Below, piece after piece: positions 1 to 32,444 of a stretch of 32,444 bases of DNA. The DNA lies in contig JABINZ010000096.1 of NCBI GenBank assembly GCA_018698135.1, positions 1 to 32,444 on the forward strand, read 5' to 3'. Position 1 is the stretch's first letter, and every line of letters starts with the position of its first letter. The notes under the pieces are model-generated. The model was not told where the DNA came from. It saw only the letters and a list, made by a program, of their open reading frames with translations, and searched no databases. Origin of the DNA: Bacteroidota bacterium (GTDB taxonomy: Bacteria; Bacteroidota; Bacteroidia; CAILMK01; JAAYUY01). A program made the position numbers and the translations under genes.

Positions 1-645
1 AACAACACCACCTGTAAAGTCACCATATTCAGCAGAAATTCCACCGGTAATAGTGTTGATTTCAGCAATCATTCCTTGAGGAACACCTGAGAAACCACGT
101 ACACGAACTCCGTCAATGAAATACACTGTACCTTCTGCTCTCTGTCCTTTAACACTACCGCCCTGGACACCAGCTGTAAGTTCAACTAATTCTCCAACAC
201 TTCTGGTGGGTGCTTTTCTGATTTCATCCCTACCCAGTCGATTACCACTACTTTCTTCAACATCAACCAATGGTTTGACGTACTCGATATATTCGAATTC
301 GTCTTCTTCCTTGGCTTTAACATTCAGTTTAATATCCTGTTTGGATAATTTTCCTGAAAAAATCTGGTATCCGGTAATGATCACATCCTTATACCCAATG
401 TAAGAGGCATGAATATTGTATTTACCTGGAGGAATTGGTTTGATGATGAAATCTCCATTGATGTCGGTTGATGCTCCTCCTTTTTGGTTACCCTCGAGGA
501 TTACAACCACATTCGCACCGATTAATTCTTCGCCAGTAAGCGCATCAGTTATTTTTCCAACAAGTGTTCCGTAAGAGGATTGTGCAAACGACACTGTTGC
601 AAGTGAAATAACGCCTAAAGCGAGAAACGCAAGTTTCCTAAACAT
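1..645 (-). CDS. TonB-dependent receptor, N-terminal part (cut by window edge)
   Basis: Reading leftward from an ATG at 643-645, an open frame of 215 codons runs to base 1 without a stop, so the gene continues outside the window. It starts with a Sec signal peptide (MFRKLAFLALGVISLATVSFAQ, cleavage expected after SFA). A carboxypeptidase-regulatory-like beta domain follows at about residues 25-105 (GKITDALTGEELIGANVVV, then STDINGDFIIKPIPPGKY). A plug domain begins near residue 130 (GELVELTAGVQGG, FIDGVRVRG, ITGGISAEYGDFTGG). This order is the standard one for Bacteroidota outer-membrane TonB receptors that import large substrates; the substrate cannot be told from this part. A promoter-like pair lies just upstream at 677-707. 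The barrel and any SusD partner would lie beyond base 1. The family call is secure; the specific role is unknown. Confidence 0.9.
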   Translation of the reverse strand, partial: MFRKLAFLALGVISLATVSFAQSSYGTLVGKITDALTGEELIGANVVVILEGNQKGGASTDINGDFIIKPIPPGKYNIHASYIGYKDVIITGYQIFSGKLSKQDIKLNVKAKEEDEFEYIEYVKPLVDVEESSGNRLGRDEIRKAPTRSVGELVELTAGVQGGSVKGQRAEGTVYFIDGVRVRGFSGVPQGMIAEINTITGGISAEYGDFTGGVV

Positions 646-676
646 ATGGCTCAATTTTCAAATTTTACAAAAACTT

Positions 677-707
677 CAAAAGTAATATAGACCTATGAAT
701 AAATCAA
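677..707 (-). promoter_or_regulatory. Probable promoter of the TonB receptor
   Basis: On the minus strand a TACTTTTG box (+ strand CAAAAGTA, 677-684) matches the Bacteroidota -7 consensus TAnnTTTG. A TTG (+ strand CAA, 705-707) lies 20 bp further upstream, a typical -33 spacing. The box is about 30 bp from the ATG, giving a short leader. The same TACTTTTG octamer occurs before the DUF177 gene. Confidence 0.6.
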
Positions 708-802
708 AACGAAAGTCTTTTATTATCTTATTTTTTAAGTAAAGGTAAGTCCACGAGCTTTAACAATCAAGAATAAGTGAGTAAGTGTGTCTTATAGGTG
801 AG

Positions 803-818
803 TATTTGAGCTCAAATA
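803..818. repeat. Perfect 16-bp palindrome in the 646-861 gap
   Basis: TATTTGAGCTCAAATA is a perfect dyad with no spacer. It sits about 160 bp upstream of the TonB receptor ATG and about 45 bp beyond the 3' end of the dehydrogenase gene. Without a loop or T-run it looks more like a protein-binding site than a terminator. Apart from this and the receptor promoter, nothing else was seen in the 216-bp gap. Confidence 0.4.
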
Positions 819-861
819 GCTAGTTCTATACGTTGGATGTTGTAAAATAATGATACAGTGA

Positions 862-1800
862 TTAATAAGACAAAATTTCGTGTAATTTATGTAATAAATA
901 CAAATGGATTTTTTCTTCAGATTCCTTGGTTTTTCCTGCAATATGCGGTGTAATGATAACTTTTCCAGTTGAAATTAATTTATTTAGTAGGCTTTTCTCT
1001 TCAGCACTATAAGTCGGCAAATTTTCATTTTCCAACACATCCAAACAGGCTCCTTTAATTTTTCCTTTTGTTATTGCCTCAATCAGGTCGGTGGATTTTA
1101 GTATTTTGCCACGACTGGTGTTTATGAGATAAATGTCTTTTTTAAAACTTTCGAGATATTTATGATCTACTAAAAAGGTGTTTTCAGAAGTTAATGGAAT
1201 ATGAAAACTCACAATATCTGCTTCTGCATACATTTGGTTTAAACCAACTTCTGTTATCAAATCATTTCCAAATCCGCTGATAAACTTATCATAAGCCAAT
1301 ATCCTCACATCAAATCCACTAAGCTTTTTAGCGAAGGCTGCACCTGTATTGCCAAATCCAATAATACCAATTGTTTTGGACATCAACTCGCTTCCAGCAG
1401 ATTCAACTCTACTCCATTTATTATTTTTAAGATCGTCAAATGATTGTGGAATGTGATTTAGCAAAGATAATAACATACCGATGGCATGTTCAGCAACAGC
1501 ATCGCGATTGCCTTCTGGGGAATTAATCAGGATGATTTTTTGTTCGGCCGCTTTTGCAATGTCGATAATATCCAAACCTGATCCCGGTCTAAGTATATAT
1601 TTTAATTTTGCTGCTCTTGCCAATAGTTTAGTATCGGCTTTTATTCTTCCACGAATAAATAAACCATCATACTGACTTATTGTTTCTTCAATTTCTACTT
1701 GTGAAATTTGGGTATTAATGTCCAGCTCAAATCCAAATTTGATTAATCCATCACTAAAAAATTCTGGAACAGATTCAGTTATTAGAAATCTTTTTTGCAT
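862..1800 (-). CDS. D-2-hydroxyacid dehydrogenase (phosphoglycerate dehydrogenase-like)
   Basis: This is a 312-residue NAD(P)-dependent dehydrogenase of the D-isomer-specific 2-hydroxyacid family, probably cytosolic. The Rossmann dinucleotide loop is GIIGFGNTG (about 145-153). The catalytic triad positions are filled: Arg230 in NTSRGK, Glu259 in LDVLENE, and His286 in TPHIAG. The substrate-side loop reads RPGSGLDIID (71-80), where many relatives have a RAGvGvDNiD-type sequence. The length fits the catalytic core alone, with no C-terminal ACT domain, so it is not a long SerA. The ATG lies 5 bp after the mgtE stop, so it is the last gene of an rsmA-mgtE-dehydrogenase operon. The physiological substrate (3-phosphoglycerate, glyoxylate, hydroxypyruvate or another 2-oxoacid) is not decided by the sequence. 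Confidence 0.9.
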   Translation of the reverse strand: MQKRFLITESVPEFFSDGLIKFGFELDINTQISQVEIEETISQYDGLFIRGRIKADTKLLARAAKLKYILRPGSGLDIIDIAKAAEQKIILINSPEGNRDAVAEHAIGMLLSLLNHIPQSFDDLKNNKWSRVESAGSELMSKTIGIIGFGNTGAAFAKKLSGFDVRILAYDKFISGFGNDLITEVGLNQMYAEADIVSFHIPLTSENTFLVDHKYLESFKKDIYLINTSRGKILKSTDLIEAITKGKIKGACLDVLENENLPTYSAEEKSLLNKLISTGKVIITPHIAGKTKESEEKIHLYLLHKLHEILSY

Positions 1801-1805
1801 GAAAA

Positions 1806-3170
1806 TCAGAAAGTGAAACTATACATCAAATGGCTAATATAAAAATAAACAGCCAGTCCAATTAAATCATTTGTGGTTGTAATAAAAGGCCCGGTGGCAA
1901 GGGCAGGATCGATTTTAATTCGATCCAATAATAAGGGAATTGCAAATCCTAAGGTTGAAGCCAACATGATAACCACAAGCAAAGAAATGCTGATTGTTAG
2001 GGCCGTTTGAAGCATGTCAGTAAAGAATATTCCATAAACCATTAATAATATTCCACATATTAATCCATTGATAACTGAAACTGTAAATTCTTTTAAAATT
2101 TTCGCCAGAAAACTGGATTTCCCCATGGTATTAGCAGCCAATGCCTGAACCACTATAGCTGAAGATTGAATTCCAGCATTTCCGGCCATAGCTGTAATAA
2201 TGGGAATAAAAAATGCCATCTCTGGATTTATCCGTATGGTTTCTTCGTGAGTGCCAATTACTTTTGAAGCAGCAACACCACCGACTAATCCCAAGAGCAA
2301 CCAGGGCAAACGAGCTCGTGAAAGTATCCAAACCTTATCGGTCGGATCAACATCTTCGGAAATACCTGATGCTAATTGATAATCCTCCTCTGCTTCTTCA
2401 GTTATAAAATCAACAACATCATCAATAGTTATTCGTCCAACTAAAATACCATCATGATCAATAACCGGTAGAACAACCAAATCGTAGCGTTGCATAATTT
2501 GAGCAACTTCTTCGGCTTCTGTATCAACCGTAACGTATTTTACGTCATCTTCAAAAAAGTCAATAATCTTTGTACGTGGAGGGAATAAAACAAGATTTTT
2601 AAGAGGGATAATTCCTTTTAATTTTTCATCATCATCAACAACATAAACAGCATAAATATCATCAACTTCTTCTTTTGCTTCCTGAATTAGGGCAATACAC
2701 TTGGATACTGTATCGTTTATGTGCACCTGAATCATTTCCTTAGCCATCAAACCACCAGCTGAATCTTCTTCGTATTCAAGTAATTCGATGACATCCTGTG
2801 CATCTTCTTCTGAACTTTTTGCCAGTATGGTCACAACTTCTTCCCGAACACCTTCTGGCAATTCATTGATAATATCGGCAGCATCATCCGATTCCATTGA
2901 TTCAATGAATTTTTCATATATTTCTGATGCAGGAATATCTAACAGTAATTTTTGTTGTGTGTCATCCTCTAATTCCACCAACACATCAGAAGCAAGATCG
3001 CCAACCAAATAAGAGAACAGTTCGCGGGCATCCCGAATATTTAACTCTTCAATTATTTCAGCAATGTCCGCAGGATGGATTTCGTTGAATAAGGCAATAA
3101 TAGAAGCTGAATCCTTATTCTCAAGCATTTCTTGAATATGCTCAATATATTGTTTGTTAATTTCCTGCAT
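1806..3170 (-). CDS. mgtE: Magnesium transporter MgtE
   Basis: A 454-residue inner-membrane Mg2+ channel/transporter. An acidic N domain comes first (about 1-130, helical repeats with DDAADIINELPEG). Two CBS domains follow (about 131-255; AGGLMAKEMIQVHINDTV and the VGRITIDDVVDFITEEAEEDY end). Five transmembrane helices lie at about 280-454. The pore-region signatures are present: ITAMAGNAGIQSS and TTTNDLIGLAVYFY, the latter holding the conserved Asp that binds Mg2+ in the family. Length is normal. In characterised relatives the N and CBS domains sense cytosolic Mg2+ and close the pore. The gene sits 79 bp downstream of rsmA and 5 bp upstream of the dehydrogenase. No M-box-like leader was recognised, but a small hairpin lies directly before the ATG. 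Confidence 0.96.
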   Translation of the reverse strand: MQEINKQYIEHIQEMLENKDSASIIALFNEIHPADIAEIIEELNIRDARELFSYLVGDLASDVLVELEDDTQQKLLLDIPASEIYEKFIESMESDDAADIINELPEGVREEVVTILAKSSEEDAQDVIELLEYEEDSAGGLMAKEMIQVHINDTVSKCIALIQEAKEEVDDIYAVYVVDDDEKLKGIIPLKNLVLFPPRTKIIDFFEDDVKYVTVDTEAEEVAQIMQRYDLVVLPVIDHDGILVGRITIDDVVDFITEEAEEDYQLASGISEDVDPTDKVWILSRARLPWLLLGLVGGVAASKVIGTHEETIRINPEMAFFIPIITAMAGNAGIQSSAIVVQALAANTMGKSSFLAKILKEFTVSVINGLICGILLMVYGIFFTDMLQTALTISISLLVVIMLASTLGFAIPLLLDRIKIDPALATGPFITTTNDLIGLAVYFYISHLMYSFTF

Positions 3171-3182
3171 GGCAAAGCAAAT

Positions 3183-3208
3183 CTAAGAAAGAAATTGTTT
3201 TTTCTTAG
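3183..3208 (-). other. Hairpin just upstream of mgtE
   Basis: CTAAGAAA (3183-3190) and TTTCTTAG (3201-3208) form a perfect 8-bp inverted repeat with a 10-nt loop, ending about 12 nt before the mgtE ATG on the minus strand. It is AT-rich and has no clear U-run. It could be a weak attenuator between rsmA and mgtE, a structure covering the mgtE start, or chance in AT-rich DNA. Confidence 0.3.
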
Positions 3209-3249
3209 GTTGATAAAGCTAAACTTATAAAGAAATAAAAGTAAGCGAT

Positions 3250-4026
3250 TTAACTGTTTTTGCTGATACTATTGGTGATATTGACAAAATCTTCAACACT
3301 CAGTTTTTCAGCTCGATTTTGCAAATATTCTTCAGCAACCAGCGTCTGATTGTTGAGAAATGGCTTGATTGCATTGCGGATCGTTTTTCTGCGCTGGCTA
3401 AATGCTGCAGCTACTATTGTTGTGAAAAGTTTTTCCCTACAATCTAGTTTGAAATTTTCTTTCCGAGTTAAGCGAATAACCGCAGATTCTACTTTTGGGG
3501 GAGGTGTAAATACTCCTTTGCTCACCGTAAAAAGATATTCGGTATGAAAAAAAGCATTAACCATCACGCTAATTCTTCCATAGGTTTTCGACCCTGGCTT
3601 GGCTGTAACTCTTTCAGCAACTTCCTTTTGAAACATACCAACCATTTCTGGAATGATATCACGGTTTTCAATTACCTTGATTAATATTTGTGAAGATATA
3701 TTGTAAGGATAATTTCCAATAATCCCAATCGGATCTGAGTATTCTTTTCGTAAATCCAATTTTAAAAAATCAACATTAAATATCTTATCGGCAAGTGTTG
3801 GAAAACTGTCTTTTAATTTGGCAATCAAATCGGTATCAATTTCAATCAAATGCAAATTTGTATTTAATTCCATCAGAAATTGGGTTAAACTACCTTCTCC
3901 TGGTCCTATTTCAAGCAGCGTATGGTATTTGTCGCCAATCAATTGTAAACTGTCAGCTACTTTTTTGGCTATAGTTTTTTCATGCAAAAAGTGCTGGCCT
4001 AAATATTTCTTTTTCTGATGATACAA
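3250..4026 (-). CDS. rsmA: 16S rRNA (adenine(1518)-N(6)/adenine(1519)-N(6))-dimethyltransferase
   Basis: RsmA/KsgA uses S-adenosylmethionine to dimethylate two adjacent adenines at the 3' end of 16S rRNA during 30S maturation. The 258-residue protein shows the family motifs in order: YLGQHFL (8-14), the SAM loop LEIGPGEGSLT (38-48), the acidic IEID (61-64), the NVDFLKLD motif (from 84), and the catalytic NYPYNIS (105-111), here NYPY rather than the commoner NLPY. FTPPPKVES, typical of the family, follows. The start that fits the family N-terminus is a TTG at 4024-4026; no in-frame ATG precedes the motifs. It is the first gene of a leftward operon and is divergent from the aminopeptidase gene. 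Confidence 0.95.
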   Translation of the reverse strand: MYHQKKKYLGQHFLHEKTIAKKVADSLQLIGDKYHTLLEIGPGEGSLTQFLMELNTNLHLIEIDTDLIAKLKDSFPTLADKIFNVDFLKLDLRKEYSDPIGIIGNYPYNISSQILIKVIENRDIIPEMVGMFQKEVAERVTAKPGSKTYGRISVMVNAFFHTEYLFTVSKGVFTPPPKVESAVIRLTRKENFKLDCREKLFTTIVAAAFSQRRKTIRNAIKPFLNNQTLVAEEYLQNRAEKLSVEDFVNITNSISKNS

Positions 4027-4061
4027 TGTGTTATTTTTTATGTCAATTCAATATTTAAGTG

Positions 4062-4069
4062 CAAACCTA
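4062..4069 (-). promoter_or_regulatory. Candidate -7 box for rsmA
   Basis: TAGGTTTG on the minus strand (+ strand CAAACCTA) matches TAnnTTTG and lies 36 bp before the rsmA start codon. No TTG at normal -33 spacing is visible, so this is weaker than the other boxes. Confidence 0.4.
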
Positions 4070-4146
4070 AGTAGAAAATTGTTTTTAATTATTCAGCAAT
4101 TCTAGCTGAGCAATTCAGAATTCTAATGAGATCAATAACAATAAAC

Positions 4147-4175
4147 TTGAACTATCATCTAAATTCTTATTTTTG
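4147..4175 (+). promoter_or_regulatory. Probable promoter of the aminopeptidase-pdxA pair
   Basis: TTG at 4147-4149 and TATTTTTG at 4168-4175, spaced 18 bp, match the Bacteroidota -33/-7 pattern. The box overlaps a potential TTG start at 4173. Initiation at that TTG is therefore unlikely, and this supports the ATG at 4188 as the real start. Confidence 0.6.
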
Positions 4176-4187
4176 CATCAAAAAAAA

Positions 4188-5636
4188 ATGAGTATCAGCA
4201 TACATTTATCAAGTGAATTTACAATGGCAAAACCTGTTGTATTACTTATTCAACTGGATGAGGAAAATAACTATTCACTTGATCTTCCAATCGATCTTAG
4301 TGCAGAAGAGTCCAGTTTTATTGCAAATTATTTAGAAAAGAAAATATACCTATTCAGGTTGCCCAGAGCTTCGCAAAGCATTTTTCTGCACTTCATAAAA
4401 GAAAAGAGCGATGATTTTGTACTGATAGATAAGTTTAGAGTGGCGGGATCTTTATTAGTTAATGCCTTAAAGAAATATAAGTTTGACGAATTAGGTATTT
4501 GGTTCCCACATAATAAGAACCTAATTCTGGCTTATATTGAAGGCTTCATGTTGTCGGCTTATACTTTTGAGGTATACAAAAGTGATAAAGAGGATTTGAT
4601 TGATTTACAAATTCAAGTTTTGCTTAGTGCTATTAGTCAAACAGATATAGATGAGTTATTGTCTCTGGTAGAAGGTGTCTATCTGGCTCGTGATTTGGTA
4701 AATGAACCGGGATCAAATCTGACAGCTGTTGAATTAAGCAATCGAATCGAAAAAGCAGGTAAAAGTTCAGGATTCTATACGGAGACTTTAAATAAAGCAA
4801 AAATTGAGAGCCTTAAAATGGGTGGCTTATTGGCCGTGAACAGAGGTAGTTTGGATCCACCTACTTTTACAATAATGGAATGGAAGCCGAAAAATCCAGT
4901 CAATAAAAAACCAATTGTTTTGGTTGGTAAAGGAGTTGTTTTTGATACAGGTGGATTAAGTTTGAAGCCAACTGCTAATTCAATGGATCATATGAAATGT
5001 GATATGAGCGGTGCAGCCACAGTTGCGGGTGTTATGTATGCAATAGCTAAATCCGACTTTAATGTACACGTAGTTGGGTTAGTTCCTGCAACCGATAATC
5101 GTCCGGGTCAAAATGCTTATTATCCGGGTGATGTTATTAATATGTATGATGGCTCAACGGTTGAAGTGCTCAATACCGATGCTGAAGGACGTATGTTGCT
5201 GGCTGATGCCTTGGCATATGCCAAAAATTACGATCCACAATTGGTTATTGATATAGCCACTTTAACAGGATCTTCAGCTATGGCAATTGGCAAATATGGT
5301 ATTGTGAGCTTTAGCAATAGCGATGAAGATGAGAATTTACTAAGCAAAAGTGGTGAAGCAGTTTATGAGAGATTGGTAAGATTTCCCATATGGGAAGAGT
5401 ATGCTGAATTAATTAAATCGGATATTGCTGATGTCAAAAATATTGGAGGACCACAAGGTGGAGCCATAACTGCTGCTAAGTTTCTGGAAAGATTTACAGA
5501 TTATAATTGGATACATTTGGACATAGCTGGGCCAGCTTTTATACAAAAAGATTATAAATATTTTACAAAAGGAGGGACAGCCATAGGCGTTCGGCTTATC
5601 TTTGACTTTCTAAAAAAAATAAGTATTAATGAATAA
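4188..5636 (+). CDS. M17 family leucyl aminopeptidase
   Basis: A 482-residue cytosolic metallo-aminopeptidase of the PepA/M17 family, which removes N-terminal residues from peptides using two metal ions. The C-terminal catalytic domain carries VGKGVVFDTGG (Lys248 and Asp253 as metal/catalytic residues), MKCDMSGAA (Asp272) and the signature NTDAEGR (329-335, with Asp331, Glu333 and Arg335). The N-terminal domain (1-165) is poorly conserved, as usual. An upstream TTG at 4173 would add five residues but falls inside the -7 box, so the ATG at 4188 is preferred; a further ATG at 4224 (MAKPVVLL) is also possible. The 3' end overlaps pdxA by 8 bp, indicating translational coupling. Confidence 0.93.
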   Translation: MSISIHLSSEFTMAKPVVLLIQLDEENNYSLDLPIDLSAEESSFIANYLEKKIYLFRLPRASQSIFLHFIKEKSDDFVLIDKFRVAGSLLVNALKKYKFDELGIWFPHNKNLILAYIEGFMLSAYTFEVYKSDKEDLIDLQIQVLLSAISQTDIDELLSLVEGVYLARDLVNEPGSNLTAVELSNRIEKAGKSSGFYTETLNKAKIESLKMGGLLAVNRGSLDPPTFTIMEWKPKNPVNKKPIVLVGKGVVFDTGGLSLKPTANSMDHMKCDMSGAATVAGVMYAIAKSDFNVHVVGLVPATDNRPGQNAYYPGDVINMYDGSTVEVLNTDAEGRMLLADALAYAKNYDPQLVIDIATLTGSSAMAIGKYGIVSFSNSDEDENLLSKSGEAVYERLVRFPIWEEYAELIKSDIADVKNIGGPQGGAITAAKFLERFTDYNWIHLDIAGPAFIQKDYKYFTKGGTAIGVRLIFDFLKKISINE

Positions 5637-6708
5637 TTCTAAACGAAATTCAAAGCCTGTAATTGGAATAAGTGTTGGTGACATTAATGGTATTGGTACA
5701 GAAATTATTCTTCGCGTTTTTTCTGATCCAAGAATTTATGAATACTGTACCCCATTAGTTTTTGGTTGTAAAAATCTAGTCAATTACTATCTTAAGGTTT
5801 TGAACATTAGGGATTTAAATTATGAAATTGTCAGGGATCCAAAGCAACTAAATTCACGAAAATTGAATATTTTATGTGATTGGAATGTGGATAGTGAAAT
5901 AAAAATTGAAATCGGGAAACCGACAGAATCATCAGGTTTGTATGCATACAATTCTTTAAATTCTGCCATGCAAGCTTTGAAACAAAAGTTAATTCATGCA
6001 TTAGTAACCGCCCCTATTAACAAGAGCAATATTCAATCTGATGTTTTTAAATATCCCGGGCATTCTGAATATTTAATGAAAGAATCGGGCGCATCTTCCT
6101 ACTTGATGTTAATGGTTTCAGAAATAATGAAAATGGGTGTAGTTACCGATCACATCCCTTTGAGAGAAGTGTCTTCCCGCTTATCAAGGGAATTGATAGT
6201 TGAAAAACTTAGGCTTTATAATGAAACTTTGGTTAAAGATTTTGCAATTAACAAACCTAAAATTGCAGTTTTGGGTTTAAATCCACATGCTGGTGATGCT
6301 GACTTATTAGGGACAGAGGAAAGTGAAATTATTATTCCAGCTATTAACGAAGCCAAAGAAAAGGGCATATTAGCAATGGGTCCATATTCTGCAGATGGTT
6401 TTTTCGGTAGTCAGATGTATTATAAGTTCGATGGTGTATTAGCCATGTATCATGATCAGGGTCTTGCACCATTTAAATCATTGGTATTTGACAAAGGAGT
6501 TAACTACACTGCAGGCTTGCCTATTATTCGCACATCTCCAGTACATGGAACAGGATTCAATATTGCTGGCCAGGGAATTGCAGATGAAAACTCTTTTCGC
6601 GAAGCATTATTTGTGGCCATACAGGTTATGAAGAATCGCGAACAACACAAAGAAATTACGAGAGATCCTCTTGGAACTAAATTAGTTCGTGAAAAGGAAG
6701 ATTTATAA
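5629..6708 (+). CDS. pdxA: 4-hydroxythreonine-4-phosphate dehydrogenase
   Basis: PdxA oxidises 4-phosphohydroxy-L-threonine to the precursor that PdxJ condenses with deoxyxylulose 5-phosphate, in the DXP-dependent route to pyridoxal phosphate. The 359-residue protein has the family N-terminus GISVGDINGIGTE (13-25), TAPINKSNI (127-135), GHSEYLM (144-150), and the three metal-binding histidines His175 (TDHIPL), His220 (NPHAGDADLLG) and His275 (YHDQGLAPFK). Length is slightly above the usual 330 residues. The start overlaps the aminopeptidase stop by 8 bp. No pdxJ is visible nearby. Confidence 0.95.
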   Translation: MNNSKRNSKPVIGISVGDINGIGTEIILRVFSDPRIYEYCTPLVFGCKNLVNYYLKVLNIRDLNYEIVRDPKQLNSRKLNILCDWNVDSEIKIEIGKPTESSGLYAYNSLNSAMQALKQKLIHALVTAPINKSNIQSDVFKYPGHSEYLMKESGASSYLMLMVSEIMKMGVVTDHIPLREVSSRLSRELIVEKLRLYNETLVKDFAINKPKIAVLGLNPHAGDADLLGTEESEIIIPAINEAKEKGILAMGPYSADGFFGSQMYYKFDGVLAMYHDQGLAPFKSLVFDKGVNYTAGLPIIRTSPVHGTGFNIAGQGIADENSFREALFVAIQVMKNREQHKEITRDPLGTKLVREKEDL

Positions 6709-6724
6709 ATAAATATTCAACGGA

Positions 6725-6752
6725 TTGCATAATAAAATATTTACTACTTTTG
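6725..6752 (+). promoter_or_regulatory. Probable promoter of the DUF177-rpmF-plsX-fabH-efp operon
   Basis: TTG at 6725-6727 and TACTTTTG at 6745-6752 (17-bp spacing) fit the -33/-7 consensus. The box ends 31 bp before the first gene and lies in the only gap (75 bp) between pdxA and DUF177. Confidence 0.6.
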
Positions 6753-6783
6753 CAGTTCGATTTTTTAATGGATTGTAATTGTT

Positions 6784-7329
6784 TTGGAAAAGAAATCGTT
6801 TTATAAAGCCTTTGATGTAAAGTTTCCGGGCTTGAAGCTTGGGGAGCATAGTTTTGATTTTCAGGTGAATGATGATTTTTTTAACCAATATGAAGATTCA
6901 TTGGTTACAAAGTCGAATGTGGCCGTTAAACTAATACTTGACAAGCAGAGTGAAGTTTTATATATACTGAACTTTGAATTTAATGGAAGTATTAATTTGC
7001 TTTGCGACAGATGTTTGACACAATTTGATTTACCTATTAATGAGAATTATAGGCTAATCATGAAAGTAGATAGCGAAATTGAGAACAACGAAGATGTCGA
7101 CATCATTTTTGTAAGCTCACACGATCTTGTATTTAATGTTGCTGATTATTTATATGAGTTCATTCTTATTCAGTTACCACTAAAGGTAAGTTGCGATATG
7201 GCTGATTTAGAATGTGATGAGGAAATGACCAGCAAATTTGATGATATAGTAATTAAAGAAAATGATACTGAAGAAAATAACCCTTGGGCTAAACTTCAGG
7301 AATTAAAGAATAAATTTAAAGAAGACTAA
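6784..7329 (+). CDS. DUF177 (YceD-like) protein
   Basis: A 181-residue member of the DUF177/YceD family, which is almost always encoded directly before rpmF and has been linked to 23S rRNA or ribosome accumulation in other organisms. The hallmark is the central CDRC pair ([15 protein letters not shown], about residues 74-88), followed by an acidic tail ([21 protein letters not shown]). The start is a TTG at 6784: no in-frame ATG precedes the conserved region, and [20 protein letters not shown] aligns with the usual N-terminus of Bacteroidota members. It ends 1 bp before rpmF. The family call is firm; the molecular role is inferred from the family. Confidence 0.88.
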
Positions 7330-7330
7330 A

Positions 7331-7519
7331 ATGGCACATCCGAAGCGAAAAATTTCGAAAACGAGAAGAGATAAAAGAAGAACTCATTATAAGACAACTG
7401 CTCCTAACATTGCAATATGTCCTACTACTGGTGAACCACATATTTACCACAGAGCATACTGGTATGAAGGAAAATTGTATTATAAAGGCAAAGTAGTACT
7501 GGATAAAGAAGAGGCATAA
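7331..7519 (+). CDS. rpmF: 50S ribosomal protein L32
   Basis: A 62-residue L32 with the basic N-terminus [21 protein letters not shown]. Zinc-ribbon forms carry two CxxC pairs. Here only one cysteine remains ([16 protein letters not shown]), so this is a zinc-free (C-minus) form. It is transcribed between DUF177 (1-bp gap) and plsX (24-bp gap), the conserved linkage of ribosome synthesis and lipid synthesis genes. Confidence 0.96.
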
Positions 7520-7543
7520 AATGTATCTTCTTAAATTTTAAGG

Positions 7544-8506
7544 ATGAGAATTGGATTGGATTTGATGGGTGGAGATTATGCTCCATTAGCTGCATTAGAA
7601 GGAGTTGCCATAGCACTCGATCATGTTACTCTGAAAAACAAACTGGTTTTATTTGGTGATTTAAGCCTGATTGAAAAGGAATATACTGAATTGTTTAATC
7701 AGCTTTCCTCACATCAGGCAGTTGAGTTTGTGAATTGCACACAACATATTAAAATGAGCGATTCACCAACCAAATCATTTTCAGCTAAACCTGAATCCAG
7801 TATTGCAGTCGGATACAAATATCTGGCATCATCACAAATTGATGTTTTTATTGGTTCGGGTAACACCGGAGCTATGATGGTTGGTGCCTTTTATGCCATT
7901 AAACCAATTGAAGGAGTTATCAGACCAACCATTACATCTTATATCCCACAGCTTAATGGTAAACGTTCTATTTTATTAGATGTAGGTGTAAATCCAGATG
8001 TTCGCCAAGATGTTTTATTCCAATTTGGAATATTAGGCTCTGTTTTTTCACAAAAAATGGAACACATTGAAAAACCACGAGTTGCTCTCCTTAATATAGG
8101 TGCTGAAAAAGAAAAAGGAAATTTGGTTTCTCAGGCTGCTTATAGTTTGATGGAAGCAAGTTCAATGATTGAATTTGTTGGGAACATCGAGGGCTATGAT
8201 CTTTTTTCAGATAAAGCAGATGTGATTGTTTGTGATGGTTTTACTGGAAATATTGCACTGAAGCTAATTGAAGGATTTTACAAGGCGATGAAATCTGAAG
8301 ATGTTTCCAGCCCATTTCTTGATAAATTTAATTATGAAAATTATGGGGGAACTCCCATATTAGGTATAAATAGAGCTGTTCTCATAGGGCACGGAATCTC
8401 TTCACCTGTGGCATTCAATAAGATGATTAATCTTGCCGAAACTGTTGTTGACAGTAATCTGGTTGAGGAATTAAAGAAACTTTTCAGAAGCTTAAATGAT
8501 TATTAA
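7544..8506 (+). CDS. plsX: Phosphate acyltransferase PlsX
   Basis: PlsX makes acyl-phosphate from acyl-ACP and phosphate, the first step of the PlsX/PlsY route to phosphatidic acid. It is a peripheral membrane protein. The 320-residue product has the family start [48 protein letters not shown] and the late [16 protein letters not shown] motif. Length is normal. Its TAA shares one base with the ATG of fabH (TAATG at 8504-8508), showing translational coupling. Confidence 0.96.
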
Positions 8507-9510
8507 TGGGAAAAATTAAAGCAGCAATTATCGGAATACAAGGTTTTGCCCCTGAAGATTTACTGACAAACCAAGATTTGGAAAAAATGGTCGACACTTC
8601 CGATGAGTGGATCATGACCAGAACCGGGATTAAACAAAGGCATATATTAAAAGGTGAAGGTCTGGGAACATCCGATTTAGCCACCCCTGCTGTAAAAGGC
8701 TTATTAGCAAAAACAGAAACAAATCCAGATGAAATCGACATGCTGATTTGTGCAACTGTTACACCAGATATGATTTTCCCTGCAACAGCAAACGTAATTT
8801 CAGATAAATGCGGAATTAAAAATGCATTTAGCTATGACTTGAATGCAGCTTGCTCTGGTTTTCTTTATGCACTGGTAACTGCTTCAAAATTTATAGAATC
8901 TGGTTCTCATAAAAAAGTAATTGTTGTTGGAGCCGATAAAATGTCTTCCATAGTTGATTACACCAATCGTGATACATGTGTATTATTTGGAGATGCTGGT
9001 GCTGCAGTTTTACTTGAACCTTGTGAGGATGGAGATGGAATACAGGATACAATTGTAAAGTCTGATGGATCTGGTCGTTATCATTTACATCAGAAAGCTG
9101 GTGGGTCTGTTAAGCCTCCTTGCCACGAGACGATTGACGCACGTGAACATTATATATATCAGGAAGGACAAGCTGTGTTTAAATTTGCCGTTTCAAGAAT
9201 GGCTGATGTAGCAGCTGATATCATGAAAAAGAATAATCTTCAATCAGAAGATATTGCTTGGCTTGTACCTCATCAGGCCAATTTAAGGATTATAGATGCA
9301 ACTGCCAGACGAATGGGTATTAATAAGGATCAGGTAATGATTAATATCTCAGAATACGGAAACACCACAAATGGAACAATTCCAATGTGTCTGTGGGAGT
9401 GGGAAAGTCAGTTGAAAAAAGGAGATAACATAGTATTAGCTGCTTTTGGTGGAGGCTTTACCTGGGGAGCTATCTATTTGAAGTGGGCATATGATGGTAC
9501 AAATAAATAA
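8506..9510 (+). CDS. fabH: 3-oxoacyl-[acyl-carrier-protein] synthase III
   Basis: FabH condenses an acyl-CoA primer with malonyl-ACP to start type II fatty-acid synthesis. The 334-residue thiolase-fold protein keeps the Cys-His-Asn triad: Cys116 in NAACSGF, His256 in VPHQANLRI, and Asn286 in GNTTNGTIP, where many relatives have [19 protein letters not shown] (37-46) and the C-terminal [10 protein letters not shown] are also typical. It overlaps plsX by one base and lies 15 bp before efp. Whether it prefers acetyl-CoA or branched primers cannot be told by eye. Confidence 0.95.
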
Positions 9511-9525
9511 CTTATTTTAGAAAAC

Positions 9526-10092
9526 ATGGCAAGTACATCAGATTTTAAAAATGGTTTATGTATCGAATTCAATAATGGTTTGTATCAAATTGTTGAATTT
9601 CAACATGTAAAACCAGGTAAAGGGCCTGCATTTGTACGCACAAAGCTCAAAGGATTAACAAACGGAAAGGTAATTGAGAATACTTTTACGGCTGGTGTGA
9701 AAGTTACTACAGCCCGTGTTGAGAGAAGACCATTTCAGTACTTATATACAGATGATACCGGCTTTGTATTTATGAATATGGAGTCATTTGATCAGATAAA
9801 TCTGCAGGAAGATCTGGTGCCTGCACATATGTTCTTAAAAGAAGGACAGGATATTGAGATCGTATTTCATGCAGAAACAGAGACACCTTTATTTACAGAA
9901 TTGCCTGCTTTTATTGAATTAGCAGTTACATATACTGAGCCTGGTGTAAAGGGTGATACGGCTACAAATACTTTAAAACCAGCAACTTTGGAGACTGGTG
10001 CTGAAATTCAGGTGCCGCTTTTTGTCGACATCGATGACTGCATAAAAATAGACACACGGTCAAACTCGTATTCAGAACGTGTAAAGAAATAA
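9526..10092 (+). CDS. efp: Translation elongation factor P
   Basis: A 188-residue EF-P, the three-domain factor that relieves ribosome stalling at polyproline stretches. The N-terminal KOW-like domain carries the tip loop HVKPGKGPAFVRTKLK, with Lys32 at the position modified in many bacteria. The OB domains follow (NTFTAGVKV; LFVDIDDCIKIDTRSNSYSERV at the C-terminus). No modification enzyme (epmA/epmB or earP) is visible in the window. It is last in the DUF177-rpmF-plsX-fabH-efp run; the next gene has its own -7 box. Confidence 0.96.
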   Translation: MASTSDFKNGLCIEFNNGLYQIVEFQHVKPGKGPAFVRTKLKGLTNGKVIENTFTAGVKVTTARVERRPFQYLYTDDTGFVFMNMESFDQINLQEDLVPAHMFLKEGQDIEIVFHAETETPLFTELPAFIELAVTYTEPGVKGDTATNTLKPATLETGAEIQVPLFVDIDDCIKIDTRSNSYSERVKK

Positions 10093-10158
10093 TATAAGGG
10101 TTTTTTGGGAGGTAAAAATTAATTTTCATACTCAAGTTTCTATTTTGTGAAATTAATA

Positions 10159-10166
10159 TACCTTTG
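10159..10166 (+). promoter_or_regulatory. Candidate -7 box of the rplM-rpsI-rpsB-tsf operon
   Basis: TACCTTTG fits TAnnTTTG and lies 41 bp before the rplM start, in the 115-bp gap after efp. The -33 region has only GTTT near 10136-10139, so the upstream element is weak. The leader is short and no ribosomal-protein autoregulatory fold was recognised in it. Confidence 0.5.
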
Positions 10167-10207
10167 CACCCACAATATAAATTTGCAATTTATTAAATTT
10201 TAGATAA

Positions 10208-10654
10208 GTGAGTGCTTTAAGTTATAAAACAAAGTTTGCTAACGTCAATAATTTTTCCAGAAATTGGTATTTAATTGATGCCGAAGGAGAAATTTTAGGT
10301 CGATTAGCATCTGAAATTGCTAAAATAGTCAGGGGTAAAAACAAAGCTGATTTTACACCACATTTCAACTCAGGTGATAAGGTTATTATCATCAATGCTG
10401 AAAAGGTAAGACTTACTGGCAAAAAAATGGCTGATAAACAATATATTCGTCATACAGGTTATCCGGGAGGTCAGCGAGTAAAAACTCCAATGGATTTATT
10501 GAAAACTAAACCTGAAGAAATTGTTCGTCACGCAGTTGAAGGCATGTTGCCTAAAAACAAACTGAGGAAGGTGTACATGAAAAATTTGCACATTTACACA
10601 GGTCCTGAGCATCCACATAGTGTTCAAAAACCTGAATCATTTGAAATTAAATAA
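10208..10654 (+). CDS. rplM: 50S ribosomal protein L13
   Basis: A 148-residue L13 with the family segments NWYLIDAEGEILGRLASEIAKIVRGK, VIIINAEKVRLTGKKMADKQY and HTGYPGG, and the late region MLPKNKLRKVYMKNLHIYTGPEHPH. The start is a GTG at 10208: the product LSYKTKFANVNNFSRNW matches the usual N-terminus of Bacteroidota L13 and no suitable ATG exists. It lies 2 bp before rpsI, as in most bacteria. Confidence 0.97.
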   Translation: MSALSYKTKFANVNNFSRNWYLIDAEGEILGRLASEIAKIVRGKNKADFTPHFNSGDKVIIINAEKVRLTGKKMADKQYIRHTGYPGGQRVKTPMDLLKTKPEEIVRHAVEGMLPKNKLRKVYMKNLHIYTGPEHPHSVQKPESFEIK

Positions 10655-10656
10655 GC

Positions 10657-11043
10657 ATGGAAAATATTCATACTGTAGGAAGAAGAAAGACATCTGTTGC
10701 CAGGATATTTATGTCCAAAGGCGAAGGGACAATAATGGTTAACAATAAAAACTATATAGAGTATTTCAATAATATCACTACACGAACAATAGTAGAAGAA
10801 GCATTCAAACTATCAGAAACTACTGGAACTTATAATGTTAAAGTAAACGTTCAGGGTGGTGGAACAACAGGTCAGGCAGAAGCTACCCGACTTGCTATCG
10901 CCAGAGCATTAGTTGAAATTAACGAAGAGTTTAAGGATGTTTTGAAGAAAAATGGCTGTCTCAAAAGAGATCCCAGAATGGTTGAGCGAAAGAAACCAGG
11001 TCAGCCCAAAGCCAGAAAGAAATTCCAGTTTAGAAAGAGATAA
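10657..11043 (+). CDS. rpsI: 30S ribosomal protein S9
   Basis: A 128-residue S9 with [22 protein letters not shown] near the N-terminus, [19 protein letters not shown] in the centre, and the basic tail ending KKFQFRKR, whose terminal Arg reaches the ribosomal P site. It sits between rplM (2 bp) and rpsB (10 bp). A longer frame opening inside it at 10952 belongs to rpsB but is not a credible start. Confidence 0.97.
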
Positions 11044-11053
11044 AAGGATTGTA

Positions 11054-11839
11054 ATGGAAATAAAGAATTCAATGAATGACTTCCTCGATGCAGGTGTGCA
11101 TTTTGGTCACAATAAAAGTAAATGGAATCCCAATATGGCACCATATATATTTATGGAACATAATGGAATACACCTTATCGATGTTAAAAAGACGATGAAT
11201 AAATTGCAGATTGCTGCAAGTGCTGCAAAAAATGTTGCAAAATCTGGTAGAAAAATATTATTTGTTGCAACAAAAAAGCAAGCAAAAGATATTATCGAGC
11301 AGGCTGCAAAAAGTGTAAATATGCCCTATGTCTCAGAAAGATGGCTGGGAGGTATGCTTACGAACTTTTCAACAGTAAGGAAGTCAATGAAGAAGTTGTC
11401 CACGATTGAACAAATGTTCAAAGATGGTACTTCAGGCAATTTGAATAAGAAAGAGCGCCTCATGATGATGCGTGAGCAGGAAAAATTGCAACGTGTTTTA
11501 GGCGGTATTGCTGATTTGAAGCGTTTACCTGCTGCATTATTTGTAGTTGATATTAAAAAAGAACATATTGCTATTGCCGAAGCAAATAAATTAAATCTGA
11601 ATACTTTTGCTATCGTAGATACAAATTCAGATCCTACTCAAGTAGATTTTCCTATACCTGGTAATGATGATGCAACGAAATCGATTGCGTTAATTACAAG
11701 AATTATTACAGCAGCAATTTCTGAAGGCTTAAGTGAAAGAAAAGCACAGAAAGATGAGCAAGAGAAAGAAGAACCTCAAGTAGAGGAAGAAGTAAAGGAA
11801 AGAAAATTTAGGAAACGTACTGTTAAAAACAAAGAATAA
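11054..11839 (+). CDS. rpsB: 30S ribosomal protein S2
   Basis: A 261-residue S2 with the hallmarks [22 protein letters not shown] (family LxAGxHFGH) and [19 protein letters not shown], and the late [22 protein letters not shown]. The open frame extends upstream to 10952 inside rpsI. The ATG at 11054, just after the rpsI stop with an AGG about 6 nt before it, gives the normal N-terminus and is chosen. The C-terminal 35 residues form a charged Lys/Glu-rich tail ([18 protein letters not shown]) beyond the conserved fold. It lies 2 bp before tsf, the usual pairing. Confidence 0.96.
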
Positions 11840-11841
11840 TA

Positions 11842-12675
11842 ATGGGTATTACAGCTGCTGATATAGCAAAACTGAGAAAAACAACCGGTGCCGGAATGAT
11901 GGATTGTAAGAAGGCACTTAATGAAACAAATGGCGATTTTGAAAAAGCCATTGATTTTTTAAGAAAGCAGGGGAAGAAAATTTCAGCCAAACGTGCTGAT
12001 CGTGACGCCACTGAAGGAGTAGTCATTGCGTTAACATCAGATGATAATAAAAAAGGTGTTGTCGTTGAATTGAATTGTGAAACTGATTTTGTAGCCAAAA
12101 ATGCAGATTATGTTGATTTTGCTACAAAAATTGCTCAAACGGCATTAGAGAATACTCCAGCTACTTTAGATGAGCTAAAATCATTAAGTATAAATGATAT
12201 CAAAGTATCTGATTTATTAGATGAGCAAATTGGTAAAATTGGTGAGAAGATTGAATTGTCAAATTATCATCTTATCAATGGTGATTTTGTTGTTCCTTAT
12301 ATTCATATAGGAAATAAAATTGGCGTTTTAGTTAATTTGAATAAAGCTGGAAGTGAAGATTTTATTAATGCCGGTAAGGATGTTGCCATGCAAGTTGCTG
12401 CAATGAATCCAGTTGCATTAAATAAGGAAAGCGTTTCACAATCAGTTATCGATCGTGAATTAGAAATAGCCAAAGAGCAAATTAAGAAAGAGGGCAAGCC
12501 TGAAGCAATTGCTGATAAAATTGCTCAAGGTAAATTAAACAAATTCTTCAAAGAAAATACCTTGTTAGAACAGGATTTCGTGAAAGATTCATCGAAAACA
12601 GTTTCTCAGTTTTTAGGTCAGCTTGACAAAGAATTAACGGTTAAAGAATTTGTTAGAGTAGCATTGGGATCCTGA
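11842..12675 (+). CDS. tsf: Translation elongation factor Ts
   Basis: A 277-residue EF-Ts, the guanine nucleotide exchange factor for EF-Tu. The N-terminal UBA-like segment reads KLRKTTGAGMMDCKKALNET. The second signature NCETDFVAKN lies near residue 78, and the dimerisation and C-terminal modules follow. The gene ends the rplM-rpsI-rpsB-tsf operon and is followed within about 30 bp by a strong intrinsic terminator. Confidence 0.97.
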   Translation: MGITAADIAKLRKTTGAGMMDCKKALNETNGDFEKAIDFLRKQGKKISAKRADRDATEGVVIALTSDDNKKGVVVELNCETDFVAKNADYVDFATKIAQTALENTPATLDELKSLSINDIKVSDLLDEQIGKIGEKIELSNYHLINGDFVVPYIHIGNKIGVLVNLNKAGSEDFINAGKDVAMQVAAMNPVALNKESVSQSVIDRELEIAKEQIKKEGKPEAIADKIAQGKLNKFFKENTLLEQDFVKDSSKTVSQFLGQLDKELTVKEFVRVALGS

Positions 12676-12706
12676 TTTTTAGGATAGCTTAGTGTGAAAT
12701 TATTTG

Positions 12707-12744
12707 AAACCCTTTATTTTTGTTAGCAGAAATAAAGGGTTTTT
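12707..12744 (+). terminator. Intrinsic terminator after tsf
   Basis: AAACCCTTTATTT (12707-12719) pairs perfectly with AAATAAAGGGTTT (12730-12742) to give a 13-bp stem with a 10-nt loop, and the T-run continues to 12744. It ends only 18 bp before pyrH. The stem and loop also contain TATTTTTG (12715-12722), a perfect -7 match, so pyrH may be served by a promoter embedded in the terminator. Confidence 0.8.
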
Positions 12745-12762
12745 ATATTAATTAGAATACAA

Positions 12763-13470
12763 ATGAAGTACAAAAGAGTTCTCCTTAAACTAAGTGGTGA
12801 AGTTTTAGGAGGTTCCAAAGGCTTTGGGATCTCTGCAGAAGCTTTGGCTTTTTATAGTTCCGAAATTAAAAAGGCAGTAGATGCTGGAACTGAAATTTCG
12901 CTTGTTATTGGCGGAGGAAATATATTCCGCGGTGCAGACCTGGTTGATAACGGATTTAGTGATCCAATTAAAGGTGACTATATGGGTATGTTGGCTACCG
13001 TGATTAATGGTATTGCCCTTCAAACAGCCTTCGAGAAAGCTGGAATTAAAACAAAGCTGATTACTGCTTCGCATATTGATAAAGTAGGAGAGATGTATCA
13101 TCAGGATAAAGTGAACAGCTATTTAAAGGAAGGCTTTACTTTAATTTTTACAGGAGGTACCGGTAATCCATTATTTACAACCGACTCTGCAGCTGCTATG
13201 CGAGCCATAGAAATAGGTGCAGATGTTTTAATGAAAGCCACCAAAGTGGATGGTGTTTATGATGCTGATCCTATCCATAACAAAAATGCCAAACGATTTG
13301 AAACAATTGGTTTCGATGAGGTTTTAAAACGACAATTAAAAATAATGGATCTTACTGCATTTGCCTTGTGCAGCGAGAATAAAATGCCCATTTTAGTATA
13401 TAATTCTGCTGTGGAAGGGAATTTACTTCGCAGTATTGAAAAAGGCGATATAGGAACAATTATTAGTTAA
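12763..13470 (+). CDS. pyrH: UMP kinase
   Basis: PyrH phosphorylates UMP to UDP in pyrimidine nucleotide synthesis. This 235-residue member of the amino-acid-kinase fold shows the start [15 protein letters not shown], the glycine loop [46 protein letters not shown] and [13 protein letters not shown]. Length is normal. In many bacteria frr follows pyrH; here metK follows after 19 bp, so the pair is probably co-transcribed and frr lies elsewhere. Confidence 0.96.
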
Positions 13471-13489
13471 TAAAATAAAAAAAATACGT

Positions 13490-14791
13490 ATGCCCTATTT
13501 ATTTACATCAGAGTCCGTTTCCGAAGGACATCCAGATAAGGTTTCAGATCAGATTTCTGATGCTTTGCTTGATAGCTTTTTAAAAATAGATCCTAACTCC
13601 AAAGTAGCTTGTGAAACATTTGTAACAACAGGTTTGGTTGTTGCCGGTGGTGAAGTAAGAACTCAAGGATATGTGGAGATACAGGATATTGTACGCAAAG
13701 TTGTTAAGGATATTGGTTATACCAAAGCAGAGTATCAATTTGATTCAAATTCCTGTGGAATTATCAGTACAATTCATTCACAATCGGACGACATATACCG
13801 TGGTGTTGATCGTGGAGATGACGAAAAGCAAGGAGCTGGCGATCAGGGAATGATGTTCGGCTATGCTTGTACTGAAATGGACAATTACATGCCTATTCCA
13901 ATTGAGTTGTCTCACATGCTCGTACAGGAGCTTGCAGCTATCCGAAAGGAAGGCAAAAAGATGAAATATCTGCGTCCAGATTCAAAGTCTCAGGTAACTG
14001 TTGAATATAGCGATAACAATAAGCCTTTGCGTATTCATACAATTGTTGTTTCAACGCAACATGACGATTTTGATCAGGATGATAAAATGCAGCAAAGAAT
14101 CAAGGAAGATGTCGAGAAAATTCTCATTCCCCGAGTTAAGAAACTTTGCCCGAACAGAGTAAAACGACTATTCAATAAAGATGTAATCCTACATGTAAAT
14201 CCAACCGGTAATTTTGTTATTGGCGGTCCTCATGGAGATACCGGATTAACAGGACGAAAGATTATTGTTGACACCTATGGTGGACGTGGAGCTCATGGAG
14301 GAGGTGCGTTTTCAGGAAAAGATCCTTCTAAAGTAGACCGTTCAGCAGCTTATGCTACGCGTCATATTGCAAAAAACATGGTGGCTGCTGGTGTTTGTGA
14401 AGAAATACTTGTACAGGTTGCTTACGCTATTGGTGTTGCAGAACCTGTTGGCATTTATGTAAATACAAATGGAACCTGCAAGCTTAAAGGTGAAAATGGC
14501 AAAAAATTAAAAGATGGTGTAATAGCTGAGAGAATTAAAAATGTATTCGACCTCAAACCATCTGCAATCATTAAACGTTTTGGATTAAAAGATCCGATTT
14601 ATCAGCCAACTGCAGCTTATGGACATTTTGGACGAGATGTTTTTGAAAAAGAGGTAACTGTTTATTACGATCCTTCAAATCCACAACCTCAAGGAAATTG
14701 TTACGAGAAAAGTTATACGAAAAAAATTGAGTTTTTTGGTTGGGAAAAACTTGATTATGTAGAAGCTATTCAGAAAGAATTTGGATTGTAA
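13490..14791 (+). CDS. metK: S-adenosylmethionine synthase
   Basis: MetK makes S-adenosylmethionine from ATP and methionine. The 433-residue protein begins with [20 protein letters not shown] and contains [12 protein letters not shown]. The glycine-rich region spans [15 protein letters not shown] through [24 protein letters not shown] to AARHIAKN-type residues (here ATRHIAKN). It is longer than the roughly 385-residue proteobacterial enzyme, as is common in Bacteroidota. It is co-directional with pyrH (19-bp gap), so there is no room for a SAM riboswitch, and it is followed by an intrinsic terminator. Confidence 0.97.
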
Positions 14792-14810
14792 ATTGAAATA
14801 TAAACTAAGC

Positions 14811-14849
14811 ATGCCTGTTTTCCTATCTAGGATTTCAGGCATTTTTTTT
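14811..14849 (+). terminator. Intrinsic terminator after metK
   Basis: ATGCCTG (14811-14817) pairs with CAGGCAT (14836-14842) and is followed by a run of eight T (14842-14849). A short inner CCTA/TAGG pairing (14822-14831) may extend the structure. It lies 20 bp after the metK stop. Confidence 0.8.
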
Positions 14850-14916
14850 AACTTTTATTCTTTGTTATTCGCAAAATAATGATAAAATTTCGTGTTTTCA
14901 GAAATTAGAATCTGAT

Positions 14917-15405
14917 ATGAATTATAAATTTTTGATTAAACAAGGTCCAACATTTCATGGATGGAATTCATTTTTTGGTGTGTTTATCATGCTGATTGGT
15001 GGTATCTTATTTTCAAATGTATTTGCTGATATGGGATTTGTATCTGTAATTCGTAAAGTTAGTGGGATTTTGGTTTTTGCCATTGGTTTACAGTTATTCC
15101 TTTTCATACAGGGTGTAATCCTTGATTCAAAATCAAAAAGATTGAAAATATATTACTTTCTTTTTTTTCGTTTAGGATATTGGATTGATATTTCAACTTT
15201 TGATTGTTTTGAGATTGAGAAATACGAAAGTGCTGAAACACGAGGTGTTGTAACTGCTTTTGCAACGGTTCGAACCAAATACTACGATCTCTACCTCACC
15301 AAAACTGGTCATAGTGATAGAATTCTTTTAAAATCTTGTGCCTCAATAGAATATGCAGAGGCTTTAAGGGATGAAATTGAAGCTTATTTAGAAATGAAGG
15401 GCTGA
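14917..15405 (+). CDS. Small two-TM membrane protein of unknown function
   Basis: A 162-residue protein I do not recognise. Two hydrophobic helices are predicted at about residues 17-37 (SFFGVFIMLIGGILFSNVF) and 46-69 (RKVSGILVFAIGLQLFLFIQ). A soluble C-terminal half (70-162) follows with alternating basic and hydrophobic strands (SKRLKIYYFLFFRLGYWIDI) and a final helix (EYAEALRDEIEAYLEMK). This layout resembles small proteins with a membrane anchor and a PH-like cytosolic domain, but no diagnostic motif is visible. It lies between the metK terminator and the palindromes preceding the DUF3857 genes, so it is probably a separate short transcript. Only weak promoter-like sequence (TTTG 14861-14864, TAAAATTT 14883-14890) is seen before it. 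The ATG at 14917 is the only sensible start. Confidence 0.7.
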   Translation: MNYKFLIKQGPTFHGWNSFFGVFIMLIGGILFSNVFADMGFVSVIRKVSGILVFAIGLQLFLFIQGVILDSKSKRLKIYYFLFFRLGYWIDISTFDCFEIEKYESAETRGVVTAFATVRTKYYDLYLTKTGHSDRILLKSCASIEYAEALRDEIEAYLEMKG

Positions 15406-15432
15406 TTTAATTCCTTTTGGCTAATTGATATA

Positions 15433-15486
15433 TTAACCTGAGTAGGGGTTAAGAATTAAATATTTGTTAACCCGAACTTAGGTTAT
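15433..15486. promoter_or_regulatory. Two tandem 20-bp dyads forming a nested palindrome
   Basis: TTAACCTGAGTAGGGGTTAA (15433-15452) and TTAACCCGAACTTAGGTTAT (15467-15486) share the pattern TTAACC-N8-GGTTA, with starts 34 bp apart. The two units are also inverted relative to each other. As RNA, bases 15434-15452 can pair with 15467-15485 (17 of 19 positions, one G-U), in competition with two separate short hairpins. The element sits 28 bp after the small membrane protein and 65 bp before the DUF3857 gene. A paired operator or a switching RNA fold are both possible. Confidence 0.5.
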
Positions 15487-15507
15487 AAAGAATATTCCAT
15501 ATTTTAG

Positions 15508-15536
15508 TAGCTTGAGAAGATAATCTTCTTAAGTTA
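15508..15536. promoter_or_regulatory. 29-bp near-perfect palindrome before the DUF3857 gene
   Basis: From TAGCTTGAGAAG (15508) to CTTCTTAAGTTA (15536), arms around a central A at 15522 pair at all 14 positions if two G-U pairs are allowed. It ends 14 bp before the ATG at 15551. As RNA the tip must open, leaving roughly 12 bp next to the start codon. It is distinct in sequence from the dyads at 15433-15486. Confidence 0.4.
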
Positions 15537-15550
15537 AACTTCCTCACTTT

Positions 15551-17509
15551 ATGAAAAGCAACTATTTTCTCACGCACATATTTCTTCTGCTTTGTCTTTC
15601 ACTATTTTCTCTGAATGTTTATGCCAACGATTTTCCTGTTGTGTTTGGTGAAGTTCAGCATGCTGAGTTTACAGCTTCCGAGTTTGAGATAGAACAAAAA
15701 GCATCCGCAATTGTGTTGTGCGATTTTGGACAATGTGCAGTTACCGAAAATGGTCAGTCAGTTATTGTAACCAAGCATATACGGATTAAAATCCTTAAAA
15801 GCACCGGATATGATTGGGCAGATGTTGAAATCCCTATTTATGAGAGTATGAAATTGAAAGAGATTCAAGCATGTACATATAATCTTATTAAGGGTGAAAT
15901 TCAAAAAACGGAACTCAGTAAAAAAATGATACTTCACGAGGATTATCTGGATGGGATTGAGATTTTGAAATTTGCTTTTCCTAATATCAAAAGAGGATCA
16001 ATCATCGAATATCAATATTCATTCGAACTCTTCAGGATTTCCGGACTATGGTCTTGGACCTTTCCTAAAAGCATTCCTGTAAAGCATAGCGAGTTTTGGG
16101 TGCAATATCCGTTTGAGTTTAAGTATAAAGTAAATAAGACCGCAGAAAACCTGTTCTATCACAACGAGCTGATGTCTAATGAATGGTATTTTAACAAATT
16201 TGGTCCATCCATATTTCATCGGTTTATTGCAGTTTTTCAAAGTCCTTATGAAACAGAGCCTTATGTAAATAGCAAGTATAACTTTATGGCAGGTGTCGAA
16301 TTTCATTTAGATAATATTGATCTGCCAGGAGTTTCTTCAAGCCATTTTATCTATTCTTTTAATAAAATAAGTAAAGATCTAACTGAAAGCTTTTATTTTG
16401 GGAAAAAGCTCGGGTCAAAAAAGTTCATAAGAGATGCTGTTGCTGAAGTTGTTTCTTCCAGCGATAGCCAATTAGAGAAAATTGAAAAAATTCGGGATCA
16501 CTTAACAAAACGGTTAAGGTGGAATGGAGAAAACAGGATGACTACGAAAAAATCTCTTGCAAAAACGTATAGAGAGGGTGAAGGCTCATCTGCTGATATC
16601 AACCTACTGCTTATTCAATTTTTACAAGATGCAGGAGTGGATGCCTTTCCGCTTGTTCTTAGTACAAGAAGCAGGGGGACAATTGATCGGAATTTTGCAA
16701 AATCTGATAGATTGAATTATGTGCTTGCCTATGTTGAGACAAAATATGGTCACTTACTTTTGGATGCTACTGATAGGTTTTTACCCTATAATATGCTCCC
16801 TCGAAAATGTCTGAACGGTGAAGGCTGGTTGATACTTGATGTTAAAGGGGAATGGATTTCTTTAGGCGAAGATGAAAAAAACAGTATTTCTACACAAATT
16901 AAATTATCGATTGATGAGAATGAAAAGCTAAATGGATACTACAAAAGGAAATTCAAAGGTTATGATGCTGCAAGATTAAGAGAAAGAATATATTTGGATG
17001 GTGAGGAAAAACTTGAGCAATCGTATAAAGATTTTTTCGGGAATTGGGATATTCATGATTTCCAAATTCAAAACCCTGATAATCTGAATGAAGAAATAAT
17101 TGTTGAGTTTGCTTTTGAAACAGCAGATGATATTATTAATGCAAACAATTATAAATATATTAATCCTTTTTTGAAAAATGAAGGTATTAGCAATCCGTTT
17201 TCTGCTAAAGAAAGATATTCAGATATCAATTTTGCCTGTTTGCAAGAACATCAATATTTTATCGAATTGGAAATTCCAGAGAATTATAGCATTTATGATA
17301 TCCCAGAAAGTATGGTGAAGATTTTACCTGACAAGGGAGGACAGCTTTTGTTTAATGTTACCTCAATAAATAATAAAATTACAATTCTCCATAAGTTGAG
17401 AATAACAAACGTTAATATTCCTGTTGATCAATACCTTGGACTGAAAAAGCTATATCAATATTCCGCTGATAAACAGGCTCAAATGATTATTCTTGAAAAA
17501 ACCAATTAG
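15551..17509 (+). CDS. Secreted DUF3857 protein with degenerate transglutaminase domain
   Basis: A 652-residue exported protein. The signal peptide is MKSNYFLTHIFLLLCLSLFS plus LNVYAN. An N-terminal DUF3857-type beta domain (about 50-260) contains TKHIRIKILKSTGYDWADVEIP and FPNIKRGSIIEYQYSFEL. A transglutaminase-like core follows (about 300-415), then a C-terminal beta region. The catalytic positions are lost. Where the paralogue downstream has YGDCKAL this one has EGSSADI (Cys to Ser347), and its NHA is NYV (His to Tyr390); Asp405 (LLLDATD) remains. It should therefore not act as a thiol enzyme, and a binding or scaffold role in the envelope is more likely. Similar degenerate members exist in other Bacteroidota. 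It ends 15 bp before the intact paralogue. No known pathway is assigned. Confidence 0.85.
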   Translation: MKSNYFLTHIFLLLCLSLFSLNVYANDFPVVFGEVQHAEFTASEFEIEQKASAIVLCDFGQCAVTENGQSVIVTKHIRIKILKSTGYDWADVEIPIYESMKLKEIQACTYNLIKGEIQKTELSKKMILHEDYLDGIEILKFAFPNIKRGSIIEYQYSFELFRISGLWSWTFPKSIPVKHSEFWVQYPFEFKYKVNKTAENLFYHNELMSNEWYFNKFGPSIFHRFIAVFQSPYETEPYVNSKYNFMAGVEFHLDNIDLPGVSSSHFIYSFNKISKDLTESFYFGKKLGSKKFIRDAVAEVVSSSDSQLEKIEKIRDHLTKRLRWNGENRMTTKKSLAKTYREGEGSSADINLLLIQFLQDAGVDAFPLVLSTRSRGTIDRNFAKSDRLNYVLAYVETKYGHLLLDATDRFLPYNMLPRKCLNGEGWLILDVKGEWISLGEDEKNSISTQIKLSIDENEKLNGYYKRKFKGYDAARLRERIYLDGEEKLEQSYKDFFGNWDIHDFQIQNPDNLNEEIIVEFAFETADDIINANNYKYINPFLKNEGISNPFSAKERYSDINFACLQEHQYFIELEIPENYSIYDIPESMVKILPDKGGQLLFNVTSINNKITILHKLRITNVNIPVDQYLGLKKLYQYSADKQAQMIILEKTN

Positions 17510-17524
17510 TATAAAATCTACACA

Positions 17525-19441
17525 ATGAAATACGTAAAACTCTTTTTGTTTCTATCAACTTTTCTACTCTCCATGCAGCTTTTAGCAGATAATAAATATG
17601 CTGTTAGTGAAATTCCAAGTCAATTATTAGAAAATGCTCATGCCGTTGTTCGCTATGATTATTTGAAGTTTGAAACAAAGGGTGATCATAAGGGCACAAA
17701 AACGTTTAAATATGCAATAACAATTTTGAATGAGAATGGTCTGTACTATACGCACGTTACTGTTCCTTACGATAAAGATCACAAGCTTGTTTCTTTTGTT
17801 GGAAAAATTTATGATGCAAATGGAACTTTAATTAAAGTGCTAGATGCAGCTGAAGACATCATTGATATGTCAAATATTCCATTTGGAACATTGTTTACAG
17901 ATAGTAGAGTGAAAATTGCAGACATGCTAGTAGCGAAATTTCCTTTTACAATAGAGGTTGAGTATATCCAAAAGGTGAAAGATTTGCTTTTTTTTCCAAC
18001 ATTTTTATTTCAACCAAATAACGAAACTTCTGTTGAACAATCCATTTTCGAAATTGTTATTCCTGAGGGGAGCTCTTTTCGTTTTAAAGAGTTCAATTTT
18101 GAAGGAAAATTAGATTCCATTAAAGAGGGTAAAGTACTTAGGTATATTTGGACAGAAACAAATCTGAATGCCTTTGAAGATGAAGTATATAGCTTTCCCT
18201 TTGATAAAAGTCTATCGCGAATTATTACAACTGCCAATACGGTAAATTTCTATAATTACATAGGAAAAATAAGTACGTGGGAAGAATTTGGCAAATGGGT
18301 GTCCAGAATAAATGATGTAGACAGAGAACTTCCACTGGAGCTAAAAACTGAAATAAATGAATTAGTTAAAAATGCCTCAACCGAACTGGAGAAGATTCAA
18401 CTGATTTATAAATATGTGCAGTCGAATACACGCTATGTGAACATTTCCTACAATATTGGTGGACTTCGACCACAGCCTCCATCTACCGTGTATCACCTTG
18501 GATATGGTGATTGTAAAGCATTAACCATGTATACCATGGAGTTATTAAAAATTACAGGCATAAAGTCTCACTATACTTTAGTTAAATCAGGAAATAGTAA
18601 TACTGATATTCATATTTCACTTCCATCCTTTCAATTTAATCACGCTATTCTCTGTGTCCCTCAAGCTGAAGATACAATTTGGCTTGAATGTACAAGTCAG
18701 ACTTTACCATTTGGCTTTTTAGGTAGCTTTACTGATGATCGTCATGTTTTACTCATAACAGAAAAAGGAGGTAAAATTGCAAAAACCTCATTTTATGGAG
18801 TTAATGACAATAAAAGGTTTATGACTGCAGAAATAGATTTACAAAAGAGTGGAGATGCGGATGCAAAGCTTTCTTTTCATTATAAAGGTTTAGAATATGA
18901 TAAAGTTGATTTTGATCAGCTTATTGAGGCAGGTAACAGTTATCAAAAGGATTGGCTATACGAAAGTCTTGAATTGTCATCTTTTACAATAACAGAACTT
19001 GAATTCAAAGAAGATAGGAAAACAGTTCCTGAAGCAAATATCACCATGAATCTGGATATAAAAAGCTTCCTCTCATCAGGCAGCCATACTATGTATTTTC
19101 GTCCTAACATGTCACTGAAGTGGTTAAATATTCCAGCAATTGATTCCAATAGAAAAACAAATCTGTATTTTGAAGACGATTATCAGGATTCAATTTCCAT
19201 TGTTTACACCGTTCCATATGGTGCTGAAATAGACTATTTGCCTAGTGATAAAAACGAAACATCGGATTTTGGAGAGTATCATTGTTACTTTGAAAGGCTA
19301 GAGAAAAAGGTGTTCAGATATACGCGTAGCTTGAAAATACATAAAGGAAATTATCCTCCTGAAAAGTTTAATGAATATGTTGCTTTTGTCCGAAAAGTAG
19401 TTAAAGCTGATAAGGAACTTGTTATCTTAAAAAAGACATAA
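17525..19441 (+). CDS. Secreted DUF3857/transglutaminase-like protein, triad intact
   Basis: A 638-residue exported protein. The signal peptide ends ...FLLSMQLLA (cleavage after about residue 21). The DUF3857-like beta domain (about 40-240) contains TKTFKYAITILNENGLYYTHV and KFPFTIEVEYIQKV. The transglutaminase-like core (about 285-395) contains YVQSNTRYVNISYNIGG, then Cys330 in GYGDCKALTM, His373 in FNHAIL, and an acidic residue at Glu388 (WLECT, where the family usually has Asp). A C-terminal beta-rich region follows. Members of this superfamily act as proteases, transglutaminases or amidases; the substrate here is unknown. It lies 15 bp after the degenerate paralogue, in the same transcript, which suggests that the two proteins act together in the periplasm or at the surface. 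It converges with the GNAT-like gene. Confidence 0.88.
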   Translation: MKYVKLFLFLSTFLLSMQLLADNKYAVSEIPSQLLENAHAVVRYDYLKFETKGDHKGTKTFKYAITILNENGLYYTHVTVPYDKDHKLVSFVGKIYDANGTLIKVLDAAEDIIDMSNIPFGTLFTDSRVKIADMLVAKFPFTIEVEYIQKVKDLLFFPTFLFQPNNETSVEQSIFEIVIPEGSSFRFKEFNFEGKLDSIKEGKVLRYIWTETNLNAFEDEVYSFPFDKSLSRIITTANTVNFYNYIGKISTWEEFGKWVSRINDVDRELPLELKTEINELVKNASTELEKIQLIYKYVQSNTRYVNISYNIGGLRPQPPSTVYHLGYGDCKALTMYTMELLKITGIKSHYTLVKSGNSNTDIHISLPSFQFNHAILCVPQAEDTIWLECTSQTLPFGFLGSFTDDRHVLLITEKGGKIAKTSFYGVNDNKRFMTAEIDLQKSGDADAKLSFHYKGLEYDKVDFDQLIEAGNSYQKDWLYESLELSSFTITELEFKEDRKTVPEANITMNLDIKSFLSSGSHTMYFRPNMSLKWLNIPAIDSNRKTNLYFEDDYQDSISIVYTVPYGAEIDYLPSDKNETSDFGEYHCYFERLEKKVFRYTRSLKIHKGNYPPEKFNEYVAFVRKVVKADKELVILKKT

Positions 19442-19470
19442 TCAATAAAACTGTTGAATTTTGAACTTGC

Positions 19471-20586
19471 CTACAGGCTTTTTTTGAATATCCGAAACTT
19501 CTTATAGGCAACTCCACCCATTTTCTCCATTTCGGCTCTCACTTTCTCATTTTCTTCCAACTCAAGATGTGAATCGATATGGTCGTATCCTTTTTCCAAA
19601 GCTGATTCGATCATTTTGCTACCCATCAAAACATCCAATCCTCGTCCTCGATATTCTTGTTTAACAGCTCCTAATAATAAAACCAATCGTTTCGTTTCTT
19701 TTTGTGATTTCCAAATCTTGAAAATGCCAAAAGGAATAACATAGCCTTTAGATTTTTTGATGCCTTCACTGATATCAGGCATGCCAATAATAAATGCAAC
19801 AGGCTCATCTTGTTTCATGACAACTTTAACAAAAGCAGGATCAATTACCGGTAAATATCGACTGGCAAAATCGTCCATTTCTTTTTTCTCAAAAGGTATA
19901 AAACCATAAATTTCGTTGAAAGTTTCATTGACAAGACCGAAGATGGGACGAATATAGGGTTTAAGTTTTCGTCTGCTTTTGAATTCCAGAAGATTAAAGT
20001 CACCATTTCTAACTACCCTTTCCTGAATTCTCGTATAGAATAATGGTATTTCGCAAGGGACATCTACTTTATAAGCAAATAAGTCAACTTCTTTGGAATA
20101 ACCTCTTTCTTCAAGAAATGTGATAAGTTCTGGTGTATTATAGTTTGTAATAATAACTGGCTTATGTTCAAATCCTTCAATTAAATAACCTTGAGGATCT
20201 TTGTCTGAAAAACCAAACGGACCGACTATTTTTTTTGCTCCTTTCTCTTTTGCCCAATTTTCCATTGTTTCCAAAAGAGCTGATAACACTTCGTTATCTT
20301 GACCTTCCATCCAGATAAAACGTGCATTATTATTCATGCTTAGCTCATTGTAGCGATGATTTATGACGCCCATGATACGGCCTACAGCGGTTTTGTTTTT
20401 ATAGGCTAAAAGCAAAATTGTATCGCAATATGAAAATGACTTATTTTTTTTAGGATTAAAATAAATCTTATCATCCATATATACGGGTGGAATCCAATCG
20501 GGTTCTGATTTATGCAATTTAGATGGGAGGAAAATGAAGGTTCGGAGATCTTTTTTGGACTTAACTTCTCGTATCGTTATCGTCAT
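19471..20586 (-). CDS. GNAT-like acyltransferase family protein (YghO-like)
   Basis: A 371-residue soluble protein with two GNAT-like halves. The C-terminal half has the acyl-CoA binding loop QEYRGRGLDVLMG (RGRG at 313-316) after a strand LVLLLGAVK, and it ends with SHLELEENEKVRAEMEKMGG. The N-terminal half has WIPPVYMDDKIYFNPKKN and GPFGFSDKDPQGYLIEGFE. This arrangement resembles the YghO-type family, which is widespread in Bacteroidota and usually labelled hypothetical or N-acetyltransferase. I recall a proposed bacterial ceramide synthase being of GNAT type, which would suit sphingolipid-making Bacteroidota, but that link is speculative here. It has its own -7 box, 135 bp downstream of secG, and converges with the transglutaminase gene. 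Confidence 0.75.
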   Translation of the reverse strand: MTITIREVKSKKDLRTFIFLPSKLHKSEPDWIPPVYMDDKIYFNPKKNKSFSYCDTILLLAYKNKTAVGRIMGVINHRYNELSMNNNARFIWMEGQDNEVLSALLETMENWAKEKGAKKIVGPFGFSDKDPQGYLIEGFEHKPVIITNYNTPELITFLEERGYSKEVDLFAYKVDVPCEIPLFYTRIQERVVRNGDFNLLEFKSRRKLKPYIRPIFGLVNETFNEIYGFIPFEKKEMDDFASRYLPVIDPAFVKVVMKQDEPVAFIIGMPDISEGIKKSKGYVIPFGIFKIWKSQKETKRLVLLLGAVKQEYRGRGLDVLMGSKMIESALEKGYDHIDSHLELEENEKVRAEMEKMGGVAYKKFRIFKKSL

Positions 20587-20624
20587 TCATTGAAAATAAT
20601 GATATTGATTGATCTATTGCTAAA

Positions 20625-20646
20625 TCAATTAATACCGATTAATTGA
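20625..20646 (-). other. Perfect 9-bp hairpin in the leader of the GNAT-like gene
   Basis: TCAATTAAT (20625-20633) and ATTAATTGA (20638-20646) are perfect inverted repeats around a 4-nt spacer. The element lies between the candidate -7 box (20658-20665) and the gene start (20586). If that box is used, it would fold in the 5' UTR about 40 nt before the start codon; otherwise it may be an operator. Confidence 0.35.
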
Positions 20647-20657
20647 AATTGATAACA

Positions 20658-20665
20658 CAAAAATA
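20658..20665 (-). promoter_or_regulatory. Candidate -7 box for the GNAT-like gene
   Basis: TATTTTTG on the minus strand (+ strand CAAAAATA) matches TAnnTTTG in the 135-bp gap between secG and the GNAT-like gene. No TTG at a good -33 distance is visible. Confidence 0.4.
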
Positions 20666-20721
20666 ATGGAAATGAATAGTAAAAGAAAGGATGAAGCTTT
20701 GATATAAATCAATAATATGAT

Positions 20722-21066
20722 TTATTCTTCTGGAGTTTCTCCAGTTGCTTGTTGTTGTTCTGCTGCTCCTTGAGGAATCGGTGCGGCCATATCTTCAATT
20801 TGATCACTCATCATTGAATCACGTCCTTGTTGATAGCTGTTGTCAGGAATAAAAACGATGGTTAATACAACTATCGCAAAAATACCAATTGCAACATACC
20901 AAGTAGCTTTTTCAAGAAAATCGGCTGTTTGACGAGCACCAATAACCTGACTGGCTGAACCTCCAAAAGTTGCAGATACTCCACCACCTTTTGGGTTTTG
21001 AGCTAAAATTACAAGAATAAGAAAAAGTGCTGCAAGAATCAATATTATTAATAAAAACGTAAGCAT
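20722..21066 (-). CDS. secG: Preprotein translocase subunit SecG
   Basis: A 114-residue inner-membrane subunit of the SecYEG channel. It has two hydrophobic helices (about 2-22, LTFLLIILILAALFLILVIL, and 54-74, ATWYVAIGIFAIVVLTIVFI) joined by the conserved loop AQNPKGGGVSATFGGSASQVIGARQTADFLEK. The Gln/Glu-rich C-terminal tail is longer than in Escherichia coli, as is usual in Bacteroidota. The ATG lies 1 bp after the stop of the TPR gene, in the activator-lptE-TPR-secG run. Confidence 0.95.
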   Translation of the reverse strand: MLTFLLIILILAALFLILVILAQNPKGGGVSATFGGSASQVIGARQTADFLEKATWYVAIGIFAIVVLTIVFIPDNSYQQGRDSMMSDQIEDMAAPIPQGAAEQQQATGETPEE

Positions 21067-21067
21067 A

Positions 21068-21646
21068 TTATTCGTTTATTTTATCTTCTAGATGTTTTAT
21101 TAGGAGGGCAAAGTAATCACTTTTTTCAGGATTAATCAAGGATAATTTTTGGTAAATTTTAATTGCTTTATCATGCCTGCCTTGCATGATGTATATTTTT
21201 GCCAATGTTTCGCTTGCAAAAATCTCCTCTTCTTCAATACTTTTAGATGCTTTTTCAGCTGGATTGTAAAAACTGCTAATGGGTTTTTTAATACTGGGCT
21301 TGGTTTTGATAAAGCGATCGATGAGTGCATCGCTGGCAGTACTCTCCTTGTTTTGAATGGATTTTGTGCCTCTCATTACGCTACTGACCACATCCCTTCC
21401 TTTATGAGTAAAATCTGCTGAAAAGTAATGGTGCATTTTTGCTCTGCTTCCTGCATAAATAGCTGCTTCCCTTAAATAGCTATTTGAAAATACACTTTCA
21501 GTTTGATTAATGGCAATGGAATGAAGCAAATGTGCAGATTGAAAATAAGGGTATTTTTCCTTAAGCTCATTCAATAAGTCAACATCCGGTTTGTATAATA
21601 AACTGGAAGGATTGCTGATATAACCAATGATTTTGACTTCATTCAT
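21068..21646 (-). CDS. Small TPR-containing protein between lptE and secG
   Basis: A 192-residue soluble protein without signal peptide. The N-terminal part (LLNELKEKYPYFQSAHLLHSIAINQTES, about 24-50) is helical. The middle is low in complexity and basic. A single clear tetratricopeptide-type helix pair lies near the C-terminus (ETLAKIYIMQGRHDKAIKIY and QKLSLINPEKSDYFALLIK, about 145-185). Proteins of this kind recur between lptE and secG in Bacteroidota; their role is unknown. The genes on both sides are 1 bp away, so translation is coupled. A link to envelope assembly or secretion is inferred only from context. Confidence 0.8.
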   Translation of the reverse strand: MNEVKIIGYISNPSSLLYKPDVDLLNELKEKYPYFQSAHLLHSIAINQTESVFSNSYLREAAIYAGSRAKMHHYFSADFTHKGRDVVSSVMRGTKSIQNKESTASDALIDRFIKTKPSIKKPISSFYNPAEKASKSIEEEEIFASETLAKIYIMQGRHDKAIKIYQKLSLINPEKSDYFALLIKHLEDKINE

Positions 21647-21647
21647 T

Positions 21648-22163
21648 TTACCAGTTATTTACTGCTCTATTAAAAATGTCTTGAATAAGCATTTCGCTGA
21701 TTTCAGTAATAAGCTCGTCTTCAATAGCAGAAAGGTCTTCATTGCTGTCGTAGTCTATATAATTTGAGAAATTAACGCTGAAATTCTGGTCGGTATTCAT
21801 TTTGTTTTCATAAACAACTTTAACGCTAATAATTAAGCGTGTTGTTGTAGCTATTTCGCCACTACTTACACTGGAAGGACCTGTTTTGTAATTGGTTATG
21901 GTTCCTTCAAAAATAATATCCCCATCCGAATTGGTATGTGTTAAATTCATTTCATTTCTGAACTTATCTTTCAATTGTTCAGTTAAATCATCGGCTAAGG
22001 ATGGAACCACGATGCTGGCTTGATTGCTAAAAGGAATTACAGTGAAACTTTTAATATCGGGGTGTAAGTCTGCACCGCTTAAACTATATATTCCACATTG
22101 CATAAATAAAATTGGAGTACATAGTACTAAAGTAAAAACAGATATTAATTTCAAAAGTCTCAT
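21648..22163 (-). CDS. lptE: LPS assembly lipoprotein LptE
   Basis: A 171-residue outer-membrane lipoprotein with signal peptide and lipobox (ILFMQC, lipidated Cys23), followed by the Bacteroidota LptE opening CGIYSLSGADLHPDIKSFTVIPFSN. LptE plugs the LptD barrel, which inserts lipopolysaccharide in the outer leaflet. The mixed alpha/beta body (LADDLTEQLKDKFRNEMNL, then GTITNYKTGPSSV) fits the family. It lies 31 bp after the AAA+ activator gene and 1 bp before the TPR gene. No lptD is in the window. Confidence 0.88.
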   Translation of the reverse strand: MRLLKLISVFTLVLCTPILFMQCGIYSLSGADLHPDIKSFTVIPFSNQASIVVPSLADDLTEQLKDKFRNEMNLTHTNSDGDIIFEGTITNYKTGPSSVSSGEIATTTRLIISVKVVYENKMNTDQNFSVNFSNYIDYDSNEDLSAIEDELITEISEMLIQDIFNRAVNNW

Positions 22164-22194
22164 AATTTTTAAAAGCTGTGCAAAGATCAGGCGA

Positions 22195-23454
22195 TTATAA
22201 ATCTTCCAAAGAATATTCTTTGATTTTACGGTATAAAGTTCTTTCTGAAATCCCTAATTCTTTTGCAGCCGGTTTTCTTTTACCTTTATGTCGAACCAGC
22301 GCAACTTTAATCATTTCTTTTTCTTTCTCAGCTAATGATAGTGTTTCCTGCACTTCAATCACATCTGTATTTTCTGAATAAACTTCAGAATCAGTGATAT
22401 CGTTGTCTTTGCCAAATCGGTAGCTTGCATCTGAAAGGTTGTTTCCTGCTTTAAGCAATCTGTCGGTAGCTGTTTCAATAGTTTGCTCGAAATCATCACC
22501 CTGGTTTCGTACATTCTTCAACACATCGTATACTGCAGTTTTAACCTCAGTCACATCTTTGCGTATGTCGATCAGGAATTTATATAACAAATCACGCTCT
22601 TTAACACCATCATCTGCTTCAAAAGAGTGCTGTTTAATCGGTACCAATTCTTTTGATACAGCTTCTGGAAGATATTCGTGTAAGATAGCTCCTGTGATAT
22701 TTCGTTCTGCTTCCAGTATGGATATTTGCTCGACCAGATTTTTAAGCTGTCGTATGTTTCCAGGCCAATATTGAGTTTGTAACATCGTCACAGCCTCATC
22801 ATTAAATTCGATAAGTGGTGTTTTGTATTTTTCAGCAAAATCCATGGCAAAACGGGCAGCCAAAAACATAATATCCTCTTTTCGGTTTCTTAATGCCGGA
22901 ATAGGAATGGTTACTGTTGATAAGCGATAAAATAAATCTTCGCGAAACTTATTGTTTTTAGTTTGTTCCAAGAGGTCCTTATTGGAAGCTGCAATCAGTC
23001 TCACATCTGTTTTCATCACATTGGATGAACCCACTTTGATAAATTCACCTGTTTCAAGAACCCTGAGTAAACGTGATTGTGTTTCTAATGGTAGTTCGCT
23101 AATTTCATCCAGAAAAATAGTACCGCCATTAACGGTTTCAAAATATCCTTTCCTGGAGTCGTAAGCGTTGGTGAATGCTCCTTTTTCATGACCAAATAAT
23201 TCGGAATCGATAGTTCCTTCAGGAATAGCAGCACAATTGACAGCGATAAAATGACCATGTTTTCTTTTGCTGGTATGATGGATGATTTTTGAAAATGCCT
23301 CTTTTCCTACACCACTTTCTCCAGATATTAAAACACTTATATCTGTAGGTGCAACTTTTAATGCTTTCTCAATCGCGCGATTTAAGAAAGTATGATTGCC
23401 AACTATTTCAAAACGATTTTTTACTTCCTGAATTTTATTTTGAGATATCATCAT
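22195..23454 (-). CDS. Sigma54-type AAA+ transcriptional activator, variant GAFTNA loop
   Basis: A 419-residue regulator without a receiver domain. The AAA+ domain spans about 15-260, with Walker A GESGVGKE (45-52), Walker B GGTIFLDE (110-117), and FREDLFYRLS and WPGNIRQLKNL further on. A long charged linker (about 265-375) with coiled-coil character leads to a Fis-type helix-turn-helix (RKPAAKELGISERTLYRKI, 393-411). The loop that contacts sigma54 is normally GAFTGA; here it is GAFTNA (92-97). It heads the lptE-TPR-secG operon, a common Bacteroidota arrangement, and may regulate envelope genes. With no sensory domain its activity is probably set by level or by partners. Two adjacent ATGs (23454 and 23451) are possible starts. 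Confidence 0.9.
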   Translation of the reverse strand: MMISQNKIQEVKNRFEIVGNHTFLNRAIEKALKVAPTDISVLISGESGVGKEAFSKIIHHTSKRKHGHFIAVNCAAIPEGTIDSELFGHEKGAFTNAYDSRKGYFETVNGGTIFLDEISELPLETQSRLLRVLETGEFIKVGSSNVMKTDVRLIAASNKDLLEQTKNNKFREDLFYRLSTVTIPIPALRNRKEDIMFLAARFAMDFAEKYKTPLIEFNDEAVTMLQTQYWPGNIRQLKNLVEQISILEAERNITGAILHEYLPEAVSKELVPIKQHSFEADDGVKERDLLYKFLIDIRKDVTEVKTAVYDVLKNVRNQGDDFEQTIETATDRLLKAGNNLSDASYRFGKDNDITDSEVYSENTDVIEVQETLSLAEKEKEMIKVALVRHKGKRKPAAKELGISERTLYRKIKEYSLEDL

Positions 23455-23507
23455 AATTCACTGCTATTAATCACAAATAGAATAAGAAGGCTTATTCATA
23501 TGTAGTG

Positions 23508-23515
23508 CAAATTTA
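23508..23515 (-). promoter_or_regulatory. Candidate -7 box for the AAA+ activator operon
   Basis: TAAATTTG on the minus strand (+ strand CAAATTTA) matches TAnnTTTG about 54 bp upstream of the activator ATG. No clear TTG at -33 is visible. Confidence 0.4.
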
Positions 23516-23588
23516 GCAATTATTAAATATTTAGATTGCCATTATTTGAAAGGATGATGCTTATTTTATTTCTCTTCAAAACAATTAT

Positions 23589-23632
23589 CCAATTAATGCC
23601 TGTTGAACATCTTTTTTAAAACAGGCAATTGG
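23589..23632. other. Bulged inverted repeat in the divergent gap 23455-23704
   Basis: TGCCTGTT (23597-23604) pairs with AACAGGCA (23620-23627). An outer CCAAT (23589-23593) pairs with ATTGG (23628-23632), leaving a 3-nt TAA bulge on the left arm, for 13 pairs in total and a 15-nt loop. The right end overlaps the TTG of the symporter promoter. The position between divergent genes suggests an operator; a terminator is unlikely because no gene ends here. Confidence 0.4.
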
Positions 23633-23656
23633 TTTAAAATGGAGTTTGTATGTTTG
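23629..23656 (+). promoter_or_regulatory. Probable promoter of the tandem symporter genes
   Basis: TTG at 23629-23631 and TATGTTTG at 23649-23656 (17-bp spacing) fit the -33/-7 pattern, about 50 bp before the ATG at 23705. The -33 element is part of the inverted repeat 23589-23632. Confidence 0.55.
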
Positions 23657-23704
23657 TTAGGTAAATTAATTATTTGATTTTCTCATCAAAACCATTCATG
23701 TCAA

Positions 23705-25144
23705 ATGGCAAATGTGTTACAGTTCATAGATAAATTACTGGTAAACTATAACGACTATATCGGTGGTTATGCAATTTTACTACTACTAATTCCAACTGGC
23801 TTATATTTCATTATTCGTCTTAAGTTTATAAATGTTACAAAAATTTGGCATTCCATTCGGGTAGTTGCTGGTAAATATGATAGCCCTGAAGATAAAGGAG
23901 ATGTGAATCATTTCAAGGCTTTAACCACCGCATTATCTGCAACTGTAGGAACTGGAAATATAGTAGGTGTGGCATTGGCCATTTATTGGGGTGGTCCTGG
24001 TGCTATTTTCTGGATGTGGGTAACCGGTTTTCTGGGTATGATTATTAAGTATACCGAATGCACGCTTGCACATAAATACCGACAGTTTAATTCGGATGGA
24101 ACTGTTTCCGGTGGACCGATGTACTACATGGAATTTGGATTAAAAAAGAAGTTAGGACGCTTTGCCAAAGTTTTAGCCATCATATTTGCGCTAGCGGCCA
24201 TTTTGTGTTCACTCGGAACAGGAAACATGGCGCAGTCCAATTCCATGACTGGTGTGTTTTTGTCCAGTTTTAATATTGCTGATGCTATTACGATTGTAGG
24301 ATTAAGCATTTCAACCAAATACATAACAGCAGCTGTCATAACACTCTTGGTGTTGTTAGTGATTGTTGGTGGATTGAAACGTATTGCAGATGTAACTTCA
24401 AAGCTTGTACCTATTATGGCTGTTTTGTATTTTGTCAGTTCTATTACAGTTGTTTTATTAATGTATAAGGAGGTTCCAGCAGCCTTTGCGCTAATTTTTA
24501 AAAGTGCATTTACAGGAAGTGCTGCTGCAGGTGGTTTTGTTGGATCTACATTTATGATGACATTGATATGGGGAGTTCGTAGAGGATTGTTTTCCAATGA
24601 AGCTGGACAAGGCTCGGCTCCTATTGCACATGCTGCAGCAAAAACGGAATACTCGGCAAGAGAAGGAATGGTAGCTTCTTTGGAACCTTTAGTCGACACT
24701 TTAATCATTTGTACATTAACGGCATTGGTTATAATTGTTACCGGAGCATGGAAATCGGGGGCAGAAGAATTTGCAATGACTGTTACAGGAATGGAAACAG
24801 GATTAGGTAAAATTGGTTTTGCATCTTCCGCAAAATACATTGTCTCCATAGGTCTTTTGTTATTTGCCTTTAGTACCATTATAAGTTGGTCATACTATGG
24901 CTCTCGGTCTGTTATTTATTTATTCGGAGAAAAATATGTGACTCCATATCGATACTTGTACGCATTATTTGTTTTTTTTGGCTGTATTTGGGGAGTGGAT
25001 ATCGTATGGCATTTTGTTGATGCAGTGATTACTTTTATGACTATTCCCAACCTGATTGCCATTCTTCTACTATCATCGGTAGTTATGTCGGAAACAAAAC
25101 GATATTTTAAAGACATGAAACAATTGAAGAAACAAAATAATTAG
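23705..25144 (+). CDS. Alanine/glycine:cation symporter (AgcS family), first of a tandem pair
   Basis: A 479-residue inner-membrane transporter with about ten to eleven hydrophobic helices. The family signatures are ALSATVGTGNIVGVALAIYWGGPGAIFWMW (helix 2 region, GTGN at 82-85), FLGMIIKYTECTLAHKYR, SGGPMYYMEFGL, and GLFSNEAGQGSAPIAHAAAKT, plus a late SWSYYGSRSVIYLFG. Members import alanine, glycine or related small amino acids with Na+ or H+. It is followed 9 bp later by a paralogue, so the two form one transcript. Substrate and ion are not decidable by eye. The ATG at 23705 gives the normal N-terminus (FIDKLLVNYNDYIGGYAILL). Confidence 0.93.
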   Translation: MANVLQFIDKLLVNYNDYIGGYAILLLLIPTGLYFIIRLKFINVTKIWHSIRVVAGKYDSPEDKGDVNHFKALTTALSATVGTGNIVGVALAIYWGGPGAIFWMWVTGFLGMIIKYTECTLAHKYRQFNSDGTVSGGPMYYMEFGLKKKLGRFAKVLAIIFALAAILCSLGTGNMAQSNSMTGVFLSSFNIADAITIVGLSISTKYITAAVITLLVLLVIVGGLKRIADVTSKLVPIMAVLYFVSSITVVLLMYKEVPAAFALIFKSAFTGSAAAGGFVGSTFMMTLIWGVRRGLFSNEAGQGSAPIAHAAAKTEYSAREGMVASLEPLVDTLIICTLTALVIIVTGAWKSGAEEFAMTVTGMETGLGKIGFASSAKYIVSIGLLLFAFSTIISWSYYGSRSVIYLFGEKYVTPYRYLYALFVFFGCIWGVDIVWHFVDAVITFMTIPNLIAILLLSSVVMSETKRYFKDMKQLKKQNN

Positions 25145-25153
25145 TTTTTTAAG

Positions 25154-26797
25154 ATGATTTTAAGCAAACAGAAAAAGCTGATCAGTTTTTTAACTTTCAT
25201 TTTTGTGATGCTAATTGCTCAAATTAGTTTTGCTCAGAATGAAGGATCCGAAAAAGCAAAAGATCAATCAAAAATAAGTCATAAAATTAATGATGTATTT
25301 GCTCCAATTGTCGAGAAAATGGGAGATGTTTTGTTTTGGGATCCTTTTTCAGCCATGGGGATTTACGATTCACAGGTTTATGATAAAAAAGGCAATGTGG
25401 TTGTTGACGAAAATGGTGAACCCGTTTCTGCACCCTTAAAACTAATTGTAGTTTGGCTGATATGCGGTGCGTTGTTTTTTACGATATTCATGCGATTTAT
25501 AAACATTCGGGGTTTTAAACATGCTATTGGATTAGTTCGAGGTAAATATTCCAATCCGAATCATAAAGGTGAAGTATCGCATTTTCAGGCATTGGCAACA
25601 GCTTTGTCGGCAACAGTCGGATTGGGAAACATTGCCAGTGTTGCTATTGCTATTTCCATTGGTGGCCCAGGTGCCACATTTTGGATGATAGTTGCAGGAT
25701 TATTGGGTATGTCATCAAAATTTACAGAATGTACATTAGGTGTTAAATACAGAAATATTGACACCAATGGAGTCGTTTCAGGAGGCCCCATGTATTATCT
25801 GAGCAAAGGACTTGCAAAAAGGAATATGAAAGGGTTGGGACAAGGGTTGGCGATCATTTTTTCAATACTTGTTATTGGTGGATCCATTGGTGGAGGAAAC
25901 ATGTTTCAGGCTAATCAATCTTTAAGTCAATTTACAACTGTAATTCCGGCTATTGGCAATTTTAAAGTTGCTTATGGAATTATACTCGCCATATTAGTAG
26001 GGATTGTAATTGTTGGAGGCATTAAGAGTATTGCCCGTGTTACAGAGAAAATAGTTCCTTTTATGGCAGTTCTTTATGTTTCGGCTGCACTCATCATAAT
26101 CTTCATGAATATTGCTCATGCTGGTGATGCTTTTAAGTTAATTTGGAATGGCGCTTTTCAGGCTGATGCCATGAAAGGTGGTTTGATCGGTGTTTTGATC
26201 ATTGGATTTCAGCGTGCTTCTTTTTCAAACGAAGCAGGTGTTGGTTCAGCAGCTATAGCCCATAGTGCTGTAAAAACAAACGAACCTATTACCGAAGGAT
26301 TGGTTTCCTTGCTGGAACCATTTATTGATACCGTTGTGATTTGTACCATGACGGCTTTAGTCATCATTTTCACAGGCTTTTATAACAATCCTGCCGGATT
26401 GGAAGGAGCTCAACTCACTTCAGCAGCTTTTAAAAGTGTAATCCCATGGTTTCCTTGGGTGCTGGTAATTGCTATTTTCTTATTTGCATTTTCAACCATG
26501 ATTTCGTGGTCATATTATGGATTAAAAGGTTTTGATTATTTATTTGGAAGCTTATTCGAAAAAGTATTTGGCCATCGAAAATATATGAAACTTACCTACC
26601 AACTATTTTTTCTTGCCTGTATTGTTATTGGAGCTTCTTCTGAGCTGGGAGCTGTACTCGACTTTTCCGACATGATGATACTCTCCATGGCATTTCCCAA
26701 TATTATTGGTTTGTTAATAATGGCTCCAGAGGTCAAACGCGATTTAAGTGATTACTTGTCACGCGTTAAGTCGGGGGCTATAAAGAAATATAAGTAA
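25154..26797 (+). CDS. AgcS-family symporter with signal-like N-terminus, second of the pair
   Basis: A 547-residue paralogue of the preceding gene. It begins with a signal-peptide-like segment (KLISFLTFIFVMLIAQISFAQ, residues 9-28). An amphipathic region aligns with the N-terminus of the first copy (INDVFAPIVEKMGDVLF), and an inserted polar stretch of about 25 residues (DSQVYDKKGNVVVDENGEPV) comes before the first conserved helix at about 96-114. The transporter signatures follow: ALSATVGLGNIASVAIAISIGGPGATFWM, GLLGMSSKFTECTLGVKYR, SGGPMYYLSKGL and ASFSNEAGVGSAAIAHSAVKT. GTGN is GLGN here, and GQGSAP is GVGSAA, so substrate or ion preference may differ from the first copy. A 134-bp gap of AT-rich sequence follows, in which no clear element was seen. 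Confidence 0.92.
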   Translation: MILSKQKKLISFLTFIFVMLIAQISFAQNEGSEKAKDQSKISHKINDVFAPIVEKMGDVLFWDPFSAMGIYDSQVYDKKGNVVVDENGEPVSAPLKLIVVWLICGALFFTIFMRFINIRGFKHAIGLVRGKYSNPNHKGEVSHFQALATALSATVGLGNIASVAIAISIGGPGATFWMIVAGLLGMSSKFTECTLGVKYRNIDTNGVVSGGPMYYLSKGLAKRNMKGLGQGLAIIFSILVIGGSIGGGNMFQANQSLSQFTTVIPAIGNFKVAYGIILAILVGIVIVGGIKSIARVTEKIVPFMAVLYVSAALIIIFMNIAHAGDAFKLIWNGAFQADAMKGGLIGVLIIGFQRASFSNEAGVGSAAIAHSAVKTNEPITEGLVSLLEPFIDTVVICTMTALVIIFTGFYNNPAGLEGAQLTSAAFKSVIPWFPWVLVIAIFLFAFSTMISWSYYGLKGFDYLFGSLFEKVFGHRKYMKLTYQLFFLACIVIGASSELGAVLDFSDMMILSMAFPNIIGLLIMAPEVKRDLSDYLSRVKSGAIKKYK

Positions 26798-26931
26798 CAT
26801 GAAGATTAGAATAGTTTAACTCATTTCTTTTTCAGCTACAAAAGTCTTGCTTAGTTTTAATTAGGACATTTTATTTCTGTTTTCATAGGAAAGTTAAGAA
26901 TGTAGTTTAATTTCGAATTTAAAGAATTAGT

Positions 26932-27840
26932 ATGTCACGAAAAACCTGGAAGGATTATTTTCATTTTTCCAAAGCCGAAAGGTCAGGGGTTTATATTGTC
27001 ATAAGCCTAATTCTATTCATGGCAAGTTTGAATTTTATCATTCCTCGATTACTGACTCAGAATGAAGCCGACTTCTCTGAATTTGAAAATGATATTGCTA
27101 GTTTGAAAGAAATTGAGAAACTTTCAACTGAGAGAAGTAAACAATTGTTTGATTTTGATGAATTGACTACACCAAATTATAGCCTTTTTGAATTTGATCC
27201 CAATCAAGTAAGTAGAGAGCAGTTAGAAAAATTGGGCGTTAAAAGTTATGTCATCAATAATTTGTTAAAATACAGAGCTAAAGGTGGACAGTTTAGGAAA
27301 AAAGAAGATTTGAAAAAAATATTCGGCTTTGATCTCGACACTTATAAACGACTGCAACCATATATTGTCATTAAAGCCAAGAATGTTAGTGAACACATTG
27401 ATAACGAATCAACAGCTGCGAATAAAAACAAGAGTAACCTTCAAATTGACATCAATAGTTCGACAGCTGAAGAATTTCAACAGATAAAAGGGATAGGAGA
27501 AACCTATTCGAATAGAATTGTTGATTATCGTGAGCGGGTAGGAGGTTTCCATAAAATCGAGCAAATAGCAGAAGTATTTGGAATTGATAGTAGCCTTTAT
27601 CAATCGATTGAGCATCAGTTGATCATTCAGGAAGTTGAATTGAAGCAAATCTCTTTAAACTTTGCTAGTATCAATGATTTGAAAAATCATCCTTATGTCG
27701 ATTATAAGCTGGCACGAAAAATTTATGACGAAAGAGTGCAAAATGGGCCATATCAATCAATGGATACGTTTTTAGAAAGATGTGTTATTGAAGAAAGTCT
27801 GGCTGTAAAGATTACACCCTATCTTAAACTTTGGGATTGA
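26932..27840 (+). CDS. Membrane-anchored helix-hairpin-helix (ComEA-like) protein
   Basis: A 302-residue protein with a short cytosolic N-terminus (MSRKTWKDYFHFSKAERSG) and one TM helix (about 19-40, VYIVISLILFMASLNFIIP). Three helix-hairpin-helix units follow, at about 83-145 (FDPNQVSREQLEKLGV, YRAKGGQFRKKEDLKKIFG), 165-232 (IDINSSTAEEFQQIKGIGET, YRERVGGFHKIEQIAEVFG) and 237-300 (LNFASINDLKNHPYVD, GPYQSMDTFLERC). The second unit, with KGIGETYSNRIVDYRE, is the most typical and matches the DNA-binding ComEA type. ComEA proteins take part in DNA uptake, but in Bacteroidota such proteins are common without proof of competence. It stands alone, preceded by the symporters and followed by a strong hairpin. 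Confidence 0.85.
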   Translation: MSRKTWKDYFHFSKAERSGVYIVISLILFMASLNFIIPRLLTQNEADFSEFENDIASLKEIEKLSTERSKQLFDFDELTTPNYSLFEFDPNQVSREQLEKLGVKSYVINNLLKYRAKGGQFRKKEDLKKIFGFDLDTYKRLQPYIVIKAKNVSEHIDNESTAANKNKSNLQIDINSSTAEEFQQIKGIGETYSNRIVDYRERVGGFHKIEQIAEVFGIDSSLYQSIEHQLIIQEVELKQISLNFASINDLKNHPYVDYKLARKIYDERVQNGPYQSMDTFLERCVIEESLAVKITPYLKLWD

Positions 27841-27880
27841 TTACTCATTATATATTTTCGGTGTGTTCTCTTATTGCTCC

Positions 27881-27910
27881 CAACTGAGTCACTCGAAGTG
27901 GACTCAGTTG
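27881..27910. other. 30-nt hairpin after the HhH gene
   Basis: CAACTGAGTC (27881-27890) pairs perfectly with GACTCAGTTG (27901-27910), enclosing a 10-nt segment that can pair further. It is the most G+C-rich short structure in the gap 27841-28032. Neither strand has a T-run after it, so it is not a classical intrinsic terminator. It may be a dispersed intergenic palindrome or an RNA 3'-end structure. Confidence 0.5.
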
Positions 27911-27936
27911 AAATGTGATGTATCGTCCTAAAATAA

Positions 27937-27978
27937 GTTTACAGTTTTTTGCTTAATCCTGATATAGGTTTACTGTTT
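27937..27978. repeat. Direct repeat GTTTAC-N-GTTT upstream of the giant gene
   Basis: GTTTACAGTTT (27937-27947) and GTTTACTGTTT (27968-27978) differ at one base and are 31 bp apart, close to three helical turns. The second copy overlaps the expected -33 region of the giant gene promoter. An activator or repressor site is possible. Confidence 0.35.
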
Positions 27979-27995
27979 CATATTTTATTATTCCG

Positions 27996-28003
27996 TATAT
28001 TTG
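27996..28003 (+). promoter_or_regulatory. Candidate -7 box of the giant surface-protein gene
   Basis: TATATTTG matches TAnnTTTG and lies 29 bp before the ATG at 28033. The -33 position holds GTTTC rather than TTG, consistent with a promoter that might need an activator. Confidence 0.5.
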
Positions 28004-28032
28004 ATGCAAGCAATTAGAAATCAAAATATAAA

Positions 28033-31000
28033 ATGCCTTCTTTTAAAAATGTTCTTACATATTGCTTGCTATTTATTTTATTCGGACCCTTGCATTTAAT
28101 TGGTCAGCAAGCCGCTAAAAGCAATAGTGTCAAAAACCTATATGCTGGCTTTATAGAAAACAAAGGACAGATTTATGATCAAAATTTCGAACCTAATCCA
28201 GCGGTCAAATATCTGTTGTCATTAGGAAACGGATTGAATGTTCAGTTGAAGGCCAATAGTTTCAGTTACGATACTTATATTGTTGAAAGAAAGGTTCCTG
28301 CCTCCGTTAAAACTTCGGCAGGTGAAAAGGCTTCATCATTCGCTGAAGCTTCGGATGGTAAAAAAGATGAAATGGAAATGCTCCGTCATCCCATTGATAG
28401 TATTGATAATTATGAAATCATTTATCATTTCCACCGTATTGACATTGAATTGATTAACGCAAACCCAAATCCCGAAATTATTACTTCAAATCCTTCTCCT
28501 CATTATCAGAACTATTACAATGCAGTTTGTGCAGAGCAAGGTGCTTCGTTTGTTTCTTCTTTTCAAAAAGTAATCTATAAAAATATCTATTCAGGAATTG
28601 ATCTGGAATTTGTTGCATTTTCAGATACCCAAAAAGCTTTCGAATATAATTTTATTATTCATCCACAGGGTGATCTTTCAAAAATTCGAATGCGCTACAA
28701 TGGAGCTTACGAAACTCAACTAATCGAAGGTCAGATAAAAGTAATTTTGGATAGTGTAAGCATTTACGAAAGTATACCCAAGAGTTTTCTTGAAGAAACG
28801 GATGAACAGCTTGATGTTAGTTATACATCATTTGGTAACAATGAATTTGGATTTCAAGTTGCTGATTATAACTCCAGCAATACGCTGATTGTCGATCCTT
28901 TCCCAAGTTTGCTTTGGGCTACTTATTATGGTGGTTCCGATGAGGATATTGCATATGATGTGATTTTAGATAGTAGCGATGTGTTAGTGGTTGGTCGCAC
29001 AAAATCATCTAATGCTATTGCAAGCAGTGGTGCATATCAGGTTTCAATAAAAGGCAATGCAGATGCCTTTATAGCCAAAATAGATAGTGCTGGCCAGCGA
29101 CTCTGGGCAACTTATTTTGGAGGAAGTGGAATTGAATGTGGAAACGATGTGGTAATTGATAGAGAAGGATCTATTCTTATAGCAGGGAGTACTACCTCAA
29201 CAGCTCAATTTGCAACATCAGGAGTTCATCAAATTACATATGGAGGCGGACCTTACGATGCTTTTGTAGCCAAATTTTCAAATTCTGGTCAACGACTTTG
29301 GGCTACTTATTATGGTGGTAATCTGGTAGATTGGGCTCAGGGTATTGCTACTGATGTAAATAATAATGTGATCATCACAGGATATACAGCATCCAAAACA
29401 CAAATATCATCTCCGGGTGCACACGACTCGGTGCACAGTGGTTGGGAAGATGCTTTTGTAGCCAAGTTTGATACTTCAGGACAACGACTTTGGGCGAGCT
29501 ATATGGGTGGACATACATCTGATTTTGGCAATGCTGTTGTGACTGACCAAGTAGGAAATGTTTATGTTGCAGGTACAACACGTTCCTGGTATGGTATTGC
29601 AACTATTGGATCACATCAGGCAACTATGTTGGGTTCTTATGCTGCATTTATGGTGAAATTTGATACAATTGGAAAAAGGAAATGGGGAAGCTATTATGGA
29701 GGTGGTGGAGAAGATTTTGGTGAGGACATCACCATCGATATAAATGAGGATTTAATATTAACAGGTAATAGCAATTCAACCTGGGGTATTGCCACCTCAG
29801 CTGTGCATCAAAGCACTTTAAATGGGAGATCAGATGCCTTTATTGCAAAATTTGATAAAAAAGGCAAAAGGCAATGGGGTAGTTATTTTGGAGGTTCTGC
29901 TGAGGACAGAAGTCGGGCTATTAGTTGTGATAAATCAGGCAATATTATTATCGCTGGGATGACTGAATCTTCATCTCAAATAGCGACAAGTGGAGCACAT
30001 GAAACAATATATAGTGGAAAACGTGATGCATTTCTGGCTAAATTTGATAGCACAGGACAACAATTATGGGGATCTTATTTTGGTGGAGTGAATGAAGACT
30101 ATGCTCATGGCATTGTAAACGATAGCAGTGGAAAGGTTTGGATAGTAGGTGAAACCTATTCTTCATCCTCAATTTCAACCAGCGGTGTTCATCAGCCAAA
30201 TTATGGAGGAGGGAAAAATGATGGATTTATTGCAAAGTTCCTTGGTTGTGAACCCAACTTCGATACCTTGAGTGTTTATGCCTGTGGTGAGTACGATTTT
30301 AATGGAAGAATCCTGAATCAGGCAGGAATTTTTCATGATACCATAACCAATATGATGGGATGCGATAGTTTTATCACACTTTACCTATACTTTCATCCTT
30401 TTCCTGTTGTTCAGTTTTCGGTAAATGATACAGCTCAATGCCTGAGTAATAATTTGTTTAATTTCACAAATCAAAGTAGTATTTCAAGAGGAACACTTAC
30501 GTATCAATGGTTGTTTGGCGACCTGGATAGTTCTGACCAATTTTCTCCATCTTATTCTTTTTTACAAGACGACACTATAAAGGTAAAACTATACGCCATA
30601 TCAAAAGATGCTTGCATCGATTCAATTGAAAAAGAAATAGTGGTGTATCCACAACCTCATGCAAAATTCAGCATATACGATAGTTTACAATGTTTTGAAC
30701 GAAATGCTTTTGCTTTGACAAACCAATCCGATATCACCTATGGAAACATGAATTTCCTTTGGGATTTTGGCGATGGCTTTTCATCGGTGCTGCCAAACCC
30801 AATTCATAGCTATAGTTATGACGATACGTTTTTTGTCAAACTCATGGTTAATTCAGATTTTGGTTGTTTCGATTCCTCAAATGGATTAGCCTATGTCATT
30901 AATGCATCTCAACCAATTTCAGCTTTTGAGATTTTAGATACAGCTCAATGCAGATTAAACAACACATTTGATTTTACCAATTTAGGCAGCATACAATCAG

Positions 31001-32444
31001 GAACTCTTTCATCGTTTTGGGATTTTGGCGATACAGATACACTTCTTTCATTTCATGCTCAACATACGTATAATCTGGCAGATACTTTTCCGGTGAAGTT
31101 GCTCCTGATTTCTGATTTAGGGTGTAAAGATTCTTCGATTCAGGCTGTTTATGTTTGGCCTATGCCACAGGCGGGCTTCACAATAAACAACCCTTTTCAA
31201 TGCCTTGCTGGCAACCAATTTGAATTTACAGATACTACATTCATTCAATGGGGAAACCTAAGTAGAAATTGGGCTTTTGGTGATGGAGGTTTTGACATAA
31301 ATGATACAGTTGTTCATTCTTTTAAACTAGCTGATTCATTTGAAGTAAAACTAATAAGTATTTCTGATTTTTCGTGTTTAGATAGTTGTCATCAAATAAT
31401 CTGGGTATATTCTAATCCTTTGGCTGCTTTTGCTATAAATGATACTATTCAATGTTTGTCAGACAACCTCTTTGAGTTTAATAATAAAACCAAATCAGAT
31501 GTCAATCCCGCATTTTATTGGGATTTTGGAGATCAGAATTCTGACACATCCATGAATTGCTCACATCACTTTGTAAAGGCAGATACTTTTCGTGTTACAC
31601 TTGTGTCAAGTATTGGAATGGATTGCATCGATACTGTATCTCATAATGTGATCGTTTTATTAATGCCTAAAGCTGATTTTACAATCAGCGATTCCTCCCA
31701 ATGCTTCAATGAACAGTTTTTTGTTATCCATGACTCATCACTTGCTTCTGGAGATTCTATTTCAAATTATGCATGGTATCTAGAATCGCTGTTTTTATCT
31801 AAGCAACAAATCGATACTTTGCCCAACTTGCAAGCCGGAACATGGAACTTGAAACTTATAACCCGTACAACACAACATTGCACTGACTCCATAACAAAAC
31901 AGATCACAGTTCACCCATCACCCATCACTAAGTTCAGCATCAACGACTCCACACAATGCTTCGATTCCAATGAATTTGAGTTCACTAACTTAACAACTAT
32001 CGATACAGGCACACTCAATTACCAATGGATCATTGCCAATGATACCTTAACACTTGAACATCTGGAAACCATAACATTTAAAAAGTGGGGTAAATACCCA
32101 ATTCAGCTCATAGCCTCAAGCGATCAAAACTGTAGCGATACAGCAAATCAAAACATTTACGTTTACCCCATGCCGGTAGCAGCCTTCATTTACCTCAACA
32201 ATTGTGTGGAAGATACCATGTGGTTTTATGACAGTTCGCTGGTGGATAGTGGTAATATTACTCAATGGTTTTGGGATTTTAAAAACGGGAACACCAGTGC
32301 CAATCAAAATCCATGGACAATTTATTACGATACAGGACAAAAATCAGTAACACTAATCAGTACCAGTGATTTTGGCTGTGCTAGCGACACAACACAATAC
32401 TTTACATTAGAAAGCAAAGTATCAGCTCCAATTATCGAACGTGC
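28033..32444 (+). CDS. Giant secreted beta-propeller/PKD repeat protein (3' end outside window)
   Basis: An open frame of 1,470 codons starts at ATG 28033 and reaches the right edge without a stop. Modules in order: a signal peptide (about 1-25, FKNVLTYCLLFILFGPLHLI); a DUF7948-like domain (about 40-290; GFIENKGQIYDQNF, FQKVIYKNIYSGIDLEF); seven SBBP beta-propeller repeats (294-736); an Ig-like module (737-790; YACGEYDFNGRI ending GCDSFITLYLYF); and at least eight PKD-like repeats (from about 793) with WDFGD cores. This architecture is typical of large Bacteroidota surface or secreted proteins exported by the type IX system, whose sorting domain would lie at the unseen C-terminus. Adhesion or matrix binding is inferred, not shown. 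The frame was checked line by line across the region; no frameshift was found. Confidence 0.9.
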   Translation, partial: MPSFKNVLTYCLLFILFGPLHLIGQQAAKSNSVKNLYAGFIENKGQIYDQNFEPNPAVKYLLSLGNGLNVQLKANSFSYDTYIVERKVPASVKTSAGEKASSFAEASDGKKDEMEMLRHPIDSIDNYEIIYHFHRIDIELINANPNPEIITSNPSPHYQNYYNAVCAEQGASFVSSFQKVIYKNIYSGIDLEFVAFSDTQKAFEYNFIIHPQGDLSKIRMRYNGAYETQLIEGQIKVILDSVSIYESIPKSFLEETDEQLDVSYTSFGNNEFGFQVADYNSSNTLIVDPFPSLLWATYYGGSDEDIAYDVILDSSDVLVVGRTKSSNAIASSGAYQVSIKGNADAFIAKIDSAGQRLWATYFGGSGIECGNDVVIDREGSILIAGSTTSTAQFATSGVHQITYGGGPYDAFVAKFSNSGQRLWATYYGGNLVDWAQGIATDVNNNVIITGYTASKTQISSPGAHDSVHSGWEDAFVAKFDTSGQRLWASYMGGHTSDFGNAVVTDQVGNVYVAGTTRSWYGIATIGSHQATMLGSYAAFMVKFDTIGKRKWGSYYGGGGEDFGEDITIDINEDLILTGNSNSTWGIATSAVHQSTLNGRSDAFIAKFDKKGKRQWGSYFGGSAEDRSRAISCDKSGNIIIAGMTESSSQIATSGAHETIYSGKRDAFLAKFDSTGQQLWGSYFGGVNEDYAHGIVNDSSGKVWIVGETYSSSSISTSGVHQPNYGGGKNDGFIAKFLGCEPNFDTLSVYACGEYDFNGRILNQAGIFHDTITNMMGCDSFITLYLYFHPFPVVQFSVNDTAQCLSNNLFNFTNQSSISRGTLTYQWLFGDLDSSDQFSPSYSFLQDDTIKVKLYAISKDACIDSIEKEIVVYPQPHAKFSIYDSLQCFERNAFALTNQSDITYGNMNFLWDFGDGFSSVLPNPIHSYSYDDTFFVKLMVNSDFGCFDSSNGLAYVINASQPISAFEILDTAQCRLNNTFDFTNLGSIQSGTLSSFWDFGDTDTLLSFHAQHTYNLADTFPVKLLLISDLGCKDSSIQAVYVWPMPQAGFTINNPFQCLAGNQFEFTDTTFIQWGNLSRNWAFGDGGFDINDTVVHSFKLADSFEVKLISISDFSCLDSCHQIIWVYSNPLAAFAINDTIQCLSDNLFEFNNKTKSDVNPAFYWDFGDQNSDTSMNCSHHFVKADTFRVTLVSSIGMDCIDTVSHNVIVLLMPKADFTISDSSQCFNEQFFVIHDSSLASGDSISNYAWYLESLFLSKQQIDTLPNLQAGTWNLKLITRTTQHCTDSITKQITVHPSPITKFSINDSTQCFDSNEFEFTNLTTIDTGTLNYQWIIANDTLTLEHLETITFKKWGKYPIQLIASSDQNCSDTANQNIYVYPMPVAAFIYLNNCVEDTMWFYDSSLVDSGNITQWFWDFKNGNTSANQNPWTIYYDTGQKSVTLISTSDFGCASDTTQYFTLESKVSAPIIER
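28912..30240 (+). repeat. Seven tandem SBBP (beta-propeller) coding repeats
   Basis: Units begin at 28912, 29101, 29296, 29488, 29680, 29872 and 30064, each about 63-65 codons. Each opens with (L/K/Q)W(A/G)(T/S)Y(Y/F/M)GG and closes with DAF(I/V)AKFDxxGQR or a close variant. Inner conserved parts are (V/I)xGxTxS and a T/SxGxHQ segment. Seven units match a complete seven-bladed propeller. Confidence 0.9.
30409..32444 (+). repeat. At least eight PKD-like coding repeats with a cysteine pair
   Basis: Units start near 30409, 30661, 30916, 31168, 31420, 31669, 31924 and 32176, a period of 249-255 bp (83-85 residues). Most open with ND(T/S)xQC(L/F)xxNxFxFTN and have a second cysteine in (S)DxxCxD near the end of the unit. 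WDFGD is clear in units 2, 3 and 5, altered in 1, 4 and 8, and absent in 6 and 7. The array runs off the window. Confidence 0.85.

Follow-up and report, generated by a model that had tools for sequence, protein, structure and literature searches.

Human TG3, S. pyogenes TglA, LapG and 3isr are active enzymes. The only solved relative that we found for the two proteins studied here is 3kd4, Parabacteroides distasonis BDI_1141, which was deposited in the PDB as a 'putative protease' and groups with inactive members. Our literature searches found neither a known function of DUF3857 proteins in print nor a published description of Bacteroidota tandems that join an intact and an inactive DUF3857 protein. 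The accessible portion of PMC10318531 describes some transglutaminase-like enzymes as active and the papain-like family DUF1839 as keeping Ser or Thr at the nucleophile place. The accessible portion of PMC12239564 presents RloB, encoded in the rlo operon of Pseudomonas, as an inactive transglutaminase with seven membrane helices.

Here we analysed a window of 32,444 nucleotides (the whole of the Bacteroidota stretch examined) in which two adjacent genes encode an inactive and an intact member of the DUF3857 family. We propose, with a probability of roughly 0.6, that they form one envelope unit, made up of catalytic P0002 and its non-catalytic partner P0001.

Gene pair and sequence features

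Gene A (15551..17509, + strand) encodes P0001, a 652-aa protein with DUF3857, a transglutaminase-like core and C-terminal beta domains, and gene B (17525..19441, + strand) encodes the 638-aa P0002; the intergenic gap between them (17510..17524, +) is 15 bp, as a preliminary description had stated. Each gene was taken to begin at its first possible start codon, and overlaps between genes may therefore be overstated. The two genes are presumably expressed together; promoter and terminator patterns near both genes did not rise above chance. The pair's neighbours in the window are a GNAT protein and a protein of 162 aa in which no Pfam family exceeded its cut-off.

Both proteins begin with a hydrophobic, Sec-like stretch that resembles a signal peptide by a heuristic (P0001 residues 1-25, 15551..15625, +, with a helix at 3-24 in the model; P0002 residues 1-21, 17525..17587, +). 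This fits the signal peptides previously assigned to them, and both are presumably exported. Pfam DUF3857 (PF12969, cut-off 24.6) scored 28.2 bits in P0001 and 71 bits in P0002. Transglut_core (PF01841, cut-off 23) was exceeded by 0.1 bit in P0002 (23.1) and stayed under cut-off in P0001 (16.6), and DUF3858 remained below cut-off in both. Single-sequence queries of NCBIfam and the PDB with either protein returned no match.

The two proteins share 22% identity over 186 columns (BLASTP), and their active sites differ. P0002 carries a complete Cys-His-acid triad (Cys330, 18512..18514; His373, 18641..18643; Glu388, 18686..18688; all +), whereas P0001 has Ser347 (16589..16591, +), Tyr390 (16715..16720, +, together with Asn389) and Asp405 (16763..16765, +) at these places, the third being Asp in one protein and Glu in the other. 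BLASTP set Ser347 at Cys330 or one position off, Tyr390 on His373 and Asp405 on Glu388; profile-level alignments placed Ser347 at Cys330. The translated reading frames thus bear out the Ser/Tyr versus Cys/His difference reported before.

A structure model of P0001 (pLDDT 93.0, pTM 0.88) predicts a transglutaminase-like fold. In it, the N-terminal beta domain spans residues 45-263 (15683..16339, +; also seen by Pfam scan and fold comparison) and the core residues 268-440 (16352..16870, +; model and fold comparison). Ser347 opens helix 347-360, Tyr390 opens strand 390-397 and Asp405 lies right behind strand 400-404, positions that we take to be those of Cys, His and Asp in the transglutaminase fold. 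One hydrophobic helix is present in the model, at the N-terminus, and a seven-helix part is absent. It has the transglutaminase fold despite the Transglut_core score under cut-off.

Loss of the active site across relatives

Relatives of P0001 (type A) and P0002 (type B) were compared in three sets. The class set holds 90 A and 59 B proteins (L136, which scored below 80 and is of neither type, was dropped), and the named set holds 80 B and 97 counted A, 7 of 104 A frames being under 450 aa and excluded from residue counts. The set from outside the class (35 A, 26 B) was sampled from 26 genomes whose B match had an E-value of 1e-140 or lower, leaving out G467, whose match ends at a contig edge; 2 of its 35 A frames come from a single split gene (L324), one half each. 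An early genome scan scored the best three candidates per genome, and its copy numbers and absences are provisional.

Among 221 distinct type A frames, Cys at the nucleophile place was lost in 218 and kept in 3, and none had Cys plus His. All 164 distinct type B proteins retain both (59/59, 80/80 and 26/26 in the three sets, for Cys and for His alike), and 162 of 164 retain Glu. The loss in P0001 is not local decay, because type A frames lack the Cys and His pair that every type B protein keeps. Glu388 had been singled out as a departure from the usual Asp; the residue was read correctly, but it is no quirk of P0002, since Glu occurs in 57/59, 80/80 and 26/26 type B proteins.

No Cys column reaches 30% of the 90 class-set type A proteins, and therefore no substitute nucleophile is conserved elsewhere. 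On this ground we rejected a conserved intact triad at another place in P0001, a possibility raised with the original description. Residues around the former active site are conserved nonetheless: G345, N351 (16601..16603, +; Asn in 87/90), S371, T372, G376, N389 (77/90) and D405 (Asp in 88/90). P0001 is almost certainly a pseudoenzyme.

Linkage and matched divergence of the pair

A type A gene adjoins 159 of 164 distinct type B genes on the same strand. Adjacency is kept in both gene orders and in variable surroundings; B loci that lack a directly adjacent A number 4 of 80 in the named set and 1 of the 59 class-set loci. Nor do the types occur independently in most genomes, which answers a question attached to the original description: B was also found in 52 of 55 genomes with A, and A in 52 of 52 genomes with B. 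Copy numbers in the 55 genomes were equal in 31 and higher for A in 24, with A never the fewer. We looked for a third conserved gene at the pair and rejected it, as every other flanking family is confined to 17 or fewer of the 139 loci.

The two types have also diverged in step. Across 46 one-to-one loci, A identities correlated with B identities at r 0.894, against a maximum of 0.22 in 1000 permutations. A and B agreed on the nearest locus at 29 of the 46, where permutation gave a mean of 1.0 and at most 6. Five genomes carry two old pairs, in which 7 of 10 loci had the same nearest locus for both genes. Plain common descent accounts for part of this matched divergence.

P0001 is thus a conserved relative without catalytic residues that is genetically linked to an intact paralogue, two traits of a pseudoenzyme partner. 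Because many relatives retain the two genes as neighbours, the dead copy is suggested to be a standing partner of the enzyme, and a functional partnership of P0001 with P0002 is very probable. Whether they touch was approached with a linked AlphaFold2 run of P0001 and P0002 minus its last 102 residues, the alignment behind which was checked row by row. Both halves were well folded, their relative placement was without confidence and pTM was 0.56; on this modelling, the chances of a direct complex are about even. Of the earlier suggestion of a pseudoenzyme in a complex, the conserved pseudoenzyme and the unit-like behaviour of the pair hold, and a complex in which one subunit would regulate or position the other is a possible arrangement.

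Other DUF3857 tandems

We surveyed 99 genomes of the sampled class and found DUF3857 proteins in 37 (L292 and L306 gave no frame), with dead forms making up 43 of 88 proteins. Exactly one member is intact in 29 of 31 tandems, and two are intact in none. The two runs lacking an intact member are L127, with two inactive members, and L284, in which one frame runs off the edge of the stretch examined. Two-gene runs combined one intact and one inactive member in 26 of 28 cases, against 13.9 expected, and none of 20000 shuffles reached as high a count. The same split is present in another DUF3857 tandem of the host genome (L157).

Further tandem lineages (types II, III and IV) also pair an intact with an inactive protein in adjacent genes. 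In the tree, they form clades separate from the P0001/P0002 pair, and for types II and IV the intact members mirror the inactive ones; a single origin of all inactive types was neither established nor rejected (AU p 0.061). The case first described is one instance of a recurring intact/inactive pattern. Type II tandems are often preceded by a MORN_2/TPR gene. DUF3857 frames of ~1250 aa were considered as A-B fusions and rejected, as they hold a single intact module, C-terminal and behind a long repeat-like part (labelled 'TPR' by eye).

Interpretation and alternatives

We suggest that both genes contribute to a single functional unit in the cell envelope. P0002 would be its catalytic member, a putative transglutaminase-like Cys-His-Glu enzyme acting as peptidase, amidase or transamidase. 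P0001 would be a long-standing non-catalytic relative that retains the fold and the residues around the former active site, and would serve P0002, most likely by binding the substrate or keeping it at the enzyme. Weighing against such a unit are the lack of a confident placement in the linked model, the A genes and genomes in which B is missing, the few B loci with no A directly adjacent, run L127 and the A frames that read Ser-His-Asp. A pure on/off regulator seems less likely than such a substrate-binding role, and we regard an adaptor, as opposed to a regulator, as a plausible reading short of even odds.

Type A proteins could instead act in the same process and be expressed jointly with type B without contact, as free binding proteins whose old cleft holds a peptide or glycan. 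The linked model without a confident interface, the 20 of 90 class-set A genes without an adjacent B, genomes G142 and G301, which gave A but no B, and the conserved cleft-region residues all speak for this. It is nevertheless unlikely, given that A occurs in all 52 genomes with B, that divergence is matched one to one with old pairs unmixed, and that adjacency holds in both gene orders.

Type A proteins as enzymes of altered chemistry, for example with a Ser-His-Asp or Ser-Asn-Asp site, would suit the 24 of 221 A frames that read Ser-His-Asp, the nearly invariant Asp405 and the Ser/Thr kept by DUF1839 (PMC10318531, as far as its accessible portion goes). Against it, 51 of 90 class-set A proteins do not have Ser (frequent alternatives are Val, Ala, Ile and Gly), and P0001 has Tyr at the His place, like 41/90 and 89/97 A proteins of the class and named sets; we judge such chemistry improbable. 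That P0001 is a functionless, decaying duplicate is harder still to credit. Type A does vary more, with a mean column identity of 26% against 37% in type B, and one A gene in L324 is split into two frames, but the occurrence of long open frames across genomes from several classes, 24 columns conserved in 90% or more of the 90 proteins compared and a confidently predicted fold stand against decay, which the breadth of conservation already contradicts.

Extending the paired-unit reading, we tentatively suggest that exported transglutaminase-like enzymes made of two parts form a phylum-wide class in Bacteroidota. Their catalytic subunit would bind at least one dead relative, which would give substrate specificity; the arrangement might have arisen several times, or from one very old duplication inherited as a unit. 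If DUF3857 proteins act as intact-plus-dead pairs, single-protein tests and the 3kd4 structure cover half a system. The pairs would also offer, in several lineages, a natural series for asking how a dead enzyme turns into a permanent subunit, with one or more dead partners for each intact gene and stand-alone cases that are rare.

Comparison with known systems

The whole chain of P0001 matches 3kd4 (Z 20.4, rmsd 4.5, 484 residues), which also has a profile match to both types. Profile alignment puts Pro at the Cys place of 3kd4, so it looks inactive too, like P0001. Identity to P0001 is only ~12%, and in the host genome 3kd4 has its near relative in the inactive protein of the other tandem, L157 (E 4.7e-52). 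Human TG3, TglA, LapG and 3isr match P0001 in the core alone (residues 268-444, Z 9.8 to 10.5). P0002 shares the Cys-His-acid site of transglutaminase-like enzymes, with Glu as its acid, whereas P0001 lacks both Cys and His.

RloB, as portrayed in the accessible portion of PMC12239564, is membrane-bound and encoded beside aspartic protease and ATP-grasp genes. P0001 has neither seven membrane helices nor an adjoining ATP-grasp gene; its model lacks such a membrane part, and its gene adjoins that of an intact family member. DUF3857 tandems II, III and IV resemble the P0001/P0002 pair in setting an intact and an inactive protein side by side, but belong to separate clades.

An adjacent gene pair with one complete active site

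The genes encoding P0001 (652 aa; 15551-17509) and P0002 (638 aa; 17525-19441) both lie on the forward strand, separated by a 15-bp gap. The preliminary description, which had set an inactive transglutaminase-like protein beside an active one, was borne out on both position and residues: P0001 carries Ser347, Tyr390 and Asp405, and P0002 carries Cys330, His373 and Glu388. The two are distant relatives (22% identity over 186 columns). Both score above the Pfam cut-off for DUF3857; for the transglutaminase core, P0002 passes by 0.1 bit and P0001 falls below. Upstream on the same strand, 14917-15405 encodes a 162-aa protein with hydrophobic stretches and no Pfam family above cut-off.

We searched 395 genomes of the class at E 1e-5, matching P0001 in 63 and P0002 in 160. 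The window and 77 stretches taken from these matches (class set) yielded 90 P0001-like (type A) and 59 P0002-like (type B) proteins. Scored by a heuristic and not a signal-peptide program, a hydrophobic N-terminal stretch is present in P0001, P0002, 82/90 A and 52/59 B proteins, and a lipobox-like motif is rare (3/90 A, 3/59 B). We compared these with the best 80 loci for the B profile among named genomes (named-genome set) and with an outside-class set covering 25 of 26 genomes with strong B matches. One locus is common to the class and named-genome sets, leaving 221 distinct A and 164 distinct B frames.

Type B keeps its active site throughout: Cys and His in 59/59 class-set proteins, with Glu in 57 and Asp in 2, and Cys-His-Glu in 80/80 named-genome and 26/26 outside-class proteins. 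The catalytic Glu388 of P0002 is immediately followed by Cys389 (18689-18691), a residue conserved in 56/59 B proteins. In type A, the nucleophile place in the class set (n = 90) holds Ser (39), Val (17), Ala (9), Ile (8), Gly (5), Cys (1) or others, the His place Tyr (41) or His (19) among its residues, and the third place Asp (88/90). The 97 named-genome A frames have Cys in 2, Tyr in 89 and Asp in 97; all 35 outside-class A frames lack Cys, and 21 keep His. Across the three sets, the three A proteins with Cys at the nucleophile place combine it with Phe (one) or Tyr (two) in the position of His, and Cys plus His occur together in 0/221 A frames. A Ser-His-Asp combination in 24 A frames (class set 13, named-genome set 1, outside-class set 10) speaks against a simple story. 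Around these places type A has its own pattern (of 90: G345 in 85, N351 in 87, S371 in 80, T372 in 78, R373 in 74, G376 in 88, N389 in 77 and D405 in 88).

Linkage and joint divergence of the pair

The constant pairing considered in the preliminary description stands for B, which nearly always adjoins A, and is looser from the A side, as 20 of 90 A genes in the class set have no neighbouring B. A same-strand A adjoins B in 58/59 class-set cases, in the orders AB (38), BA (8), AAB (6), BAA (5) and ABA (1). Gaps between DUF3857 neighbours, counting overlaps, are at most 52 bp in 63/72, and the widest A-B gap is 821 bp. In the named-genome set A directly adjoins B in 76/80; one exception has a single intervening gene (L173) and three have no A neighbour (L175, L178, L180). 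Outside the class, A adjoins B in 26/26. Counted by genome, 52/55 A-bearing genomes have B, and 52/52 B-bearing genomes have A. In the A-only genomes, a profile search returned an intact DUF3857 protein from another tandem type (G093, locus L299) or the A gene alone (G142, G301). Among the matches listed, A outnumbers B in 24/55 genomes, equals it in 31/55 and is outnumbered in 0/55. At L324 (2867-4955), an extra A-type gene broken into frames of 371 and 320 aa adjoins a complete A-B pair.

Flanking genes vary, the most frequent other family occurring in 17/139 loci. Within the order of the window genome, P0001 was matched in 1/12 genomes, its own; this rarity may reflect transfer into this genome or loss in its relatives.

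Across the 46 loci that pair a single A with a single B, identities among A and among B correlate at 0.894 (maximum of 0.22 in 1,000 permutations), and A and B share the same nearest locus in 29/46 (permuted mean 1.0, maximum 6). Part of this correlation is due to shared ancestry. Five genomes with two one-to-one pairs provide stronger evidence, because their old pairs stayed unmixed: within-genome likeness is 24-31% for A and 28-36% for B, and in 7/10 loci the nearest locus for A is also the nearest for B. At two more (L066, L097) the nearest loci are each other's neighbours, and at L070 they differ.

Mixed tandems across DUF3857 lineages

Of 99 genomes sampled evenly across the class, each with a completeness of 90% or more, 37 contain DUF3857. 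Stretches around the matches hold 88 DUF3857 proteins, 45 with Cys plus His and 43 without. Among 31 same-strand adjacent runs, 26 pair one intact with one inactive gene, 3 have one intact and two inactive, 2 lack an intact member (one of these includes a cut frame) and 0 have two intact members. For two-gene runs, 26/28 are mixed, a number reached in 0/20,000 shuffles, versus 13.9 expected. Solitary genes are intact in 16 cases and inactive in 7; G054 carries one of each, on separate contigs (L289, L290).

These tandems comprise several lineages: A/B and types II, III and IV. In a quick maximum-likelihood tree with catalytic columns removed, each type label occupies one side of one branch (support 72 for intact II, 97 for inactive II, 99-100 for the rest), and the intact II+IV grouping is a mirror image of the inactive II+IV grouping (support 100 each). 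A single origin for all inactive types is a possibility (AU p 0.061). At L148, L149, L153, L154 and L155 a ~1100-aa gene immediately precedes the type II tandem; the two such genes scanned, at L153 (6899-10156) and L155 (6716-10018), carry MORN_2 and TPR repeats in Pfam. Type IV has longer inactive members. Type III comprises L158 and L159, from genomes of the same family, and a second tandem of this genome outside the window (L157 4953-8782, G000:C21), with an intact Cys-His-Asp and an inactive member; after this tandem come genes encoding FtsY, a RimO/MiaB-type radical SAM protein, TilS and a C1-like peptidase. The inactive L157 member matches 3kd4, the structure of Parabacteroides distasonis BDI_1141 deposited as a 'putative protease', at E 4.7e-52; in a profile alignment, the nucleophile place of 3kd4 is Pro. 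We also observed ~1250-aa proteins (L138-L145, L147, L275, L276, L296, L303, L305) joining a repeat-like N-terminal part to a single intact DUF3857/transglutaminase module, with no DUF3857 partner gene seen within the stretches read.

Predicted structures and a possible adaptor role

An AlphaFold2 model of P0001 (90 rows; pLDDT 93.0, pTM 0.88) places Ser347 at the start of helix 347-360, Tyr390 at the start of strand 390-397 and Asp405 after strand 400-404, sites that we take to be the Cys, His and Asp places of the transglutaminase fold. By structure alignment, the core matches human transglutaminase 3 (Z 10.5, rmsd 3.6, 147 residues) and also S. pyogenes TglA, 3isr and LapG, and the entire chain matches 3kd4 (Z 20.4, rmsd 4.5, 484 residues). 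For the N-terminal beta domain (residues 45-263; 15683-16339), an oligosaccharyltransferase subunit (6s7t chain E; Z 12.0, rmsd 3.9, 179 residues) is a better match than M1-type aminopeptidases (Z about 9). Such likeness of a predicted fold is no proof of function.

The preliminary description had proposed a complex in which one partner regulates or positions the other. P0001 and P0002 share one reading frame across the P0001 stop codon and the gap, as is the case at 22 other loci, giving truly paired alignment rows. We modelled P0001 residues 26-652 linked to P0002 residues 1-536 from 63 rows, of which 23 were paired, 20 were for A and 20 for B. Both halves fold (pLDDT 89.2), but no fixed A-B arrangement was predicted (pTM 0.56). 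With few rows and P0002 lacking its last 102 residues, this model gives a complex no support, nor does it count one out.

Anatomy and evolution together suggest, as the most likely arrangement, a division of labour in which P0002 would perform a thiol reaction upon an envelope substrate, and P0001, through its conserved former active-site region, would bind the same substrate or the enzyme. That a single intact gene goes with one dead gene or several suggests one catalyst served by interchangeable adaptors.

Searches of open-licence papers for Bacteroidetes transglutaminases that are pseudoenzymes, inactive or in tandem turned up no account of intact/inactive DUF3857 pairs. Excerpts of one paper name DUF3857 for a gene that precedes lolA in Xanthomonas (PMC6341742), and passages of another treat active-site variation across papain-like families without naming it (PMC10318531). 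Portions of two further sources list 3kd4 among several fold matches of vasohibins (PMC4866520) and describe RloB as an inactive transglutaminase with membrane helices (PMC12239564).
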